A stretch of 64,000 nucleotides of DNA from Arthrobacter sp. MYb213 (GTDB taxonomy: Bacteria > Actinomycetota > Actinomycetes > Actinomycetales > Micrococcaceae), in NCBI RefSeq assembly GCF_002979915.1, contig NZ_PCQA01000002.1:124001-188000 (forward strand), given 5' to 3'. The notes under the pieces were generated by a model that saw only the letters and a list, made by a program, of their open reading frames with translations, did not search any database and had not been told where the DNA came from. Shown here in pieces: positions 1 to 64,000 of this stretch. A program made the position numbers and the translations under genes. Numbering within the stretch: position 1 is the stretch's first letter; each line of letters opens with the position of its first letter.

Positions 1-1
1 G

Positions 2-958
2 GTGATGTCTCCCCTGGCTGCTGGGTTGGTAGCTATGGAAATTTCCAGAGCCGATGGTTCGATGGCGGCTGCCGCCGCGGTGCAAGGTGGGCTGGTCCTG
101 CGTAGTCTGGTGCTCTTTGGTAGTGCCGAGCAACAGGACCGTTACCTCCAGCCGCTGGCTACCGGCTACTTACTGGGCGGGTTTGCACTCTCCGAGCCCG
201 GGCATGGCTCCGATTCGGTGAGCTTAGCCACCTCGGCACGTCGCGTTGGTGACCGCTGGGTTCTGAACGGACATAAAAAATGGATCGGCAACGGCGCTGC
301 CGGAGGGATCACCATTGTCTGGGCGCGTGACGAGGCTAATTCGCAAGTCAAAGGTTTCATCGTTGACCAGCAAACGCCAGGATATTCAGCTGAAGTCATC
401 GGCGGCAAAGGGGTACTGCGTGCCATCGACCAAGCCGAAATTTCCTTGCGGAACGTCTCAGTAGGTCCTGAAGCACTGTTGCCTTCGGTCGCATCTTTCA
501 AGGATGTGTCCCGCGCCTTGGTAGAGACTCGGGTAAACGTGGGGTGGTCTGCGTTGGGCCACGCATTGAGCATGTTTGAGGCGTGCCTGCATTATTCAAA
601 AAACCGTACCCAATTTGGTAAGCCCCTCGGTGCACATCAAATGGTCCAAGAACGGCTGGCACAAATGCTGGCAGAACTAACAAATATGCAGTTACAGTGC
701 CGAGCGGTAGCCTCCGCGCAGGCGGCTAATAGTTTGCTCCCTACACAGGCGTCGCTCCTGAAATATCACAACACGCGAGCTGCCCGGCGCATCGCGTCGA
801 TCGCGCGAGATCTGCTTGGCGGCAACGGAATCTTATTGGAAAACCATGTGATTCGTCATCTAGGTGATGTCGAAGCGTTGCATACCTATGAGGGAACCGA
901 ATCCATCCAAGCCCTTATTTTAGGCCGAGACCTCACCGGGTTTAGTGCCTTCAGCTAA
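2..958 (+). CDS. Acyl-CoA dehydrogenase, 5'-truncated by window start
   Basis: FAD-dependent acyl-CoA dehydrogenase that would oxidise an acyl-CoA to the enoyl-CoA and pass electrons to ETF. The 318 visible residues cover the middle beta-domain (FALSEPGHGSD near residue 60, then a KKWIGNG segment) and the C-terminal helical domain (RTQFGKPLGAHQ, LLGGNGI, TYEGTESIQALILGR). The TYEGT glutamate and the closing ILGRDLTGF block are most like glutaryl-CoA dehydrogenase-type enzymes, but substrate cannot be fixed. Family members have about 390 residues, so roughly 70 N-terminal residues are missing; the frame is open to the window edge and the GTG/ATG at positions 2-7 is probably internal. It converges with the hydrolase that ends 9 bases downstream. 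Confidence 0.9.
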   Translation: MMSPLAAGLVAMEISRADGSMAAAAAVQGGLVLRSLVLFGSAEQQDRYLQPLATGYLLGGFALSEPGHGSDSVSLATSARRVGDRWVLNGHKKWIGNGAAGGITIVWARDEANSQVKGFIVDQQTPGYSAEVIGGKGVLRAIDQAEISLRNVSVGPEALLPSVASFKDVSRALVETRVNVGWSALGHALSMFEACLHYSKNRTQFGKPLGAHQMVQERLAQMLAELTNMQLQCRAVASAQAANSLLPTQASLLKYHNTRAARRIASIARDLLGGNGILLENHVIRHLGDVEALHTYEGTESIQALILGRDLTGFSAFS

Positions 959-966
959 AACATGAG

Positions 967-1806
967 TTAGAGGTTTTCCCCGGTCTCAGGCTGTAACAGC
1001 TGCGTCCAACGTTCAAGGGCCTGTGCCAAGATCTCCGGCTGGTCGATGTGCACATTATGTCCTGCGCGCTCTAGTTCAAGGAATGAAGCATTTGGGTAGC
1101 GTTTCAGTAGTTCCTTGGCATCTTTGAATCCCACGATGTGGTCTTGCATTCCGCAGGCGATCAGTACCGGCATATTCCATACCTGGTCACGGTCTACCGG
1201 CAGTGTCTCCAAGTAATAGCGTTTGGATAGGTGTGCCATCGCACGCAGATCTGCGCTGAGCACTCCGGGCAGCACATGTTTTTCGAATTGTTCCCAGTTT
1301 GCTCGCGTTTGGAGGACCGACATTTGCGCATAGTGGCCGGCGTTGATGGCGCCCAGCTCCTCGAGCAATACCTCGTCTTCGTGGATGATACTGCGCGCCG
1401 GAAGATTACGTTCTTCGGCCGCTGGCCGAATCACCGGAGCGAGTAGGACTAGGCCAAGAATTTGGTCTTCAAATCGGTCCGCCATCTCCTGCGCCAACAA
1501 ACCACCCAGCGAATTTCCGATCAAGGCAAAAGGTTGCGCACCGAGTTGGCCCTCGAGCAAATTCTGCAGCCAGTCCGCAATTTCTGGCAATCCTGATTTC
1601 CCGGCGAGCGCCGGGGTTCCACCAAAGCCGGGAAGGTCAACATAGATACGTTGCAGATTTCCAGGGCGGGCTAATTGTTCATCCAATGCCAAGAGGATTC
1701 GGTGATCGACGCCATTACCGTGGACCAGTACCACCGGTAGGCCACTTCCGTGGATCGCGGCGATACCTTCGGGGAGCTGATTAGCCTCGGGTTCTATGTG
1801 GTTCAT
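967..1806 (-). CDS. Alpha/beta-fold hydrolase
   Basis: Serine hydrolase of the alpha/beta-hydrolase fold, 279 residues, with no signal peptide and so probably cytoplasmic. The oxyanion-side motif LVHGNGVDHR (about residue 28) and the nucleophile elbow GNSLGG (about residue 97) are present; a late Asp in CGMQDHIV and a His in RAGHNVHIDQP complete a plausible triad. The C-terminal RAGHNVHIDQPE is typical of HpaII/MenH-like and haloperoxidase-like hydrolases, but substrate is not determinable. Its start overlaps the stop of the upstream YhhN gene by 4 bases, so the two are probably translationally coupled. Confidence 0.85.
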   Translation of the reverse strand: MNHIEPEANQLPEGIAAIHGSGLPVVLVHGNGVDHRILLALDEQLARPGNLQRIYVDLPGFGGTPALAGKSGLPEIADWLQNLLEGQLGAQPFALIGNSLGGLLAQEMADRFEDQILGLVLLAPVIRPAAEERNLPARSIIHEDEVLLEELGAINAGHYAQMSVLQTRANWEQFEKHVLPGVLSADLRAMAHLSKRYYLETLPVDRDQVWNMPVLIACGMQDHIVGFKDAKELLKRYPNASFLELERAGHNVHIDQPEILAQALERWTQLLQPETGENL

Positions 1807-2501
1807 ACTCGTCCTTTGTTAGTTTCCTGCGCCGTGGAACGTACGTGGCCTAACACCGCAGCCACAATCATGGATTGGCCCACCACGTAGCTGAGCATGA
1901 TCCAAAAAGAATGAGCCGGCACCTCAAAGCCGGCAAAGGAACGCAACGCAATTAGCGCATCAGAGATAAAGAAGATCGCCCCACCGGTTCCGGCGAGCGC
2001 ACCTAGTCCAGTTGAAAGCAACGCCATCAGCGTCAAGGCAAGGCCATAAATTATTACCGGTATGAGCAACGAGCCGGCGTGTGGAGCACAGGCGACCACC
2101 AGCCATCCGAATCCGAGTGCGTAGGGGAAGATCCACCAAGGGCGGCCGAGTACCGAGCGACGCCAGAATGGGCGTAACGCCTGCAGGTAGCACAGCTGTG
2201 CGAGAAGGAAGCCGCCAACCATCGTCAAAAACGCTTGGTCCCCCGTCATGAATCTGGGTAACATATCACCCAGCCAAGAACATCCCAGTGCTAATAACAC
2301 CCACCGCACCAATTTGCTGCGCGGCCGGTGGGTAGCCAATAGCAATACCACCGCGAGCGCCGGCATCAAGAAGATCTGTGTGAGATTCGCTAGCGCCCCT
2401 TCTGGGGCAATCAATTGCGCGGTCAAATGAATGATGCTGACGGCACACAACACCAGCGCGCTATAAACGACGCGGGGTTCACCTGCCAGAGTGGTTTTCA
2501 T
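1803..2501 (-). CDS. Lysoplasmalogenase, YhhN family membrane protein
   Basis: Polytopic membrane protein of 232 residues with about eight hydrophobic segments. The family-typical pattern is visible: a DMLPRF stretch after the third helix (near residue 80), GGAIFFISDALIA near residue 175 and YVVGQSMIV near the end. YhhN/TMEM86 proteins hydrolyse the vinyl-ether bond of lysoplasmalogens; that activity is known for the family and inferred here. It is the first gene of a two-gene unit with the downstream alpha/beta hydrolase, overlapping it by 4 bases. Confidence 0.85.
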   Translation of the reverse strand: MKTTLAGEPRVVYSALVLCAVSIIHLTAQLIAPEGALANLTQIFLMPALAVVLLLATHRPRSKLVRWVLLALGCSWLGDMLPRFMTGDQAFLTMVGGFLLAQLCYLQALRPFWRRSVLGRPWWIFPYALGFGWLVVACAPHAGSLLIPVIIYGLALTLMALLSTGLGALAGTGGAIFFISDALIALRSFAGFEVPAHSFWIMLSYVVGQSMIVAAVLGHVRSTAQETNKGRV

Positions 2502-2552
2502 AAGTCCTATCCCGTCGGCGGGTATCCACTACGGCCACCGATGGGTTCGAGA

Positions 2553-3299
2553 CTATCCGTTCATGCGACGTTGGGCAACGAAGATAAATTGCCGTCCGGG
2601 CCTGTCTGGGGCGTCGCGCACCTCGCATATGTCGAACCCGGCCGCATCCAGCGTCGCTTCAATATGCTCACGACTTCGATAACGCAGTGTGGACTCGGAG
2701 ATCAGTTCGGTCCCATCCTCGAAACGGAAAGTTTCGCGAAAGCGCAGAAGTTCGTTGGCGTAACCAAGCACCTGAACCCAGGTGGTCACCGCTCCCTGCC
2801 CTGCAACAACTGTAGTTTCGCGAGTTAGTTGCTCAGTCCATTGTTCCCACGCCCGCACTTCTGGTCGTCGTGCTTCAAAGATCAGGGTTCCTCCGGGTTT
2901 AAGCGCCAGGGCTATGTGCTGCAGAGTATTTTGCCATTGCGCATCATCGGTGAAGACCATGGCAACGTTTGCGGTCATGACCGCCGCATCAAAATCCCCT
3001 GTTGGCAGATCGTGGACCGTACCGTGCACCCAGTGGACCAGCGCTGCCTCAGGCTTGCCCCGCGCTACGGCCAAGGACGCACCGGCCGGGTCAACCCCGG
3101 TCACCTCAAATCCTGCCCCAGCCATGGTGCAAGCGAAGGTTCCAGTTCCACATCCAAGATCCAAAATTTTGTGAGCGTCCAGTGCTGTGATCAGTTGGGT
3201 ATAGATCTCCAGATCACTGCGGTCTGGATCAAGCGGGTCATAGAGTCGAGCAAGTAGCTCATCATTGAAGTTTGCGTCCATTACAGGTTCATTAGTCAT
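2553..3299 (-). CDS. Class I SAM-dependent methyltransferase
   Basis: Cytoplasmic methyltransferase with a Rossmann core: motif I ILDLGCGTGTFACTMAGAGF about residues 45-64, an acidic residue after motif II (VTGVDPAGASLAVAR), and motif IV FDAAVMTANVAMVF. The C-terminal half (DGTELISESTLRYRSREHIE) resembles small-molecule methyltransferases of the Methyltransf_11/25 type. The substrate is unknown. I chose the ATG at 3299 over one four codons upstream because ATGACTAA overlaps the stop of the preceding VOC gene, a normal coupling arrangement. Confidence 0.85.
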   Translation of the reverse strand: MTNEPVMDANFNDELLARLYDPLDPDRSDLEIYTQLITALDAHKILDLGCGTGTFACTMAGAGFEVTGVDPAGASLAVARGKPEAALVHWVHGTVHDLPTGDFDAAVMTANVAMVFTDDAQWQNTLQHIALALKPGGTLIFEARRPEVRAWEQWTEQLTRETTVVAGQGAVTTWVQVLGYANELLRFRETFRFEDGTELISESTLRYRSREHIEATLDAAGFDICEVRDAPDRPGRQFIFVAQRRMNG

Positions 3300-4026
3300 C
3301 GCTACCGCCACCAGCTACTGGGAGTACACAAAATTCGTTTCCAGAGGGGTCTTGATAGACCCGCCATGCTAGCTCTCCCCAGTTTGGGTGCAGCTCGCGT
3401 CCGCCATGACGCATAATTTCTTTGGCTATCTTCTGCGCATCGTCGCCAGATTCCAAACGCAGATCCAAGTGCATCCGATTTTTGAACGGTCCCTTAGCCT
3501 CTCGTTCCGGGCATATTTGAAGTGTCGGCCCATGCCCGCTGCGGTGGCGTAAGGAACCGGGCTTACCGGTAATATCCTGTTCCCATCCGCTCAGCCACTC
3601 CCAGAACCGGGTATCGCGAGCAACCTCGGCCGATTCCAAGGTCAACGCGACGATGGGTCCAGTAGCTAGATAGTTATGCTCGTCGTCCAGCACGTAATAC
3701 GCATTGCCTTCAGTATCTGCCAAGACGCTGCGCAGAACATTATGTTCTTCACTGTCCTGGTGCAGTGCACCGTGCGTTGATGCTTGTGCAGTTCTCTGAG
3801 ATTGTGCGGCCTCCCCCGACACGCTGAGGTGTAACCGCTCCGAGTCATTGGGTGCCTCGGGTACACGCTGAAAGCATAGGTCAAGGATGGGACCCTCGGG
3901 GATGTCCAGGCGTGTTTCAAACCCTTGGGGATCTTCTCCCAATAAAGTGCAGCCCAAGAGTTGTTGCCAAAACCGGCCATGAGTCTGTGGGTCAACCGAG
4001 TCGAAAACAATGTTTTCCAAATACAT
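3292..4026 (-). CDS. VOC (glyoxalase-like) two-domain protein
   Basis: Protein of 244 residues made of two tandem vicinal-oxygen-chelate modules: one begins LENIVFDSVDPQTHGRFWQQLLG and the second near residue 125 with IVALTLESAEVARDTRFWEWLSG. Each has the FW..LLG or FWEWLSG helix and ends in the usual DPxGNEF (here DPSGNEFCVLP) or EGNAYYVLDD strand. This matches the glyoxalase-like domain proteins common in actinobacteria; metal ligands are only partly recognisable and no substrate is assigned. It is followed by the methyltransferase with an 8-base overlap. Confidence 0.85.
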   Translation of the reverse strand: MYLENIVFDSVDPQTHGRFWQQLLGCTLLGEDPQGFETRLDIPEGPILDLCFQRVPEAPNDSERLHLSVSGEAAQSQRTAQASTHGALHQDSEEHNVLRSVLADTEGNAYYVLDDEHNYLATGPIVALTLESAEVARDTRFWEWLSGWEQDITGKPGSLRHRSGHGPTLQICPEREAKGPFKNRMHLDLRLESGDDAQKIAKEIMRHGGRELHPNWGELAWRVYQDPSGNEFCVLPVAGGGSDD

Positions 4027-4092
4027 GTGCTCAGCCTACCGGCAGGTCGAGGCGCGAATTAGTGCGAATCGCGATGAGTACTCGGCACGAGG

Positions 4093-4710
4093 CTAGCGAT
4101 TGCTCAGCCCAACAGCCTGGCCAATACTCGAATCATCGTTCAACGCATGAAGTAGATACGCGGCCAGATCCGAGCGTGTGATGGTGCCACCCAACGTTCC
4201 AGCCTCCGACACCGTCAGCGCCTTCCAATGGCCGGTAGCTTCCTTATTAGTCAGCCCCGACGGGCGAACAATCGTCCAGTCCAACTCGGAGGAGGTGACA
4301 TACGCTTCTTGCGCATTATGATCAGCCAGTGGTTTAGCAAGCATCAACAACATCGCAAAGCGCAAAAAACCGGGCAGTTGAGAGCCAGAATCTCCGGCGC
4401 CCAAGGAGGACTGCACGAGCAATCTCTGTACCCCCGTGGCTTGCATCGCCCCAATGACCGTTTGAGTCACCAATGCCCGCTGGTGTGGCACCTTCTTCGC
4501 GGCGCCCACAGTAAGAACCACCGCGTCAGCCCCCGTCACGGCATCACGCACTACCTGCGGATCCGTTGCATCACCGGTGAGCGCACGCACCGCATGCGGA
4601 GCCTGGCCACTGCGTGAAAGCACCGTCACCTCATGCCCGGCCTGTTGCGCCAGCTTCGCAAATTCTGCCCCGGTCCCCTTGGAACCACCCACCACAGTAA
4701 TCTTCACCAA
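4093..4710 (-). CDS. NAD(P)-binding SDR, NmrA/SDR_a5-like
   Basis: Atypical short-chain dehydrogenase of 205 residues beginning VKITVVGGSKGTGAEFAKLA, an N-terminal GGxxGxG dinucleotide site. The next strand LSRSG suggests NADP preference (Arg after the second strand). Later blocks LVQSSLGAGDS and LDWTIVRPSGLTNKE are characteristic of NAD(P)H-binding proteins related to NmrA and flavin reductase. No YxxxK motif is evident, as usual for this group. It stands alone, transcribed away from the gene at 4846. Confidence 0.85.
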   Translation of the reverse strand: MVKITVVGGSKGTGAEFAKLAQQAGHEVTVLSRSGQAPHAVRALTGDATDPQVVRDAVTGADAVVLTVGAAKKVPHQRALVTQTVIGAMQATGVQRLLVQSSLGAGDSGSQLPGFLRFAMLLMLAKPLADHNAQEAYVTSSELDWTIVRPSGLTNKEATGHWKALTVSEAGTLGGTITRSDLAAYLLHALNDDSSIGQAVGLSNR

Positions 4711-4845
4711 AAACTCTTTCCCGCTTAGATATGAACCTGTCGCGCAGACAGTTTATCCGCACCCCACGGTTCAGCTCTAAAATTCGGTACCATATCCACA
4801 GGTCAGCAACGATGCACCGGCCGCAAGTAGCTTTAGGAGAACTCC

Positions 4846-5310
4846 ATGTCTTACCTCGTAGATTTTAAAGATGTCTCCACCGTGGGCTTGGAATCCTCTC
4901 CGGTCGCCGAAGCGCTCGCCGGACTACGCGCCAACGAAGCACGGTATTTGAAGAATAAGTTCGATCACGACTTTGTGCTCAGCGATGCCAGCGAATCAGC
5001 ACAGATCATCGCTTGGGTACACGACATTTTGCTCAAGGAACGAAACCTGCAGATCGGTTCGCCGGTATTGCAGGCCTCAATGTTTGAAGCCGATGGAGCC
5101 AAACGCGCTTACCTGTTCTACGAATCGGGCTTGTCAATCAACGTTCTCTACGGTCTGGCCGAGGGCGAGAAGCGTGCAGTTGGTTTTAAACTCTCCGATG
5201 GCATGGAGATTCCGCAAGAACTTGCAGATAAGTTCAAATTTGCGCGGCAGAAGTCCAAGTTGGCCGGCACGATCCGCGGATCTTATTTTGTCATCAAGGG
5301 TGAGCACTAG
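4846..5310 (+). CDS. Conserved hypothetical protein
   Basis: Soluble protein of 154 residues, mixed alpha/beta, with no signal peptide or membrane segment and no family I recognise. It contains a central LQASMFEADGAKRAYLFYESG stretch and a basic C-terminal helix (KFKFARQKSKLAG). Translation is well supported by an AGGAGA ribosome-binding site seven bases before the ATG and by a rho-independent terminator shortly after the stop, so it is a monocistronic gene. Function unknown. Confidence 0.75.
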   Translation: MSYLVDFKDVSTVGLESSPVAEALAGLRANEARYLKNKFDHDFVLSDASESAQIIAWVHDILLKERNLQIGSPVLQASMFEADGAKRAYLFYESGLSINVLYGLAEGEKRAVGFKLSDGMEIPQELADKFKFARQKSKLAGTIRGSYFVIKGEH

Positions 5311-5366
5311 AAACTACACGGGTGCCCTAGCCAAGGGGTACAAAGCGTTTTAGGGTGGATTGCACC

Positions 5367-5405
5367 GAGCTGGGCTTGGTATCCGAAACGCCAGCTCACC
5401 CTTTT
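5367..5405 (+). terminator. Rho-independent terminator after the 4846 gene
   Basis: GAGCTGG and CCAGCTC pair around a 17-base loop, extended by AGGGTG/CACCCT on the outside and followed by TTTTT. Its position downstream of the 4846-5310 gene argues that the following gene starts at 5421 and not at an upstream in-frame ATG at 5355. Confidence 0.7.
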
Positions 5406-5420
5406 TGCGAGGAAATGAGC

Positions 5421-6173
5421 ATGTCCAGTTCTTCATCCCCAGCACCCGGGGCACAACACAATCGCGCAACCCACCGCCCACGGCGAAAAATCATCGCCTG
5501 GGATCCGGGGAAAGACACTCTGATCGCTTTGGGCACTCTCGTAGCGTTTTGGGGATGTTATTTTGCCGGTAGCGCATTGGGCAACTGGTTTTTGGTGCTG
5601 GGGATCCTCCTCTTTGGCACCCTGATTCCTGCACTAACCGTGTTGCGCCTTCGGGGCGAAGGCTGGGAAGGACTTGGGTTCACTCGCAGGTTTCTAGTGA
5701 CTTCGCTGATCATCGCGGCGCTGCTAGGTGCCGGCTCCGCATACCAGCTCATCGTGACCGCCGCTGAGCTTCAGGTCCAGTTACTGCCCCACTTGTTAGC
5801 AAATTTCTTGGTTTTCTGGGAGCCGCTCTTCGTTTTTGGTTGGCTCTATCTTCGGTGGGAACGAGCATTTGGCTGGCTCCCTGCAATTTTCCTCACCAGC
5901 ATTGGTTTTGCACTACAACATGTGGGTTCTGTCCCGCTTCCGGTGGCTTTGAGCTTTGGCATGTTCGCACTGGCTTTTTCAATCATTTTTGCCTTCGTCA
6001 GAAATCTGGCTATCCTTTGGCCGCTGTTCTACCCGGTCGCCAGCGGCATCGGCACCCTGCAATCTGGTTTGGCCATGGGCTGGGACGAGGTGCTTTCCGG
6101 CGCCCTGATATTCGTTGTCCAACTGTGCATTCTCTTCTTCGTCGCTCGAGGCATCACCAGGCGAACAGCCTAA
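5421..6173 (+). CDS. CPBP-family-like membrane protein with altered motif
   Basis: Integral membrane protein of 250 residues: a polar N-terminus of about 40 residues, then seven or so hydrophobic helices. The stretch FWEPLFVFGWLYLRWERAFG followed by FALQHVG aligns by eye with the EExxxR...F..H signature of CPBP (CAAX-type) intramembrane proteases, but the second Glu and the Arg of EExxxR are replaced, so peptidase activity is doubtful. The ATG at 5421 is preferred because GAGGAA lies seven bases upstream. Monocistronic between two terminated genes. Confidence 0.65.
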   Translation: MSSSSSPAPGAQHNRATHRPRRKIIAWDPGKDTLIALGTLVAFWGCYFAGSALGNWFLVLGILLFGTLIPALTVLRLRGEGWEGLGFTRRFLVTSLIIAALLGAGSAYQLIVTAAELQVQLLPHLLANFLVFWEPLFVFGWLYLRWERAFGWLPAIFLTSIGFALQHVGSVPLPVALSFGMFALAFSIIFAFVRNLAILWPLFYPVASGIGTLQSGLAMGWDEVLSGALIFVVQLCILFFVARGITRRTA

Positions 6174-6395
6174 GAGCGCCTCCCCCTCTGCCCGAAATTC
6201 TGCGACTTCTCCATGATTTTTCTAGCCCGAAAGACTTGGCGCTAGCTATTGAAGGAGGAGCGTACCTGAGAGGGAAAACTAATCGGAAGCGTATTTCGTA
6301 CATGTTAAGCGAGGTTGCGATCTCTTATTTTTTTTGGAATCGTGGCAAGCACATGCCCTGACCTTGGCATGTTCGCAACCGGAAGGAGAGCCACC

Positions 6396-6692
6396 GTGCT
6401 CACACTGACCGATCAGGCAGATACGATCGTTACCGCGATTGTCACCAACCAGTCCGAGGCAGAAACTGCTGGACTACGCATCCATCAGGCCGAGGGTTCA
6501 GGCGCACCGGATGAGGCAGCATTTGCGGTGCAGATTGTTGCAGAACCAGAAGCAGCCGATCTGGTAGTCCGTGGTGAAGGTAGCCCGGTATACCTAGATG
6601 AGCTGGTCACCGATGAGCTCGATGACAAGGTGCTAGACGCAGCTGTCAACGAAGAGGGAGCTGTCAGCTTCCAGATTCTGCCTCGCGCTTAG
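6396..6692 (+). CDS. HesB/IscA-like Fe-S biogenesis domain protein lacking cysteines
   Basis: Small acidic protein of 98 residues. The order of elements (LTLTDQADTIV, AGLRIHQAEG, FAVQIVAEPEAAD, VYLDELVTDELDDKVLDA, VSFQILPRA) follows the HesB-like (IscA/ErpA) fold seen in many actinobacterial proteins annotated as Fe-S cluster assembly HesB. There is no cysteine in the chain, so the classic three-Cys cluster ligands are absent and cluster transfer is unlikely. GTG start at 6396 is chosen for the GGAAGGAGAG ribosome-binding site just upstream. A strong terminator follows. Confidence 0.75.
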   Translation: MLTLTDQADTIVTAIVTNQSEAETAGLRIHQAEGSGAPDEAAFAVQIVAEPEAADLVVRGEGSPVYLDELVTDELDDKVLDAAVNEEGAVSFQILPRA

Positions 6693-6717
6693 TAGCGGGT
6701 AGACACCTTTAGGCTTC

Positions 6718-6751
6718 CGTCGAGGGCCACCATTTTTGGTGGCCCTCGACG
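6718..6751 (+). terminator. Strong hairpin terminator
   Basis: Near-perfect hairpin with 14-base arms (CGTCGAGGGCCACC / GGTGGCCCTCGACG) and a TATTTTT-type loop, followed by ATTTTAA. It ends the HesB-like gene. Confidence 0.85.
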
Positions 6752-6797
6752 ATTTTAAGCATTGGGATTTTCAGCGGCTTAGGACAAGAATGGCGTT

Positions 6798-7910
6798 ATG
6801 CCTTTCGCTGATCAACTTATTGGCCCCGATGTTGCCGAACAACTCGCTCTCCAGATGCAAGCAGTCGTTTCGGACCGTTGCCTAGAGCACCTCCCGGCAG
6901 TCCGTGAAACACTAGTGCCGCTGAGCCTGCGTGAACGCTCCGATGCCTTGCGAGACGCACTCCTAGCTGATTTTCCTGATGACTACGCGCGACTCGCGGC
7001 GGCCATTCGCCGCGCCAGTGAGCACAGCGAATCCTTTACCGGCTGGATGATTTGGCCGGTGACTAGCGCGCTGGCAAGCAAAGCGGTACAAGAAAATACC
7101 GCGGAATCCTTGGACGATGCACTGACCTTGCTTGCATTGCTCACCCCAAAACTCACCGCTGAATTCGCGATTCGACAGTTGCTAAACCACGACCTGGAGC
7201 GCGCGTTATCCTTCGCCCACCGGTGGACGCAGTCCCCCGATGAGCATGTACGCCGCCTAGCCAGTGAAGGAACCCGACCATATCTACCGTGGGCTGTCTG
7301 GGTGCCGCAGCTGAGCCTTGCACCGGCAAAAACAATTCCCATTCTTAATGCGCTATACCGGGACGAGAGTGAATATGTACGCCGCTCGGTGGCTAACCAT
7401 TTGAACGATCTAAGCCGTGAATCAGCCTCGCTAGTCGTCCAAACCGCGCAGCGCTGGTTAGAAAATCCGACCGATACCACGCTCTGGGTAGTCAAGCACG
7501 GGTTGCGTACGCTGCTTAAGCGCGGAAACCCCGAGGCGCTGGCGGTACTAGGTTTTGTTCCCGCCACACTAGATATCAACGGTCCATCCGTAACAAATGA
7601 GCAAATAGCGTGGAGCTCCTCCATCGACTTCGTTGCCAAGATAAAAAATACCGGGACAGAGCCGGCGCGGCTAGCCATCGACTACATCGTCAACCATCAA
7701 AAGGCCAACGGTTTGGCGACACCCAAGGTTTTTAAACTCACCACCCGCACGCTCGCACCGGGTGAACAGCTAGACATTGCGCGAACTCATTCTTTCCGGC
7801 CGATCACCACACGCCGTTATTACCCCGGTTCACATTCAATAGCCCTGCAAATCAACGGAGTTCCTACCGAAGCCGCCGTTTTTGAACTGTTGCCGGACTC
7901 CGAGCTGTAG
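6798..7910 (+). CDS. DNA alkylation repair protein (AlkD/AlkC-like)
   Basis: Soluble HEAT-like helical-repeat protein of 370 residues, predicted to remove or sense alkylated bases in DNA. The block SFTGWMIWPVTSALASKAV (residues 75-93) and the aromatic VRRLASEGTRPYLPWAVWVP (about 151-170) match the actinobacterial DNA alkylation repair family, as does LWVVKHGLRTLLKRGNPEAL near residue 235. The C-terminal 120 residues (from INGPSVTNEQIAW) form a beta-rich extension usual for this longer subfamily. Glycosylase chemistry is inferred from the family. Confidence 0.85.
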   Translation: MPFADQLIGPDVAEQLALQMQAVVSDRCLEHLPAVRETLVPLSLRERSDALRDALLADFPDDYARLAAAIRRASEHSESFTGWMIWPVTSALASKAVQENTAESLDDALTLLALLTPKLTAEFAIRQLLNHDLERALSFAHRWTQSPDEHVRRLASEGTRPYLPWAVWVPQLSLAPAKTIPILNALYRDESEYVRRSVANHLNDLSRESASLVVQTAQRWLENPTDTTLWVVKHGLRTLLKRGNPEALAVLGFVPATLDINGPSVTNEQIAWSSSIDFVAKIKNTGTEPARLAIDYIVNHQKANGLATPKVFKLTTRTLAPGEQLDIARTHSFRPITTRRYYPGSHSIALQINGVPTEAAVFELLPDSEL

Positions 7911-7955
7911 TACCAAAAGCTGACAGCGCGAGAATCTCAGAGCACAATAAGCAGT

Positions 7956-8453
7956 ATGGATACGCCAGAAATTTTCAGCACACTCGCCCGCCTGCCGATC
8001 AGCTCGGCCAAACATCTGCCACAGCTCACCGCGCAGCAGCTCAATGCCCACCCGGCCGGGCACCCCAATTCCATTGCGTGGTTGCTCTGGCACAGCGCAC
8101 GGGAGGTTGACGCGCAGTTAGCTCCGCTCACCGGCCAGGCGCAGCTCTGGGAGGAATATGCCGAAAAATTTGATCTCGGAGAACTTGGTGCCAGCGTTGG
8201 TTATGGTCACAGCTCCGCAGAGGCAGCGCGCATAAAGGTCGACGATCAGGGACTCCTGCTGGAATATTTGGAAGCCACACTCACCGCTCTCGGTGACTAT
8301 GCGAGCACTTTAACTCCCACGCAGCTGGACGAGGTGATCGACCGCAGCTGGGATCCGGCGGTCACTCGTGGGGTCCGTCTGATCTCGATTATCGACGACG
8401 CCATCGCGCACGTCGCTCAGGCCGCCTACGCCGCCGGCATCCTCACGGCGTAA
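7956..8453 (+). CDS. DinB/DUF664-like four-helix protein
   Basis: Helical protein of 165 residues. The opening (LPISSAKHLPQLTAQQLNAHP), the NSIAWLLWHSAREVDAQL helix and the late IIDDAIAHVAQAAYAAGIL helix give the three-histidine spacing typical of DinB-like domains: His in LLWHSAREVD and in DAIAHVAQ are good metal ligands. Many actinobacterial members use mycothiol as co-substrate, so a thiol-S-transferase or detoxification role is possible but not shown here. Confidence 0.8.
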   Translation: MDTPEIFSTLARLPISSAKHLPQLTAQQLNAHPAGHPNSIAWLLWHSAREVDAQLAPLTGQAQLWEEYAEKFDLGELGASVGYGHSSAEAARIKVDDQGLLLEYLEATLTALGDYASTLTPTQLDEVIDRSWDPAVTRGVRLISIIDDAIAHVAQAAYAAGILTA

Positions 8454-8477
8454 ACGGCCCGGCGCGCGAGCAAAAAG

Positions 8478-9245
8478 TTATTTACTCCACTGCGCCAATT
8501 GCGTAGCTGAAGTTTCGGCCAACCACATTTGCCATAGCGGACCAAAGCTCACCCGGCGCACGCCCAATGAACTCAGTTGTGCCAGGTCTCCGGCGCCATG
8601 TCCCTTCACCGGGTGCGCGGTGACATTAACCGGGACCTGCACGGCGGCCACTAGCTCGCGGATCTGCTCGGCGGAGCTGAGCCCCACCGGGTAGACCGAG
8701 CGTGCGCCGGCCTGCTCCATAAGTTTGACGCGGGCTACGGCCTCGCCCAGCGGGTCGGCAAATACGTCGGTGCCAAGCTTCACCGCGTCGGTACGGCCGT
8801 TGATCACAAATGCCACGCCAGCCGCATCAGCTTCGGACCTGGCCGCGGCAATGTAGTCGGCGTGCTCTTGGCGATCACGAACTCGTTTACCTTCGGACTG
8901 CACCACGTCTTCGATATTTGCGCCGGCGGCACCGGCATCGAGCAAACGCCCGATCAATTCTTCGGGAGCCAACCCATAACCGGACTCCACGTCGACGCTC
9001 ACCGGCAGCGTGACGGAATCAATAATCCGTTGGCAGGTGCGCAAATACTCTTTAAAATCCATCTGCTCGCCATCGCTGCTACCAATAGCGTCGGCCACGG
9101 GGTGGCTTCCGATGGTGAGCGCGTCGAATCCTGCCTCGGCGGCAATCTTCGCACTCCAGGTATCCCAGACGGTCGGGAGCACCAAGGTGCCCCCTGATTC
9201 GTGCAAATCGGCGAGTTTCTGAGCTACAGCTTTAACATCAACCAC
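8478..9245 (-). CDS. Isocitrate lyase/PEP mutase family protein
   Basis: TIM-barrel enzyme of 255 residues. It shows the family pattern: VLPTVWDTWSAKIAAEAGF, then SVDVESGYG (metal-binding acidic cluster), GANIEDVV, FVINGRTDA and VSFGPLWQMW. These correspond to the carboxyvinyl-carboxyphosphonate phosphorylmutase/oxaloacetate decarboxylase group, whose exact substrate varies. The classical KKCG loop is missing, as in most members with unknown activity. GTG start at 9245 follows GAGGAGGACTCC; an upstream ATG at 9275 lacks such a site. Confidence 0.85.
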   Translation of the reverse strand: MVDVKAVAQKLADLHESGGTLVLPTVWDTWSAKIAAEAGFDALTIGSHPVADAIGSSDGEQMDFKEYLRTCQRIIDSVTLPVSVDVESGYGLAPEELIGRLLDAGAAGANIEDVVQSEGKRVRDRQEHADYIAAARSEADAAGVAFVINGRTDAVKLGTDVFADPLGEAVARVKLMEQAGARSVYPVGLSSAEQIRELVAAVQVPVNVTAHPVKGHGAGDLAQLSSLGVRRVSFGPLWQMWLAETSATQLAQWSK

Positions 9246-9377
9246 GGAGTCCTCCTCGGACTTTTTAGGGAACACGCTCAGCCTACCAGCGGGTTATTTT
9301 TGCCAGATCGGCCTTTACCTCTTGATATCGCAGCTCAGGTGCGACATCGTTCAACATAGGAGATTAAGGAGAGCGTG

Positions 9378-9956
9378 ATGACTAGCCCGGCCGCACGCAA
9401 GCACGATTGGGCCACCGTACCCAACGCCATCACGGTGCTCAGATTCCTGCTGATCGTGCCGATCTGCTACTACCTACTGACTAATTCCGCGCCGGTAGCC
9501 ACCGCATTCTTATTGCTCGCCTTCGGGCTCAGCGACTGGATCGATGGGTTCATCGCACGAAAGTTTAATCAGGTCTCCCACGTCGGTGTCCTGCTTGACC
9601 CGATTGCCGACAGGCTCGGGATCGTCGCGATTGCCGTGTGTTTAGTCTTTGGTGGCTTAGTTCCCTTGTGGATCGGCTTGGCCATCTTCATCACCGATCT
9701 GATCTTGTTGTGCACCTACTTCGCCTTACGACTCTCTGCCCCACCGGAGTCAAGCAAGCTGGGGAAGATTCGCACCGCAATCATGATGTTGGGTTTGGCC
9801 GCCGTGGCTTTTGGTCGCATCCCGGAACTGTCCTGGCTCTTCACCCCGGGTCTCTACATTCTTGGCCTAGGCGCGATACTGCACCTTTTTGTGGGCGCCG
9901 GATACCTGCGCCTGATGGCTCACACGGCAAAAATACATCGCCAACCCGCCGGCTAA
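9378..9956 (+). CDS. CDP-alcohol phosphatidyltransferase
   Basis: Membrane enzyme of 192 residues with about five hydrophobic helices. The full CDP-alcohol signature DGxxARx8GxxxDxxxD is present at about residues 56-79 (DGFIARKFNQVSHVG followed by VLLDPIADRLG). These proteins transfer a CDP-linked lipid head or tail (phosphatidylglycerophosphate, cardiolipin or phosphatidylinositol phosphate synthases). The N-terminal TVPNAITVLRFLLIVPICYY resembles PgsA/Cls-type enzymes, but the exact acceptor is unknown. AAGGAGAG lies just upstream of the GTG/ATG. Confidence 0.85.
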   Translation: MTSPAARKHDWATVPNAITVLRFLLIVPICYYLLTNSAPVATAFLLLAFGLSDWIDGFIARKFNQVSHVGVLLDPIADRLGIVAIAVCLVFGGLVPLWIGLAIFITDLILLCTYFALRLSAPPESSKLGKIRTAIMMLGLAAVAFGRIPELSWLFTPGLYILGLGAILHLFVGAGYLRLMAHTAKIHRQPAG

Positions 9957-9964
9957 CGACCGGG

Positions 9965-10549
9965 TTAGTCCAGTGGAACGCTCGCGACCTGCTTCGCTGG
10001 CACGCCGACCACCACCGCATTCGGGGCCACGTCCTTGGTGACTACTGCGCCGGCGCCCACCACTGCCCCGTCCCCGATGCTGATCCCCGGCAACACCGTC
10101 ACGTTTGCCCCGAACCAGACACCTTCGCCAATTACTACCTTGGCCGGGTGCATATCGACTCGGCGACTAGGCACCATGTCATGGTTCAAGGTGGTGATCA
10201 CCGCGTTGTGCCCGATTAGTGAGCCCGCCCCGATACTGATCCCGCCCTGATCTTGGAAACGACACCCACTGTTGATGAAGATGTTCTCACCAAAGCTAAT
10301 GTTCTTGCCAAAGTCCGCGCTAAAGGCTGGGAAGAGCTGCATTGAATCGGGCACCTTGGTTCCGGTCAATTCGCTGAGTAACGCACGGACCTGTTCGGGA
10401 CTCTGGTAGCTACCGTTGAGCTGCGCGGTGATCCGCAAGGCTTCCTGGCTCGTCGCATGCATTGCCGCGTGGTGCGCGGACCCGCCGGGAATCACCTCAC
10501 CTGCGTTGAGCGTGGCTAGTAGTTCTGGCAGTCCAGCAATATGTGTCAT
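9965..10549 (-). CDS. Hexapeptide-repeat O-acetyltransferase
   Basis: Left-handed beta-helix acyltransferase of the LacA/Maa (galactoside/maltose acetyltransferase) type, 194 residues. The N-terminal helical part (residues 1-65) is followed by hexapeptide repeats ending in the diagnostic [20 protein letters not shown] and [10 protein letters not shown]. The active-site His lies in [10 protein letters not shown] (about residue 117). It would acetylate a sugar using acetyl-CoA in the cytoplasm; acceptor unknown. It converges with the phosphatidyltransferase gene with only 8 bases between stops. Confidence 0.85.
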
Positions 10550-10709
10550 GACTTCACCCTAGACCCGCCGCCGAGTGAAACCCTAGAAACATCTCGGCTT
10601 CCATCGACAGAGTCTCCGACGGCATGGCGGCATATCCCCCGTGATCGGCATTGGCTGCCTGCGTGACTTGACCCTGTACTTTTTGAGTGCAACCGGCAAA
10701 GCTTGAATC

Positions 10710-11597
10710 ATGGAAGATTCAGCGATTAATGAGATCTGCACACTAGCCAAAATGCACGGGTTAGAGCTGGATCCACGCAGCATCACCATCAACGAGCTTG
10801 GCTTGGATTTCCAAGTCGCCATCGGCACCACACATACCGATGAATCTTGGGTGCTGCGTATTCCACGCAGACCCGACGTGACCGAACGTGCCGCCATAGA
10901 AGGCAGGCTGCTTCGGCGGCTTGCCCCACATCTGAACGTGGAAATTCCCGACTGGAAAATCCATAGCGACACGTTGATCGCCTACCCCCTTTTGCCAGGA
11001 GAACCGGGTCTGACACTTACCGATGAAGGTCAACCGGAGTGGCATTTTGCGCTCGAATCCCGACAGTATGCTCATTCCCTGGCAGATTTTCTTGCCCAAT
11101 TACATGCGGTGGATCCATCGGAGGTCATTGACAGCGGCATTGAGGTTTTCACTCCCAGTTCCGTGCGCCAGCGCAAACGCGAGGATATAGCCCGGGTTGT
11201 GAAGGAATTTGAGGTGTCCGCAGACCTGCAGGACCGTTGGAACCAATGGTTAGCCGATGACCGGTATTGGCCCGAGCACACCACATTGACGCATGGAGAA
11301 ATTTATCCCGCGCACCAGTTGATGACCGGCGAGCGCATCGACAGCATCCTAGATTGGACCACCGCGGCCATCGGAGACCCGGCCCGAGATTTTGTCTTCC
11401 ACCACGCCAGCGTTTCTGCCCCAGCGTTTAATGCCACCGTGGATCGATACGTGGCCCAAGGTGGTGTGGTCGGCCCGCTCTTAGCCGAGCACTGTGTCGA
11501 GCTTTTCAGTACCGCCGCCGTTGATTATGGCCTCTTCGCGTTGCAGACCGAAAATACGGATCATCTCAAAGCTGCCGCGGCGCAGCTCAATCCCTAG
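10710..11597 (+). CDS. Macrolide 2'-phosphotransferase-like aminoglycoside-kinase-fold protein
   Basis: APH-fold kinase of 295 residues. The N-lobe ITINELGLDFQVAIGT and the Lys-equivalent block SWVLRIPRRPDV closely follow Mph(A)/Mph(B)-type macrolide 2'-phosphotransferases, as do IPDWKIHSDTLIAYPLLPG and the C-terminal AAVDYGLFALQTENTDHLKAA. The catalytic loop reads LTHGEIYPAHQLM, where the usual HGD is HGE, and the metal-binding DxD-like segment is ILDWTTAAIGDPARDF. Chromosomal mph genes exist in related actinobacteria; this copy has no mobile element next to it. Whether the Asp-to-Glu change still allows drug phosphorylation is open. Confidence 0.8.
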   Translation: MEDSAINEICTLAKMHGLELDPRSITINELGLDFQVAIGTTHTDESWVLRIPRRPDVTERAAIEGRLLRRLAPHLNVEIPDWKIHSDTLIAYPLLPGEPGLTLTDEGQPEWHFALESRQYAHSLADFLAQLHAVDPSEVIDSGIEVFTPSSVRQRKREDIARVVKEFEVSADLQDRWNQWLADDRYWPEHTTLTHGEIYPAHQLMTGERIDSILDWTTAAIGDPARDFVFHHASVSAPAFNATVDRYVAQGGVVGPLLAEHCVELFSTAAVDYGLFALQTENTDHLKAAAAQLNP

Positions 11598-11722
11598 GGC
11601 TTTTCGGTCCAAGACCGTCGCGGTGCCAACACCGGAGCAACAGGGCTAAGAGTTCCGGTCGACTTCGCCAAGCGTCCGCTCGATGAGTCGCGAATTACGC
11701 TACAGAAACACCTTGCGGAACA

Positions 11723-12568
11723 TTATGATGCATCGTGCTCCGAAAGCTGCGCGTATCCATCTACCGCGGCTTCGCGAAGAAACTCGACTGGCCACAAAGC
11801 AAGCAACTGCGCAGCATATTGGATCTCATCGACTGCGATTGAAGCGGCATACGCAGTTCGCAAAGTTTGGGCCAACTCTTCGAACTGGGCCAATTGAGCA
11901 CTCACAAAAGCGCGGTCCACCGCTTGTCCATGTCCGGGAATTAGCACGTGCTGTGGGTCAATCAATTTCAGTAGGGAACGTAAAACCTCGGGCCAACCCA
12001 ATGGAAAGGACCCAGAGCCGAACATCGGCGGGCCTGATTCTTCGATAATGTCGCCGAGGAACCAGATTCCGGCGTCAGGAATGAAAATCGCTAGGTCGGT
12101 CTCCGTATGCCCTGGGCCCAGTGGAATCAGCTTCAGCTCCCGGCCTCCGAGCTCAACCGTGGTTGTTTCAGCAATGGGCACACTTGGCAGTGTCAGTTCC
12201 ACCTCGGCCCAGCTATTATCTGGTTCGGATGCAGGATTCTGCTGAACCCGGAGCAGTCTCGGTCTTTCAAACTCTTCAAAATGCTGTGCGATCAAATGGT
12301 GACCGTAAATGGGGATTCCCGCGTGAGCGAACAGCTGGTTGCCGAAGGTGTGATCATAATGCGCGTGAGTGTTGAGCACCGCGACAATCGGCACCGCAAA
12401 CTGTTGCGCCACGTCGTTGATGATCTCTTGTGCCTCGGCAGGGTTATTGCGCGTATCAATCACCGTCGCGCCGCGCGGTCCCATGACCAGACCCACCGAA
12501 ACATCCAGCGGGTCATATCGGCGCCGGTACACGCCCGCCCCAACCTGCGTCCACGTACTATTGGTCAT
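11723..12568 (-). CDS. MBL-fold metallo-hydrolase
   Basis: Metallo-beta-lactamase-fold hydrolase of 281 residues. The zinc motif HAHYDHTFGN sits near residue 68, with further ligands in GPGHTETDLAIF (about 155), FLGDIIEES and LIPGHGQAVD (about 215). Such proteins hydrolyse thioesters, lactones or nucleotides; the precise substrate is unknown. The ATG at 12568 is chosen because AAGGGAG precedes it closely; an in-frame alternative lies six codons upstream. It is followed by a gene in the same direction only after the opposite-strand upstream neighbour, so it is probably monocistronic. Confidence 0.85.
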   Translation of the reverse strand: MTNSTWTQVGAGVYRRRYDPLDVSVGLVMGPRGATVIDTRNNPAEAQEIINDVAQQFAVPIVAVLNTHAHYDHTFGNQLFAHAGIPIYGHHLIAQHFEEFERPRLLRVQQNPASEPDNSWAEVELTLPSVPIAETTTVELGGRELKLIPLGPGHTETDLAIFIPDAGIWFLGDIIEESGPPMFGSGSFPLGWPEVLRSLLKLIDPQHVLIPGHGQAVDRAFVSAQLAQFEELAQTLRTAYAASIAVDEIQYAAQLLALWPVEFLREAAVDGYAQLSEHDAS

Positions 12569-12615
12569 CTGCTCCCTTACGTCCACAACGATTAATCCTT
12601 GGAGATTTTCGCCTC

Positions 12616-13131
12616 TTAGCAGCTACTCGTATCGGCGAGCACGGTCAGTTCCTGACTTGATGGCTTCCACAGTGCGGCGCGAATAGCGGTGAGCTCTTTG
12701 AACGACGCTGGGGTCAGCTCATCTAATGCGCGAATATACTCGGGTACGATCTCCCGTGGCAAGCGCAGGCCCATCGTCAGGTGTGGAGTCCAGCGGTGGC
12801 CTCGACCGTCCGGGTTCAGCGCGCTAATCTCGCGCGCCGCAGCTTCCAATTCAGCAGAAGTTTCAAGTAACCAGGCAACGGTTTGTTTGCGTTTTGTGCC
12901 AAAAATTACCGTTCCTACGCGCTCTAATCGTGCCGGGATCAGGCTAGGAAGTAACCGTGCAGCACATTGCACCGCCTCATCAGCCATATTCGGAGAAAAG
13001 GTGATGGTGATGTGCGGAGTCTGTTGTTGCGCAGGAAACCCACGCGATTCCAACGCGACAAACACCTCGCGAATTTGTTGTTCTTGAGCCTCTGGCAAGC
13101 GCAACAAGATGTTATCTGGCGAGGTCCTCAT
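12616..13131 (-). CDS. 2'-5' RNA ligase family protein (2H phosphoesterase)
   Basis: 2H phosphoesterase of 171 residues. The two HxT/S motifs of the family are visible: TPHITITFS near residue 39 and TPHLTMGLRL near residue 115. The N-terminal ILLRLPEAQEQQIREVFVALESRGFP is typical. It would act on 2'-5' or cyclic phosphodiester bonds in RNA or nucleotides; physiological substrate unknown. A decayed relative of this gene lies at 16735-17250. Confidence 0.85.
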   Translation of the reverse strand: MRTSPDNILLRLPEAQEQQIREVFVALESRGFPAQQQTPHITITFSPNMADEAVQCAARLLPSLIPARLERVGTVIFGTKRKQTVAWLLETSAELEAAAREISALNPDGRGHRWTPHLTMGLRLPREIVPEYIRALDELTPASFKELTAIRAALWKPSSQELTVLADTSSC

Positions 13132-13435
13132 TCACGACTCCTTATTCTGCACGCACTGCGCTAGTTATCAAGGTGGGCTTCCAAACCATATCGCTGATTG
13201 AGTGGGAGTCGTCAGACTTTAAAGGGTCCGCGTTGCTTCTAGGCGTAGCTAGGACTGCTAGCTAAGTGTAGTCAGACTGGCGAGGAACGATTCATTTCAG
13301 GATTCCTCCCCAAAGTGGCCGCAGCTTACGGGCGGTCAAAACTTCTATTTTCTTCCACACCCTGTAAACCGGGTGTTGATGGCTATGGGCAGAAGCGCTG
13401 AGGAATTTGAACACGGACAGAAACGATTCGTAACG
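13132..13435. other. Gene-free stretch
   Basis: No supported gene is visible. A small hairpin ACACCC/GGGTGT lies at 13359-13378, and TCAGACT occurs twice (13214 and 13272 area). Nothing else recognisable. Confidence 0.4.
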
Positions 13436-13999
13436 TCACAGTTCGATCTGCCAAATATCAGCTTCACCTATGATTTCAAGATTCTTGACAGTGTAATTAT
13501 TGTAATTCCATGTCATTCGCGAGACGTAGCCAAGCTGGCTGTCAACCACCACTTCATAAGTTTCGTCGCTATCACCATCTGGGCCAAGCATCGTTAGTTC
13601 TAAGATGAATTCGTTTTCTTCGCTTCGTGCAACCGAGATTATTTTGTGTGTGTCTGTAGGCCCACCCCACATGGGCAGATCGAGCGGACGAAACATAGCT
13701 AGTTCGGGAGTAGCTACCGGGATTCGCCACTCACTATCTCGGATGATTGGCGAATCGTTGGCCTCAAAAATTAGAGTCTGATGTGTATCTGACTGGTATA
13801 CGATCTCGAATTTAGACCAGTCGTCGCTTCGCACAGTCCTGTAGCTCGATCCTTCGACACGAGCTTCGACCAAATAAGTTTTGGATTTTACGTCGCCACT
13901 GCCCTTAATTTCCACCGCCGCCTTAAGGCCAGGGCGTTGGTCAGCTTCACGCAATAAACCAACGAGCTCGACCAGTAGTGAGAAATCAGAATCGGACAT
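13436..13999 (-). CDS. Hypothetical protein
   Basis: Soluble acidic protein of 187 residues, not recognised. Secondary-structure pattern is an N-terminal helix (FSLLVELVGLLREADQ), then mainly beta strands with several aromatic motifs (YLVEARVEGSSYRTV, WRIPVATPELAMFRPLDLPM). The alternating strands and the VVDSQLGYVSRMTWNYNNYT end are reminiscent of LolA-like lipoprotein-carrier folds and of small bacterial immunity proteins; neither is claimed. Base composition seems lower in GC than the first 12 kb. Confidence 0.6.
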   Translation of the reverse strand: MSDSDFSLLVELVGLLREADQRPGLKAAVEIKGSGDVKSKTYLVEARVEGSSYRTVRSDDWSKFEIVYQSDTHQTLIFEANDSPIIRDSEWRIPVATPELAMFRPLDLPMWGGPTDTHKIISVARSEENEFILELTMLGPDGDSDETYEVVVDSQLGYVSRMTWNYNNYTVKNLEIIGEADIWQIEL

Positions 14000-14396
14000 C
14001 TTGAACCCTTCAAGTATTCATCTACCAAGTGATCCACAGCGTACATGCGTAAGTTACGTAGATGGGATCTAGGCACGTTGTCTGCTCACCTTTTATAACT
14101 GCTACCGATGTCGCGTAATCCGCCTAGGGTAGGAACATGACACGGTGGACGATGAGTTCTCTTTTGATTCAGAGAATTACTCGGATGTCGTAGCTACTTT
14201 GTTAGTGGCTCTGCCTTACCCGGCTGAAAGGTCGAAATTTCAGATTTCCGGTTCAGGAACTTAGATGTATATTGCAGTGCTTTTCTCGAGTTCGAGGCTT
14301 TATCGCATTCTGCTCTGAATGGACGAAGGTTGATGAATATTCACGGATGCGAATGCTCCATAGGAGTTCTCTTCCTAGGAATGACGCTAGAACTCG
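14000..14396. other. Low-GC gene-free stretch with a possible gene fragment
   Basis: No complete gene is supported. A GTG-initiated frame at 14145-14264 encodes 39 residues of coding-like character (DDEFSFDSENYSDVVATLLV...) ending in a stop, with no ribosome-binding site; it may be the remnant of a lost gene. The rest shows no recognisable structure. Confidence 0.35.
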
Positions 14397-14768
14397 TCAC
14401 TCTCTCTCGGCAAGGGTCATCAGGGGCTTCATGGCAGTTTCAACGCGTTCTGGAATCATCATTACGCGAGGCGTGAGATCTTCCGCGGGAAAAGTGTCAT
14501 CAATACAAGCGCGCCAGAACTGCATATGCTTTTCATCAAGCCAATGATCCGATTGCTCAACGCCAGAACCGTCTTCGCCCTGAACGCTGTACCAATACAA
14601 GTAATCGATTCCATCGATCGTCTCCGAAAAAATCGTCTCAACGTACATCTGCTCAGGCTCAAGCGTTTCGCGAACTGCAGCAGCATGTGAATTCAGGAAT
14701 TGCATCCACTCATCGACGATGCTTTGAGCGTTTTCGCGGACTCGGAAACGAGTTAATTCAATCTTCAT
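14397..14768 (-). CDS. DUF6176 family protein
   Basis: Small soluble protein of 123 residues starting MKIELTRFRVRENAQSIVDE, with aromatic DYLYWYSVQGEDG in the middle and a C-terminal MMIPERVETAMKPL. This matches the DUF6176 family of short proteins of unknown function. The start at 14768 is preferred over 33 codons further upstream because the family begins at this Met and GGACGA precedes it. It follows the GNAT gene in the same direction with about 110 bases between. Confidence 0.75.
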   Translation of the reverse strand: MKIELTRFRVRENAQSIVDEWMQFLNSHAAAVRETLEPEQMYVETIFSETIDGIDYLYWYSVQGEDGSGVEQSDHWLDEKHMQFWRACIDDTFPAEDLTPRVMMIPERVETAMKPLMTLAERE

Positions 14769-14878
14769 TCGTCCATAGTGCCGGATTCGTTCCGAGGAAC
14801 TCAAAATGATACCCAATATGGGTTCCTTCGCGGACGTTCGATACCAAAGAGTACGTTCCCTTGCCACGCAGCGAGGTC

Positions 14879-15397
14879 TTACTCCGAGCGCAGTATTCCC
14901 ATGATGACGATGTCCTCGTATTTTCCGCGCACCCAGGCATGTTGGCGCTGACGACCCTCGATCACGAAACCTGCCTTCTCATACGCACGGATGGCGCCAA
15001 AGTTGGACTCGATCACCTCCAGATGGACGCGGCGCAAGTTGCAGCGTACGAAGGCGAACTCGACGATCTGTGAGATGGAGGCTGTCCCGATGCCCTTTCC
15101 ACGGGCTTCGGGCACCAAGGCGATACCGACCTCGGCGTGGCGGGCTAGCTCGTCGAATTCGAAGAGTGAAACACTTCCGACTGCGGTACCGTCCACTTCA
15201 ATCATGAATCTTACACTTTTGTCTGAATTATCGGCATCGATCTGCGCCAGCCGAGCCTTGTAGGTGTCTCGATTGAGCGGAGCAGGAGTCGCTGCGCTGC
15301 GTTGCTCCCACGTGGTCAAATCGCCGGCAATTTGGAACAAAACGTCGAAGTCATCTTCGGAACGGGAACGAAGTGTGATGGCTCGTGAGCTGGACAT
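14879..15397 (-). CDS. GNAT N-acetyltransferase
   Basis: Acetyl-CoA-dependent N-acetyltransferase of 172 residues, RimJ/L-like. Motif A VGIALVPEARGKGIGTASIS (about residues 91-110) contains the acetyl-CoA-binding R/QxxGxG/A loop, and ESNFGAIRAYEKAGFVIEG (about 130-148) is the usual motif B. Acceptor unknown. The ATG at 15397 (SSSRAITLRSRSEDD) is preferred over an upstream in-frame start since the GNAT fold begins there. Confidence 0.85.
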   Translation of the reverse strand: MSSSRAITLRSRSEDDFDVLFQIAGDLTTWEQRSAATPAPLNRDTYKARLAQIDADNSDKSVRFMIEVDGTAVGSVSLFEFDELARHAEVGIALVPEARGKGIGTASISQIVEFAFVRCNLRRVHLEVIESNFGAIRAYEKAGFVIEGRQRQHAWVRGKYEDIVIMGILRSE

Positions 15398-15580
15398 GCT
15401 CAGAATCCTATCAATCGACCTCGGAGGCTCGATAGAGGTTCCGGCTACCTGCACGGAGCCCTGCCTCACTGGTAACTGCTGACTTTCATACGGTTAGCCT
15501 CTGAAAATAACAATTGATCTCAGTTTCTCTTCCATGGGAAAGATTTGTAGGCTGAGAAATTATTCTTCCCAATTCAGTGG

Positions 15581-16579
15581 ATGCAGTTTTACACAGTCGA
15601 CGATGAGGCATCAATGCACGAAGCTCCGCAAGCACATGGTTTGCTCGACGTCGGGGATGGCCAGAGCATCTATTGGGAGGAATGGGGGTCACCTGACGGC
15701 GTGCCCGCCCTCTACTTACATGGCGGCCCCGGTGGCACCCTAGGCTCAAGCGGATATCGTCACCGCTTTGACCTGACACGTACTCGTGTCATCGGATTTG
15801 AGCAACGCGGTTGCGGACGCTCCCTCCCCCACACATCGGACATGGAAACGTCTCTGGACACCAACACCACAGCGCATCTGATTAGTGATATTGAGGTACT
15901 TCGCAAGACATTGGGTGTTGAAGCTTGGATTATCAACGGAGTGTCTTGGGGTTCAACGCTTGCACTTGCATACGCGCAAGCTCATCCTGAACGTGTGACC
16001 GGCATTGTGCTCTTTGCCGTTACGACTACGAGTAGAGAAGAAGTGCACTGGATTACCGAAGTGGTTGGCAAGATCTTTCCGGAAGCCTGGGACAGGTTTG
16101 CTTCGCATGCCGAACACAGCGCAATAGGATTCCAGCGTGGGCAGAGCCGGTTGGTCGAAGCATACGCTGAACTCATGAACTCGCCTGACCCTGCTACGCG
16201 AGAAGCGGCTTCTCAGGAGTGGGCGCTATGGGAAGACACCCATATCTCTATCGGAGTTGGCCGATTCGAGCGTGATCCTCGGTGGGAAAATGAAGCGTTC
16301 CGTTTGGCCTTCGCAAGACTCACCACGCACTACTGGGCAAACGACGGTTTTTGCGTACCACCGTTGCTTGAATGTATGAGCCGAATACGGGATATACCAG
16401 GAATGCTAATCCACGGAAGGCGCGATGTTTCTGGCCCTGCCAACACCGCTTGGGAATTGCACCGGAACTGGCCGGGCTCGGTTCTCATGATTGACGACGG
16501 CGATGGTCACGGAGGCAAATCCATGGTTGAGCACTGGAGCCAAGCAAATGCCCAGCTCGTTGCAAGACAACTCGACTGA
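15581..16579 (+). CDS. pip: Prolyl aminopeptidase (proline iminopeptidase)
   Basis: Alpha/beta-hydrolase peptidase of 332 residues releasing N-terminal proline from peptides. Family hallmarks: the oxyanion HGGPGG at about residue 48, EQRGCGRSLPH, the nucleophile motif GVSWGSTLALAYAQAHP (Ser near residue 127), Asp in HGRRDVSGP and the final catalytic His in GDGHGG. Length matches bacterial Pip enzymes. The cap region is complete. No signal peptide, so cytoplasmic. It stands alone between GNAT and the ligase pseudogene. Confidence 0.9.
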   Translation: MQFYTVDDEASMHEAPQAHGLLDVGDGQSIYWEEWGSPDGVPALYLHGGPGGTLGSSGYRHRFDLTRTRVIGFEQRGCGRSLPHTSDMETSLDTNTTAHLISDIEVLRKTLGVEAWIINGVSWGSTLALAYAQAHPERVTGIVLFAVTTTSREEVHWITEVVGKIFPEAWDRFASHAEHSAIGFQRGQSRLVEAYAELMNSPDPATREAASQEWALWEDTHISIGVGRFERDPRWENEAFRLAFARLTTHYWANDGFCVPPLLECMSRIRDIPGMLIHGRRDVSGPANTAWELHRNWPGSVLMIDDGDGHGGKSMVEHWSQANAQLVARQLD

Positions 16580-16734
16580 TATGGCCGCCACAGTTCTAAG
16601 TCAGTACTGAAAATGAATCGATCACGGTGTGTTAAACCCGTCCCTGCACACCAGGATTGCTAATTTACAAACTATGAGCGCCCCAGAACTAGCGATGAAG
16701 AACGCGAACTCCTCAGGTACTATGCAGCTATTAC

Positions 16735-17250
16735 CCCACACAAGCTCGTGGCGATAAGGCTGAAGTATTACTGTTGCTTCCTCGGGCAGTTACTCCGGAA
16801 ATTGTTACGGGATTCGTGGACATCGAACCGACTACGCTGAACTGCTGGGTGGTGAACTGGTACCAATAGCGCGTGGCTTGGCCCTTACCGGGCACGCAGG
16901 AAACTTGAATCGTAGCTTCCTGAGCGACGACCAACGAAAAGTTCTGGACCTGAACAGCGAGGTTAGCCTGTTGTCTCGGTCGCCGGATCGAACCATACGA
17001 CAGTTCATTTGCGCTTGGTTCCAAAAAACGCAGTTCCTACTCGTTCCAGGCGCGTAAGAATCACGGCAGGAAGCAACTTCGCCGCATGTGCCGCCAGTCA
17101 TTGCTCCATCACCGCGAGAACGTGAGCGTGGTTTGAGGTGTCTGCCATTGCACCGGGCGTCCGAGTTGCGCATGGCTCGCGCATTCTTCACAGATGCGCT
17201 GTTCCTCAACCTCGGCCAGACGCACCAGCATGGGCCGATGATGTCCTCAT
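16735..17250 (-). pseudogene. Decayed 2'-5' RNA ligase-like gene
   Basis: The minus strand begins ATGAGGACATC like the intact 2H phosphoesterase gene at 12616-13131. Pieces of its protein are spread over different frames: MRTS..., LVRLAEVEEQRI, then LLPAVILTRLERVGTAFFGT, which aligns with LLPSLIPARLERVGTVIFGT of the intact copy. Several stops and frame changes interrupt it, and the 3' half is only weakly alignable. The length between start and the last recognisable part fits a once complete 170-residue gene. It is a second ligase-like copy, not a fragment of the intact one, since the sequences are clearly diverged. Confidence 0.65.
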
Positions 17251-17798
17251 TCGCGGATCCTCACGCTGCTCTCGATCTGTGCTTTACGGTATCAAGGATT
17301 GCCGTTACCGGTTTGAGCCCGGTGTAGCTCGGCTCATGCCCAGATTTGTTCACGGTGCCCGTCACAAGGTTCAGGGATTGGGCAAGTTTGGGAAAACATT
17401 TATCAATTCAAGACTCCGCTGTTCGTCTTTTCCAACGCGAGACTTCCCCGGAGTTTTCACCGCTCCGCATCGTTTCCAACAGTCCACGGGTCTTCCGAAC
17501 GAACCATATCCCCACCTCTGACTACTTTCTCCGATCTCACACGCGAGGGTCCGGCTCAGGCGAGCTGACCGGTTTACCGATACGCCAATCGCGCAGCCTC
17601 GCGTAGCGGAAGCACTGCGCACTAAGCACCGCAACAGTCGAGGGAGATTACTAACAGGGGCTTGACGAGTGATGCAGGTCACTTGATACTTCATTCACGA
17701 CATCATTACCCGCCAGTAACACCCGCCAGTGACTTCATGTGGGGAGTTCCCGGTGGCCACCCCTCGTGACCAACTCGAATTCAAGGATTAACGGACAC
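17251..17798. other. Gene-free stretch, probably degraded
   Basis: About 550 bases with no supported gene; all frames are interrupted or show no recognised motif. It lies between two broken genes, so it probably contains unrecognisable remains. The part just before 17799 includes the duplicated phrase ACCCGCCAGT(A/G)AC (17709 and 17722 area). Confidence 0.35.
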
Positions 17799-18702
17799 AT
17801 GAACGATTCATCCCTCGTCACCATCGGCCTTCCCATCGCACTTGCGATCATCATGTTTGGCTTAGGCCTTTCCCTGACCATCAACGATTTCCGCCGAGTC
17901 GCCCGATCCCCGCAGGCCGTGGGCATCGCCCTCGTATTACAAATTCTGGTGTTGCCGTTGATCGCTTTTGGCCTGGTCGTCGCCTTTTAATGTCGACCCG
18001 CTCCTTGCCGTCGGCGTCATGCTGCTTGCCGCCTCTCCCGGAGGTCCCACGGCCAATCTTTTCAGCCACCTCTTCCGTGGCGACGTGGCACTGAACATCA
18101 CCCTCACCGCCGTCAACTCGGTACTGGCAGCATTCACCATCCCGGTGATTACTAACCTTGCGATCAACTACTTCGATGCCGATGGCGAACTAGGCCTGCA
18201 GCTTGGCAAGTTGCTCCAAGTCATGGTGATCGTGCTGATCCCCGTCGCACTAGGCATGGCGGTTCGCCGCGTTTCGAGCAACTTCGCAACACGCGCCGAC
18301 CGTCCGGTTCGCATATTCTCGATATTCGTCCTCGTGGTCGTCGCCATCGGCGCGCTACTGGGCGAAAAAGAAAACCTCGTGGAATACTTCCAACAGGTCG
18401 GATTGGCCACCGGACTCGTCTGCCTCATCAGCCTGAGTCTGGGCTACCTCGGCGCCCGACTGCTCCGACTCGGTGCACCCCAGGCGATCGCCACCTCGAT
18501 GGAAATTGGAATCCACAACACCACCATCGCTTTGACCATTGCACTGAGTGTGCTTGGCAGCACCGAAGTGGCGATCCCCGCCATCATCTACTCAATCCTG
18601 ATGTACGTTCTGGCCACGATCTTCGGCTTTGCCATCAGCCGTGAAACTCGTGCAGCTAGCAAAGCGGAGCAACAGCCGGCGAGCTCATTGCCCAACCACT
18701 AA
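17799..18702 (+). pseudogene. BASS-family (bile acid:sodium symporter) transporter, frameshifted
   Basis: Ten-helix-type secondary transporter of about 300 residues. The first part (MNDSSLVTIGLPIALAIIMF...) runs to FGLVVAF and hits TAA at 17988-17990; the rest continues in another frame from FNVDPLLAVGVMLLAASPGG (18 kb) to the end. Removing one T from the TTTT run at 17985-17988 rejoins GLVVAF and NVDPLL perfectly. BASS motifs visible are AASPGGPTANLFSHL and SMEIGIHNTTIALTIALS. Either a true +1 slippage mutation or a sequencing error; all remaining sequence is otherwise intact, so the loss is recent if real. Confidence 0.8.
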
Positions 18703-18735
18703 GCAGGGCCAAGAACTAAATGATTGACTGAGCGA

Positions 18736-18761
18736 CCGCCGCGTTACGGAAAACGCGGCGG
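18736..18761 (+). terminator. Hairpin terminator after BASS gene
   Basis: CCGCCGCGTT pairs with AACGCGGCGG around ACGGAA. A GTTTTC run follows about 10 bases later, so termination strength is uncertain. Confidence 0.55.
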
Positions 18762-19115
18762 CCGCTCGCCGTTTTCATAAGTTACGCGATGAAAATGATT
18801 CCGGTAATGGTTTCGCTCTAGTCAAACAGGGCGTGCGCCCGTACCAAGGATCCGGAGCCGAAGCATCTAGCGCCTTCCCCTATGCAATTTAAGTCGAAAC
18901 TTCTAAAGAAAGATTTCCACGGACAACGGCTTCGAAGTTTCCTCGGTTGCACTTCGAGCAATCAGCAAAAAATCCTGATTGGGACTGATGTTCATCGTTT
19001 TTTGATCTCCCAGGTGAGCTCGTCCGAACCCAATGATCATTGGAAGCAACTTGCCCCGGTGAGTGTGCGAAAACCCGCGCACCCGGTGACACGTTGTCGA
19101 GTAAAACCATATGCC
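18762..19115. other. Gene-free stretch upstream of PadR gene
   Basis: No supported gene. An open minus-strand frame (about 18903-19110) has no recognisable motif or ribosome-binding site and is not called. The stretch is lower in GC than its neighbours. Confidence 0.35.
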
Positions 19116-19144
19116 TAGACGAGTATCTAGATACAACCTATACT
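19116..19144 (+). promoter_or_regulatory. Promoter with palindromic operator for PadR pair
   Basis: A TATACT -10 box (19139-19144) ends seven bases before the ATG at 19152, implying a leaderless or nearly leaderless mRNA; TAGACG at 19116 is a weak -35 at 17-base spacing. Between them sits a perfect 12-base palindrome, GTATCTAGATAC (19123-19134), and a related half TTAGATACA overlaps the start codon. Such a site between -35 and -10 is where an autoregulating PadR dimer would block RNA polymerase. Binding is inferred. Confidence 0.55.
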
Positions 19145-19151
19145 TAGATAC

Positions 19152-19529
19152 ATGAGCGACGATGAGGTGAAATCGGCTTGGCCTACAACCTGGACCCGTG
19201 CCGCATTGGGAACGGCGGTTCTCGCCAGTCTTGAAGACGGGGCATTGCACGGTTACGGGATTGCGCAAGCCGTCAATGAGCTTGGTTTTGGACGCCCCAA
19301 AGGCGGATCTCTCTATCCGTTATTGACGGGCCTGGAAAACGACGGCGCCGTCATCGCGCAATGGGAGCAAGGACAAAACGGTCCCGGAAAACGAAATTAT
19401 GCGTTGACGCCACTTGGACATTCAAGGCTCCAAGAAGAACGTCGCGCTTGGCATGCTCTAGCCAATTCCCTCGGCGCGCAGAAAACAGATACTGACAACG
19501 ACTCGGACCCACAAGGAATGAAGCCATGA
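19152..19529 (+). CDS. PadR-family transcriptional regulator
   Basis: Winged-helix repressor of 125 residues. The PadR core is clear: LGTAVLASLEDGALHGYGIAQAV then GRPKGGSLYPLLTGLENDG and a wing with NGPGKRNYALTPLGHSRLQEE. It has a short tail, so it is a small subfamily-2 PadR. Its stop overlaps the start of the downstream membrane-protein gene (ATGA), the common arrangement of PadR plus DUF1700/HAAS-type partner. It probably represses its own promoter through the palindrome upstream; the inducing signal is unknown. Confidence 0.9.
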   Translation: MSDDEVKSAWPTTWTRAALGTAVLASLEDGALHGYGIAQAVNELGFGRPKGGSLYPLLTGLENDGAVIAQWEQGQNGPGKRNYALTPLGHSRLQEERRAWHALANSLGAQKTDTDNDSDPQGMKP

Positions 19530-20605
19530 CTCAGAACTCCGCAGAATCTGACACCGAAATCGATCTCGCCAAACTCTTCAAAGAGTTTCATGCCGCCCGT
19601 GGCCAGAAAGACGACGTTAACTGGGTAGAAACCGCTGCAGGTCGACTAATGCTCGATGACGTCAAAATTTCGGTTGCGAAACAAGCCCTAGTCGATCTGC
19701 TTCCAGTACTCAAGGACGCGCAGGAACCGGCCGAAGAACTATTTGGTGACCCAAAGATTTGGGCCAAAGAACAACAGGAACATTGGCAACAATCCGGAAC
19801 TCCTACCCAGGACCGGTACCACCTGTTTTCTTTCAAGCAGTTCACCCAAACAATCTGTATCAGCGCAGTCTTGCTCTGCATGCTAGTGACCATAGTGGCC
19901 CTGATAGATGATGGATGGACAACGGAACTGAGCTGGGCAATGTTTGGACTTCCGCTCATCATCCCGGCTATTTCCATGGGCATCAGACAGTTCTGGAATC
20001 TTGCAGTGCGAAGATTTTCACGCCTTAAGGCAATGCTCTGGACTGCAACGGCCTTCGCTGCCGCCGCGATTGCCCTCGCCGGGCTGGCCATTGCTCTTCC
20101 AGGGTCTCCGGGCACAGCATCCGCACTTTGGTATCTGGCTCCGGTACCGATGTACGCGCTCTTTTACTACCTCATCGAGAAGTTTTCAAAGCGCAATTCA
20201 CTGGCACCACGCTCAACCACGTCAAAGACTGAAGTCCCATCACACGAGGAATGGATCCGCCAGCTCCAGGAAAACCTCCGACTTCGTGATGACATTAGCG
20301 ACCGACGGATTCGTGTCATCGTCGAAGATACCCGCGCATTCGCCGTAGATGCCGAGGCATCGCTGCCTACGGAATTCGGCACGCCGGAGAGCTACGCAGC
20401 AAGCTTCGCGCCCAATACTTCATTCCGCGCACGCCGCGAAGCATTGGGCTGGACTGTTGGAAGCGTACTTATAGCGTTGCTGCTTCTTGTTTCAATAGAC
20501 AACGCACAATCGCTCTTCTCCTGGCAGTCCGTGGTCTTCGCGGCATTGCTCGTCGGAGCGATCTGCTACGCGGTCCAGGGTTGGCGGAAGTCTTGTAGGA
20601 ATTAG
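19526..20605 (+). CDS. PadR-linked membrane protein
   Basis: Protein of 359 residues with an N-terminal soluble part of about 105 residues rich in helices (FHAARGQKDDVNWVETAAGRL, DLLPVLKDAQEPAEELFGDP), which resembles the HAAS/DUF1700 signalling domain often paired with PadR. Then come about five membrane helices (110-225), a soluble loop containing a second short helical segment (LPTEFGTPESYAASFAP, about 277) and two C-terminal helices. It probably senses an envelope signal or modulates the regulator; this is inferred from gene pairing and coupling only. Confidence 0.75.
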   Translation: MTQNSAESDTEIDLAKLFKEFHAARGQKDDVNWVETAAGRLMLDDVKISVAKQALVDLLPVLKDAQEPAEELFGDPKIWAKEQQEHWQQSGTPTQDRYHLFSFKQFTQTICISAVLLCMLVTIVALIDDGWTTELSWAMFGLPLIIPAISMGIRQFWNLAVRRFSRLKAMLWTATAFAAAAIALAGLAIALPGSPGTASALWYLAPVPMYALFYYLIEKFSKRNSLAPRSTTSKTEVPSHEEWIRQLQENLRLRDDISDRRIRVIVEDTRAFAVDAEASLPTEFGTPESYAASFAPNTSFRARREALGWTVGSVLIALLLLVSIDNAQSLFSWQSVVFAALLVGAICYAVQGWRKSCRN

Positions 20606-20696
20606 CAGTACTGCCCAAAGTGTTGAACCCTCAGGCGACCCTCAATGGAGTAATCACCGCGAATTATTCAGCAACATGATCCTCTGCAGTCCCAAC
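20606..20696. other. Spacer
   Basis: Short AT-richer spacer between the PadR operon and the HigA remnant; nothing recognised. Confidence 0.3.
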
Positions 20697-20890
20697 TCAT
20701 AGCGTCTGCAAATTCAGCCAAAACCGTGGGTCGATCCCAAAATAACGCCCGAGTCGAAGCGCGATGTCAGCGGTAAGCACGCGCTGACCATGCACTATTT
20801 CGCTAATACGGCTTGGTGTAACTCCGATCGAGACCGCAAGCTTGTTCTGGGTAATCACGAAAGCGTTGATCCTTCACCCGAATGCTGCAT
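20697..20890 (-). pseudogene. higA: HigA-type antitoxin remnant
   Basis: The minus strand encodes an uninterrupted HigA C-terminal part: ITQNKLAVSIGVTPSRISEI, VHGQRVLTADIALRLGRYFG and IDPRFWLNLQTL, ending in TGA at 20697. The XRE helix-turn-helix and the FWLNLQ signature are diagnostic of the HigA/VapA family. Upstream, the expected HPGEILxEEF start appears only as HSGEG in another frame and no ATG with a ribosome-binding site exists. About 15-20 N-terminal residues are thus lost by deletion or frameshift. No HigB toxin gene is recognisable to the right (20891-21083), where HigB would lie. Confidence 0.7.
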
Positions 20891-21083
20891 TGCCCCGCTC
20901 TGGGGCGTGTATGAGATACAGGTCAAAGTTCAGGAATCACGGTTCGACACGAAGAGGCTGGTATGCAAATCCGCTACGAGATATTCCGATAATTCTGTAG
21001 CTAGTTGCTGTTTTTGAGCAGCTTGTGCGGACCGTTCAGTGATTGAACTAGGTTCAGCGACTGCAGATGACTAGGCTGAGTAG

Positions 21084-21791
21084 ATGGCGACAGTTATCCT
21101 CGTGCGGCACGGCCGCACCACGGCCAATGCAACCGGACTTCTAGCCGGACGGACTCCGGGGGTGAGTCTCGATGAGCTTGGTCAGCAACAGGCAACTACG
21201 GCCGGCGAGCGCCTCGCGCGCGTGCCACTGGTCGGGGTGGTTTCCAGCCCACTTCAGCGCTGTCAGCAGACCGCGCAGTACATCCTCGATCGGCAGCCCG
21301 GCACCCCCTACGCTCCCACCGAAGACGACCTGACCGAGTGCGATTACGGCCAATGGCAGGGACGCATGCTCAGCGAGCTAGCTACCGAAAAATTGTGGCC
21401 GGTTGTTCAGTCCCAACCCTCGGCGGTCACCTTTCCCGGCGGCGAATCCATGGCCACGATGCAGTCCCGCTCGGTGGCCGCAATTCGACGTCACGATGCA
21501 GCCTTTGAGGCGGAGCACGGTCCAGGAGCGGTCTGGGCGGCGGTCGCTCATGGGGATATCATCAAGTCGATCCTCGCCGACGCGCTGGGCATGCACTTGG
21601 ACATGTTCCAGCGTCTCAATGTGGGCCCCGCATCGATTTCGATCGTGCATTATGGCGCCAACCGCCCTACCGTCCACGCGATCAACACCGATGCCGGCGA
21701 CCTATCCTGGCTGTCGACTACTACCCACGCAGCCGATGCGCCCGTCGGTGGCGGCGCAGGAACACAAACTACACCCACTAGCGGAGCATAA
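21084..21791 (+). CDS. Histidine phosphatase family protein (MSMEG_4193 type)
   Basis: Histidine phosphatase superfamily member of 235 residues. The catalytic RHG motif is LVRHGRTTANATG at residue 7; SSPLQRCQQTAQYI (about 56) and the second catalytic His in VWAAVAHGDIIKSILAD (about 155) complete the site. In actinobacteria this subfamily forms a conserved trio with the next two genes (DUF3090 and SCO1664 families), seen here with 9- and 5-base spacings. The biological substrate is not known. Confidence 0.9.
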   Translation: MATVILVRHGRTTANATGLLAGRTPGVSLDELGQQQATTAGERLARVPLVGVVSSPLQRCQQTAQYILDRQPGTPYAPTEDDLTECDYGQWQGRMLSELATEKLWPVVQSQPSAVTFPGGESMATMQSRSVAAIRRHDAAFEAEHGPGAVWAAVAHGDIIKSILADALGMHLDMFQRLNVGPASISIVHYGANRPTVHAINTDAGDLSWLSTTTHAADAPVGGGAGTQTTPTSGA

Positions 21792-21800
21792 GATATTTAT

Positions 21801-22334
21801 ATGCCTACACGTATTCACGAATTTTCTTGGCCCGATAGGGTCGTTGTCGGCGTCATCGGGCTTCCCGGTGACCGTACGTTCTACCTCCAGGTGCGCACGG
21901 GCAAGGAGATTGTCAGTGTTGTGCTGGAGAAACAGCAGGCCGCGCAGCTCGCGGAGAACATCGATGACATTCTTGATCAGTTGCTCACCGTGGATGGGAA
22001 TCCCTTCAGCATTCCCACCGGCACTCCGATCGAGCTAGTGGACAATGACCCGCTCGAAGTTGATCAGGAGCAGTTCCGCACCGGCGCGATGAGCCTGGGC
22101 TGGGACCCTTCCACCTCGCAGATCGTCATCGAGGCCCACCCGATTCCGGATGAAGATCCAGACGTGGCTCCCGTTGAAGAGACCGAAATGCTGCGCGTGC
22201 GGATGCCGGTGGGTACCGCCCGTGCCTTCGCTAAGCGCACCCGCGAGATCGTGGATGCCGGGCGTCCGATGTGCACCCTATGCGGTTATCCGATGGACGC
22301 AGACGGACACACCTGCACCATCACCGAAAACTGA
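21801..22334 (+). CDS. DUF3090 family protein
   Basis: Conserved actinobacterial protein of 177 residues. It starts MPTRIHEFSWPDRVVVGVIG and has ENIDDILDQLL near residue 50; the C-terminus contains a small cysteine cluster CTLCGYPMDADGHTC, a likely metal-binding knuckle. DUF3090 proteins are always found with the preceding phosphatase and the following SCO1664 protein. Function unknown. Confidence 0.9.
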   Translation: MPTRIHEFSWPDRVVVGVIGLPGDRTFYLQVRTGKEIVSVVLEKQQAAQLAENIDDILDQLLTVDGNPFSIPTGTPIELVDNDPLEVDQEQFRTGAMSLGWDPSTSQIVIEAHPIPDEDPDVAPVEETEMLRVRMPVGTARAFAKRTREIVDAGRPMCTLCGYPMDADGHTCTITEN

Positions 22335-22339
22335 TACAC

Positions 22340-23101
22340 GTGGCTGAGCTGATGACCACCGAGCTCACGCTCACCGGCCGACTCACCACGGCGTCAAACG
22401 CAACTTTCCTGGGCAACATCGCAGAGAACGTCGTCGTTTATAAGCCGATCGCCGGGGAGAATCCGCTGTGGGATTTCCCCGACGGTCAGCTGGCTCACCG
22501 GGAGGTCGCCGCCTATCTGGTCTCGGAAGCCTTGGGCTGGAATATCGTGCCACATACTTGGCTGCGTGAGGCTCAGTTTGGCGAAGGCATGGTGCAGCTG
22601 TGGCAAGAGCAAGATCGTGAGGAAAACGCTATCGATCTGGTCCCTGCCCAGAGCGTTCCGCAGGCTGGTTGGAAACAGGTTTTTCAAGGTCGAGGCGAGA
22701 ACGGTGAATTGCTTGCCCTCGTTCATGAGGACTCCCCCGCATTGCGACGTATGGCGGTATTTGATGTCATCGTTAATAACGCCGACCGCAAAGGCAACCA
22801 CATCCTAGCGATGACCGGTGGACACCGATACGGTGTGGACCATGGACTGACCTTTCACCGCGAGCATAAGTTGCGCACGGTGCTGTGGGGCTGGGTTGGC
22901 GAAGCACTCACCGATGAAGAGCACGAGGGCGTCGCTCGGATTAGCGAGGCACTCAATGCTGAGCTGGGGCAAAAGCTCGCGGAGCTCATCACCGCAGAGG
23001 AACTCGCATCCCTTGCGCAGCGCTGTGAGCAGCTGCTTTCTACCGGCAAATTTCCTAGCCCGAGCGGTGAGATGCCAGCGGTCCCCTGGCCATTGTTCTA
23101 A
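22340..23101 (+). CDS. SCO1664 family protein (PI3/4-kinase-like fold)
   Basis: Protein of 253 residues, third member of the conserved trio. It has kinase-like features: NVVVYKPIAGENPLWDFPDG (nucleotide-binding Lys), FDVIVNNADRKGNHIL (catalytic DxxxN-like loop, about residue 140) and RYGVDHGLTFHRE (metal-binding DHG). These resemble the bacterial PI3/4-kinase-like/HipA-type fold. The start is uncertain: GTG at 22340 or ATG at 22352; neither has a clear ribosome-binding site, suggesting coupling to DUF3090. In many relatives mshC follows; here it does not. Confidence 0.85.
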   Translation: MAELMTTELTLTGRLTTASNATFLGNIAENVVVYKPIAGENPLWDFPDGQLAHREVAAYLVSEALGWNIVPHTWLREAQFGEGMVQLWQEQDREENAIDLVPAQSVPQAGWKQVFQGRGENGELLALVHEDSPALRRMAVFDVIVNNADRKGNHILAMTGGHRYGVDHGLTFHREHKLRTVLWGWVGEALTDEEHEGVARISEALNAELGQKLAELITAEELASLAQRCEQLLSTGKFPSPSGEMPAVPWPLF

Positions 23102-23290
23102 ACGAACAGAGCAAGGCGAACAATGGCCTTACGAGCTTCGCGAGTCCGCGCTTCGTGTCCAAACACCGTGCGTTGGAGATTTTCCGCAATGACCCTTGAA
23201 CTGCCGGCGAGTAAGTCCGTCGCGGCAATGTTGCACAATTAGATGCCCGCGGATTTGCCGTGTAGCCGCGGCACGCCATAGCCTGCATCT

Positions 23291-23677
23291 ATGCGCCCCC
23301 AAACTAACCGCAGCAAAGGCGAGGAACTCAGCCAAGCCGAACGCGACATCCTATCCTTGCTATGCAGCGGAACCGATACCGAATCAGCAAAAGCACGTGA
23401 GCAGTTGGCGTTCTCGCACTGGGATGGGTTCCAATTCGACGAGTGCGAATGCTTCCTTATCGCAGTCACCAAGGCCCCTGGTCGTAAGCGCATCTCCCAT
23501 GGCGGCGGACCGTTTTCTTCGGTGACCGTGTTTCAAAACGAAAAAGCTTTGGGACACTTAGATCTTTGGGTTATCGACGGTTACCTTTACTCCCTGGACT
23601 ACATGCCGTTCGAAGATGATCCCGGATACATGCCGTTGACTAATGAGTACACCTTCGATTTCATCGGCAGGCAGTAA
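23291..23677 (+). CDS. Hypothetical protein
   Basis: Small soluble protein of 128 residues. The N-terminal helix (GEELSQAERDILSLLCSG) is followed by a beta-rich part with FDECECFLIAVTKAPG, GHLDLWVIDGYLYSLDYMPF and a C-terminal YTFDF. Proteins of this shape occur as polymorphic-toxin immunity proteins, but I cannot assign it. No obvious ribosome-binding site, so a leaderless start is possible. Confidence 0.6.
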   Translation: MRPQTNRSKGEELSQAERDILSLLCSGTDTESAKAREQLAFSHWDGFQFDECECFLIAVTKAPGRKRISHGGGPFSSVTVFQNEKALGHLDLWVIDGYLYSLDYMPFEDDPGYMPLTNEYTFDFIGRQ

Positions 23678-23762
23678 CAACTAATTCCCGCTGTTTACCG
23701 CCGCTAGTCTGCGCTTTGTCGCCAGTGTCGCCCACCTCCGCAGAGCTATTAAAGCCCCCGCG

Positions 23763-23999
23763 TCAATCGCTGTTAGTTTTTTGAGAACGAGCGGTGCCGT
23801 CGTCCTTCTGATCTCGCAACGCAGTCGCCACGGCCGTTCCTAGCGCGAACACCAATGCAATCCAAAGATTCTCTATGGCTTCTAGTGGCGCTCTGCCCGA
23901 GATCCAGCAATACACACCAATCAGCAAGGCCAGGCCAAAAACCGAGATAGCGAGGTAAAGCGCAACGCGTTTTCTGGCAACCCAGAAAATTTTTCCCAC
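23763..23999 (-). CDS. Small two-helix membrane protein
   Basis: Short protein of 78 residues with two hydrophobic segments (VALYLAISVFGLALLIGVYC and LWIALVFALGTAVATAL) and charged tails (ARKRV at the start; DQKDDGTARSQKTNSD at the end). GTG at 23999 is chosen because GAGG lies six bases upstream; the frame is open 15 codons further. Function unknown. Confidence 0.55.
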   Translation of the reverse strand: MGKIFWVARKRVALYLAISVFGLALLIGVYCWISGRAPLEAIENLWIALVFALGTAVATALRDQKDDGTARSQKTNSD

Positions 24000-24235
24000 C
24001 AAAGTACCTCGCAAATTAAGAACCTTTGAGTACCTCGACAACAATAGGGGGCGGTCCGAAGCAGAACAAGGACCATGGTTTTAGTCTGTCGGAACGTCCC
24101 CTGCGAATCAGGTGGTGAAGCCAAAGCAGATCTAGAGCAATGAGCCTAGATTACTTAGACTTCGAATATAAATTCCACCAAGGTCTGATACGTAGCAACT
24201 TCATGACGCTTCCACGCTCTAGCCGTAGATTGTCC

Positions 24236-24727
24236 TCACCCTTGGTACTTCGTCAACAGAGAGGTGGGAAGGTGGCAGGAATCCTCGGGGAAACGTGCGA
24301 GCCGGTCTTGATGCTCTTCCGCGCTTCGCACATAGGTGGCAAGCGGCAGTACCTCGACCGCGATGCGATCCGCATCATCCCTCTCAGCGATGAACGCCCG
24401 AGCCTCGTCGAGGTGGGCCGGCGTAGTGGAATACACACCAGTGCGGTACTTCAGACCGGTATCCGGTCCCTGGTGGTTCACGCTGTAAGGATCGATAATT
24501 TCAAACAGGTACGCCATCAGTTGCTCGACATTAACAACCGTCGGATCAAAACGGGTTCGAACGCATTCCGCATAACCGTCGTAGTCGCTATCGATGTCTC
24601 CGCTGGCACCGTTGGCTCTTCCAGCTTCCGTGAATGTCACGCCGTCCAGCGTCGCGATGAAAGCCTGCACACCCCAGAGGCAACCGCCGGCCAAATAAAT
24701 CTCTTCAACCTCACGCTGCGCATCCAT
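24236..24727 (-). CDS. msrA: Peptide methionine sulfoxide reductase MsrA
   Basis: Reduces the S-diastereomer of methionine sulfoxide in proteins. Active-site motif AGGCLWGVQAF is at about residue 14; most MsrA have GCFWG, so Phe is Leu here, but the catalytic Cys is kept. Further family blocks are SDYDGYAECVRTRFDPTVVN, LMAYLFEIIDPYSVNHQGPD and GLKYRTGVYST. The start is taken at MDAQREVEE; two upstream in-frame Met codons are possible. The C-terminus lacks the common resolving-Cys tail, apart from DSCHLPTS. Confidence 0.85.
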   Translation of the reverse strand: MDAQREVEEIYLAGGCLWGVQAFIATLDGVTFTEAGRANGASGDIDSDYDGYAECVRTRFDPTVVNVEQLMAYLFEIIDPYSVNHQGPDTGLKYRTGVYSTTPAHLDEARAFIAERDDADRIAVEVLPLATYVRSAEEHQDRLARFPEDSCHLPTSLLTKYQG

Positions 24728-24804
24728 AATGCCGATCTTACTGCCAGCCATGTGTGGAGCCATCGTTGGATGAAGCGATACTCAGGCACGACGTTCTCCG
24801 GTAT

Positions 24805-25164
24805 CTACCGGTTCTGACGAACTGTCGTCAGCTCAACCCGGTCATTTCCAACCGCATCACAGGTGATCGTCGTATCGGCAATCGTGAAGCTATTGCCCTG
24901 AGTACAAGTTGGTTCTACCCCTCCTGCTTGGAAATGGGCTTCGCCACCTTCCAACGCCGACACTAGGCGAATGCGGTCTGCGGAGCGCAACCCATGGTCG
25001 CTGTTGTAAGGTCGCGGGAAGCTGTGGAACTGGTCACCTTGAATCATGATTGAACAGTTGCTCTTCGTATCGCATTTGGAACTCCACCTGTCGCAGGCGG
25101 TCAACGGCAAGACGAGGACAGCGATAGCGGTGGTAGCAAGAAATGCTCGGGTAGGGTGTCGCAT
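24805..25164 (-). CDS. Putative lipoprotein
   Basis: Secreted lipoprotein of 119 residues. The signal peptide MRHPTRAFLATTAIAVLVLP ends in the lipobox LTAC, so the mature protein would be anchored to the membrane through Cys24. The mature part contains four further cysteines (SSKCDTKSNC, PTCTQG, ITCDAVG), suggesting two disulfides. Not recognised otherwise. The Met at 25164 is used because it begins the signal peptide; the open frame extends 26 codons upstream. Confidence 0.65.
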   Translation of the reverse strand: MRHPTRAFLATTAIAVLVLPLTACDRWSSKCDTKSNCSIMIQGDQFHSFPRPYNSDHGLRSADRIRLVSALEGGEAHFQAGGVEPTCTQGNSFTIADTTITCDAVGNDRVELTTVRQNR

Positions 25165-25613
25165 GCGCCTCGCGTCCTTCAATATCTGGGTTATGGATAG
25201 AACTCGCTCCGGGCGGCTGATCTGCTCCGCTCTGGACTTCACGAGACGGTCAAGCTCAGATGCATAATACTTGCCCCACTTAGCCTACCTAGTGACGCAC
25301 TGAGCGGTCGAAACGAGGACGCGAAGGACCCTGACTTTGTTTAGCCAGCTCCTTATGAGGCATCCGTCGGCCTTGTTTCCACAGACCCTACGACTTCACC
25401 GCTACGAAGCTGAGCGACGCAAGCGCCTAATGAGTTGTGAGAAATACTGCTGAAGACGAGCACGAGGCTAAAGGCCGCCAAGCGTTCAGTGTGGTCAGCC
25501 CGAGCGCAGGGCGGACATAATCCTGCAGCTGGTGCCAGTGGAATATTCTTCACGGATTGAATGTTGCCGATTAATGGCACATGCCGCATTTTTACCCGTA
25601 GAAAGATTGATAA
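25165..25613. other. Gene-free stretch
   Basis: No supported gene. A minus-strand frame at 25353-25589 has no recognised motif or ribosome-binding site. Promoters for the lipoprotein (leftward) and the SDR gene (rightward) must lie here, but I see no convincing boxes. Confidence 0.35.
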
Positions 25614-26309
25614 ATGAGCACGCTAGTGATTGTAGGAGCGGGGCCAGGGCTCGGACTCAGTCTTGCTAAGAAGTTCGGCAAGAAGAACTTCAATGTAGCT
25701 TTGATCGCACGGAATCAAGAGAGTCTCGACAACTTCCAGAGCTCGTTGTCTGAAATGAATATCAAGAGCGCGGGCTTCGCTGCCGACGTGACGAATGAGC
25801 AACAGATTGCGGATGCGTTCTCACAAGTGCGAGCAACGTTCGGCCAGATTGATGTACTCGTCTACAACGCAGGCGTGATCGCACCGGTTTCTGCCGCGCA
25901 GACAACAGCACAAATTGCGAATCAGCACATGCAGGTGAATATCATTGGCGGAATCTCGGCCGCACAGCAGGTGATTCCTGAGATGGTTGAAAGACAGCAG
26001 GGAGCCATCTTCTTCACCGGCGGTGGAGCTACCGAACTAACCGTGACCCCAATCTTGACTACGTTGAGCATTGGCAAGTCAGGACTGCGCAGTTACGCGC
26101 ATTGCCTCCACGAGGAGCTGGCGACCCAGGGAATCTACGTGGGCATGCTTTCCATCGCGGGAGTCATCGAAGAAGGAACATACTTCTCCCCCGACAATAT
26201 AGCGGACGAATACGTTGATATGTACGAGAAACGTGATGGCGCTGAACGCTTTTATATCGACGAATCTGAGGATTCGGATGCAGTTTTGAAGGACACCTAC
26301 ACTAACTAA
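25614..26309 (+). CDS. SDR-family protein with altered catalytic motif
   Basis: Short-chain dehydrogenase fold of 231 residues. The cofactor loop VIVGAGPGLGLSLAKKFG (GxxxGxG), LIARNQE and VLVYNAGVIAP are classical. In the catalytic region, TPILTTLSIGKSGLRSYA aligns with PxxxxYxxxK, with the Tyr replaced by Leu while Lys is kept. Such Tyr-less members exist, often still binding NAD(P). The substrate is unknown. It is the last gene before the ychF-tail array and points toward it. Confidence 0.8.
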   Translation: MSTLVIVGAGPGLGLSLAKKFGKKNFNVALIARNQESLDNFQSSLSEMNIKSAGFAADVTNEQQIADAFSQVRATFGQIDVLVYNAGVIAPVSAAQTTAQIANQHMQVNIIGGISAAQQVIPEMVERQQGAIFFTGGGATELTVTPILTTLSIGKSGLRSYAHCLHEELATQGIYVGMLSIAGVIEEGTYFSPDNIADEYVDMYEKRDGAERFYIDESEDSDAVLKDTYTN

Positions 26310-26551
26310 GTTGCGACCTGAGCTGACCATCCTCACGTGGCAGCTCAACCTGGGCTAATAGGTCATTCAACGTACTTCCCAGGAGCTAAACAATCTGGCA
26401 CTATCACTGCTAGAAAATGAAGCCTCTATATTGAATGCCACGCTACAGACAAGGGCGCCATCCGGTCTGAGTAACCGGATTCACCATAGCCTGATTAAAT
26501 CGCATGATATGACCGTAGCAATAGTAAAAGAACGCCTCTTAAATGAGTTTC
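26310..26551. other. AT-rich spacer at left edge of array
   Basis: Visibly AT-richer than neighbours; no gene recognised. It ends in the hairpin at 26552-26578. Confidence 0.35.
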
Positions 26552-26578
26552 GCTCTGACCATCAGTGATGGCCAGAGC
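26552..26578 (-). terminator. Hairpin terminator, probable ancestral ychF terminator
   Basis: GCTCTG-A-CCAT pairs with ATGG-C-CAGAGC around CAGTG. It lies 24 bases after the stop codon of ychF-tail copy 1 on the minus strand, where a ychF terminator would be expected. It may also terminate the SDR gene from the other side. Confidence 0.6.
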
Positions 26579-26601
26579 AAAACACAATACCGCTTGATGA
26601 G

Positions 26602-26646
26602 TTAGACGTTGAAGCGGAACTCCACGACGTCGCCGCACGTACCAAC
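26602..26646 (-). repeat. ychF-tail direct repeat, copy 1 (left end of array)
   Basis: Contains the shared 20-mer ACGTTGAAGCGGAACTCCAC (26606-26625). Read on the minus strand it encodes GDVVEFRFNV and TAA, the YchF C-terminus. It is followed rightwards by CACGTACCAAC, an arm also seen in copies 3 and 5. 33 bases (26606-26638) are identical to copy 5 (32625-32657). Confidence 0.9.
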
Positions 26647-26653
26647 TTCACGG

Positions 26654-27112
26654 TCAGAGCGGCAGCCCGTCCTCATCTTCATCATCCGGCGTGATGATCA
26701 TGCCTTCGTGAGTTACTGTCGCGCCAATCATCTTGCCTCTCTTATCGAGGAAGACCACGTCAACATCACCCAGCCCAGTCCATTGCTCTGAGCTCGTGGC
26801 CTCAGGAAAGAAACATCCAAGACTGTCAATGGCTCGGATAATGTCGCGATCGTAGGCAAACCTCCGCCTGATCACCGTTGGACGTGGCCGAAAATAATAA
26901 CCGTTCCCAGGCTCAACGCCGACCGTTCGGGTAGATTTCAGATGCGCCAACTGCTCCAGCAATGGGTGGTCGTCATCGCCGTTATTAAAGACAAAATCTA
27001 CGTAAGCGGTATCCGGCCGAAGTGAGTGCATCCACGCGGACTGCTCAGCGCGTGATATGACCTTCCCATACCCAGAAGACAAGGTCGGCTCCTTTGAAGT
27101 TTTGTAAGTCAA
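26654..27112 (-). CDS. Module A: hypothetical protein
   Basis: Sole gene of module A, 152 residues, acidic C-terminus (PDDEDEDGLPL). It has short conserved-looking blocks: TAYVDFVFNNGDDDHPLLEQ, YYFRPRPTVIRRRFAYDRDI and LGDVDVVFLDKRGKMIGATV. No family recognised. Its stop lies 8 bases from the end of tail copy 1, so the cassette is compact. A stand-alone cargo gene of this size could be an immunity, anti-phage or regulatory protein; none is supported. Confidence 0.65.
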   Translation of the reverse strand: MTYKTSKEPTLSSGYGKVISRAEQSAWMHSLRPDTAYVDFVFNNGDDDHPLLEQLAHLKSTRTVGVEPGNGYYFRPRPTVIRRRFAYDRDIIRAIDSLGCFFPEATSSEQWTGLGDVDVVFLDKRGKMIGATVTHEGMIITPDDEDEDGLPL

Positions 27113-27212
27113 TGAGCTTTCAGATTACCGACAAGTGGGACGAACCCGCACCAAAGTGCAGATCTAGCCCTCTCCGCGACGATACCTAACTCATGGTTAG
27201 AGCGGAACGCGA

Positions 27213-27256
27213 TTAGACGTTGAAGCGGAACTCCACCGAGTTCCAGTACAAGCCAA
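27213..27256 (-). repeat. ychF-tail direct repeat, copy 2
   Basis: 20-mer ACGTTGAAGCGGAACTCCAC at 27217-27236. The minus strand reads NSVEFRFNV and TAA. The first 32 bases equal copy 3 exactly. Beyond the stop, on the module A side, AGCGGAACGCGA precedes it, a feature shared with copies 5 and 6. Confidence 0.9.
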
Positions 27257-27276
27257 CGTCTGACTGCAACGCACTC

Positions 27277-28269
27277 TCAGGCCCAGAGCCGGCTGTTGTC
27301 CTGCCAGCCGTCGGGGACGCCCATGTGCATAATCGGGACAATCTGGACCACCGGAAAGCTCGCCACAACCGCGGGGAGAAGTCTGCTGCGACCAGTGCCC
27401 AACCTGTCAGATAGGAACTGCACCAGCGTGAGTTGGCCGAACGTGCGGCTCCAGTCCGCCGACACGGCATCGAGGTCCGGGTGGCGACCGAGCTTAGGGA
27501 GCTTGGGCGTAATCGTATGGACGCGGTTGAACAAACGTCCGTGATGTCCACACGTATTTCTCACGAGATTGAGCGACTTGAGCCAACTAGTCAGCTGGGG
27601 CGCACTGAGCCCGCATGCATCGGCAACGACGTCTTGGGCGCCACGAGGGGCAAAGCCATAGAGATATGTCAGGCTTCCCCAGTCCAGCAGATCAGTTGCT
27701 GCCCATACCGGTAGCTTCCCGCCATACTTCTTGTGGTGGTGCTCCACGAAGTCCTCACGCGACCGGTTCAGCTCGTCCTCGTAACGATTCAGCCATTTTG
27801 AATACCCACCGCCACTGCGCGCGGTGGGACCCATCAATGAAGATTGCAAATGAGCGCAGGGATCAATGCGCCCGAGCTCATGTCCGAGTAGCGCGCGAAT
27901 GGCCAGCTCTACCGGAGCCAGCGCTGCAAACGTGGCGGCGCGAAGGCGCGCATCGAACTCGTATAGAGCAACGACATCGCTGAAGCGCGTGCCAGCGTAA
28001 AAGTCATCGTGACGACCATCGGGAGCCTGCCTCCTGAACGGGTACCAGTAGCCGCTCAATCGGTAGTAGTTCACTCTCCGGAGTGTCGCAACGGCGGAAC
28101 CTTGGTCTCCCATATCCATGCCGCGGTCCGCAAGGATCTTCACTTGCTGGGTGTAAGACTTGTAGATCTTGACGTCTTCGACGAGGAACACCGCCTGACA
28201 AAAATGAGGACCGGCCCTGGACCTACCGAGGTAGGCGGAACCGGTCTTAGTGGTTTCTATCTTACGCAT
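27277..28269 (-). CDS. Module B: Abi_2-family abortive-infection protein with HEPN motif
   Basis: Abortive-infection protein of the Abi_2 (AbiD/AbiF) family. The N-terminal KSYTQQVKILADRGM and NYYRLSGYWYPFR blocks and the YEFDARLR helix are diagnostic. Near residue 237 it carries RNTCGHHGRLFNR, the RxxxxH motif of HEPN ribonucleases, so an RNA-cleaving role after phage infection is predicted. The start is uncertain: ATG 28269 is used, but family alignments begin near residue 30 and a GTG at 28191 would also fit. The stop lies 20 bases from tail copy 2. The partner gene is divergent on the other side of a 470-base gap. Confidence 0.85.
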   Translation of the reverse strand: MRKIETTKTGSAYLGRSRAGPHFCQAVFLVEDVKIYKSYTQQVKILADRGMDMGDQGSAVATLRRVNYYRLSGYWYPFRRQAPDGRHDDFYAGTRFSDVVALYEFDARLRAATFAALAPVELAIRALLGHELGRIDPCAHLQSSLMGPTARSGGGYSKWLNRYEDELNRSREDFVEHHHKKYGGKLPVWAATDLLDWGSLTYLYGFAPRGAQDVVADACGLSAPQLTSWLKSLNLVRNTCGHHGRLFNRVHTITPKLPKLGRHPDLDAVSADWSRTFGQLTLVQFLSDRLGTGRSRLLPAVVASFPVVQIVPIMHMGVPDGWQDNSRLWA

Positions 28270-28742
28270 ACGGCTAGAAACGCGCAACGCGCGATGGTTC
28301 TAACCGCGCATTGTTGATTGGAGCGTTCAGACGCGATTCTTATAGGTCATATGCTCACCCGGCCCTTCAAATGGAGGGCTTCAAGGTGATCCTGGGAACT
28401 CCTACCTACGCACGCGACACAGCCAAATCCATCGTCATGATTCGAGGCCTCGCAGCCCAACTTGAAACGAACCCAGTTTTTCAGATCGTCTCCGGTTCGG
28501 CCGCAGCCGATGTGTTCGCAGCTCATGCTTGCGACTTCGTGAACGAACACGAAGCCTATTCCCCAAGGAATTAAGATACTTCCCACCAAGGATCTGAAGA
28601 CAGGGAAGGTAAAAGTAAACGAAAGACAACCTCATTTAGTCGACGTAGGAACCGATCCAAGTGTGCAGCCCAGTCGTTTAGCTCTAACTTGCGACGACCG
28701 TAGTACAGGAGCCCGAAGTGGAGTCGATGAGATAATGAGGTC
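28270..28742. other. Divergent intergenic region of module B
   Basis: Lies between the Abi_2 gene and the 28743 gene. Open frames exist on both strands (plus 28311-28574; minus 28347-28589) but neither has a ribosome-binding site or known motif and I cannot decide between them. It should contain both promoters. Confidence 0.35.
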
Positions 28743-29513
28743 GTGAATGCACTCTCAGATCGAGCCGAGCAGATCGCCGCGCACCTCGTCGGATACGAAA
28801 CGGGTGCAGCAGTCGTTCCGTACGACACCGACGGCCGTCAAGCTGCTGTCGACTTCTTACTCAAGTGGCCCGATGGCCGGGTCGGCGTTCTGGAGGTCAC
28901 GCTCGTGACGGAGCGAGCTTCAATCGAGTGGCAGGGCATGGCGATGAAGGATGGCTGGAGATGGCCGACGGAGACGTCTTGGGAGTTCAGGCCAAACAAC
29001 GTGAACTTCGCGTATAAGGACACCAAGCGAGTGGCGATCAGGGCTGTATCATTGTGCGATCAATGGTCCGTGGACACCCCAGCGAATCTTCCATCCGAAG
29101 TTCTGGATCGCGGACCGGAGCTCGCAAGGTTCTTGGCGGACGATGTCGGGGACCTCAGGCGCACACCAGTCTCGTCGGGGATCAAGCTGTACCAGAGCAC
29201 GACGGCTGAATTCGTAGACGCTGCACCTGCGGACTTCTCGCGAGTTGTGGAGTCCTGGCACGAGCATCCGCATCTTGCACCTCATCTGGCGAAGGTGAAG
29301 CGCGCATCGCAATCGGACGAGCAGCTCCTATTTGTGGTCGTCGTGAGCGAAGCCTTGCCCGTTCGCTTCTTCGCTGACGACTTCGATGTGCCAGCGACGC
29401 CACCGCAAGGGTTCGAGGGTCTGGATGCACTCTGGGTCTGGTCCGACTACTGGCACCGCTATCTGGTCTACCGGGCGAAGACCTGGGCATGGGTCGACTT
29501 CCCACCGAATTAA
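28743..29513 (+). CDS. Module B: hypothetical protein, possible nuclease fold
   Basis: Soluble protein of 256 residues, GTG start. The segment AVDFLLKWPDGRVGVLEVTL (residues 35-54) has the spacing of a PD-(D/E)XK core (Asp37, Glu51-x-Thr53), with Thr in the Lys position, so catalysis is uncertain. The C-terminal half has FEGLDALWVWSDYWHRYLVY, seen as a closing strand in some nuclease-like proteins. It shares module B with the Abi_2 gene and may be part of a two-component defence unit; this is inferred from location. Confidence 0.65.
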   Translation: MNALSDRAEQIAAHLVGYETGAAVVPYDTDGRQAAVDFLLKWPDGRVGVLEVTLVTERASIEWQGMAMKDGWRWPTETSWEFRPNNVNFAYKDTKRVAIRAVSLCDQWSVDTPANLPSEVLDRGPELARFLADDVGDLRRTPVSSGIKLYQSTTAEFVDAAPADFSRVVESWHEHPHLAPHLAKVKRASQSDEQLLFVVVVSEALPVRFFADDFDVPATPPQGFEGLDALWVWSDYWHRYLVYRAKTWAWVDFPPN

Positions 29514-29625
29514 GCGTTGTCGCTAGATGACAAGACCGATACACCGTGAACGGAATCCCCTTTTTGAGAAGTAAGATTTTCCGTTCGGCGCTATTTTGCA
29601 GTTCATCAACTTCGCACGCAAAAAC

Positions 29626-29654
29626 GCCCCCGGGTTCGCATAGAAACCGAGGGC
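29626..29654 (-). terminator. Terminator after tail copy 3
   Basis: On the minus strand GCCCTCGGTTTC pairs with GAACCCGGGGGC (two mismatches) and is followed by GTTTTT. It starts 17 bases downstream of the stop of tail copy 3, exactly where a ychF terminator would sit. Confidence 0.75.
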
Positions 29655-29671
29655 GCCAAAGCTAAGAAGTC

Positions 29672-29717
29672 TTAGACGTTGAAGCGGAACTCCACCGAGT
29701 TCCGGCACGTACCAACC
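29672..29717 (-). repeat. ychF-tail direct repeat, copy 3
   Basis: 20-mer at 29676-29695. Minus strand encodes NSVEFRFNV and TAA. It ends in the arm CACGTACCAACC. Confidence 0.9.
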
Positions 29718-29824
29718 GCTGGGTGCCGAACCGGAGCCACGAATCAATCCACCGACCACCTGGCACCTCGCGGGCACCAGCCCAGGTCGAGCACAGAGTT
29801 GTGCCATCTGCGATCGAAGCATAA

Positions 29825-29842
29825 AATGAACAGAAATTCATT
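29825..29842 (+). promoter_or_regulatory. Inverted repeat, candidate TetR operator
   Basis: AATGAA and TTCATT are separated by six bases, directly after a TAAAAT -10-like box (29822) and 12 bases before the TetR start. Position and symmetry fit an autoregulatory operator. Confidence 0.45.
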
Positions 29843-29854
29843 GAAAGGATCTTC

Positions 29855-30460
29855 GTGCCGCGGACGACGGAACAGAATGAAGCGTTGCGTTCAGCCACAC
29901 GCGCTGCTGTGGAGACGGCCGCCGTCCGGGTCTTCGCACACCGTGGTTTCGCGGCCACGAACATGCGTCAGATCGCCGTCGAGGCGGGGATCAGCGCTGG
30001 GTCGATCTACCGGCACTATGCGAGCAAGGAAGAACTGTTCGATGAACTAATCGATCAGGCCTCACGCGGGCTCGAGGCTGTCGCCGTTCAGCTCTCGACC
30101 GAAGGGGATCCGCTCTCCATGATCCAATCCTTCACCGAGGTATACGTGGCAGACCTCGCAGCGAACAACGGCGCGGCCGAGTTCTACATGGTGATCAACC
30201 AGGGCTTCTCGACGGACACTCCTGAGGGGACTGCGGCGCGACTGGCCGCAACGCAGGGGACGCTCTGGCGGGCCTTCGCCTTGCTCATCGGTCGAGGCCA
30301 GGCCGCAGGCCAAATCACCGCGGGCGACCCAACCCGAATGACTTCTCACTACTTCGCCATGCTTGCCGGTATAACGACGATGCACGTTGCTCTTCGGGAG
30401 GGATTTGCGGAGCCCGATGTCGAGCTGATCCTACGAATGTTCACAGGAGGACCCCGATGA
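29855..30460 (+). CDS. Module C: TetR-family regulator
   Basis: TetR repressor of 201 residues with GTG start after GAAAGGA. The helix-turn-helix lies at residues 18-62: AAVRVFAHRGFAATNMRQIA followed by VEAGISAGSIYRHYASKEEL. The ligand-binding half is full length and ends EGFAEPDVELILRMFTGG. It overlaps the acetyltransferase gene by 4 bases (ATGA), so it probably controls that gene together with itself; the ligand is unknown. Confidence 0.9.
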   Translation: MPRTTEQNEALRSATRAAVETAAVRVFAHRGFAATNMRQIAVEAGISAGSIYRHYASKEELFDELIDQASRGLEAVAVQLSTEGDPLSMIQSFTEVYVADLAANNGAAEFYMVINQGFSTDTPEGTAARLAATQGTLWRAFALLIGRGQAAGQITAGDPTRMTSHYFAMLAGITTMHVALREGFAEPDVELILRMFTGGPR

Positions 30461-31059
30461 AGATCGAAGTCGCGCGCGCAGACGAACTGGGTGAGGGGTA
30501 TCGGCACAGGATCGCTGAAGTTCTCACGCAAGGGTTCGCCGAGGATTTCGCGTTCTTCTCCAAGGACTCCGGTGTGCTTGCCGACGCGTTCGCCCCGATG
30601 CTCATCCTGGAGCGCTTCCACGTCGCGCTCGTCGACGGCGAGCCGGCCGCGGTCGCGGTCGTCACCGAAGGCGAGCAGGAGTGCTTCGAGCCGGATCGGC
30701 GCGAGCTCCAGCGCGTGCTCGGTCCAATACACGGCATGATCAGCTATCGGATCATCCGCAGTCAATTCATGGGGGCCTATGACGGTGCCCGCACCGGTCT
30801 GACGGAGATTGCGTTCGTCACGACAGCGCCGCAGCATCAGGGCAAAGGCGTAGCCACTGCGCTGATGCGCCGACTCCTGGAACTGCCCTCCGACGAGTTC
30901 GTGCTGCGCGACATCAAGGACACCAACACCCCAGCCCTCGGGCTGTACGCCAAGCTCGGCTTCACCGAAACACAGCGGCGACGCATCAAGTTCGCGAAGC
31001 GAGCGGGGTTCTCCGCGTATGTCTTCATGGGGCTCAACCGCGCTCAGGCTGATGTTTGA
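30457..31059 (+). CDS. Module C: GNAT N-acetyltransferase
   Basis: GNAT enzyme of 200 residues, co-transcribed with TetR. Acetyl-CoA loop: TEIAFVTTAPQHQGKGVATA (about residues 108-127, QHQGKG = Q/RxxGxG/A). Motif B: DTNTPALGLYAKLGFTE near residue 152. The acceptor is unknown; the TetR pairing suggests an inducible detoxification or resistance role. A hairpin follows the stop. Confidence 0.85.
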   Translation: MKIEVARADELGEGYRHRIAEVLTQGFAEDFAFFSKDSGVLADAFAPMLILERFHVALVDGEPAAVAVVTEGEQECFEPDRRELQRVLGPIHGMISYRIIRSQFMGAYDGARTGLTEIAFVTTAPQHQGKGVATALMRRLLELPSDEFVLRDIKDTNTPALGLYAKLGFTETQRRRIKFAKRAGFSAYVFMGLNRAQADV

Positions 31060-31065
31060 AGAGCG

Positions 31066-31086
31066 TCCGGGCTCGACAGGCCCGGA
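31066..31086 (+). terminator. Hairpin after GNAT gene
   Basis: TCCGGGC pairs with GCCCGGA around a seven-base loop. No long U-run follows, so it may act as either a terminator of the GNAT gene or of the tail copy 4 on the minus strand. Confidence 0.5.
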
Positions 31087-31119
31087 AGCGCGCTTCTGGG
31101 CTGTCCTCAAGTCCGCACT

Positions 31120-31165
31120 CTAGTTCGAAAATCTAAACTCCACCACGTCGCCGCTCTTACCAACC
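31120..31165 (-). repeat. ychF-tail copy 4, diverged
   Basis: The 20-mer is not kept, but the minus strand reads GDVVEFRFSN followed by TAG, using other codons (TTT AGA TTT for TTC CGC TTC). It ends in the same arm, TACCAACC. It is therefore a YchF tail of another lineage, not a mutated copy of its neighbours. Confidence 0.8.
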
Positions 31166-31240
31166 TCTCAGTACCCGGCGAATCCCCGAAGCGTCGACCC
31201 TCTCCTGGCCCAGCGAACACCAAACTCGCCGAGCAATTAG

Positions 31241-31283
31241 GCAACCCAGGTTGACATCCGGCCACTTAGCAACATAGGTTGAC
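31241..31283 (+). promoter_or_regulatory. Promoter with duplicated operator for module D
   Basis: GCAACCCAGGTTGAC (31241-31255) and GCAACATAGGTTGAC (31269-31283) are direct repeats; each is also a near palindrome (CAACC..GGTTG). The first overlaps a TTGACA -35 (31251-31256) and the second a TAGGTT -10 (31275-31280, 18-base spacing). Transcription would start about at the ATG at 31287, giving a leaderless mRNA. The arrangement strongly suggests repression by the HTH protein encoded just downstream. Confidence 0.6.
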
Positions 31284-31286
31284 GAC

Positions 31287-31532
31287 ATGGAGTCTCCGCT
31301 GATCGCAGCAGTAGCAGCCGATACCAGCGACCCGAAAGCAGGATTGCGGGCCGTAGCGTCCTTGCGCGTGCTCGCTGACACCTTGGAACTTCGGCAGGTC
31401 GAGGCCGCGTTGCGTTCGGGCATGAGTTGGCAGGAGATCGCCGACGCGCTCGGAGTGACGCGACAAGCTGCCCACAAGAAGCACTCCAAAAGAATTGACC
31501 CCGCGATCTCGACACCCAGGAGGAACAGATGA
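31287..31532 (+). CDS. Module D: small HTH regulator
   Basis: DNA-binding protein of 81 residues. The region LELRQVEAALRSGMSWQEIADALGVTRQAAHKKHSK (residues 34-69) contains a sigma-70 region 4-like or MarR-like helix-turn-helix with the typical SWQEIADALGVTRQA recognition pair. It overlaps the Clp_N gene by 4 bases. In other actinobacteria such small HTH proteins precede Clp_N-domain genes; a repressor role on the duplicated operator is inferred. Confidence 0.8.
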   Translation: MESPLIAAVAADTSDPKAGLRAVASLRVLADTLELRQVEAALRSGMSWQEIADALGVTRQAAHKKHSKRIDPAISTPRRNR

Positions 31533-32518
31533 ACAAACTCGTCCGCGCCGCTCAGACCAGCCAATCGCTTTCCCTGGCCGCCATGGAGGAAGCATCCCGG
31601 CTCGGGCTCTGCGAAGCCGACATCGACCACCTGTTCCTCGCATTGGTCATCAACGACCAGTCTGCCGGCCGCGCACTGCGCGAGCTGGGTATCGACATTG
31701 ACAGCGCCCGTCTCGCCGTGGAGGACCAACATGATGCACAGCTGACTTCACTCGGCATCGAGGCGTCGTTCCCCGAGGCCGGGCGCATCGTGTTCCATGA
31801 GACGGATGGGTACGAGTGGACTCGTCGCGCTCGGGACCTCATCGCGAAATCCAGCAGCAAAGGCAAGTCGGGCGACGCTGCCGCCGTTCTCCGGGAACTC
31901 GTCGCAGAGCCCAGCGGCCTGATCACGGATATCCTCGGCCGCCTTGGCACGACATCCGAAGCGCTCATCGAACGACTCGATCGGGCCGACTCGCCCTCCA
32001 TGAAGTCCATGCCTCTCGCAGCGAAAGTGAAGGGGCGGACCACGGGAACGATTGAGACTTTCGTATCCGCACCATTGGACGAAGTGTGAGCGTTCCTCAC
32101 AGATCCCGCACGTATCCCCGAGTGGGAACCGAGCATCGGCACCCTCGACCAGACCGGTCAAGAAGCGATGCCGGGTACGGTCTGGGAGGGCACGGCACCC
32201 GCAATCTATCCAGACGGCAAACCTGTGAAGATCAAACCTCAGTTTCGTCGACGCAGTGTTGAGCTCATCGCAATTCACCCACCGGACAGGATCGCATGGA
32301 GCTTTGGCTATCCCGACGTCGCGCAGGGTAATTCGATTCTGACTGAATTCACCTTGGCGAACGTGACCGGTGGCACACAGCTGCGGATCAGCAGGTCCTG
32401 GTCGCGACGCCAAGGGTGGCGAGGACTTGTCGCATGGCCGCTGCGTCCAGTCCAGAAGTTCCTGGTGTGGATCACCCTGTTCCAGACCGGCAGCGCGATC
32501 AGCCGAACATTTCGCTAG
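31529..32518 (+). pseudogene. Module D: Clp_N-SRPBCC fusion gene with in-frame UGA
   Basis: A Clp N-terminal-like domain (LSLAAMEEASRLGLCEADID, HLFLALVINDQSAGRALREL, residues 14-60, and a second repeat near 100-150) runs into a START/SRPBCC domain. The reading frame is interrupted by a single TGA at 32087-32089, at FVSAPLDEV-stop-AFLTDPARIPEW, where the family almost always has Trp (TGG). The frame then stays open to 32518 (WSFGYPDVAQGNSILTEF, ISRSWSRRQGWRGLV). So it is either a G-to-A nonsense mutation or the product is a truncated 186-residue Clp_N protein. Residual intactness suggests a recent event. Confidence 0.75.
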
Positions 32519-32561
32519 TCCCAGGCGCGGCGACTCGCCTGCTGGTCGCACATAGATCGAA

Positions 32562-32591
32562 TGCCCGGCTCTCCACAGGGAGATCCGGGCA
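32562..32591 (-). terminator. Terminator after tail copy 5
   Basis: TGCCCGG-CTCTCC pairs with GGAGAT-CCGGGCA around ACAG with one mismatch. On the minus strand it is followed by TTCGATC, and it lies 30 bases after the copy 5 stop. It may also end module D transcription. Confidence 0.65.
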
Positions 32592-32603
32592 CTCGAGCGG
32601 GAC

Positions 32604-32666
32604 ATTGAAGCGGAACGCGACTACACGTTGAAGCGGAACTCCACGACGTCGCCGCACATACCAACC
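32604..32666 (-). repeat. ychF-tail direct repeat, copy 5
   Basis: 20-mer at 32625-32644; minus strand GDVVEFRFNV and TAG. A second short version of the tail (ATTGAAGCGGAACGCGA, minus strand coding FRFNV) lies right beside it at 32604-32620. 40 bases (32615-32654) are identical to the native ychF end at 35688-35727. It ends in ACATACCAACC. Confidence 0.9.
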
Positions 32667-32695
32667 TTTGCTTGCGGTGTTGCGAGGGGTTGTCG

Positions 32696-35158
32696 TTAGC
32701 GGCGTCGCTTGCCCCTCTTCTTCGGCTTCCGACTCGGATTCTGCCTGGCGGTCGCTCTTCGCGCCGACGGTGGGGTCGGACGACTCATTGCAGCCGGAGG
32801 GATGAGGCCCATCTCCACAATGAGGCTGTCAAACTCTTTGTTCTCTACCGGAGGCGAGTTGTCATAACGGATCGATACGATGCGCTGCTCCTCATCGAAT
32901 ACCACCATGAGCGCACGATCCGACTGAATCTGGTGCTTCTTCGCGAATCCGTAGGTCGCGAGCCGGGTGCTAGCCTCTTGGATAGACATCTTTCGAGGTT
33001 TGGAGCCCATGAACAACGTCGGGTAGCCCCACGCTCCGGCGAACGCCATCATCGAATTGTGGTGGAGGCCGTCCTGCCGTGTCATCAACGCCAAGCGTTC
33101 GACCATCTCACCCAGCGACTCCTGCGACTCCTCAGCAAGGTTCAACAGATCGGCGCTGAAGCGGAACCACCCCGGCTTGTGCCCATCCTGAAGGAAGTCT
33201 ACAATCCGGGCGATGCCCGGCGGGATGCCGAAGGAAGGCTTCTCAGCTTCTACAGCGCTAGAGCCTTCCTGGAAGTAGACCCAAGCATCCAACTCATCGG
33301 TTTGAGTCATCACACGAGTGGGAACATCCGACACCTGATACCGGCGACGCTCCTTGCCCGTGGAAGGCGCGACGCCAAGGAACTCTTCGCTTACCCGATC
33401 TGGGTCCGGTTCAACCCACAAGCCGCCGGAGAGAAACAGCATGAAGAGATCGAGCTCGTCGACGGCTGAGAACTTCAGCGACACTTCTGACTCTGTACGA
33501 CGTCGCAGATAGAGCAAGAACTCCGTGGGCCTATCGATGACCTCGGCAATGACGCTCAGGTCGTGCAACGTCACGAGCCAAGGGAAACGATCGCTTCCCA
33601 CGACCTTGGCACGCACGAGTTCGTCCAAGGCAGTGGACAGCGGGCCGAAGTCGTCGAGGTAGACAGTCACCGAGCGAATCTCGTGGATCTCCGAGAGATC
33701 CAGCCATTCGCGATTCTCAAGCCACAGCCCGTGATTGGTTCGGATATGGTTCTCAAGCCTGAGTGCCTGGTCAGTCGCGCTCCCGACCGTCTCCCGCAGG
33801 TCGGCAGACAACCTCTGGACATGCCCACGCCGGGCGTGACTGGAGATGCTCTTTGCCTTCACTTCTACGCAAATCGCGACATCCTCGATGATGAATAGCC
33901 CATCTGCTTCAGTCTGCTCGGCGATCGAGTTGATGTCTTGCGCATCGGGTCCGAGCTCAGAAACCTCGATGCCCGGATTGGCGCGGAAGTATTTGAGGTT
34001 CGCGTGGGCTGCATCTGAGTCTAGGATGGCGGCCAGACGCTTCAGAGCGAGCTCCTCACTTACGAACATGCGGCGCTTCTCATAACGGCGAAACTTTGCG
34101 GGGGCCGCCTTGAGTGCCTCTTCGACGATCTGACGGAAGCAGTCGGTGCCGATCGGCTTGCCTGTCAGGATGTAGTTGCCGTCGGCGTCATTGACCAGCG
34201 ATGCAAAGCGGAACGGGTTATCGCCGCTCAGGTACTTCGTCACTACGGCAAGCGCGTCGTCAGCGCCGTTGAACGCCAGGCTGAACCGATCCAGAACGGC
34301 CTGGGTCCGCTCTGCCGGCACACCCGAAGCTGCGGCAACCTCTTGAACAGTGATGGTTGCGCGCTCGCCAGGAAACTCCAACAAGCTCATCAAGGCGGAG
34401 CGCGCGTCCTCTTCAAACGCAGGATCGTTCTTCTTCTCGGCATGCTGTTCGAACATCTCGCCGACGGTGTCGCGGATAGCGAAGAACTTCTCCCCGTGGA
34501 CGCGAATGATTGACTCACGCACGGCGCAGAAGTCCTCGTAGCTGAAACCAAGCGTCTCGGGGAGCAAATCACCGAGGTGGCGCGATGAGAACAGCTCCTC
34601 GTTGATCTCGTCATGGATATGCGCGTACTGCATGAACCGCACTGTCAGATCGTGACTGACGAATTGGGCGGACAACATGGTCAGCGGTCCGAATTCGTTT
34701 CGATCACCCGAACTGAATAGGGCGAAGGAGCCCAGCATCAACATTTCCCGCGCCCGTTCATGCAGGTCGGGAATCAATCCCGCAGGGCGGGTCTTGCTCG
34801 TCGGCGTCGACCTAGGCTCGCGCTGCCCCCTGGTGAGCAGAATGAGCGCAATGAGTTCGACCGCTGCTGGCATCTGATCAGCAAGGCTTTCGCGGTAGCC
34901 ATCGAGGATCATCGGCATCTCGCGCATCCGCATGAGCTCGATCACGTCGAAGGCGTCAGCGTCCTTCAATGAGTCCGCGATGGCCTTGACATGCTCGGCG
35001 ATTATCGTTGGGCCACGAAGTAGGTACTCCCTCGGGTTCTCCCCCTCGTTCATTCGACCAAGCATTTCCCCCATGCGTTCAAAGGCCACGGCCAGACCCT
35101 CATCATCGGCCGTGACGATTCGTCGCGAAGGCAAATCGCGACCCTGCTTCTTCTCCAT
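32696..35158 (-). CDS. Module E: large protein with PD-(D/E)XK-like motif
   Basis: Protein of 820 residues, single gene of module E. The motif EADGLFIIEDVAICVEVKAK near residues 415-435 fits a PD-(D/E)XK nuclease core (Asp in ADGLF, Glu-x-Lys in EVKAK). The N-terminal 400 residues are helical; the region after 650 contains WGYPTLFMGSKPRKMS; the tail is very basic (ARRATARQNPSRKPKKRGKR), probably for nucleic-acid binding. No helicase or recombinase motif is seen. Start ATG 35158 follows AGGGGAG; another in-frame ATG at 35182 has no such site. A stand-alone anti-phage nuclease is the best guess. Confidence 0.75.
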   Translation of the reverse strand: MEKKQGRDLPSRRIVTADDEGLAVAFERMGEMLGRMNEGENPREYLLRGPTIIAEHVKAIADSLKDADAFDVIELMRMREMPMILDGYRESLADQMPAAVELIALILLTRGQREPRSTPTSKTRPAGLIPDLHERAREMLMLGSFALFSSGDRNEFGPLTMLSAQFVSHDLTVRFMQYAHIHDEINEELFSSRHLGDLLPETLGFSYEDFCAVRESIIRVHGEKFFAIRDTVGEMFEQHAEKKNDPAFEEDARSALMSLLEFPGERATITVQEVAAASGVPAERTQAVLDRFSLAFNGADDALAVVTKYLSGDNPFRFASLVNDADGNYILTGKPIGTDCFRQIVEEALKAAPAKFRRYEKRRMFVSEELALKRLAAILDSDAAHANLKYFRANPGIEVSELGPDAQDINSIAEQTEADGLFIIEDVAICVEVKAKSISSHARRGHVQRLSADLRETVGSATDQALRLENHIRTNHGLWLENREWLDLSEIHEIRSVTVYLDDFGPLSTALDELVRAKVVGSDRFPWLVTLHDLSVIAEVIDRPTEFLLYLRRRTESEVSLKFSAVDELDLFMLFLSGGLWVEPDPDRVSEEFLGVAPSTGKERRRYQVSDVPTRVMTQTDELDAWVYFQEGSSAVEAEKPSFGIPPGIARIVDFLQDGHKPGWFRFSADLLNLAEESQESLGEMVERLALMTRQDGLHHNSMMAFAGAWGYPTLFMGSKPRKMSIQEASTRLATYGFAKKHQIQSDRALMVVFDEEQRIVSIRYDNSPPVENKEFDSLIVEMGLIPPAAMSRPTPPSARRATARQNPSRKPKKRGKRRR

Positions 35159-35633
35159 GACACTCCCCTTTTGTCCATACAAACCGCAGCTATTGGATTT
35201 CTACCCCACCACGCGACCCTCCGGGCCGCCTGGGAGTTCTATTCCTCTGCCAGGAGGGTGTGGTGTTGAGTGGCGCAGGAGGCGAATGTGAAGGCACGCT
35301 CGGGGTGACCCTTTACCGACTCACACAGGATCTCATCACTCAACGGCCCTGTCAGCGTACACAACCAGGCCTAGAGTATCCAGCCGCCCATACCAGTATC
35401 TGTCAGAGTCTTCACCATGGCAGACACGCCAGGACCGATCTGGCCGTCCTTGATAAACTTCATGGACGGGCTGAACACCTCCCATCACCGCAGGACTCCT
35501 TCACCGCGCGCTCAGCAACAGAATAGGATCGGGACTGTTCCTCTGTCGATGGGCACAGCACTTCCGATCGATCAAATCTTTGATCCTGAATCTGAAGACC
35601 AGTCACGGATTCAATACCCCGATTGCGGAGACA
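35159..35633. other. Non-coding part of module E
   Basis: About 475 bases upstream of the 820-residue gene. A plus-strand frame from 35417 (MADTPGPIWPSLINF...) runs into the tail repeat, without a ribosome-binding site, and is not called. No promoter boxes stand out. Confidence 0.35.
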
Positions 35634-35668
35634 AATGCGCCGGACCCGACAATCGGATCCGGCGCATT
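35634..35668 (-). terminator. ychF terminator
   Basis: AATGCGCCGGA pairs perfectly with TCCGGCGCATT around 13 bases. It is 26 bases past the ychF stop on the minus strand; TTTG follows. Confidence 0.8.
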
Positions 35669-35677
35669 CGCAAGAGG

Positions 35678-35727
35678 TTAAAGCGAAACGCGACTACACG
35701 TTGAAGCGGAACTCCACGACGTCGCCG
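35678..35727 (-). repeat. ychF-tail copy 6: native 3' end of ychF
   Basis: 20-mer at 35698-35717, stop TAG at 35694-35696. On the ychF side the gene continues normally after GTCGCCG; the other copies switch to the CACGTACCAACC arm at that point. Left of the stop it has AGCGAAACGCGAC, shared with copies 2 and 5. Confidence 0.9.
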
Positions 35728-36779
35728 TCTTTCATGATGTATTCCTTGCCTTCGATGCGTGCCTTACCGGCAGCCTTCGCATTGGCAATAGAACCAACCT
35801 CAACCAGGTCTTCAAAGCCGACAACCTCAGCCTTGATGAAGCCACGCTGGAAATCGGTGTGGATCACACCGGCTGCCTCAGGTGCGGTCGCACCCTTGGA
35901 AATGGTCCAAGCGCGAGTTTCCTTCGGGCCAGCGGTCAGGTAGGTCTGCAGGCCCAAGGTGTCAAAACCGACGCGGGCCAGCTTGCCCAGTCCGGACTCG
36001 ACGATGCCTGCATCTTCCATCATCTCTGCTGCTTCGTCTTCTTCCAGCTCAGCGAGTTCGGATTCGAACTGTGCGTCAAGGAAGATTGCTTCGGCCGGTG
36101 CGACGAGCTCGGAGAGCTTCGCCTGCATCTCGGTGTCGGCCAGACCAGCCTCATCGGTGTTGAACACGTAGATGAACGGCTTGGTGGTCATCAGCTGCAT
36201 TGGTGCGAGCTCTTCGAGGTCAACACCCTTGGTCTTCGCCGCGGCGAAGAGCGTGATGCCCTCTTCGAGGATCTTCTGCGCATTGAGTACCGCGTCCAGG
36301 AAGGACTTCTCGATCTTCTTGGTGCGCAGCTCCTTTTCCAGACGCGGAAGCTGATTTTCAATGGTCTGCATGTCGGCGAGGATCAGCTCGGTGGCGATCG
36401 TCTCGATATCCGAGGCAGGGTCCACCTTGCCGTTGACGTGAATCACGTCGTCGTTGACGAACGCGCGAGTCACCTGGCAGATCGCGTCGGCTTCACGGAT
36501 GGTGGCCAGGAACTTATTGCCCAGACCTTCACCTTCCGAAGCACCCTTGACGATGCCGGCGATATCCACGAAGGACACGGTTGCTGGAAGGATGCGCTCG
36601 GAACCGAAGATTCCGGAGAGCACCTTCAGACGCGCGTCCGGCAGTGGGACGACGCCCACGTTAGGTTCGATAGTCGCGAACGGGTAGTTGGCTGCCAGCA
36701 CCTGGGCGTTGGTCAGCGCGTTGAACATGGTGGACTTGCCGACATTGGGCAGTCCGACGATTCCGATAGTAAGAGCCAC
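35694..36779 (-). CDS. ychF: Redox-regulated ATPase/GTPase YchF
   Basis: Obg-family P-loop NTPase of 361 residues that binds ATP and ribosomes. G1 GLPNVGKSTMFNAL (residues 8-21), the switch region NYPFATIEPNVG, G3 DIAGIVKGASEGEGLGNKFL and the G4-like NTDE (YVFNTDEAG), which gives ATP preference, are present; the TGS domain follows and the chain ends GDVVEFRFNV. The gene is complete. Its last 30 codons serve as the attachment region of the cassette array downstream. Confidence 0.97.
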   Translation of the reverse strand: MALTIGIVGLPNVGKSTMFNALTNAQVLAANYPFATIEPNVGVVPLPDARLKVLSGIFGSERILPATVSFVDIAGIVKGASEGEGLGNKFLATIREADAICQVTRAFVNDDVIHVNGKVDPASDIETIATELILADMQTIENQLPRLEKELRTKKIEKSFLDAVLNAQKILEEGITLFAAAKTKGVDLEELAPMQLMTTKPFIYVFNTDEAGLADTEMQAKLSELVAPAEAIFLDAQFESELAELEEDEAAEMMEDAGIVESGLGKLARVGFDTLGLQTYLTAGPKETRAWTISKGATAPEAAGVIHTDFQRGFIKAEVVGFEDLVEVGSIANAKAAGKARIEGKEYIMKDGDVVEFRFNV

Positions 36780-36825
36780 GGGAGAAGATTCTACCTTTGC
36801 TTAGGAGATGCGAAAAATGAAGTGC

Positions 36826-37923
36826 TTAGTTCGTTTCATTGGCGGAGCGTCGGCCACCTAGGGCCCGGGCGTCATCGCCGGACTCCTTGAGCTTGCCGCG
36901 GATCTCCTTAGGCAGCGAGAAGATGATATCTTCCTGCGCGGTGGTGACCTCGGAAACGTCGGTGAAACCGTAATCGGCGAGCAGGGCCAGCACCTCTTGA
37001 ACCAGGACATCTGGCACCGAAGCACCGGAGGTCACGCCCACGCTGGAGACGTTCTCAAACCAGGTCTCATCAACCTCGTTGGCGAAGTCCACGCGGTAAG
37101 CTGCCTTGGCACCGTGATCCAGTGCGACCTCAACCAGGCGTACCGAGTTCGACGAGTTCGCCGAACCCACCACGATCACCAGTTCCGAGGCCGGGGCGAT
37201 CTCCTTGATCGCCGCCTGTCGGTTAGTGGTCGCGTAGCAGATGTCATCGCTCGGTGGATCCTGCAGATTCGGGAAACGCTGGCGTAGTCGGCGCACGGTT
37301 TCCATGGTCTCGTCCACGCTGAGCGTGGTCTGCGAGAGCCAGATCAGCTTGTCCGGGTCCTTCACCACTACGGTGTCGGCCTCTTCGGGGTTGTTCACGA
37401 TGGTGGTGACTTCCGGCGCTTCACCGTAGGTACCCTCAACCTCTTCGTGTCCTTCGTGACCGATCAGCAAGATCTCATAATCGGCCTTGGCGAAACGCAC
37501 GGCTTCGCGGTGCACCTTGGTCACCAGTGGGCAGGTCGCATCGATGGTGCGCAATCCGCGGTCTTCGGCGGACTGCACGACCGCCGGGGAGACACCGTGT
37601 GCGGAGAAGACGACGAGCGCGCCGGTGGGCACTTCCTCGTTTTCCTCCACGAAGATTGCGCCACGCGATTCAAGTTCGGAGACCACATGCACGTTGTGCA
37701 CGATCTGTTTGCGCACGTATACCGGGGCGCCGTAGTGCTCCAGCGCCTTCTCAACGGCGATGACCGCACGGTCCACGCCGGCGCAGTAGCCGCGCGGGGC
37801 AGCCAGCAGCACGCTGCGTTTGGTGACCTGCGGGGAGGCTGCTGCGATCTGCTCGGGGGTGCGACGAATACGCGGAACCCGAGGGATCGGCAACGAGACC
37901 GGGACAGAAGTGGAAGTAGCCAT
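36826..37923 (-). CDS. ispH: 4-hydroxy-3-methylbut-2-enyl diphosphate reductase
   Basis: Last enzyme of the MEP isoprenoid pathway, an Fe-S protein. The three conserved Cys are visible: GYCAGVDRA (Cys47), [10 protein letters not shown] (about 134) and CYATTNRQ (about 230). The [21 protein letters not shown] and [10 protein letters not shown] blocks are intact. The first 35 residues are an actinobacteria-typical extension. Same strand as ychF with 46 bases between. Confidence 0.97.
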
Positions 37924-38021
37924 ACCCCTAGTCTACGAACCCCATGCAAGTTAGCGCATGCTCATATGATGCGTGCCACCCGTAAAGGGCTGTGAGTTTA
38001 GCCTCCACGCTCATTTTTGGG

Positions 38022-39224
38022 TCAGCAAGGAAGCGAGCTGGGCAGCCGTATCGGGGTCCGCACCACCGCTCCGGCACCATCACTGCCGCGGTAAGCCCGG
38101 CAGAGGCCAATGCCGCGTTTGCCCAGGTTCGCCTTGATTTGGCGCAGTGAGTCCGGAGCAAAACCTTGCCATTGCATGTGCATCAAAACGGTATCCCCGC
38201 GCACCGCGGCGGAGGCACGGGAAACGGTGATCGATTTTGATTTAGTTTCCCAGTCTTTGGTGTCCCGGCTCCAGGTCCAGATCGCCATCCCGCGGCTGTT
38301 GTAGCCACAGCTCACCGAACCGTCGATGGCCCCGTACGGTGGCCGGCCGAAGTTTGTGTGTACCCCGGTGCCGCCCAGTTGTTTACCGACCTGCGCGCAG
38401 CTCAACGGCCGCAAATCCGGGTGACTGATCGAATGGTTGATAACCCACTGGCCCTTGGCGCGGGCAAGCGCCGCCAGATCTACCCCGTAGCGCGATTTAA
38501 ACGACGCGATGCAATCCCCGGTAGGGGCCAACACCAGGCCGATGTTGCTGCTGGCCGCATAGTTGATCACCGAGTTCAGCGCCGTCAGTGTGCGCGGGCA
38601 GTCATCGAAGGTCAGCACCACCCGCGAGGTCCGGTTAGGACCGGTGGAACGCGGGGCTGACGGCGGCAACGGATAGGTCGTAACGTAACTTCCCGAGACC
38701 CACCCGGTATAACCGGCGTAACTGACCTTGTACCAACCGTTGCTGGCCCGCGCATAGGCAGAGACCGTTTTCCCCTTCGGGATCGCGACCAGAATCCGGT
38801 AGCTGGTGGACGTACCAGTACGCAGGTTCAAGATGTCCAGGGTGCGCACCGTGGCGGCTACGACGTAGGAGCCACTGACATAGCCGGTGTGCCCGGCATA
38901 ACTGACCTTGTACCAGCCGTTGGCGGCTCGACCAGACACCGGCACCGAGGTTCCCTTGGGGATGCTCACCAAGATCTTGTAGGAAACCGAGGCGCCGCTG
39001 CGCAAATTCAGATTCGCGGTGGTACGCACCCGGGCCGGAATATCGATGGACAGGGCGCTGGCGACGGCTATCGCAGCGGGTTTCGATACTGCGGGTTTCG
39101 ACATTGCAGGGTGGGAGGCCACGGCGGTGGCGGCGAGCGGGACGGAGCCGGCCACCAGGCCGAAAGCTAGCGCCCCAGTCCACACCGCACGAGCGACATT
39201 ATTCTTTTTTGATCCCCACCACAT
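38022..39224 (-). CDS. Secreted SH3b-SH3b-polysaccharide deacetylase (NodB)
   Basis: Secreted protein of 400 residues. A signal peptide (VWTGALAFGLVAGSVPLAAT) is followed by two bacterial SH3 repeats, each with LNLR(S/T)G...YKI/RIL...GWYKVSYAG.TGYVSGSYV (about residues 65-120 and 125-185), which probably bind the cell wall. A NodB-type domain comes next: TFDDCP with the catalytic Asp pair, NHSISHPDL, GRPPYGAID and MHMQW. It would de-N-acetylate peptidoglycan or chitin-like sugars outside the cell. ATG 39224 is chosen at the signal peptide. Confidence 0.85.
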   Translation of the reverse strand: MWWGSKKNNVARAVWTGALAFGLVAGSVPLAATAVASHPAMSKPAVSKPAAIAVASALSIDIPARVRTTANLNLRSGASVSYKILVSIPKGTSVPVSGRAANGWYKVSYAGHTGYVSGSYVVAATVRTLDILNLRTGTSTSYRILVAIPKGKTVSAYARASNGWYKVSYAGYTGWVSGSYVTTYPLPPSAPRSTGPNRTSRVVLTFDDCPRTLTALNSVINYAASSNIGLVLAPTGDCIASFKSRYGVDLAALARAKGQWVINHSISHPDLRPLSCAQVGKQLGGTGVHTNFGRPPYGAIDGSVSCGYNSRGMAIWTWSRDTKDWETKSKSITVSRASAAVRGDTVLMHMQWQGFAPDSLRQIKANLGKRGIGLCRAYRGSDGAGAVVRTPIRLPSSLPC

Positions 39225-39520
39225 GGCCTTGTGCCCTTCGCGAATATCTCCCCAATGCACATAGTGTCCTCCGCTAATAGGCCACAGACAATGCTCTTGT
39301 ACCAGCTTGTCCAAATCGTTTTATAACCGATCAAAACGGGGGTTTGTGAGCCCTGCGAGTGCAAAAATATCCCCTGCTGAGATCAATGCTTCACCTGTGT
39401 TTTCGCGCAGGCTGAGCCGCTCAATTCGCTGAACCTTCGGTGCCATACGGTAGTCTCACTTGTGCACCAGCCATTGCGCACGCTGGCGCTACATTTCGAA
39501 ACTTTCAAGGAGCGGCCCGC

Positions 39521-40789
39521 ATGGAGTCCGAGTCCCCCGCCGGCTTACCGGCCACCGCGGCGTTAACTACGGCAGATAATCCGTGGCCGCTGCGTGTGCT
39601 CACCGAAAAGCTGAAGATCCACATCGAGAACTCCCCCATGACCTGGGTGGAAGGCCAGTTGTTGGAGGCGAATGTGCGCAACGGGCACGCCTACCTAACC
39701 CTGCGCGACGTAGATGTGGATAATTCCTTCTCGGTCACCGTGTGGTCCTCGGTGATGCGTAAGCTCGACGCCACCCCCGAGGTCGGCTCGCGCGTGGTCG
39801 CCCGGGTGAAGCCAAGCTTTTACGCCAAAACCGGCAGACTATCACTGAACGCGACGGACCTGCGCCCGGTGGGACTGGGCGAATTGCTGCTGCGTTTAGA
39901 ACGGCTACGCCAGGCACTTGGTGCCGAGGGTCTGTTCAATGTTGAGCACAAGCGCCGGCTCCCGGTATTGCCTGGCACCATCGGACTAATCACCGGACGA
40001 AACTCGGATGCCGAGAAAGACGTCGTACGCAACGCCACGCTGCGCTGGCCCGCGGTCAAATTCCGCATCATCAACACCGCCGTGCAAGGCGTAGATGCGG
40101 TCGCTCAGGTCATCGCCGCACTGCGTGAACTAGATCAAGACCCGCAGGTAGATGTCATCGTCATTGCCCGTGGTGGTGGCGCGCTTGAGGACCTGTTGCC
40201 ATTTTCCAATGAGGACCTAGTGCGTGCGGTGTTCGCGGCATCCACCCCGGTGGTCTCCGCCATCGGACATGAGGCGGACCGCCCGATTCTGGACGACGTG
40301 GCGGATTTACGTGCTTCCACGCCGACCGACGCGGCCAAGCGCATCGTGCCGGATCTGAACGAAGAGTTTGCCGGGTTGCAAATGTCGCGTCAACGTCTGG
40401 ACCGGGCGATTAGTAATCTGCTCACCCGCGAGGCACAGGTGATCTCCGCGCTGCGGCAACGTCCGGTACTGGCAAACCCGCACACCATGATCGATTCGCG
40501 GACCGAAGATCTGCAGCGTTGGCGCGAACGAGCCACCGCGCTCATCCGTCACCGGGTGCAGCGAGCCGGCGATGAGATCGCCCATCTCAGCGCCCAGGTG
40601 CGCGCCTTATCTCCGCAGCAAACCCTGGACCGCGGATATTCGGTCACCCAGCTGGCAGACGGTTCGGTAGTTCGCGCTGCCGAGGCACTCACCGGCGGCG
40701 AGCAACTACGCATTCGAGTGGCCTCGGGCAAACTGACCGCCACCGTTGATCAAATTTTCCCGGCCGAGCAAGCCAACGAAAACCTTTAA
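39521..40789 (+). CDS. xseA: Exodeoxyribonuclease VII large subunit
   Basis: Large catalytic subunit of exonuclease VII (422 residues), which degrades single-stranded DNA. An N-terminal OB fold (VEGQLLEANVRNGHAYLTLR) is followed by the catalytic domain with GLITGRNSDAEKDVVRNATL, VIVIARGGGALEDLLPFSNE and SAIGHEADRPILDDVADLRA, and a coiled-coil ending in RGYSVTQLADGSVVR. ATG 39521 follows CAAGGAGCGG. It is nine bases from xseB, forming the usual xseAB operon. Confidence 0.96.
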   Translation: MESESPAGLPATAALTTADNPWPLRVLTEKLKIHIENSPMTWVEGQLLEANVRNGHAYLTLRDVDVDNSFSVTVWSSVMRKLDATPEVGSRVVARVKPSFYAKTGRLSLNATDLRPVGLGELLLRLERLRQALGAEGLFNVEHKRRLPVLPGTIGLITGRNSDAEKDVVRNATLRWPAVKFRIINTAVQGVDAVAQVIAALRELDQDPQVDVIVIARGGGALEDLLPFSNEDLVRAVFAASTPVVSAIGHEADRPILDDVADLRASTPTDAAKRIVPDLNEEFAGLQMSRQRLDRAISNLLTREAQVISALRQRPVLANPHTMIDSRTEDLQRWRERATALIRHRVQRAGDEIAHLSAQVRALSPQQTLDRGYSVTQLADGSVVRAAEALTGGEQLRIRVASGKLTATVDQIFPAEQANENL

Positions 40790-40798
40790 GGACAGAAT

Positions 40799-41026
40799 AT
40801 GAGCGAGCAAATCCCGGCAGACATTAAAAACCTCTCCTATGAGCAGGCCCGCGAAGAACTGATGAATGTCGTCAATCAGTTAGAGACCGGAGGGGTGCCC
40901 TTGGAAGCCTCACTGGCTTTGTGGGAACGTGGCGAAGCGTTAGCGGCGCACTGCGAAAATTGGCTCAATGGCGTCTCGCAGCGCCTCGATCAGGCCCGTG
41001 CCCGCGTGGAAAACGCCACGGAGTAG
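40799..41026 (+). CDS. xseB: Exodeoxyribonuclease VII small subunit
   Basis: Small helical subunit of 75 residues: LSYEQAREELMNVVNQLETG, then GVPLEASLALWERGEALAAHCENWL, the family signature. Forms the holoenzyme with XseA encoded just upstream. Confidence 0.95.
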   Translation: MSEQIPADIKNLSYEQAREELMNVVNQLETGGVPLEASLALWERGEALAAHCENWLNGVSQRLDQARARVENATE

Positions 41027-41071
41027 TAACACCGCTGCCCACCGGGCAGATTTGTGGCTACGCTGAGCCCT

Positions 41072-41797
41072 ATGGATATGGCTTGGTGGGCGTTGATATG
41101 GGGTTTGGTCTCCGGGGCTTCGCTGTTGTTTGGCGCTGCCGCCGGGTGGTGGCTGAAGCTACCCAAGGTTTTGGTCAATGGCGTAATGGCCTTCGGCGCC
41201 GGCGTACTGATCAGTGCGTTGGCCTTCGAACTTGTTGCCGAAGCCTACGATGGCGGCGGACTGCTAGTCACCGCCCTGGGTTTGGTCAGCGGCGCGCTGA
41301 TCTACTTTTTCGCCAACCGGATCGTCGCCAAACGTTCACGGCGGCGCGGCTCTGGTAGCGAAACAAACTCGGGTAATGCGCTGGCCATTGGCGCGCTCAT
41401 CGATGGAATCCCCGAATCCGTGGCGCTCGGCGTGGGGCTGGTGGCCGGGGGCGCGGTCAACCCGGCGATGCTCGTGGCGATTTTCATCTCCAACATTCCC
41501 GAGGCACTGGCCAGCACCGCGGCACAAAAAGAGGCGGGCAAAAAAGCTGGAGGCATCTTTGCGCTCTGGGGTGCGGTCACTCTGGCTGCCGGAATTTCGG
41601 CCTGGGCCGGGTACGCGCTGCTCTCGCTCACCGATCCTGCAATTACCGCATTCGCGATAGCGTTGGCCGCCGGCGGCATCCTCACCATGGTCTCGGACAC
41701 GATGATTCCCGAGGCTTGGAAGGTGGAGCACGACTACACCGGGCTCATCGCTACCGCCGGGTTCCTCACCGCCTTCGCGGTGCACACCGTTGCCTAA
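41072..41797 (+). CDS. ZIP-family metal transporter
   Basis: Membrane protein of 241 residues with about seven to eight helices. The ZIP signature appears in ALAIGALIDGIPESVALGVG (helix IV, with His replaced but Asp-Gly-Ile-Pro-Glu-Ser retained) and FISNIPEALAST (helix V, NxPE). Probable role: divalent metal (Zn/Fe) uptake. The start is given as ATG 41072; an upstream GTG lies six codons before. It is shortly after xseB in the same direction. Confidence 0.85.
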   Translation: MDMAWWALIWGLVSGASLLFGAAAGWWLKLPKVLVNGVMAFGAGVLISALAFELVAEAYDGGGLLVTALGLVSGALIYFFANRIVAKRSRRRGSGSETNSGNALAIGALIDGIPESVALGVGLVAGGAVNPAMLVAIFISNIPEALASTAAQKEAGKKAGGIFALWGAVTLAAGISAWAGYALLSLTDPAITAFAIALAAGGILTMVSDTMIPEAWKVEHDYTGLIATAGFLTAFAVHTVA

Positions 41798-41802
41798 CCG
41801 CG

Positions 41803-42666
41803 CTACTTGGTAGCGTCCAAGCGTTTGCGTTCGGCGGCCAGATCAAAGTCTGCCTTCGGCCATTGTGGGTCGATACCGCGCAGCGTCTCCAGCAGTAGTT
41901 CGGCCACGCACAACCGGGCCCGCCACTTTTGATCCGCTGGAATCACGAACCACGGGGCACTGTTAGTTGCGGTGCGTCCGATCGCGGCTTCGTAGGCGCG
42001 CTGGTACTCGTCGAATAGCAATCGGTCATCCACGTCCCCCGGCGCGTACTTCCAATGCTTGTCCGCCCGGTCTAAGCGCTCACTGAGTCGCTGAAACTGT
42101 TCCTCACTGCTGATGTGCAGCATCACCTTGTGCAGGTGAATTGTGCGTGCTTGTAGGCGTTGTTCAAATTCGACGATCTTCGGGTAACGCTGCTCGATTT
42201 CCTGCTCGCTGCTGAGCTTTTGCACCTTGTGGATCAGCACGTCTTCATAGTGCGAGCGGTCAAAAACTCCGATGATCCCCGGAGTCGGTAACTGATTTTC
42301 GACCCGCCAGAGGAAGTCGTGGGCTAGCTCGTCTTTGGTCGGCGCCTTAAACGCATGATGTTCCACGCCTTGCGGATCAAACAAACCCATCACGTGGCGC
42401 ACGATCCCGCCCTTGCCTGAGGTGTCCATGCCTTGGAGAACCAGCAGCAGCGAATCGGATAGTTCTTCGTGTAGCGCGGCGGCGAACAAACGTTCTTGCA
42501 GATCGGCGAGTTCCTCGGCGATCGCTTCCATCCGTTGCTCGGCAGCCTTTTTATTTTTGGGGGCATCTTCCGGCCACCAGTCGGGGTTCTTGGTGGCACG
42601 AGTGGATAAATCCACCTCACCCACCACACGCAGGGCTTGGACGAGGTTCTGCGGGTATTCGCTCAT
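41803..42666 (-). CDS. Polyphosphate kinase 2 family protein
   Basis: PPK2-type kinase of 287 residues, transferring phosphate between polyphosphate and nucleotides. Walker A GMDTSGKGG (about residue 82), Walker B VFDRSHYEDVL (about 135) and the lid RLDRADKHWKYAPGDVDDR (about 200) with the closing APWFVIPADQKWRAR are all typical. Single-domain class (I or III). Converges with the ZIP gene (5 bases apart). Confidence 0.92.
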   Translation of the reverse strand: MSEYPQNLVQALRVVGEVDLSTRATKNPDWWPEDAPKNKKAAEQRMEAIAEELADLQERLFAAALHEELSDSLLLVLQGMDTSGKGGIVRHVMGLFDPQGVEHHAFKAPTKDELAHDFLWRVENQLPTPGIIGVFDRSHYEDVLIHKVQKLSSEQEIEQRYPKIVEFEQRLQARTIHLHKVMLHISSEEQFQRLSERLDRADKHWKYAPGDVDDRLLFDEYQRAYEAAIGRTATNSAPWFVIPADQKWRARLCVAELLLETLRGIDPQWPKADFDLAAERKRLDATK

Positions 42667-42789
42667 TAGGTTCCCAACTCATGGCACGGATGTTGCTTGT
42701 TAGCCTACTGGTCGGCGCGGCTATTTGAGAAGCATCTTGGCCGTAAACCAAGACTGGGCATCGGATGATTCACTGCGGAAGAATTAGCT

Positions 42790-43002
42790 CTAGGTAGCTA
42801 TGGTCATCGCACGGCGTAGGTACTCCTCGCGGTCATAGGTGCCACGGACGAAATTCGTTAGATTTTCGACGTCTTCGCGATTCGGTTCCCAACCTTCATG
42901 CCAGGAACCTGCGAACGCCTGGACGATGGAATTGCGAGTTTCACTATCCAGGCCCGCGAACAACTCGGGCCACCACAGCTCAAGATCCAGAATTTTAGAC
43001 AT
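42790..43002 (-). CDS. VbhA-like antitoxin-family protein, orphan
   Basis: Protein of 70 residues: WWPELFAGLDSETRNSIVQA, then FAGSWHEGWEPNREDVENL and FVRGTYDREEYLRRA. This matches the helical VbhA-antitoxin family found widely in actinobacteria. No Fic-domain toxin is adjacent. The (S/T)xxxE(G/N) inhibitory motif is not matched exactly (SWHEG). So a role in Fic inhibition is doubtful. Confidence 0.6.
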   Translation of the reverse strand: MSKILDLELWWPELFAGLDSETRNSIVQAFAGSWHEGWEPNREDVENLTNFVRGTYDREEYLRRAMTIAT

Positions 43003-43114
43003 GCTTGCGCTCCCCTCAGCTACGGTTCTATTTTACCGTCTTTACGCAGGTAATTGGCGGTTTTACCTTTGGAAAACGAGTAGGCGCAGGTGTCTTTTCT
43101 GGGAGACGAAACGC

Positions 43115-43155
43115 AAAAACCCGTGTGCCAATTGCTTGTGGCACACGGGTTTTTG
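43115..43155. terminator. Bidirectional terminator
   Basis: Perfect stem AAAAACCCGTGTGCC / GGCACACGGGTTTTT with loop AATTGCTTGT; works for the aminotransferase gene on the minus strand and for anything from the left. Confidence 0.9.
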
Positions 43156-43166
43156 AACAACTTCGC

Positions 43167-44387
43167 TTAGGCGCGGGCACGCCATTCTTCGAGGAACATC
43201 GAGATGCGACCCACCGCGTCGGTCAGATCGCGCACGTTAGGCAAGGTGACCAGGCGGAAGTGATCGGGCTTCGGCCAGTTAAAAGCGGTGCCCTGAGTGA
43301 TCAGGATCTTCTGCGCCTTGAGTAGTTCCAGCGCGAACTTCTCATCGTCGTGCATCGGGTAAACCTCGGGGTCCAGCTTCGGGAACATGTAGAGGGCGCC
43401 CTGGGCCTTCTGCACACTCACCCCGGGGATCGCCTGCAGCAGGTCGTAGGCGGCGTCGCGCTGTTCCTTCAACCGTCCGCCGGGCAGGATCAGATCGTTG
43501 ATCGACTGGTAGCCGCCCAACGCGGTCTGGATCGCGTGCTGCGCCGGAACGTTTGCGCATAGGCGCATGTTGGTCAGCAGGTTGATGCCTTCGATGTAGT
43601 TGGTCGCCTGATGCCGGGGACCGGAGATCGCCATCCAACCGGCGCGGAAACCACAGACCCGGTAAGCCTTGGACAGGCCGGAGAAGGTGAGGACCAAAAC
43701 ATCGTCGGCCAAGGCGGCGGTGTTGATGTGAACGGCATCGTCGTAGAGGATCTTCTCGTAGATCTCGTCGGAGAACACGATCAGGTTGTGCTTGCGCGCC
43801 AGCTCCAGGATCCCCTCCAAGGTGTCCTTCGGGTACACCGCGCCGGTGGGGTTGTTGGGGTTGATGATCACGATGCCCTTGGTGCGATCGGTGATCTTCG
43901 CTTCCATATCCTCCAGATCCGGCAGCCAGCCCTCCTCTTCAACGTTGAGGTAGTGCACCGGGGTGCCGCCGGCTAGCGAGACCGAGGCGGTCCACAGCGG
44001 GTAGTCGGGGGCCGGGATGAGCACTTCGTCGCCGTTGTTCAGCAGCGCGTTCAGGCTCAGCGTGATCAGCTCGGAGACGCCGTTGCCCAGGTACACGTCA
44101 TCGACGCCAATGGTCTGGATGCCGCGGGTCTGGTAATACTGCGAGACGGCGGTGCGCGCCGAAAGGATGCCGCGCGAGTCCGAGTAGCCCTGCGCGTTGG
44201 GCAGGTTGCGGATCATGTCCACCAACACCGCGTCCGGCGCCTCAAAACCGAAGGTGGCGGGATTGCCAATATTCAGTTTTAGGATGCGGTGCCCCTCGGA
44301 TTCCATGCGCTGCGCATGTTCAAGCAGGGGCCCGCGAATGTCGTAGAGGACGTTGTGAAGCTTCGTGGATTGCTTGAATTCTGCCAT
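43167..44387 (-). CDS. Pyridoxal-phosphate aminotransferase, AlaA-like
   Basis: Class I/II aminotransferase of 406 residues, probably alanine-type (glutamate-pyruvate). N-terminus RILKLNIGNPATFGFEAPD, then YLGNGVSELITL, NPNNPTGAVY, FSDEIYEKILYDD and SGLSKAYRVCGFRAGW (PLP Lys in SKAYR, about residue 237). Matches the AlaA group in length and motif order. Followed by the bidirectional terminator. Confidence 0.92.
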   Translation of the reverse strand: MAEFKQSTKLHNVLYDIRGPLLEHAQRMESEGHRILKLNIGNPATFGFEAPDAVLVDMIRNLPNAQGYSDSRGILSARTAVSQYYQTRGIQTIGVDDVYLGNGVSELITLSLNALLNNGDEVLIPAPDYPLWTASVSLAGGTPVHYLNVEEEGWLPDLEDMEAKITDRTKGIVIINPNNPTGAVYPKDTLEGILELARKHNLIVFSDEIYEKILYDDAVHINTAALADDVLVLTFSGLSKAYRVCGFRAGWMAISGPRHQATNYIEGINLLTNMRLCANVPAQHAIQTALGGYQSINDLILPGGRLKEQRDAAYDLLQAIPGVSVQKAQGALYMFPKLDPEVYPMHDDEKFALELLKAQKILITQGTAFNWPKPDHFRLVTLPNVRDLTDAVGRISMFLEEWRARA

Positions 44388-44456
44388 GGGTTCACTTTCT
44401 CATGTTTGGCACGCGCTGCGCGCCTTCGGGTCGGCTGATGACCTGCCGGTGTTGCG

Positions 44457-45287
44457 CTACTGCGTGAGGATCTTAAACCTGCCAGCCGCGGTCGCCGGGT
44501 CTAACGCATCGGTGCCGGTGACCATTCGGTTGATTCCGATCAGCGAGGTTTGATCAATTTTCTTGGTGACCTGGTTGATCAGGTTTTGTGCGTCTTGATC
44601 TAGATTTTCCTCGGCCAGTGGCACCACGGCCTTGGCCTCAAAAATCTTTTCGCTGCCCTCGATGATTTCGAAACCTTCATCGCCGATAATCGCATCGGCC
44701 GAGTCCAGTATCACTACCCGGTTTAGCGCCGCACGCAGCTGGTTGGCTAATTGTGCGGCGGGAACCGTTTTATACCGTGGCTTGGTGCAGCCCTCCGCGG
44801 CCAGCGCGTTGCTCAGCGTTTCGGTTTGTGGGGCTACCCCGATAATTTCAAGTTTCTGGCAGTTCGCGGCCAGGCTCGGCACTGAATCCACGCCGTGGTT
44901 GGTGGCCTCCGCGGCGCTCATCACCAGCACCGGGGTGCTTTGGGCCTCGCTTTGCGCCAGCGCGTGCACCGCCGGGTCGGCGGATTTGAAACCCTCCACG
45001 GTGGTGTTATCCGCGGTGGAGATGGCCAGATCTGCGTGTCCTTCGAGCACCTGCTGGTACGGGTTGGCGCTAGGTTCAGAGGTGGTTACCTGATATCCGC
45101 CCGAGCGTAGCGCGTCGGCGTAAATGGTGCCCAGCGTCAGCTCGGTGGCCGAGGTGCCGGTAGCTACCGAAATGCTGATGTTTTTGGACTGCGTCACCGG
45201 GTCAGGATCGGCCCCGGTGCAGGCGGTCAAAGACAGCGTCACGGCTAGGGTCAGCGCGCCGAAGGTGGCGGATTTAGGTAAGTTCAT
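44457..45287 (-). CDS. OpuC-like glycine betaine-type substrate-binding lipoprotein
   Basis: Lipoprotein of 276 residues: signal peptide ending in SLTAC, then ISVATGTSATELTLGTIYAD and LRSGGYQVTTSEPSANPYQQ, features of the OpuC/ProX substrate-binding fold. Several downstream blocks (ALNRVVILDSADAIIGDEGF, LNRVVIL...) fit the second lobe. No ABC permease or ATPase gene is adjacent, so its partner is elsewhere or absent. Confidence 0.75.
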   Translation of the reverse strand: MNLPKSATFGALTLAVTLSLTACTGADPDPVTQSKNISISVATGTSATELTLGTIYADALRSGGYQVTTSEPSANPYQQVLEGHADLAISTADNTTVEGFKSADPAVHALAQSEAQSTPVLVMSAAEATNHGVDSVPSLAANCQKLEIIGVAPQTETLSNALAAEGCTKPRYKTVPAAQLANQLRAALNRVVILDSADAIIGDEGFEIIEGSEKIFEAKAVVPLAEENLDQDAQNLINQVTKKIDQTSLIGINRMVTGTDALDPATAAGRFKILTQ

Positions 45288-45325
45288 CTCCCCTAGATTC
45301 TAGGCCAGCGAGGTTCAATTGCCGC

Positions 45326-45799
45326 TCAGCGCACGCCGGGGCCGGTTAAAGACAAGATCAGATCCACCCGGTCGATGCGGTTCAGCCCCTTAATTTCTTC
45401 CCGGGTAAACCAGGCGGCCTGACTGGTGGAGCCGGCCACTTCGTGACGCAGTTGACCGCCTAAGAGCTTAGCCCGGTAGGTGACGGCCACGGTCTGCATC
45501 GGGCAATCATCGCCGGAATATCGCCGGGAGGCCGGGATGATTCCGGTGGTGACGTCCAGTAGCGCGAGGTTTCCCACGCTGTAGCCGGTCTCCTCATAAA
45601 CCTCGCGGATAGCCCCGTCGATGGTTTGCTCCCCTAGGTCGATGCCGCCTCCGGGAAGTGACCAGCGCGGGGTGAATTTGGGGTCGCGGTGGCGCATATC
45701 CCACAGGGTGAGCAGTACTTTGTCCTCGTGTTCGACCAGGACGTAGGCCGCCAATCGGGTGTCGAAGGGTTCACCGGTGGATTCAGAACGTCGAGTCAT
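45326..45799 (-). CDS. NUDIX hydrolase
   Basis: 157-residue NUDIX protein. Box: GGIDLGEQTIDGAIREVYEE-TGY (about residues 50-72), matching Gx5Ex7REUxEExGU. A pyrophosphohydrolase for a nucleoside-diphosphate-linked substrate; not specified. The preceding lipoprotein gene is in the same direction 38 bases away. Confidence 0.9.
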   Translation of the reverse strand: MTRRSESTGEPFDTRLAAYVLVEHEDKVLLTLWDMRHRDPKFTPRWSLPGGGIDLGEQTIDGAIREVYEETGYSVGNLALLDVTTGIIPASRRYSGDDCPMQTVAVTYRAKLLGGQLRHEVAGSTSQAAWFTREEIKGLNRIDRVDLILSLTGPGVR

Positions 45800-45910
45800 A
45801 CCCTAAATATATCGACGATTGCGCTTCTTCGTGGCAGCCGAGCGCCACGGGCAGCAGGAAAAACGCCCAAACATTTCAACGAACGGGGCCGGGTATGGTG
45901 AAATATTCTT

Positions 45911-46411
45911 ATGTCATCGCACCCAGAGTCACCTTTCGGCAACGATCTCGACGAGATTGATCGAATCATCATCGACGAGCTGGTCAGCAATGCCCGCATC
46001 TCCAATGCGACGCTGGCCCAACGTGCCTCGATCGCCCCGTCTACCGCGTTGTTGCGCACCCGTTCGCTGGTGGAGCGCGGAATTCTCACCGGTTACCACG
46101 CCGAGGTCTCGCTGCCCGCGGTGGGACGCACCGTGCAGGCGCTGATTTCGGTGAAGCTGCGCGCCCACGATCGGGAAAAGATCGACACCTTCCGTGAGCG
46201 TATTCCGGCCCTGCCCGAGGTGCTCTCGATGTTCCACGTTTCCGGTGCCACCGACTACATGCTGCATATTGCGGTGGGCTCTACCGAGGCGTTGCGCGAC
46301 TGGGTGCTCGATAATCTAGCTACCGACGAATCCGTGGGGCATACCGAAACCACCTTGGTCTTTGACCACCAACTCGGTAACCGTGGCCCGCTTCCGGTGA
46401 GCGACGAGTAA
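45911..46411 (+). CDS. Lrp/AsnC-family regulator
   Basis: Transcription factor of 166 residues. N-terminal HTH: LDEIDRIIIDELVSNARISN, ATLAQRASIAPSTALLRTRS, LVERGILTGYHAEV; C-terminal RAM domain with VLSMFHVSGATDYMLHIAVG. It responds to amino acids in known cases. Divergent from the NUDIX gene with about 110 bases between; terminator follows. Confidence 0.93.
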   Translation: MSSHPESPFGNDLDEIDRIIIDELVSNARISNATLAQRASIAPSTALLRTRSLVERGILTGYHAEVSLPAVGRTVQALISVKLRAHDREKIDTFRERIPALPEVLSMFHVSGATDYMLHIAVGSTEALRDWVLDNLATDESVGHTETTLVFDHQLGNRGPLPVSDE

Positions 46412-46438
46412 ATTTCTTAGGTTTTGCCCAGTAATTAC

Positions 46439-46473
46439 AAAGACCCGCATCCTTGTTCAGGATGCGGGTCTTT
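46439..46473. terminator. Bidirectional terminator
   Basis: AAAGACCCGCATCC pairs with GGATGCGGGTCTTT around TTGTTCA; serves the Lrp gene and the convergent 46495 gene. Confidence 0.9.
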
Positions 46474-46494
46474 GTGGTGCTGCGGGGTAATTTT

Positions 46495-47325
46495 TTAGGC
46501 GCGGCGGCGCTGCATGACGGCGTCGAGGTTCAGCTTCGCCTTGCTGGAGGCTGCCGGGGCGCCCGGTGCTGCCTCGGCTGCTGGGGCGGCCGGAGCGGTG
46601 GTGGCTGCCGGGGTTGCCTGCTCGGTGGGCTGCGGATCGGCCTTCGCGCTCACGGAGCTGATCGCGGCGCGTTCCTCGGCGGAAACTTGCGCGGCCAAAC
46701 GCTTGGCGTCCTGATCGGCCTTCAGGCTGATGTGCTTGGTGGGGCGAAGCGGCTCGGACACCGGAATTGGTTCCGGACGGACCCGAGCCGAAATTTCGCG
46801 CTGGGCGGCTTCGCGCACCGCCACGTAGGTGGGCTTAGGAATATTTGTGGGCTCCCAGGTGGCAGGCTGCTTGACACCGCCATCCCCGCGGGCCACACGC
46901 ACTGCCTCGGAGCGTAGCTCTTCGGCGGTGATGGCCGGGGCACGGCGCGCCGAACCCGGGCGGGCATCGAACACCTGATCGTCGTTGTGCTTGCGGACGA
47001 TCACCTGGTTGGCTTGATCGGCGAAGGCCGGGGTGTCTAGGGCGCGTTCGCGGGTAGCTTCGAGGTGTTCGAGCAGCTTACGGTTGCGATCGAGCACCGC
47101 CAGCGCCCGCAAGGAAGCCACGGAGCCTAGGGCCACGAGGAAAAAGATGCCGACGGTGGTGAAAGTCAGCGCGGTAAATGGCGCCAACACCAGGCCGATC
47201 AGCGTGGCAAGAACGGCCAGCAGGCCGAGCACCGCGATGGCTAAGCGCCCATAGCGCACACGAATCTTGAGGCCTGTCGCGGCAGGCTGTTGCTGCTGCG
47301 ATACGCTCTGTGACGTGTTAGCCAT
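46495..47325 (-). CDS. Hypothetical actinobacterial membrane protein
   Basis: Protein of 276 residues. Two adjacent hydrophobic helices (LAIAVLGLLAVLATLIGLVL and TFTTVGIFFLVALGSVASL, residues 30-75) are followed by a charged, low-complexity cytoplasmic tail rich in Ala, Pro and Glu (EQATPAATTAPAAPAAEAAP near the end). No family known to me; conserved proteins of this kind occur in Arthrobacter relatives. Role unknown. Confidence 0.7.
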   Translation of the reverse strand: MANTSQSVSQQQQPAATGLKIRVRYGRLAIAVLGLLAVLATLIGLVLAPFTALTFTTVGIFFLVALGSVASLRALAVLDRNRKLLEHLEATRERALDTPAFADQANQVIVRKHNDDQVFDARPGSARRAPAITAEELRSEAVRVARGDGGVKQPATWEPTNIPKPTYVAVREAAQREISARVRPEPIPVSEPLRPTKHISLKADQDAKRLAAQVSAEERAAISSVSAKADPQPTEQATPAATTAPAAPAAEAAPGAPAASSKAKLNLDAVMQRRRA

Positions 47326-47510
47326 AGGGGTCCTCCCACACCGAGTGAACGGTCAAATTCAGTGAAGCCCAACGGTGGGCTTCATCAGTCAACACTATGC
47401 AACGCGCGGGGCATCAACGGGCAGATTTCGCGGTGTGTCTACAAGAATTCGCAAGTCGTGGTGGGTTCTTGCGCGCTTGGGGGCCGTGTGCGAGTCAATC
47501 GGCGCAATTA

Positions 47511-48125
47511 TTAGTAGATACGTTCTAGCATGCTGGATTTCAGTTCCTCGCGGTTTAGCGCAAATGTTCGATGATCGCGCCAGGCGCCGTCGATGTGCAA
47601 AAATCCCTTGCGCACCCCTTCATCGCGGAACCCAAGCTTTTGCACCACACGCAGGCTGGCCGCGTTCTCCGGGCGAATGTTGATCTCTAACCGGTGCAGC
47701 GCCAAAGTTTGGAAGCAGTGATCGATCACCAGCGCGCAGGCCTCGGGCATCAGGCCGAACCCGGCATGGGAGCTATCGATCCAATAGCCAATGGAGGCGG
47801 TGCGCGCGGCCCCATACTGAATGCCGCTGACCGAGATTTGCCCGATGATCGGCGGATTTTTTGAATGCAGTTGTGGCAGGGTCATCACCCAGGAGTAGCC
47901 GCTACCGGAGTGGGCGGCGGCGCGTTTGGCCACCAGCATCTGCCTAAAAGTCATCGGTTCTGGGGCGCCGAGCGGGTTGGTCGGATCCCAGGGTTTGAGC
48001 CACATGGCGTTGGCGTTTCTCAGCTCAATCCAGGCGAGCTGATCGCGCAGGGTCATCTCCCGAAGCAGCAGTCGGTCCGAGGACAGCGGTGGCACGGCAT
48101 CGCGCCCGCGCAGAAAACTCAGCAT
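47511..48125 (-). CDS. RimJ/RimL-type GNAT acetyltransferase
   Basis: GNAT protein of 204 residues: RLLLREMTLRDQLAWIELR, IGYWIDSSHAGFGLMPEACA, LHRLEINIRPENAASLRVVQ and KLGFRDEGVRKGFLHIDG, diagnostic for RimJ/RimL ribosomal-protein N-acetylases. In actinobacteria the gene typically lies beside the 5-formyl-THF cyclo-ligase, as here (divergent, 107 bases). Confidence 0.9.
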   Translation of the reverse strand: MLSFLRGRDAVPPLSSDRLLLREMTLRDQLAWIELRNANAMWLKPWDPTNPLGAPEPMTFRQMLVAKRAAAHSGSGYSWVMTLPQLHSKNPPIIGQISVSGIQYGAARTASIGYWIDSSHAGFGLMPEACALVIDHCFQTLALHRLEINIRPENAASLRVVQKLGFRDEGVRKGFLHIDGAWRDHRTFALNREELKSSMLERIY

Positions 48126-48231
48126 GCACTTATCGTATCGCTAGCTGCGCGGGTGACGCGTTCACCTGTGGTTTTATGACGGTTTCGGGTGTGCGGGGTG
48201 TGCTTGGGTGCTCGGCAGTAGAGTGGTGCCC

Positions 48232-48852
48232 ATGAACGCAGCAAACACCGCGGGCTTCGGCGCGGAGAAAAAATCCCGACGTGCAAAGGCGCGGGCCGCG
48301 CGCCGCGCCCTGTCCCCGGCCACGCGGGCGAAGTTGGCGCAACAGTTGGCAGCGCAGGCGATGGCGTACCTGACCGAATCTACCGACACCGCGGTGCGGG
48401 TCGGCGCGTATCTTTCCACGGACGAAGAGCCAGATACCTCGGTGTTACTAAACGCGCTGGTCGACGCCGGCATCGAGGTGTTCCTGCCGGTGTGTCAGCC
48501 GGAATACCAGTTGGGCTGGGTGCGCTGGAACCCGGGAGTGGAACTACGGCGCAGCGCCGTGGCCCCGGTGGATGAACCGGTGGGCCCGCGTCACGATGCG
48601 CGGCTCTTCGAGCAGGTGCACACGCTATTTATCCCCGCATTGTTAGTTGATCAGCGCGGGCTGAGGTTGGGCCAGGGTGGCGGGTACTACGACCGCTTCC
48701 TGCCGCTGATCGAGCAGCAGGCTACCCGGGTGGCGGCGCTGGTGTATTCTTCCGAATTTGTGCCTGCCGGCGATTTTCCGGTGGAAGCCCATGATCGACC
48801 GGTGGATATGGTGATCACCGAGCAGCAGTTCCACACCATCGAGCAGCTGTAG
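48232..48852 (+). CDS. 5-formyltetrahydrofolate cyclo-ligase
   Basis: Converts 5-formyl-THF to 5,10-methenyl-THF with ATP. 206 residues: KKSRRAKARAARRALSP, then VRVGAYLSTDEEPDTSVLL and the ATP/substrate motif LRLGQGGGYYDRFL near residue 145, DRPVDMVIT at the end. All match the family. ATG 48232 is chosen over 48208, where the extension is not family-like. Confidence 0.93.
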   Translation: MNAANTAGFGAEKKSRRAKARAARRALSPATRAKLAQQLAAQAMAYLTESTDTAVRVGAYLSTDEEPDTSVLLNALVDAGIEVFLPVCQPEYQLGWVRWNPGVELRRSAVAPVDEPVGPRHDARLFEQVHTLFIPALLVDQRGLRLGQGGGYYDRFLPLIEQQATRVAALVYSSEFVPAGDFPVEAHDRPVDMVITEQQFHTIEQL

Positions 48853-48919
48853 CCGACTTTGCCCACAGTTCGTGGGCGGTGCACGACTGAACCCACCGTG
48901 GGCGGGTTTGCTTGGGGGT

Positions 48920-49615
48920 ATGAGTAATTTATCTCGACGCCGCACCCCGGTGATTCCGCGGCCTAAGATCCGGGCAGCACGCACGCGCCATGAAGTTTTG
49001 CGGCGTTACCGTAAACCATTGGCCGTGGTGTTGCTGTTACTGGCGGTGGCCGCGGGCATCAACGTGCTCGCCGAGGGACAGCTGGCGCGGCGCGAGGTGG
49101 TGGTGGCCAGTAGCGATCTAGCCTCCGGGCAGATCGTTCGCGCAGATCAGGTGCAACTGCTGAGCATTGCGCTAGATCCGGCGGATGCTCAGGTGTTGAC
49201 CGAGGCCCAGGCGGTGATCGGCCAACGCTTGGCGGTGGCGGTTCCCGCCGGGACGGTGCTGCGCGAGCACCTGCTGGTGGGACCAAATCTGCTGACCGGG
49301 ACCATTGCCGGGACCGTGGCGGTACCCATTAGGCTCAGTGATCCTGCCACGGTGAGCCTCATGCATCCGGGGCAACTGGTGGACATCGTGCTGACCACCG
49401 GGGATGGGTTTGAAGCCAAGATTAGCTCTCAAACCATTGCTCGGGCGGTGCCGGTATTATGGGTTCCGGCCTCTGGCGACGGGCAGCTGGGCATGTTTAA
49501 TGCCGCGACCCCGGCCGGGGAAGGAATTATCGTGGTGGCCGCGGCCAACCGAGATTCCGATGAGTTATCCGGCGCGGTGTCCCGCGGCAAGGTCTCGGCG
49601 GTGCTGGTGAACTAA
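48920..49615 (+). CDS. SAF-domain (CpaB/RcpC-like) protein
   Basis: Membrane-anchored protein of 231 residues. A basic N-terminus (RRRTPVIPRPKIRAARTRHE), one membrane helix (PLAVVLLLLAVAAGINVLA) and an SAF domain: REVVVASSDLASGQIVRADQVQ, QRLAVAVPAGTVLREHLL. CpaB/RcpC proteins assemble Flp/Tad pili, but no pilus genes are present here, so this is an orphan member. TGGGGGT precedes the ATG. Confidence 0.8.
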   Translation: MSNLSRRRTPVIPRPKIRAARTRHEVLRRYRKPLAVVLLLLAVAAGINVLAEGQLARREVVVASSDLASGQIVRADQVQLLSIALDPADAQVLTEAQAVIGQRLAVAVPAGTVLREHLLVGPNLLTGTIAGTVAVPIRLSDPATVSLMHPGQLVDIVLTTGDGFEAKISSQTIARAVPVLWVPASGDGQLGMFNAATPAGEGIIVVAAANRDSDELSGAVSRGKVSAVLVN

Positions 49616-49926
49616 CCCCAGTGCGGGGGTTTGTCGCGCTTCATGCTTTCGGCCAAATCTTCGACGTTATCTCCCCACTGGCGTGGGTCATCGTCCTTGG
49701 CGCGCAGTTCCGCTAACGGATTGCTGGTTTTTGCGCCGGTTTTGGTCGACGGCGCCAGCTGGGAAGCTAAGGCACGGTCCACCGACGCCACCACGGGTAC
49801 CGGGGTGTAGCTCCCGGTGAGTTCAACTTTGACGCTCAGCTGTTGCGGCGGGGCAATGACCCGGGGTCGTTTGACCCGGCCGGCGGGTTTTTTGCCCGCC
49901 GGTTCCTGCCCCGCACGCTCGCTCAT
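49612..49926 (-). CDS. Hypothetical actinobacterial protein
   Basis: Basic protein of 104 residues, no domains recognised. It ends NPLAELRAKDDDPRQWGDNVEDLAESMKRDKPPHWG, a well-kept tail motif in Micrococcaceae proteins. Overlaps the stop of the large helicase-like gene by 4 bases, so it belongs to that operon. Confidence 0.75.
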   Translation of the reverse strand: MSERAGQEPAGKKPAGRVKRPRVIAPPQQLSVKVELTGSYTPVPVVASVDRALASQLAPSTKTGAKTSNPLAELRAKDDDPRQWGDNVEDLAESMKRDKPPHWG

Positions 49927-52900
49927 TTACCCTGTGGTTTCTGCGTCTGCTGATCGGCTGCCGGCGCATTGTTAGCCGCATCGGCGCTGGCTGGGATCGG
50001 CGCCGGAGTCGCAGGCTGCTGCGCGGAGCCTGGTTCCTGCACCGGTTTGGCCTCTGACTTTGCTTCGGCTTGGTCGGCCTTGCCGGCTTTGTCGGTCGGC
50101 TTAGCCGCTGGTTTGGCCGAGTCGGGCTGCGCGGACACACTGCTCGCGGAGACCGGAGGCGCCATCGGAACCCGGGTACGCGGACCGGTGCGCGGATGTG
50201 CGGAGGCGGCCGGAGCCAACTCCAAACTGCGCGCCAACCGGTCGGTGACCGAGGCCGGATCGGTGAACACGTCGATGGTCCACAGTGGCACGTAGCGCCA
50301 GCCGTGGTTCTCGAAGAACTCCGGACGTAACCGGCTGCGTTCACGCACGGTCAACCCGGCATAGTGCTCGGTTCCGTCGTACACCACTGCCAGCGGACGA
50401 ACCGGCGAATCGCCGTCCATATCCAGCGCGTGTGCCGAAAGATCGAGCACCCCGCGGTAATCCTCGGCCACGATTGCGCCGCGTTCCCGCAGGCGCCTGG
50501 CCAGATCGGAGACCAAAGCGTCAAAGCGTGGACTGCCCACGGTGCTGACCCCAGAATCCCCGGCTTCCACCCGGCCGAAGAGCTCGAAGAACTGCCAAGC
50601 CCCACGGTATACCCGGTCCAGGTCCACATCCCCCGGTAGCAAGGAAGACACCAGCGTCATGCGTTTGCGTGAACGGGTCATCGCCGAAACGAAGAGCTGC
50701 TCGCCGCCTTCGCGGGAGAGCGAACCAAATTCATGCAGGGTTTTGCCGTGCGGTGTGCGTCCATAACCCCAGGCGAAGATGACCGCGTCGCGGCGCACCC
50801 CGATGAGCCGGTCCATGGTGGTGACCACAAATGGTTCAACCTTGGAACGCAGGAAATCCATCGCGTACTTATGGTTGGGCAGCTGCACCCGGATGGCCTC
50901 GGCAATGGCCGCGGCGTGGGCACGGTTCGAAGCGATCACGGCCAGCGACTCGGTGCCACGGGATGCGAAGTGTGCAAAGACCAGGTCCACAACCTTCGCC
51001 ACCTCGGCCGCGGTGGTTTGCACCCCGTCCTCGCTGTTGGACAGCGTTCCGGTGGCATCGGGCACGTACACCCCGGTCAGCAGCGGGCTGCTGCCGGTGA
51101 TGGTGACCGCAACCGGCAACCGGGAGATCGCCGAATCGTAGTAGGTGCGTGAGAGCTGTTCGACCAGACCCTCATCGATCCCGCGGTACACGGTCGATAG
51201 GGTGCCGGTGACCAGAACCTCGTTCAGCGCGCTGAGCGCGGAGCGTCCCGGGTTGCGTTCCTTTAGCCGTGCGGTGGGATCAACGGACACCTCGAAAGGC
51301 TTCGGCCCGCCGAGCATTTGATCGCCGATGGCGATGACCTGCTTGGAGCGGCGGATCGCGTCCAGTACCTCGCGCAGGGTCAGGTAGTTAGCCTCTAGCA
51401 AGATCACCGCGTCAAACTCGGTGTCTGCCGGTAATGCGCTACCCAACAGCAGCGGGGCGGAAACGAAGACCGGGGTCAGCGAGCTGACCAGGGCCGGACC
51501 AAATTCGAGCAACCCGGCCACCGTGGGGGTGCCATCCTTGAGGATCGCGCGCAGCTGACGTGACGCGGCGCGGTGATCGGCCAAGGCGGCCTTCCAATTG
51601 CGGGCCAGCTCCCAACGGATCCGTGAGGGACCCGAGGAGATGTGCGCGCCGTCGGCTAACCGGTAGTCGGCCTCGATCTTTTCCAGCTTTGTGCCGTCGT
51701 TCATCGCCAGGAAATCGTCGCCGGAAATCATCGCTTCCAGGGCGGACTGCCACCAGGCTAGTTCAAGTTCCGCGTCCACGGCGTCCGCGTCAATTTCACG
51801 GTCGGCAAAGTCGGCGAGCAGATCTGCCAGTCCGCCTTCGGCCAGTTGTTCCGCGATGAGCGTGCGCTCGGGTAGCTCGGCCAGGTCTTCCTTGCGGTCC
51901 ACCAGCGCGGCAATAATGTCTAGCAGCTCCGCGATCGGCATTTCGCGCAGTCCCGTACCAACCTGTGGCGGGAGCATCTCGGAAAGCTTGTCGATGCGGG
52001 CGCCGGCGTCGTGATAGCCAGCCTCCACATCCAGCAGCCCGCCGGGAACGGCAGGGTTGCGCTGGCTGGTGGCGATGGCGCGCCAGGCGTCACGCTGGAT
52101 GGAGACCGCTTGCAGGGCCGCCTGCAGATCGGCCACGTGCATGCCGGGACGCACGTATTCCTTCGCGATTTTGCGCAGGCGGGAGCGGACAATGGAGCCC
52201 ATCTCTACCCCGTGTTCGCGGCGCCAGGCGCTAGAGGCGGTGGCGGCGATGAGATCGTCGATGTCCCCTTCAAAGATGTCCGCTTCAAACTTGTCTAGCG
52301 AACCGCGCACGGCGACCAGCAACTGCAGCTGGTCCCCCCACTTGTCGTAGCTGTCCTCGAGGCGGATCTGCGACTGGGCGGCGATCTTGAGCATGTGTTC
52401 GTGCAGGATCGGCAGGTCGCGGCCAAGGCCTCCGGCGAGGTTTAGTGCCTGCTCGGTGGCTTCCTGGTTGCGTAGTGGCGCACCAAACCATGGGCTGGTG
52501 GTGTGCGATTTGGAGAAGGCGCCAAGTTGCGCGGCGCGCTTGAGCTGCGCGGCAACATGGCCGCGCTGGCCCATCGAGTCGAGCACCGAACGCTTGAGCC
52601 GCACGGTGGTTGATGGTGCCGGGTCCAGCGAGGTCAGCCGCGCGAGCTCTTGCATGGCCTGGTACGGCGAGCAGCCCCAACGGCTACGCACCGAATGCAG
52701 GGATTTGACGTGTTCGTGCAGGGCACCGCGCGATTCGCGCAGTTTCTTGAGCAACCCGCCCAGCTGTGGCTCGGTGGCCCGCTCATTGCGCAGGATCGCA
52801 CGGATCAGCAGGTTGCGCAGCGCGTCGGGATCCTCGTTGGGTTCCAGTAGCAGGCTGCCGGCGTCGAGCTGTTCATTAAAGCGGCGCACAAATTCTTCGG

Positions 52901-54116
52901 CTGCCGAACGTTGCTCGGCGACCACCAGCACGCGCTTGCCCTGCGCGGCCAATAGGCCGGCGGCGTTCAGTGCGGTCTGTGTGGCACCGGTTCCGGCGGC
53001 GGCGTTGATGCTTACCGATTCGCCGGCGGCGATGTAGTCCAGCATCCGGGCCTGGGATTCGTCCGCGTCCAGCAGGTAGAGCTCATCTGCCGGGTCGCGT
53101 TCGTCGCTGTTTTTGGCCAGTACGCTGGTGCCGGTGTGCACCTTGCGGGTGGAGTTGGCGGTGGGGGTGGTGACCGGCGGGGTGCGTCGGGGTTTGGAGG
53201 AGTCCTTGATCAGGCTGGCTACTCGGCGCAGGCGCGATCCGGTAGATTCCTCGGACTTCGCTTCAGGCTGCGTTGGCGTCGAAGACTCTGGCTGAGTTTC
53301 TGTTTTCGGCTCGGCTGGGGCCTCGGCGGGTGCCTCGGGCTGCGCTTTTTGTGTGGCGACCGGGGTGGGATCGCTGGCGCGTTCCTCGGCACGGATCAGT
53401 GCCTCGATCACCGGGTGGGCACCGGTGAGGATTGCCGGATCGGCCGGGTCAATCAAATCTGAGAAGGTGGAGACCAGCAGGCGGTGTCCAACCACTACCC
53501 CGGGGACCTCGGAGACCTGCTGGCGCAGGGCATCCATGCCGCGTACCGGGTCAAAGCGGGCAATCGAGTAGGCTGCGGCGTCTACCGCTTCCACGTCGAC
53601 CTTGGTGTTGTGATCGGCCTCAAATTGGCGGACGAAGGCCGGGGAAATTTCGGCGCGGCCTACCAGCTGCACGTCGTAGTCGTCGTGGTCCAGGTGTTTG
53701 GACAGCGTGATTCGGCCAAGCATGATCGGTGCGGAGACCGGCTCACTCTTGCCCTCATGGACCGCGCGCCAATTGGCGACACCTGCGGCCAGGTAGCCCA
53801 CGTCGATGCCGCGCTCGTCCCACAACTCGGTGGTCTTAGCGCTTAATGCCCGTGCGGTCCGCTTGGCGGTCGCAAACTGATCGGCATCGTGCAACAAGGT
53901 AGACAGGCGGGTACGACGACCCGCAAGAAACTGGGCCAACCCCGATGGATTTGCATGCGTGATGTCGATACTGTTCGACGTCGACGGCGCAAACCGCAAG
54001 GTGGTATCGGCGCCGGCGCTTTGGCCCAGGGATTTCACCCAGGCGGATACGCGCTCGGCAGCAGCATTTTGGCCACTAGTCACGACAGTTATTCCCTTCA
54101 CTGAACCGACCATCAC
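49923..54116 (-). CDS. Helicase-like protein with degenerate ATPase motifs and REase-like C-terminus
   Basis: Protein of 1397 residues related to AAA/SF1 helicases with a C-terminal MTES_1575-like endonuclease domain. The Walker A position reads INAAAGTGATQTALN (no Lys) and the Walker B/GDxxQ blocks read DAVILLEANYLTLREVL and AIGDQMLGGPKPF, so ATP hydrolysis looks lost. SF1 motif VVTTMDRLIGVRRDAVIFAW is kept. The C-terminal region (PLAVVYDGTEHYAGLTVRER, SRLRPEFFENHGWRYVPLWT) matches the nuclease subfamily, then a long Pro/Ala/Glu tail. Start uncertain: a GTG at 54083 with AAGGGA upstream is an alternative. Confidence 0.8.
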   Translation of the reverse strand: MMVGSVKGITVVTSGQNAAAERVSAWVKSLGQSAGADTTLRFAPSTSNSIDITHANPSGLAQFLAGRRTRLSTLLHDADQFATAKRTARALSAKTTELWDERGIDVGYLAAGVANWRAVHEGKSEPVSAPIMLGRITLSKHLDHDDYDVQLVGRAEISPAFVRQFEADHNTKVDVEAVDAAAYSIARFDPVRGMDALRQQVSEVPGVVVGHRLLVSTFSDLIDPADPAILTGAHPVIEALIRAEERASDPTPVATQKAQPEAPAEAPAEPKTETQPESSTPTQPEAKSEESTGSRLRRVASLIKDSSKPRRTPPVTTPTANSTRKVHTGTSVLAKNSDERDPADELYLLDADESQARMLDYIAAGESVSINAAAGTGATQTALNAAGLLAAQGKRVLVVAEQRSAAEEFVRRFNEQLDAGSLLLEPNEDPDALRNLLIRAILRNERATEPQLGGLLKKLRESRGALHEHVKSLHSVRSRWGCSPYQAMQELARLTSLDPAPSTTVRLKRSVLDSMGQRGHVAAQLKRAAQLGAFSKSHTTSPWFGAPLRNQEATEQALNLAGGLGRDLPILHEHMLKIAAQSQIRLEDSYDKWGDQLQLLVAVRGSLDKFEADIFEGDIDDLIAATASSAWRREHGVEMGSIVRSRLRKIAKEYVRPGMHVADLQAALQAVSIQRDAWRAIATSQRNPAVPGGLLDVEAGYHDAGARIDKLSEMLPPQVGTGLREMPIAELLDIIAALVDRKEDLAELPERTLIAEQLAEGGLADLLADFADREIDADAVDAELELAWWQSALEAMISGDDFLAMNDGTKLEKIEADYRLADGAHISSGPSRIRWELARNWKAALADHRAASRQLRAILKDGTPTVAGLLEFGPALVSSLTPVFVSAPLLLGSALPADTEFDAVILLEANYLTLREVLDAIRRSKQVIAIGDQMLGGPKPFEVSVDPTARLKERNPGRSALSALNEVLVTGTLSTVYRGIDEGLVEQLSRTYYDSAISRLPVAVTITGSSPLLTGVYVPDATGTLSNSEDGVQTTAAEVAKVVDLVFAHFASRGTESLAVIASNRAHAAAIAEAIRVQLPNHKYAMDFLRSKVEPFVVTTMDRLIGVRRDAVIFAWGYGRTPHGKTLHEFGSLSREGGEQLFVSAMTRSRKRMTLVSSLLPGDVDLDRVYRGAWQFFELFGRVEAGDSGVSTVGSPRFDALVSDLARRLRERGAIVAEDYRGVLDLSAHALDMDGDSPVRPLAVVYDGTEHYAGLTVRERSRLRPEFFENHGWRYVPLWTIDVFTDPASVTDRLARSLELAPAASAHPRTGPRTRVPMAPPVSASSVSAQPDSAKPAAKPTDKAGKADQAEAKSEAKPVQEPGSAQQPATPAPIPASADAANNAPAADQQTQKPQGK

Positions 54117-54201
54117 GGCGCGCGGAAAAGCTTACACGCCTCATTTCAAAGGTAGTGCACGCACCGGGCAGAATGCGCCCACGAAACACGTTTAAACCGG
54201 A

Positions 54202-54266
54202 CAAGCGGAACCGTTCCGTTCTCGCGCACCGGGTGAAGGGTGGTTGAGCACGGGCGGTTCCGCTTG
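54202..54266. repeat. 12-bp inverted repeat with long loop
   Basis: CAAGCGGAACCG (54202-54213) and CGGTTCCGCTTG (54255-54266) are exact inverses, 41 bases apart, between guaA and the helicase-like gene. It could be a weak terminator of guaA or a protein-binding site. Confidence 0.5.
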
Positions 54267-54305
54267 AGCCACACGATTTACACCGTGCCGGCTAGAACTG
54301 TGGGG

Positions 54306-55892
54306 TTACTCCCACTCGATGGTTCCAGGTGGCTTGGAGGTCACGTCGAGCACCACGCGGTTGACGCCGTCAACCTCGTTGGTGATGCGGTTGGAGATCT
54401 TGGAGAGCAGATCGTAAGGCAAGCGTGACCAGTCTGCGGTCATCGCGTCCTCACTGGAGACCGGACGCAGCACGATCGGGTGACCGTAGGTGCGGTGATC
54501 GCCCTGTACGCCTACCGAGCGGACGTCGGCCAGCAGTACTACCGGCATCTGCCACACTTCGTCGTCCAAACCTGCGGCGGTCAGCTCGGCGCGAGCAATC
54601 GCGTCGGCCTTGCGTAGCAGGGTCAGGCGTTCCTCGTTGACCGCACCGATGATGCGGATGCCCAGACCTGGGCCGGGGAATGGCTGGCGTCCCACGATTT
54701 CCTCGGGTAGGCCTAGTTCGCGGCCTACCGCGCGGACCTCGTCCTTGAACAGCGTGCGCAGTGGCTCCACTAGTTCAAAGTCCAGATCTTCTGGGAGTCC
54801 GCCAACGTTGTGGTGGCTCTTGATGTTGCTTGCGCCTTCGCCGCCGCCGGATTCGACAACGTCTGGGTACAAGGTGCCCTGCACCAGGAACTTCACTGGT
54901 TCCCCGGTGCCGGCTTCGGCCTTGAGGATTGCTACCTCGGCGGCCTCAAAGGCGCGAATGAACTCGCGGCCGATGATTTTACGCTTGGTTTCTGGATCGG
55001 TGACGCCGTCCAGTGCGGTCAAGAAGCGCTCGCGTTCGTCGGCGATGTAGAGCTTCGCGCCGGTGGCGGCGACGAAGTCCTTCTCCACCTGTTCCGCTTC
55101 GCCTTCGCGCAGCAGACCGTGGTTGACGAAAACGCAGGTGAGGTTGTCGCCGATAGCGCGCTGCACCAGGGCAGCGGCTACCGCAGAGTCCACGCCGCCG
55201 GACAGGCCACAGATGGCCTTGCCGTCGCCGACCTGGGTGCGGATGCGTTCAATCTGTTCCTCGGCAATGTTGCCGGCGGTCCAGTCTCCGGGCAGGCCGG
55301 CACCGTTGTAGAGGAAGTTCTCCAGGATGTCCTGACCGAACTCGCAGTGCTTAACTTCTGGGTGCCACTGCACGCCGTAGAGGCGCTTGGCCTCGTTGGC
55401 GAAGGCCGCAACCGGGGCGCCAGCGGTAGTCGCGAGCACCTCGAAGCCTTCGGGTGCTTTGGAGACCGAGTCGCCGTGGCTCATCCATACGTTCGGTGCC
55501 TTGTCGGCACCGGCGAGCAGGGATCGGGCTTCGCCGTTAAAGCTGGTCTGGGTGGAACCGTATTCACGCAGGCCGGTCTCCGCGACGGTACCGCCCAGGG
55601 CGTTTGCCATGGCTTGGAAGCCGTAGCAAATTCCGAGGACCGGGATACCGGCTTCGAAGAGGTCAGCGCCTACGGAAGGCGCACCGTCGGCGTAAACGCT
55701 GGAGGGACCACCGGAGAGGATGATCGCTGCAGGGTTTTTGGCCAAGATGGCTTCGGTGGACAGGGTGTGCGGGACGATCTCCGAGTACACGCGGGCCTCA
55801 CGTACGCGGCGAGCAATCAGCTGCGCGTATTGGGCCCCGTAGTCGACGACCAGAACCGGCTTATGTTCTGGGGTGAGGTCAGCAGTAGTCAC
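54306..55892 (-). CDS. guaA: GMP synthase (glutamine-hydrolysing)
   Basis: Converts XMP to GMP using glutamine. 528 residues: glutamine amidotransferase with [17 protein letters not shown] (Cys nucleophile), and [10 protein letters not shown]; then the ATP pyrophosphatase PP-loop [15 protein letters not shown], and C-terminal dimerisation domain ending in KPPGTIEWE. Complete. Confidence 0.97.
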
Positions 55893-55995
55893 GATCTCTA
55901 GTCTACTGGTTCCGCGCGCCGTGAATGCGCAGTGTGCATGTCATCAGCGTCACCCGGGAGCCTGGGAGACGGCGTTTTGATCGGCCGGGATACGG

Positions 55996-56030
55996 AAAAT
56001 CCCCGCCACAACGAGTGTGACGAGGATTTT
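55996..56030 (-). terminator. Terminator of DUF3817 operon
   Basis: AAAATCCCCGCCACA pairs with TGTGACGAGGATTTT allowing two G-U pairs, loop ACGAG. Downstream of the 56051 gene on the minus strand. Confidence 0.7.
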
Positions 56031-56050
56031 ATAACCCAATAAGTCGGGCT

Positions 56051-56515
56051 TTAGTAACGTTTGGCGGCTTTCGGGTGGGCGGCCAGCTCGGCGTCCACCT
56101 CGGCGTGCACCGTGCGCTCGGTGAAGAAGGAGAGGAACGGGATGACCCCGCCCAGGGCGATGGTGATGAAACGGCTAAATGGCCAGCGCATCAGCGACCA
56201 GAGGCGGAAGTCTGCGAAGAGGTAGACCACGTACATCCAGCCGTGCACGATCAAAATCATCAGCGAGATGTTCACTCCCCCACTGATGTCTGCGCGGTTC
56301 AGCATCCCGATGGTGTTGGCGGCGCCGGTGAGCAGTTCACCGCCGACGAAGAGCTCGAGCTTCCAGAAGTACTTCATGACCATTTCGGCCACGAGCAGCA
56401 ACAGCATCACGCCGGTCGCGTAGGCGAACACCTTATAAAACTTTGCTGCCGAACGGATCTGCGCCGGGGTTCCACCAAATTTGCGGGGGCGGGGTGTGGG
56501 GGTGGTGCTGGACAT
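56051..56515 (-). CDS. DUF3817 membrane protein
   Basis: 154-residue membrane protein with three to four helices. YKVFAYATGVMLLLLVAEMV, then VHGWMYVVYLFADFRLWSLM and RFITIALGGVIPFLSFFTER identify DUF3817. Commonly next to SURF1 and guaA in actinobacteria. Start at 56515 after AAGGACTTCGAGCAG. Confidence 0.88.
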   Translation of the reverse strand: MSSTTPTPRPRKFGGTPAQIRSAAKFYKVFAYATGVMLLLLVAEMVMKYFWKLELFVGGELLTGAANTIGMLNRADISGGVNISLMILIVHGWMYVVYLFADFRLWSLMRWPFSRFITIALGGVIPFLSFFTERTVHAEVDAELAAHPKAAKRY

Positions 56516-56552
56516 CTGCTCGAAGTCCTTTCGAAGTTGTGAGTGTGGTGAC

Positions 56553-57344
56553 TTAGTTCTCTGGAAGCTTGTCGCGGGCGGCTGCCTGGGCGGCGGCGTC
56601 CTCGGCGATCTCATCCATGCCGCGCTGGTAATCATCGCGCACCATCCGGTACCAGAGGAAGAATGCGAAGCCGGCGAAGACTACCCATTCGATCCCGTAG
56701 AACACATTCAGCCAGTTGACCTGCGCCTCTTGTGGCTGCGGGCCGACGTAGATCGACTCTAGGCCCGGCTGAGTGACCGGTTGGCCGTTGGCGGTGAGCT
56801 CATGTGCGGTCACAAACCCGGTGTAAAGCTTCAGGTCCCAGACGTTGGACAGCTGCGCGGAAGACAAGCTGGCAAGTGCCGGGTTGCGCAGGTCGTAATT
56901 TAGTTCTGGACCCTCGGGCGGAAGGAGGCGCCCGGTGATGTCGATCGTGCCCTTGGGTGCTGGGGACGGGGTGGTGGTTTCGGGCTGCCAGCCACGAACC
57001 ACTGCCATCGCCGCGTCATCCTTGGCGCCTTCGACGGCGAAGGCGGTCACCACCCAGTTGCCCAGGTTGTCATCGTCGACTCGGTCCTTGATCAGCACGT
57101 CGGTGCCCGGGATGAAGTGCCCGGAAAACTCGACGATTTGGTCTGCCTTGCTGCCCAGCATTTCGATGCCCGGAGTGAAGTGCTCGGTCAGCGGGACCGG
57201 CACCTCGGTTTCATCGATCTTGACCACCGGCTCGGTGGTGGAGGAACCAAATTGCCAGCCCGAAAGGGCCACAAATCCGGTGGCGATGAGCAACGCACCG
57301 AGTAAGGCGGCGATCCATTTGGGTTTGAAAGCGGTTTTCAGCAC
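56553..57344 (-). CDS. SURF1-family protein
   Basis: 263-residue membrane protein, two TM helices (KWIAALLGALLIATGFVALS near the N-terminus; LNVFYGIEWVVFAGFAFFLW at the C-terminus) and an extracellular loop with VVRGWQP and LLPPEGPELNYD. SURF1 proteins assist cytochrome oxidase assembly. In an operon with DUF3817 (37 bases). Confidence 0.92.
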   Translation of the reverse strand: MLKTAFKPKWIAALLGALLIATGFVALSGWQFGSSTTEPVVKIDETEVPVPLTEHFTPGIEMLGSKADQIVEFSGHFIPGTDVLIKDRVDDDNLGNWVVTAFAVEGAKDDAAMAVVRGWQPETTTPSPAPKGTIDITGRLLPPEGPELNYDLRNPALASLSSAQLSNVWDLKLYTGFVTAHELTANGQPVTQPGLESIYVGPQPQEAQVNWLNVFYGIEWVVFAGFAFFLWYRMVRDDYQRGMDEIAEDAAAQAAARDKLPEN

Positions 57345-57508
57345 ACTCTAACGGTACTTCGATTGCTTGTAGAAGTTCCAATGCGCAGGGGGTGAGATTG
57401 ACCTACTTCACGTGGGGCGGGGCCTGGGGAACTTTCCGCTGAGCTTGATCGTTGAGACATTTTCGTCGGCGCTGTGAAAATAACTTTGAAACTGGGCGTT
57501 AAAGTACT

Positions 57509-57548
57509 CAAGCCCGCCGCGACCCCTTCGAGGGTTGCGGCGGGCTTG
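57509..57548 (-). terminator. Terminator of guaB3
   Basis: CAAGCCCGCCGCGACCC and GGGTTGCGGCGGGCTTG pair around CTTCGA. Strong stem after the guaB3 stop (minus strand). Confidence 0.85.
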
Positions 57549-57559
57549 CGCGGAAGTGC

Positions 57560-58711
57560 TTAGAAGCGGTCGGACTCGTATGGCGAGAGCACCACGTCCA
57601 CGCGCTGGAATTCCTTCAGCGTGGAGTAACCGGTGGTAGCCATCGAACGGCGCAGGGCGCCGACCAGGTTGGAGGTGCCATTGGTCTCGTGTGATGGGCC
57701 GTAGAGCACGTGCTCCAGGGAACCGACGGTACCAATCTGCGCGCGGTCACCACGTGGGCTGACCTCATGCACGGCTTCCATACCCCAGTGGTATCCGGCG
57801 CCCGGTGCCTCTTCGGCGCGGGCCAGTGCGGTACCAAGCATCACTGCGTCGGCGCCCATGGCGATGGCCTTGACGATATCTCCGGAGTTGCCCAGGCCGC
57901 CATCGGCGATGACGTGCACGTAACGGCCACCGGTCTCCTCGATGTAGTCGCGGCGGGCCGCTGCCACGTCGGCAATGGCGGTAGCCATCGGTGCGTGAAT
58001 GCCCAAGGTGCGGCGGGTGGTGGAGGACGCGCCGCCACCAAAGCCGACCAATACGCCGGCCGCGCCGGTACGCATCAGGTGCATTGCCGGGGTGTAACCG
58101 GCCGCGCCTCCCACGATGACGGGAACGTCGAGCTCATAAATGAACTGCTTGAGGTTTAGTGGTTCGGTGTTCTGCGAGACGTGCTCGGCCGAGACGGTGG
58201 TGCCGCGGATGACAAAGATGTCAACGCCTGCATCGATAACCGCCTGCGAGTATTCCTTGGTGCGCTGTGGGGTCAGGGAGCCTGCCACCACGACGCCGGA
58301 CTCGCGAATTTCTGCCAAACGGGTGCCGATCAGCTCAGGCTGGATCGGAGCGGAATATAGTTCTTGCAGCTTCGCGGTGATCTTCGAATCGTTGCGGGTG
58401 CTCGCCTCGGAACGTAGCCCGGCAATTTCAGCCAGTACCGGTTCCGGGTTTTCGTAGCGGGTCCACAGTCCTTCAAGGTTCAGCACGCCTAAGCCGCCGA
58501 GCTTGCCCAGGGCGATTGCGGTGGCCGGGGAGGTCACCGAATCCATGGGTGCGCCCAAGATGGGGGTTTCAAACGCGAACGCGTCGATCTGCCAAGAGAC
58601 CGATACGTCCTTGGGATCACGGGTTCGGCGATTCGGTACGATCGCTACGTCGTCCAGGGAATATGCCTTCGTGGCGCGCTTGCCACGGCCGATCTCAATC
58701 TCGTTACTCAC
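57560..58711 (-). CDS. guaB3: GuaB3-family IMP dehydrogenase-related protein
   Basis: 383-residue IMPDH-like barrel without CBS domains. Motifs: YSLDDVAIVPNRRTRDP, APMDSVTSPATAIALG, VIVGGAAGYTPAMHLMRTGA and GVLVGFGGGASSTTRRT, where the IMPDH catalytic Cys is absent at this position. Actinobacterial GuaB3 is a paralogue of guaB; activity unclear. Confidence 0.92.
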   Translation of the reverse strand: MSNEIEIGRGKRATKAYSLDDVAIVPNRRTRDPKDVSVSWQIDAFAFETPILGAPMDSVTSPATAIALGKLGGLGVLNLEGLWTRYENPEPVLAEIAGLRSEASTRNDSKITAKLQELYSAPIQPELIGTRLAEIRESGVVVAGSLTPQRTKEYSQAVIDAGVDIFVIRGTTVSAEHVSQNTEPLNLKQFIYELDVPVIVGGAAGYTPAMHLMRTGAAGVLVGFGGGASSTTRRTLGIHAPMATAIADVAAARRDYIEETGGRYVHVIADGGLGNSGDIVKAIAMGADAVMLGTALARAEEAPGAGYHWGMEAVHEVSPRGDRAQIGTVGSLEHVLYGPSHETNGTSNLVGALRRSMATTGYSTLKEFQRVDVVLSPYESDRF

Positions 58712-58761
58712 CTAACAAGGTTACCAAGTTCCGTGGCGATTCCCGCTTCAGTCAACGCGCA

Positions 58762-58791
58762 ACGCCCCGCACCACTACGGGTACGGGGCGT
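58762..58791. terminator. Hairpin terminator
   Basis: ACGCCCCG / CGGGGCGT stem with a bulged extension, between the BtrH-like gene stop and the guaB3 start. Confidence 0.65.
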
Positions 58792-58856
58792 AATATGGCT
58801 GATTTACGGTGAGCAAGCTCACCACAAGTTACCCAATATGGCGTATCAAACCGCGT

Positions 58857-60203
58857 TTAGCGCTCGGTTTTGTTGGCCTTCAGGGTACTTAGCGTGGCGG
58901 CTAATGCGGTAGCGGCGCGTTCTTCAGCCTGCGCGATCTTTTCCATTTGATCGGCCATGCGGGCAAAGAGCTCGCTGCGCTTTTCTGGATCGATCTCAGG
59001 ATCGACCATTTCGCTCAGGTCAATCCAGTCCGCGGCGAGCTGCGCATAATCTGCGGCGTGCTCGGCCAGTGGTTCAAGACCTGGGAACTGCTCGCACTCA
59101 TCGAGGAAGTCTGCGTAGAGTCCGCGCAGGCCACCGAGTCCGCCAAAGCGGGTGTCGGTCATGAAGCCGTGCAGCTGCTCCAGTGCGGTACTCAGACGTT
59201 GCGGATCGGCGAAGATCTGCGTCCAACCCTTTTTGCTGTTGGTGTCGCGCAGGCTTTCAACCCAGGTGTGCATTCCGGCGATACCGACGCGGTTAGCGAA
59301 GTGCTCCGGGATGCCCTTGAGCTCCAAGGTGCCAAGCAGTCGGCCATTAGTCTCGGTGATGGCTTCCAGTACGTTTGCGCCGAGCGTCTCCAGGTTTGGC
59401 GAGCGGCGCGAAGGGATCCAGGCTTGCCAGTTCTTTTCCTTTTTGCGCTTGGCGCGGGCGACGGCCAGATCGTTCGGGCTGATCGGCATGAGTGCACCGG
59501 AGCCATCATCGATAAGCAGGCCATCTTCGTGTTCACCGACGATAGCTACGTCGATGATGTCTGCCTCATCTACCTCGCCGGGTTCGATCCATGGCAGTGC
59601 GCCTACCGCGACGCGGACGACGACCGCGCGGCCTGCGTCCAGCCCGGCATCGAGGTACTCGGTAGCGCTGTCCGATGAACCGGTGGTGCGTTCGGTGACC
59701 TTGGCGCCGCAGCGACGCAACAGGTTCTGCGTGTATGGCTCCGGGTGCGCGCGGGTGACGAGGGTGACCGAGGTGGTCTGCTCGTACTCGAAGGTGAAGG
59801 CCATGAAGCCGATGCCGCCGGCAAGCCCTGCCAGCAGGGCTTCGCTTAGCGGTTCACCGGTGGCTGGGTTGGTGACGCCGGCCTGGGTGAGCACTCGGTG
59901 CCAGAGGCCCGCGTCGTACTGCGCGACCTCGGTTGGAGCCGGGTACTCGGGCAACTCTTCTGCTGGGCTTGGCGCGGGTGCAGGCTTTGGCTTTGGCTTT
60001 GGCTTGGGTTTGCCGTGCTTTTCAGCGTATCGCGCGTCTTTAGCCTCTTGGGCGTAGTTGCGTGCGGCGGCTGCGCGGGCCGCGCGAGGGCCTTCGGGCT
60101 TATCGGTCAGGATGTTCTTGCGCGCGGTCGTGTAGCTCTCGCCTGTTCGAGCCATGCGTTCACGGGCGAGCTTCTTCAGATTCGCGGGTTGTGCCAAGAT
60201 CAT
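58857..60203 (-). CDS. BtrH-like N-terminal-domain protein
   Basis: 448-residue protein. A basic N-terminus with ERMARTGESYTTARKNI, a KPKPKPKPAPAP linker (about residues 66-77), then a BtrH_N/C39-like domain: GLAGGIGFMAFTFEYEQTTS, LLRRCGAKVTERTTGSSDSA, ADIIDVAIVGEHEDGLLIDD, and a DUF4872-like C-terminal half. BtrH is an acyltransferase in butirosin synthesis, but no antibiotic cluster is seen here. Confidence 0.7.
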   Translation of the reverse strand: MILAQPANLKKLARERMARTGESYTTARKNILTDKPEGPRAARAAAARNYAQEAKDARYAEKHGKPKPKPKPKPAPAPSPAEELPEYPAPTEVAQYDAGLWHRVLTQAGVTNPATGEPLSEALLAGLAGGIGFMAFTFEYEQTTSVTLVTRAHPEPYTQNLLRRCGAKVTERTTGSSDSATEYLDAGLDAGRAVVVRVAVGALPWIEPGEVDEADIIDVAIVGEHEDGLLIDDGSGALMPISPNDLAVARAKRKKEKNWQAWIPSRRSPNLETLGANVLEAITETNGRLLGTLELKGIPEHFANRVGIAGMHTWVESLRDTNSKKGWTQIFADPQRLSTALEQLHGFMTDTRFGGLGGLRGLYADFLDECEQFPGLEPLAEHAADYAQLAADWIDLSEMVDPEIDPEKRSELFARMADQMEKIAQAEERAATALAATLSTLKANKTER

Positions 60204-60417
60204 GTCCTTCGTTGCCGGTGACGCGCACCGTTGCGTGGCGTCGTGCCTACATTCTACGTGGGGTGGGCTCGGTGTTTCTTCCGCACCGGTACCTGCGACT
60301 GGCTAAACTATGAGGGTCCGGACACATGCCGCCGGTGGCAGCTCATCAATTCTTCAAAACTAGCACCCAAGGATCGCGCCAATTCCTTCTTCCCGACTCC
60401 CCCTTCGTGCCCTGTGG

Positions 60418-60849
60418 GTGTTGCCTGCGCTATATCTGCTCGGGCTGATCTGTGTTGCGCTCTGGCCGACCCCGGTGGATGCCTCGGCCCGGGGTACTTT
60501 GGATAGCGTTTTAGCCTGGTTGCATGCGGTGGGTGTGCCGAATTTTGTGGGCTATGACCTGGTGGAGTTCGGCGCGAATATCGTACTTTTCATCCCGTTG
60601 GGGTTGTTGTTGGGCTTTGGGCTGCGGCGTTTCTGGCTGGCGGTGGGGCTCGGCGTGCTCGCCACATCACTGATCGAAGCGAGCCAATGGTTATTTCTGC
60701 CGCAGCGTTTTGCGTCGGGCTTTGATATTCTCGCCAATTCATTGGGCGCGCTGCTTGGTGCGCTTTGTTGGTTGTTTTGGTCGCGTAGTCGCCGTCGGTT
60801 TGGGCCCGATGAACAGGGTGCAACCCCGATCGGGAGTCAGTCCCAGTAA
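60418..60849 (+). CDS. VanZ-family membrane protein
   Basis: 143 residues, four helices. DLVEFGANIVLFIPLGLLLG, EASQWLFLPQRFASGFDILA and NSLGALLGALCW are VanZ signatures. GTG start at 60418; no clear ribosome-binding site, the frame opens after TAG at 60361. VanZ proteins are linked to lipoglycopeptide resistance or lipid homeostasis. Overlaps the DUF222 gene end by 13 bases on the opposite strand. Confidence 0.8.
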   Translation: MLPALYLLGLICVALWPTPVDASARGTLDSVLAWLHAVGVPNFVGYDLVEFGANIVLFIPLGLLLGFGLRRFWLAVGLGVLATSLIEASQWLFLPQRFASGFDILANSLGALLGALCWLFWSRSRRRFGPDEQGATPIGSQSQ

Positions 60850-62573
60850 GTATTGCGCCTAGGCTTTTGCGCAGGATCAATATGCTTCGGCAAAATCACG
60901 TGCGGCAACCCCTCAAGCATCACAATCTTGATCCGACCTGAATCAGCATCCATATGCCCACCACGACACAGGCCCGCCAAATTGATGAGCTTCGTTTCGC
61001 CGCCCATCCACCACGGATCAATATGGTGAAACTCAATCTTCTCCGGCGGCTCGGTACAACCAGGCACAATACACCCATGATCACGCGCAAGGACCGCACG
61101 CTTGAGTCTCTCCGGAACCAACCGTTGAGCGCGACCATAGTCGAGCAATTCACTCTTCGAGTTAAATATTGCCGGGATAATATCTGCTTCGCATAACAAC
61201 CGTCTCAAATCCCCGGGCGGGAGTTTCACCCCGTGAGCAGTGCGCGCATCACCAGAAGCAAGGTCCTGCAAATCTTCGAGCTTCAAATGCACCAGCACCT
61301 CAGGTCTAATCCTTTGACTGCCACCTCCACCGGTCGGAACCATAGTGAGGATATCCATCAACGCGTTCAACGCTCGTTCGGGGACCGTCGCCGGGACCTC
61401 GGTGGTTTCTGGTTCCCAGATCGCTTCCTCCAATGCCCCTTCCGGTAAGAAATCCAGGATGCTAGGTTCTGCTGGGACCGTTTGTGCGGGTGTTTCGTCG
61501 TGCGTTTCTACGTTGGTGGTTGGTTCGTCAACGGCAGGTGCGGGCTCGGTGGATTCCGCACTGGTAGCTTGCTCAGCGGTGGAAGACTCTGTGCCGGTAT
61601 CCGACTCGCTGACTGGGCCGGGCTGCGGCGGACGGTTGACCCGAGCCTGCGCCCCGGCAAGAGTGCGTCCGTTAGCTGCATGAGCGGCCAACGAATCAAA
61701 ATACTCACCTTCCACCGTGGTGACCCGCAAGAGAAACTCGCGGGTGAACTCGTTCTTAATCGGCAACGGGAAGAACCCACGGCGCAGCGAGGAAGACGTC
61801 GCAGTACCTGCAGTAGTACTCGCCGTAGTAATTAGCTCTTTGACCTGTTTGTTCGTTTCGGCAACACTCTGCCCGCCGGTAAGCAGGGTGGCTGCGTGTT
61901 CTTCGACCGGGCGGCCATCTGTATGAAACAAGGTTGGCTCGGTACGGATCCCGTCAAAGGTCTGATCCTTAGGTTCACGCTTAGCCAGTTTCTGACTGAT
62001 CTCCCGCACCACCGCCGGATGCAAAGCCGGGGATTGTTCCGTGTCTGGGGTGGTGAATAAGGTGCCTAGGTGTTCAAAGCGTGGTGGAAGCTGATTACCA
62101 GCCATATCCCGGCGGCCAATCAGATCGCTGGCGTCGCCGATGAGTTTGCTCGCTACACCAAAGGGAATGTGAGTCCAAGAAGCTAAAAGCGCGGCCGGGG
62201 TTTGGAAACTTGCTTTACCTGCGCAGCGGCGCGGCGCCCGGGTGGTGTCTGGGGCGGTGGTGCGTAATGTGTCGAGTTCTGTTTCGTCCAGGGTGTGGGC
62301 GTTGGTAGCTGCGAGTCGGTCAGCACCGGTGACACGGATGCGGGCTGCTTCATCCTCTAGCTGTTGGCCGGTGGTGGCAAGTTCCAAGGCGAGGCGGGGA
62401 TCGGTGGTCTCTGCCAGGTGTAAGCGCAGGAAGGTGAACAGTGCGGTGCCGGTGGTGGCGAGTTTGCGCAAGATTTCGCCGGTGAGGTTTTGTGGCTCAC
62501 TGGTGGCTGCGGCGAGCTCGGTGAGCGTCGTGTGCAGTTCGGTGAGGGTAGTGGCCCCGGCGGTGGTGTTCAT
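60837..62573 (-). CDS. DUF222 / HNH endonuclease protein
   Basis: 578-residue protein of the actinobacterial 13E12-type family. DUF222 domain over the N-terminal 400 residues; C-terminal HNH: RDHGCIVPGCTEPPEKIEFH, HIDPWWMGGETKLINLAGLC. Low-complexity TE/SA-rich linker between (about residues 320-400). Multi-copy in actinobacterial genomes; a possible selfish or mobile element. Located between guaB and VanZ. Start at MNTTAGATTLTEL. Confidence 0.9.
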   Translation of the reverse strand: MNTTAGATTLTELHTTLTELAAATSEPQNLTGEILRKLATTGTALFTFLRLHLAETTDPRLALELATTGQQLEDEAARIRVTGADRLAATNAHTLDETELDTLRTTAPDTTRAPRRCAGKASFQTPAALLASWTHIPFGVASKLIGDASDLIGRRDMAGNQLPPRFEHLGTLFTTPDTEQSPALHPAVVREISQKLAKREPKDQTFDGIRTEPTLFHTDGRPVEEHAATLLTGGQSVAETNKQVKELITTASTTAGTATSSSLRRGFFPLPIKNEFTREFLLRVTTVEGEYFDSLAAHAANGRTLAGAQARVNRPPQPGPVSESDTGTESSTAEQATSAESTEPAPAVDEPTTNVETHDETPAQTVPAEPSILDFLPEGALEEAIWEPETTEVPATVPERALNALMDILTMVPTGGGGSQRIRPEVLVHLKLEDLQDLASGDARTAHGVKLPPGDLRRLLCEADIIPAIFNSKSELLDYGRAQRLVPERLKRAVLARDHGCIVPGCTEPPEKIEFHHIDPWWMGGETKLINLAGLCRGGHMDADSGRIKIVMLEGLPHVILPKHIDPAQKPRRNTYWD

Positions 62574-62663
62574 GATGTGAGTATGCGCGCGGTGGTGGGC
62601 TTGGACGGTGGGGGCGGGACCGAATGTGGATAAGTGCGCAAAGGCTTGATGGACGGGGACAAA

Positions 62664-62698
62664 AACGCCCCGCACCTGTTGGACAGGTGCGGGGCGTT
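62664..62698 (-). terminator. Terminator of guaB
   Basis: AACGCCCCGCACCTG / CAGGTGCGGGGCGTT with loop TTGGA; on the minus strand it runs into TTTTT. Just after the guaB stop. Confidence 0.92.
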
Positions 62699-62729
62699 GA
62701 TCGTGCGTGGACTATAGTCCGGGCCGGGT

Positions 62730-64000
<1,271 letters not shown>

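Follow-up and report, generated by a model that had tools for sequence, protein, structure and literature searches.

A tandem array of cassettes at the 3′ end of ychF in Arthrobacter and a family of large serine recombinases that appears to share its site

Layout of the array downstream of ychF

The window, that is, the whole stretch of 64,000 nucleotides of Arthrobacter sp. MYb213 analysed here, carries the target gene ychF as an open reading frame of 361 aa (35694-36779); ychF and all features described below lie on the minus strand. A ychF match was present in 38 of 38 genomes. Its 3′ end (site 0, 35694-35744) has the form of an intact attB-type junction (B.B′) with the tail EFRFNV*, and a strong hairpin lies behind it (-36.8 kcal/mol in 70 nt). 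The predicted crossover dinucleotide, GT, occupies 35716-35717, with the stop codon 19 bp further on. Downstream of the ychF end lie five further tail copies, which have P.B′ sites, and a decayed sixth, so that six modules are bounded. Cassette 1 (module E; 32645-35715; 3.07 kb) encodes a single 828-aa protein without a match in Pfam, PADLOC or NCBIfam at the thresholds used and with chance-level matches only in the PDB, and is followed by site 1 (32621-32671; GT at 32643-32644). Cassette 2 (module D; 31144-32642; 1.50 kb) holds a Clp_N-domain gene and a small gene whose weak HTH match falls under the Pfam cut-off; site 2 (31120-31170; GT at 31142-31143) has a diverged tail. Cassette 3 (module C; 29696-31141; 1.45 kb) encodes a TetR-type regulator and a GNAT acetyltransferase and is followed by site 3 (29672-29722; GT at 29694-29695), of the CGGAACTCGG type. 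Cassette 4 (module B; 27237-29693; 2.46 kb) encodes a 256-aa protein and an AbiD/Abi_2 abortive-infection-type protein (27277-28287), with site 4 at 27213-27263 (GT at 27235-27236), and cassette 5 (module A; 26626-27234; 0.61 kb) a 152-aa protein, with site 5 at 26602-26652 (GT at 26624-26625). Finally, cassette 6 (24179-26623; 2.44 kb) carries a short-chain dehydrogenase (SDR), a peptide methionine sulfoxide reductase (MsrA) and a 145-aa frame, and the decayed site 6 (24155-24205; GT at 24177-24178; tail EFIFEV*) is the far limit of the recognisable array. Neither PF00239 nor PF00589 had a match in the window array.

The array of ychF tail copies is confirmed. The 20-mer on which the original prediction was built, ACGTTGAAGCGGAACTCCAC, occurs at exactly 26606, 27217, 29676, 32625 and 35698 and is absent from the other strand of the window, and the six same-orientation tail copies described within 26602-35727 were all recovered, the sixth being the diverged copy at 31121-31164. 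Identical repeats of 32 bp do flank module B (27213-27244 and 29672-29703); those flanking module E are identical as well, but measure 41 bp rather than the 40 first given (32614-32654 and 35687-35727). Similarly, the C-terminal peptide said to be common to every copy is EFRFSN* in the diverged copy at 31142 and EFRFNV* in the others. The outer boundary had to be moved: the hairpin at 26552 and the SDR gene had been taken as the outer flank, and the seventh, decayed site lies beyond them. Since this site extends the array past its earlier left end, the SDR and MsrA genes fall inside the sixth module, and since the array runs on leftward, the 26552 hairpin stretch is the start of a further module and not the outer flank. 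A similar stretch (tcatcacgcggtattg) likewise lies 3′ of a tail copy in another genome, G009, with further sites behind it.

The site and its cassettes in related genomes

A weight matrix of the window sites gave 89 same-strand and no opposite-strand matches in 20 ychF-downstream regions, and across 97 ychF regions there were 273 sites in the ychF orientation, the own ends of ychF genes accounting for 96, and none on the opposite strand. As this matrix covers the tail, it is biased towards intact tails. When the upstream half alone was used as a control, 153 same-strand and 26 opposite-strand matches were obtained, from which about one in six upstream-half matches may be false, yet in 119 of the 153 same-strand matches a stop falls exactly at codon 7. 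The 101 displaced sites scoring above 40 bits have a common motif upstream of the GT that is absent from ychF, and none has ychF homology above the motif. Displaced sites above 30 bits are present in 57 of the 97 regions, which are not a random sample, in rows of up to 11, and 80 of the 97 have an intact attB-type end as their first junction. Tails are conserved codon-wise, as 70 EFRFNV* tails are written in 43 DNA spellings, and hairpins behind the stop are moderately enriched (-22 kcal/mol or lower in 65% of the 101 displaced sites versus 49% of 582 random stretches).

Breakpoints concentrate at the GT. Similarity is confined to the downstream side in 24 junction pairs and to the upstream side in 219, or in 17 once the 202 pairs comparing two ychF own ends are subtracted. 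The original prediction had proposed comparing ychF 3′ flanks in relatives. The five modules are not common to all of them, as relatives carry other modules, and three empty/occupied pairs were found, in each of which the similarity starts at the GT (G191/G202, 99.5% over 800 bp; G152/G103, 95.7% over 795 bp; G077/G119, 95.9% over 800 bp). Where G009 has the order D-C-y and G011 has D-y, the breakpoint again falls at the GT, though identity around the GT amounts to a few bases. Some breakpoints are blurred because the tails are identical on both sides, as between G004 and the window's genome (G000), and one junction (G051) has AA instead of GT.

The cassettes, 138 in number, have a median length of 1.6 kb; most of them are without a recombinase and let ychF keep an attB-type end. 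In comparisons made between species, eleven cassette groups turned up in further species, often at a different rank, and the cassettes can be more alike than the ychF genes beside them: 99.8% versus 90.4% identity for G000/G004, 98.1% versus 88.9% for G000/G011 and, across families, 97.7% versus 75.1% for G009/G033. Cassette 1 has a relative in G004 and in another genus (G050), cassette 2 is common to G009, G011 and G051 (ranks 1, 1 and 3), cassette 3 to G009, G017 and G001, and cassette 5 to G009, at rank 11 there. Single cassettes are seen at differing ranks and with differing neighbours across genera and even families, and genome comparison of this kind demonstrates that, from species to species and from family to family, individual cassettes are present or absent and are shuffled.

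With regard to cargo, 91 PADLOC families were matched among 120 proteins drawn at random from the 191 proteins of the cassette regions, versus 8 among a random 120 of 774 controls; this comparison counts families, not members, and one protein may match several families. The cassette-region protein set excludes the joined loci L075, L077 and L079 and includes some chromosomal genes (four DUF3090 proteins), a weak distal site having stretched the array.

Large serine recombinases at the ychF end

Full-length relatives of one large serine recombinase (LSR) family were found in 10 of 197 family genomes; in nine of these the gene lies at most 19 kb downstream of ychF, and in the tenth it is on another contig. 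Among 73 genome-contig loci, the LSR is downstream of the ychF 3′ end in all 43 with ychF in reach; in the other 30 ychF was outside the fetched DNA, and six of these match genomes with ychF 10-19 kb away. The family appears to aim at exactly the ychF end. Two of the LSRs have the PF00239+PF07508 architecture (resolvase catalytic plus recombinase domain), domains found in 11 and 10, respectively, of 84 proteins from 14 loci, and the best solved-structure sequence match is the catalytic domain of TP901-1 integrase. The elements also carry ArdA, relaxase or restriction genes, and mostly swap the YchF C-terminus for their own, with the RFNV* end retained in at least two loci (L178, L199); besides FRFNV, YchF ends of the type FR(H/T/S)G.TS..KK occur. 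Family members include the LSR of an element in an environmental Arthrobacter (A. koreensis, L156) and that of viral contig L228. In G175 the LSR element is the one next to ychF, and more sites follow it.

LSR elements and cassettes have the same kind of half-site at their right ends, whereas the left ends are P′-type in the former and B′-type in the latter. The two ends of an LSR element are mutually complementary at 14-19 of 26 positions in 12 of the 43 loci (best value in a reversed-sequence control, 9), a convincing right end being missing within the fetched DNA in the other 31. Joined, they give a predicted palindromic attP that is about 50 bp long, has the GT at its centre and is unlike attB; 50 bp is also the att contact described for serine integrases in PMC3783163. 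In 69 LSR-bearing viral loci there were 32 core matches, six of them palindromic (11 or more of 24, a level attained by 930 of 20,700 centres chosen at random). The distance to the LSR match is 39-88 bp in every one of the six; five are attP-like and one (L227) is an attR ending in EFRFNV*, and the strict intact-attP (P.P′) pattern was found 0 times in the viral contigs. At the level of sequence, these comparisons establish the target, the crossover place, the LSR family, the elements that encode it and the palindromic attP.

Candidate helpers were sought more widely. The window's genome gave no LSR relative at E<=1e-40; a 497-aa serine recombinase frame elsewhere in it (G000:C9) was rejected as an own-genome helper, being 24-31% identical to the ychF LSR family and lacking a core of the ychF type within the 6 kb fetched. 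A plasmid-borne helper was likewise rejected, as 72,556 plasmid records held no LSR relative at E<=1e-40. Among phage records, 17 had an LSR match, and the ten matches listed are 27-29% identical. Tyrosine recombinases were discarded as movers after a PF00589 search of 20 genomes gave no match inside 20 ychF regions.

A model for cassette capture, its rivals and known systems

Serial site-specific insertion at the ychF 3′ end, as first proposed, is supported by the other modules in relatives, the three empty/occupied pairs, the clustering of breakpoints at the GT and the LSR family found there. We believe, with a probability of roughly 0.7, that this is a site-specific cassette array whose site is used by LSRs and whose cassettes were moved in trans. 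Against this stand the lack of an LSR relative at E<=1e-40 in the window's genome and the contrast between full-length LSRs in 10 of 197 sampled family genomes and displaced sites above 30 bits in 57 of 97 regions. By all signs, the LSRs cross over at the GT 19 bp before the ychF stop codon, and autonomous elements are arranged as ychF-B / P′ ... P / B′-old tail. The small cassettes have no LSR; P is at their right end, as in the elements, and at the left end they bring a spare ychF tail, a stop codon and often a hairpin, so that ychF remains whole and the B.B′ junction is restored. We infer that these orphan cassettes move by a trans-acting integrase or by hitchhiking. They may exist as circles and insert through recombination of their P.B′ with either B.B′ or a second P.B′; alternatively, they may travel as passengers, enclosed by a newly arriving LSR element and a P.B′ lying downstream, with the LSR element later leaving. 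Recombination of P.B′ with B.B′ would be unusual, since serine integrases are described in PMC3783163 as joining attP and attB only, other pairs not being recombined without a further factor. In either case, the array would capture genes step by step, anti-phage genes often among them, in the manner of composite islands of the staphylococcal cassette chromosome (SCC) or of accretion by cis-mobilizable elements (CIMEs). It is tempting to go further and to see an integron-like actinobacterial capture system based on trans-acting LSRs that accept hybrid P.B′ sites, with cassettes, each made of a spare ychF 3′ end (tail, stop codon and often a terminator-like hairpin), cargo and one attP half, captured, shuffled and passed on singly; we put this forward tentatively, as it needs a pairing of sites which, from the descriptions cited, known serine integrases do not accept.

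Simple tandem duplication of the ychF 3′ end, or gene conversion there, would fit copies that resemble that end over about 33 nt, and a few modules elsewhere do hold ychF pieces longer than the tail (G211, G017). However, given that a different, conserved half-site, a common non-ychF motif without ychF homology beyond, stands upstream of each tail, and that the modules differ from one another and between species, the tail copies are not ychF duplications; for this window the explanation, already raised as a possible objection to the original prediction, is contradicted, and we consider it extremely improbable. That another, unrecognised recombinase moves the cassettes while LSR elements merely use the same target would agree with the lack of an LSR in the window array, the B′-type left ends of cassettes versus P′-type ends of LSR elements, and the different serine recombinase elsewhere in the window's genome. 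Yet cassettes and LSR elements share the right half-site and the switch point, no PF00589 match lies in any of the 20 regions, and the 25 commonest of the 99 Pfam families matched in the 120 cassette-region proteins include no recombinase, which makes such an enzyme improbable.

More serious is the possibility that LSR elements brought in blocks of which the small cassettes are now dead remnants, varying through homologous recombination or slippage at the 20-41 bp repeats and through import of flanking DNA. Such repeats do flank the modules, the LSR is absent from most arrays examined, decay is visible at some sites (for example, at 24177 in the window), and some breakpoints, as in G000/G004, fall where they cannot be placed inside the repeat. 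However, breakpoints cluster at the GT even at identity of a few bases (D-C-y versus D-y), single cassettes occupy different ranks beside different neighbours across genera and even families, and the spare tails are conserved codon-wise, which long-dead remnants would lose; we therefore think this rather unlikely.

Among the closest known systems are SCC, pseudo-SCC and composite islands at rlmH/orfX and the Enterococcus cassette chromosome: as described in PMC6243372 and PMC6222049, they insert into a conserved gene at its 3′ end and leave it intact, use LSRs, stand in tandem with direct repeats, include some elements without a recombinase and carry restriction cargo. The ychF array resembles SCC in its restored target end, direct repeats at both ends and tandem or composite order. 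In contrast, it targets ychF and not rlmH/orfX, in another phylum; its LSRs are non-Ccr, with one gene per element where seen; and its cassettes are much smaller (median 1.6 kb), with as many as 11 displaced sites in a row. SCC membership is ruled out by the target and by four LSRs that scored 25-81 bits against NCBIfam CcrA/B/C models with cut-offs of 700-900. Since an LSR family lies at the ychF 3′ end, its elements have a predicted palindromic attP and the empty/occupied pairs start at the GT, the array is, judged from sequence, a hotspot of the SCC kind at which non-Ccr serine integrases act. Streptococcal CIMEs, which accrete with ICEs/IMEs, are according to PMC5704250 and PMC7563491 elements of 1.2-13 kb with cargo that have kept att sites, have no recombinase and adjoin functional integrative mobilizable elements at a gene 3′ end. 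The window cassettes similarly showed no recombination or transfer genes among the window genes scanned. However, CIMEs keep attL and attR, whereas ychF cassettes have an attR-like right end (P.B′) and a left junction that is attB-like (B.B′) and not attL (B.P′), the first junction being attB-type in most regions, and single ychF cassettes turn up across genera and families.

The serine integrases of temperate phages (phiC31, Bxb1, A118/LI, TP901-1) have the same domain pair, a dyad attP of about 50 bp and a central dinucleotide, but the ychF LSRs differ in sharing one location across many genera, on mobilizable defence islands and viral contigs, and in their association with rows of orphan cassettes. 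Integrons, too, hold small cassettes in a row with every site in the same orientation, as here, but the ychF arrays have no tyrosine integrase (IntI) beside them, there being no PF00589 match in 20 regions, and their sites resemble LSR half-sites. What is unusual in the ychF array, as read from these genomes, is the combination of mostly recombinase-free cassettes, an attB-type end left to ychF and codon-wise conservation of spare tails.

The ychF 3′ end provides a precise address and boundaries for an exchange hotspot seen in many genera of Actinobacteria, and because those boundaries are precise, it becomes possible to delimit unknown cargo, for instance the 828-aa protein, and to screen it for an anti-phage role. 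The LSR set, with predicted attP and conserved attB, would be useful as genetic tools in these hosts, and the array poses testable questions on the use of hybrid attachment sites by LSRs and on the role of the replaced YchF C-termini. In the literature searched, subscription papers, preprints and supplements lying outside the search, ychF was met as an attachment site only for pneumococcal prophages (PMC10383233 among the papers concerned). As described in PMC8637289 and PMC6375853, attB of prophage PPH005 lies between a DUF951 gene and ychF, and the ychF promoter is affected; this prophage uses the opposite end of ychF from the cassette array. The original prediction called ychF an essential-type gene; in the latter source, deletion of ychF did not impair growth of a pneumococcus.

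Displaced ychF ends in the window and in related genomes

Downstream of the target gene of the array, ychF (35694-36779, minus strand), the window contains six modules of 0.6-3.1 kb, delimited by five tail copies and a decayed one. The positions of the shared 20-mer and the repeat lengths given in the original prediction proved correct to within one base; its left limit was too short, as the array runs on to about 24177, and the single C-terminal peptide claimed for every tail holds for the copies ending in EFRFNV* and not for one copy, which ends in EFRFSN*. A matrix scan of 20 ychF-downstream regions placed all of its 89 sites (tail copies with the crossover GT) on the ychF strand, and the counts for the ychF strand and the opposite one were 273 and 0 in 97 regions (90 from the family and 7 from other families), which were chosen, not random, and include all genomes with a known full-length large serine recombinase (LSR). 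The ychF genes' own ends make up 96 of the 273 sites; at least one displaced site, that is, a copy other than ychF's own end, scored above 30 bits in 57 of the 97 regions, with a maximum of 11 per region.

Ordinary tandem duplication of ychF, raised earlier as the alternative, fails as an explanation of the tail copies, given that the 101 displaced copies above 40 bits share an upstream motif, AGAGGTT..T..GTGC followed by CGGAAC.. or GGCGAC.., that is absent from ychF, and that above this motif they have nothing in common. Past the stop codon, conservation drops to background. Longer pieces of the ychF end are present upstream of the crossover at sites 6828 and 11020 of L089 (a locus of G211), and a displaced site at G017:C10:15738-15944 has a 69-aa ychF fragment, which means that copied ychF DNA does occur in a few modules.

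Where two junctions agree on one side only, identity turns to difference at or beside GT. Such pairs were alike downstream only in 24 cases and upstream only in 219; 202 of the latter, being comparisons between the own ends of two ychF genes, were excluded, so that 17 remained. Between G033 and G009, the upstream sequence is identical through ...CGGAACTCGGT and differs immediately after. In pairs of the type formed by the window's genome (G000) and G004, which have identical tails on either side, the switch point cannot be placed; one G051 junction has AA in GT's position.

With a matrix blind to the tail, there were 153 hits on the same strand and 26 on the opposite strand; EFRFNV came next in 72 of the 153, and a stop fell exactly at codon 7 in 119. 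The 70 EFRFNV* tails have 43 DNA spellings, most of the differences falling on third codon positions. Folding downstream of the stop is stronger for displaced copies than for random DNA (means of -26.2 and -22.3 kcal/mol over 101 and 582 stretches), and in the window the ychF end and five of six displaced sites reach -24.7 kcal/mol or lower. On the strength of stop position, codon-wise variation and folding, each cassette left end looks like an entire ychF 3' end, either used in the past or still usable.

Exchange of cassettes between species and their cargo

DNA of 300-9000 bp between consecutive sites above 24 bits was taken as a cassette (n = 138, median 1607). Eleven cassette groups occur in at least two species; five of these cross genera, and one of the five crosses families. 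Relatives of four of the six window cassettes, numbered from ychF outward, occur in other genomes: cassette 1 in G004 and in another genus (G050), cassette 2 in first place from ychF in G009 and G011 and third in G051, cassette 3 in G009, G017 and G001, and cassette 5 in eleventh place in G009. Identity of cassette vs host ychF was 99.8% vs 90.4% for G000/G004, 98.1% vs 88.9% for G000/G011 and 97.7% vs 75.1% for G009 and G033, the latter from another family. The order D-C-y in G009 (D and C being cassettes 2 and 3) corresponds to D-y in G011, and three empty/occupied pairs (G191/G202, G152/G103 and G077/G119), with ychF 97.5-98.6% identical within pairs, begin at GT. These sequence comparisons indicate that cassettes move singly.

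The window cargo comprises AbiD/Abi_2, Clp_N, GNAT, TetR, SDR and MsrA, with at least three proteins of unknown kind; elsewhere it includes Hma-like, type IIG, type III, GmrSD and other defence proteins. At E<=1e-10, 120 cassette-region proteins (drawn at random from 191) matched 91 PADLOC families and 120 controls (drawn at random from 774) matched 8, these being counts of families, not proteins, with several families per protein possible. In cassette 2 of the window (31529-32518), the Clp_N gene encodes 186 aa and is followed by a separate 116-aa frame; the same cassette in G009 has a single 329-aa gene, Clp_N plus Polyketide_cyc2, and a frameshift in the window probably accounts for the split.

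Large serine recombinases at the ychF 3' end

Within the 20 regions, the PF00239 matches in G008 and G016 include large proteins with PF07508; the rest are small or broken resolvase-type genes in ychF regions L044 (G014) and L035 (G016). Relatives of the G016 enzyme at E<=1e-40 were present in 21 of 197 family genomes, 10 at full length and 11 as the N-terminal part only. Nine of the ten full-length LSRs share a contig with ychF and sit 0.06-19 kb downstream of it, and the tenth (G196) is on another contig. One partial match (G146:C1:2318686-2319258) is found some 20 kb downstream of ychF; with the other ten, ychF is far off, on another contig or not listed. The G146 protein is a serine recombinase of more distant relationship; its genome has displaced sites, and the protein is possibly a second recombinase type using the ychF site. 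A named genome collection returned 75 loci, 73 of them confirmed by tblastn; in all 43 with ychF inside the fetched DNA, the enzyme is downstream of the ychF 3' end, its middle less than 1 kb away in 16. These 43 loci represent, among other genera, Rothia, Brevibacterium, Kocuria, Corynebacterium, Gordonia, Nocardia, Cutibacterium, Schaalia and Microbacterium. The window's genome has no relative of these ychF-type LSRs at E<=1e-40; another large serine recombinase there, G000:C9:378147-378581, is 24-31% identical to them. In an alignment of nine ychF-type LSRs (A1), the C-terminal halves are alike and the N-terminal catalytic domains look clearly different, of three kinds by eye, as if catalytic domains had been swapped onto a conserved DNA-binding part.

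At its left end, an LSR element usually substitutes an EFR(H/T/S)G..TS..K-type ending for the ychF tail. The first junction was not EFRFNV* in 17 of the 97 regions, among them all 11 with a full-length LSR and that of G146 (EFRFAI*). Altered YchF ends include FRTGLTSGSKK, FRHGITSAAQGKK and similar (e.g. in L046, L035 and L075); RFNV* is retained in at least two named LSR loci, L178 and L199. The right end, where found, has an attP half (P) of the same kind as in cassettes, mostly followed by a ychF tail. In 12 of the 43 named loci, 14-19 of 26 positions are complementary between right and left end (the best reversed-sequence control reached 9), and a convincing right end was not found within the fetched DNA of the other 31. 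When the two ends of an element face each other, they form a GT-centred palindrome of some 50 bp, in agreement with the known attP pattern, in which, according to PMC3783163, an LSR dimer contacts attP over 50 bp and a central dinucleotide is present. Among 69 LSR-bearing viral loci, there were 32 core occurrences, six of them palindromic at no fewer than 11 of 24 positions, a level reached by 930 of 20,700 random centres. The distance to the LSR match is 39-88 bp for each of the six, five being attP-like and one (L227) attR-like with an EFRFNV* end. The 84 proteins from 14 LSR loci, two or three of which have weakly supported right ends, include 11 resolvase domains, 8 ArdA, 4 NikA-like, 2 Mob_Pre, 2 relaxases and many restriction-modification proteins. 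Judged by this ArdA, relaxase-type and restriction-modification content, the LSR elements look like mobilizable defence islands.

Known systems and possible routes of cassette movement

In a full-text literature search, pneumococcal prophages were the only elements for which ychF turned up as an attachment site, and the prophage examined is integrated at the other end of ychF. The array works like SCC composite islands, although its different target gene and the absence of ccr rule out that it is SCC. It also resembles CIME accretion, but the left junction of ychF cassettes departs from that of CIMEs.

The left end of a cassette is B', not P' (halves of attB and attP), and ychF retains an attB-type junction in 80 of the 97 regions. 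We infer that cassettes move by either of two routes, as circles or by carriage with LSR elements. Circles with a P.B' (attR-like) site would recombine with B.B' (attB-type) or P.B', site pairs that serine integrases are described as not recombining (PMC3783163). Alternatively, incoming LSR elements would take cassettes along between B.P' (attL-like) and a distal P.B', and the LSR element would later leave again, as in CIME accretion (PMC5704250 and PMC7563491).
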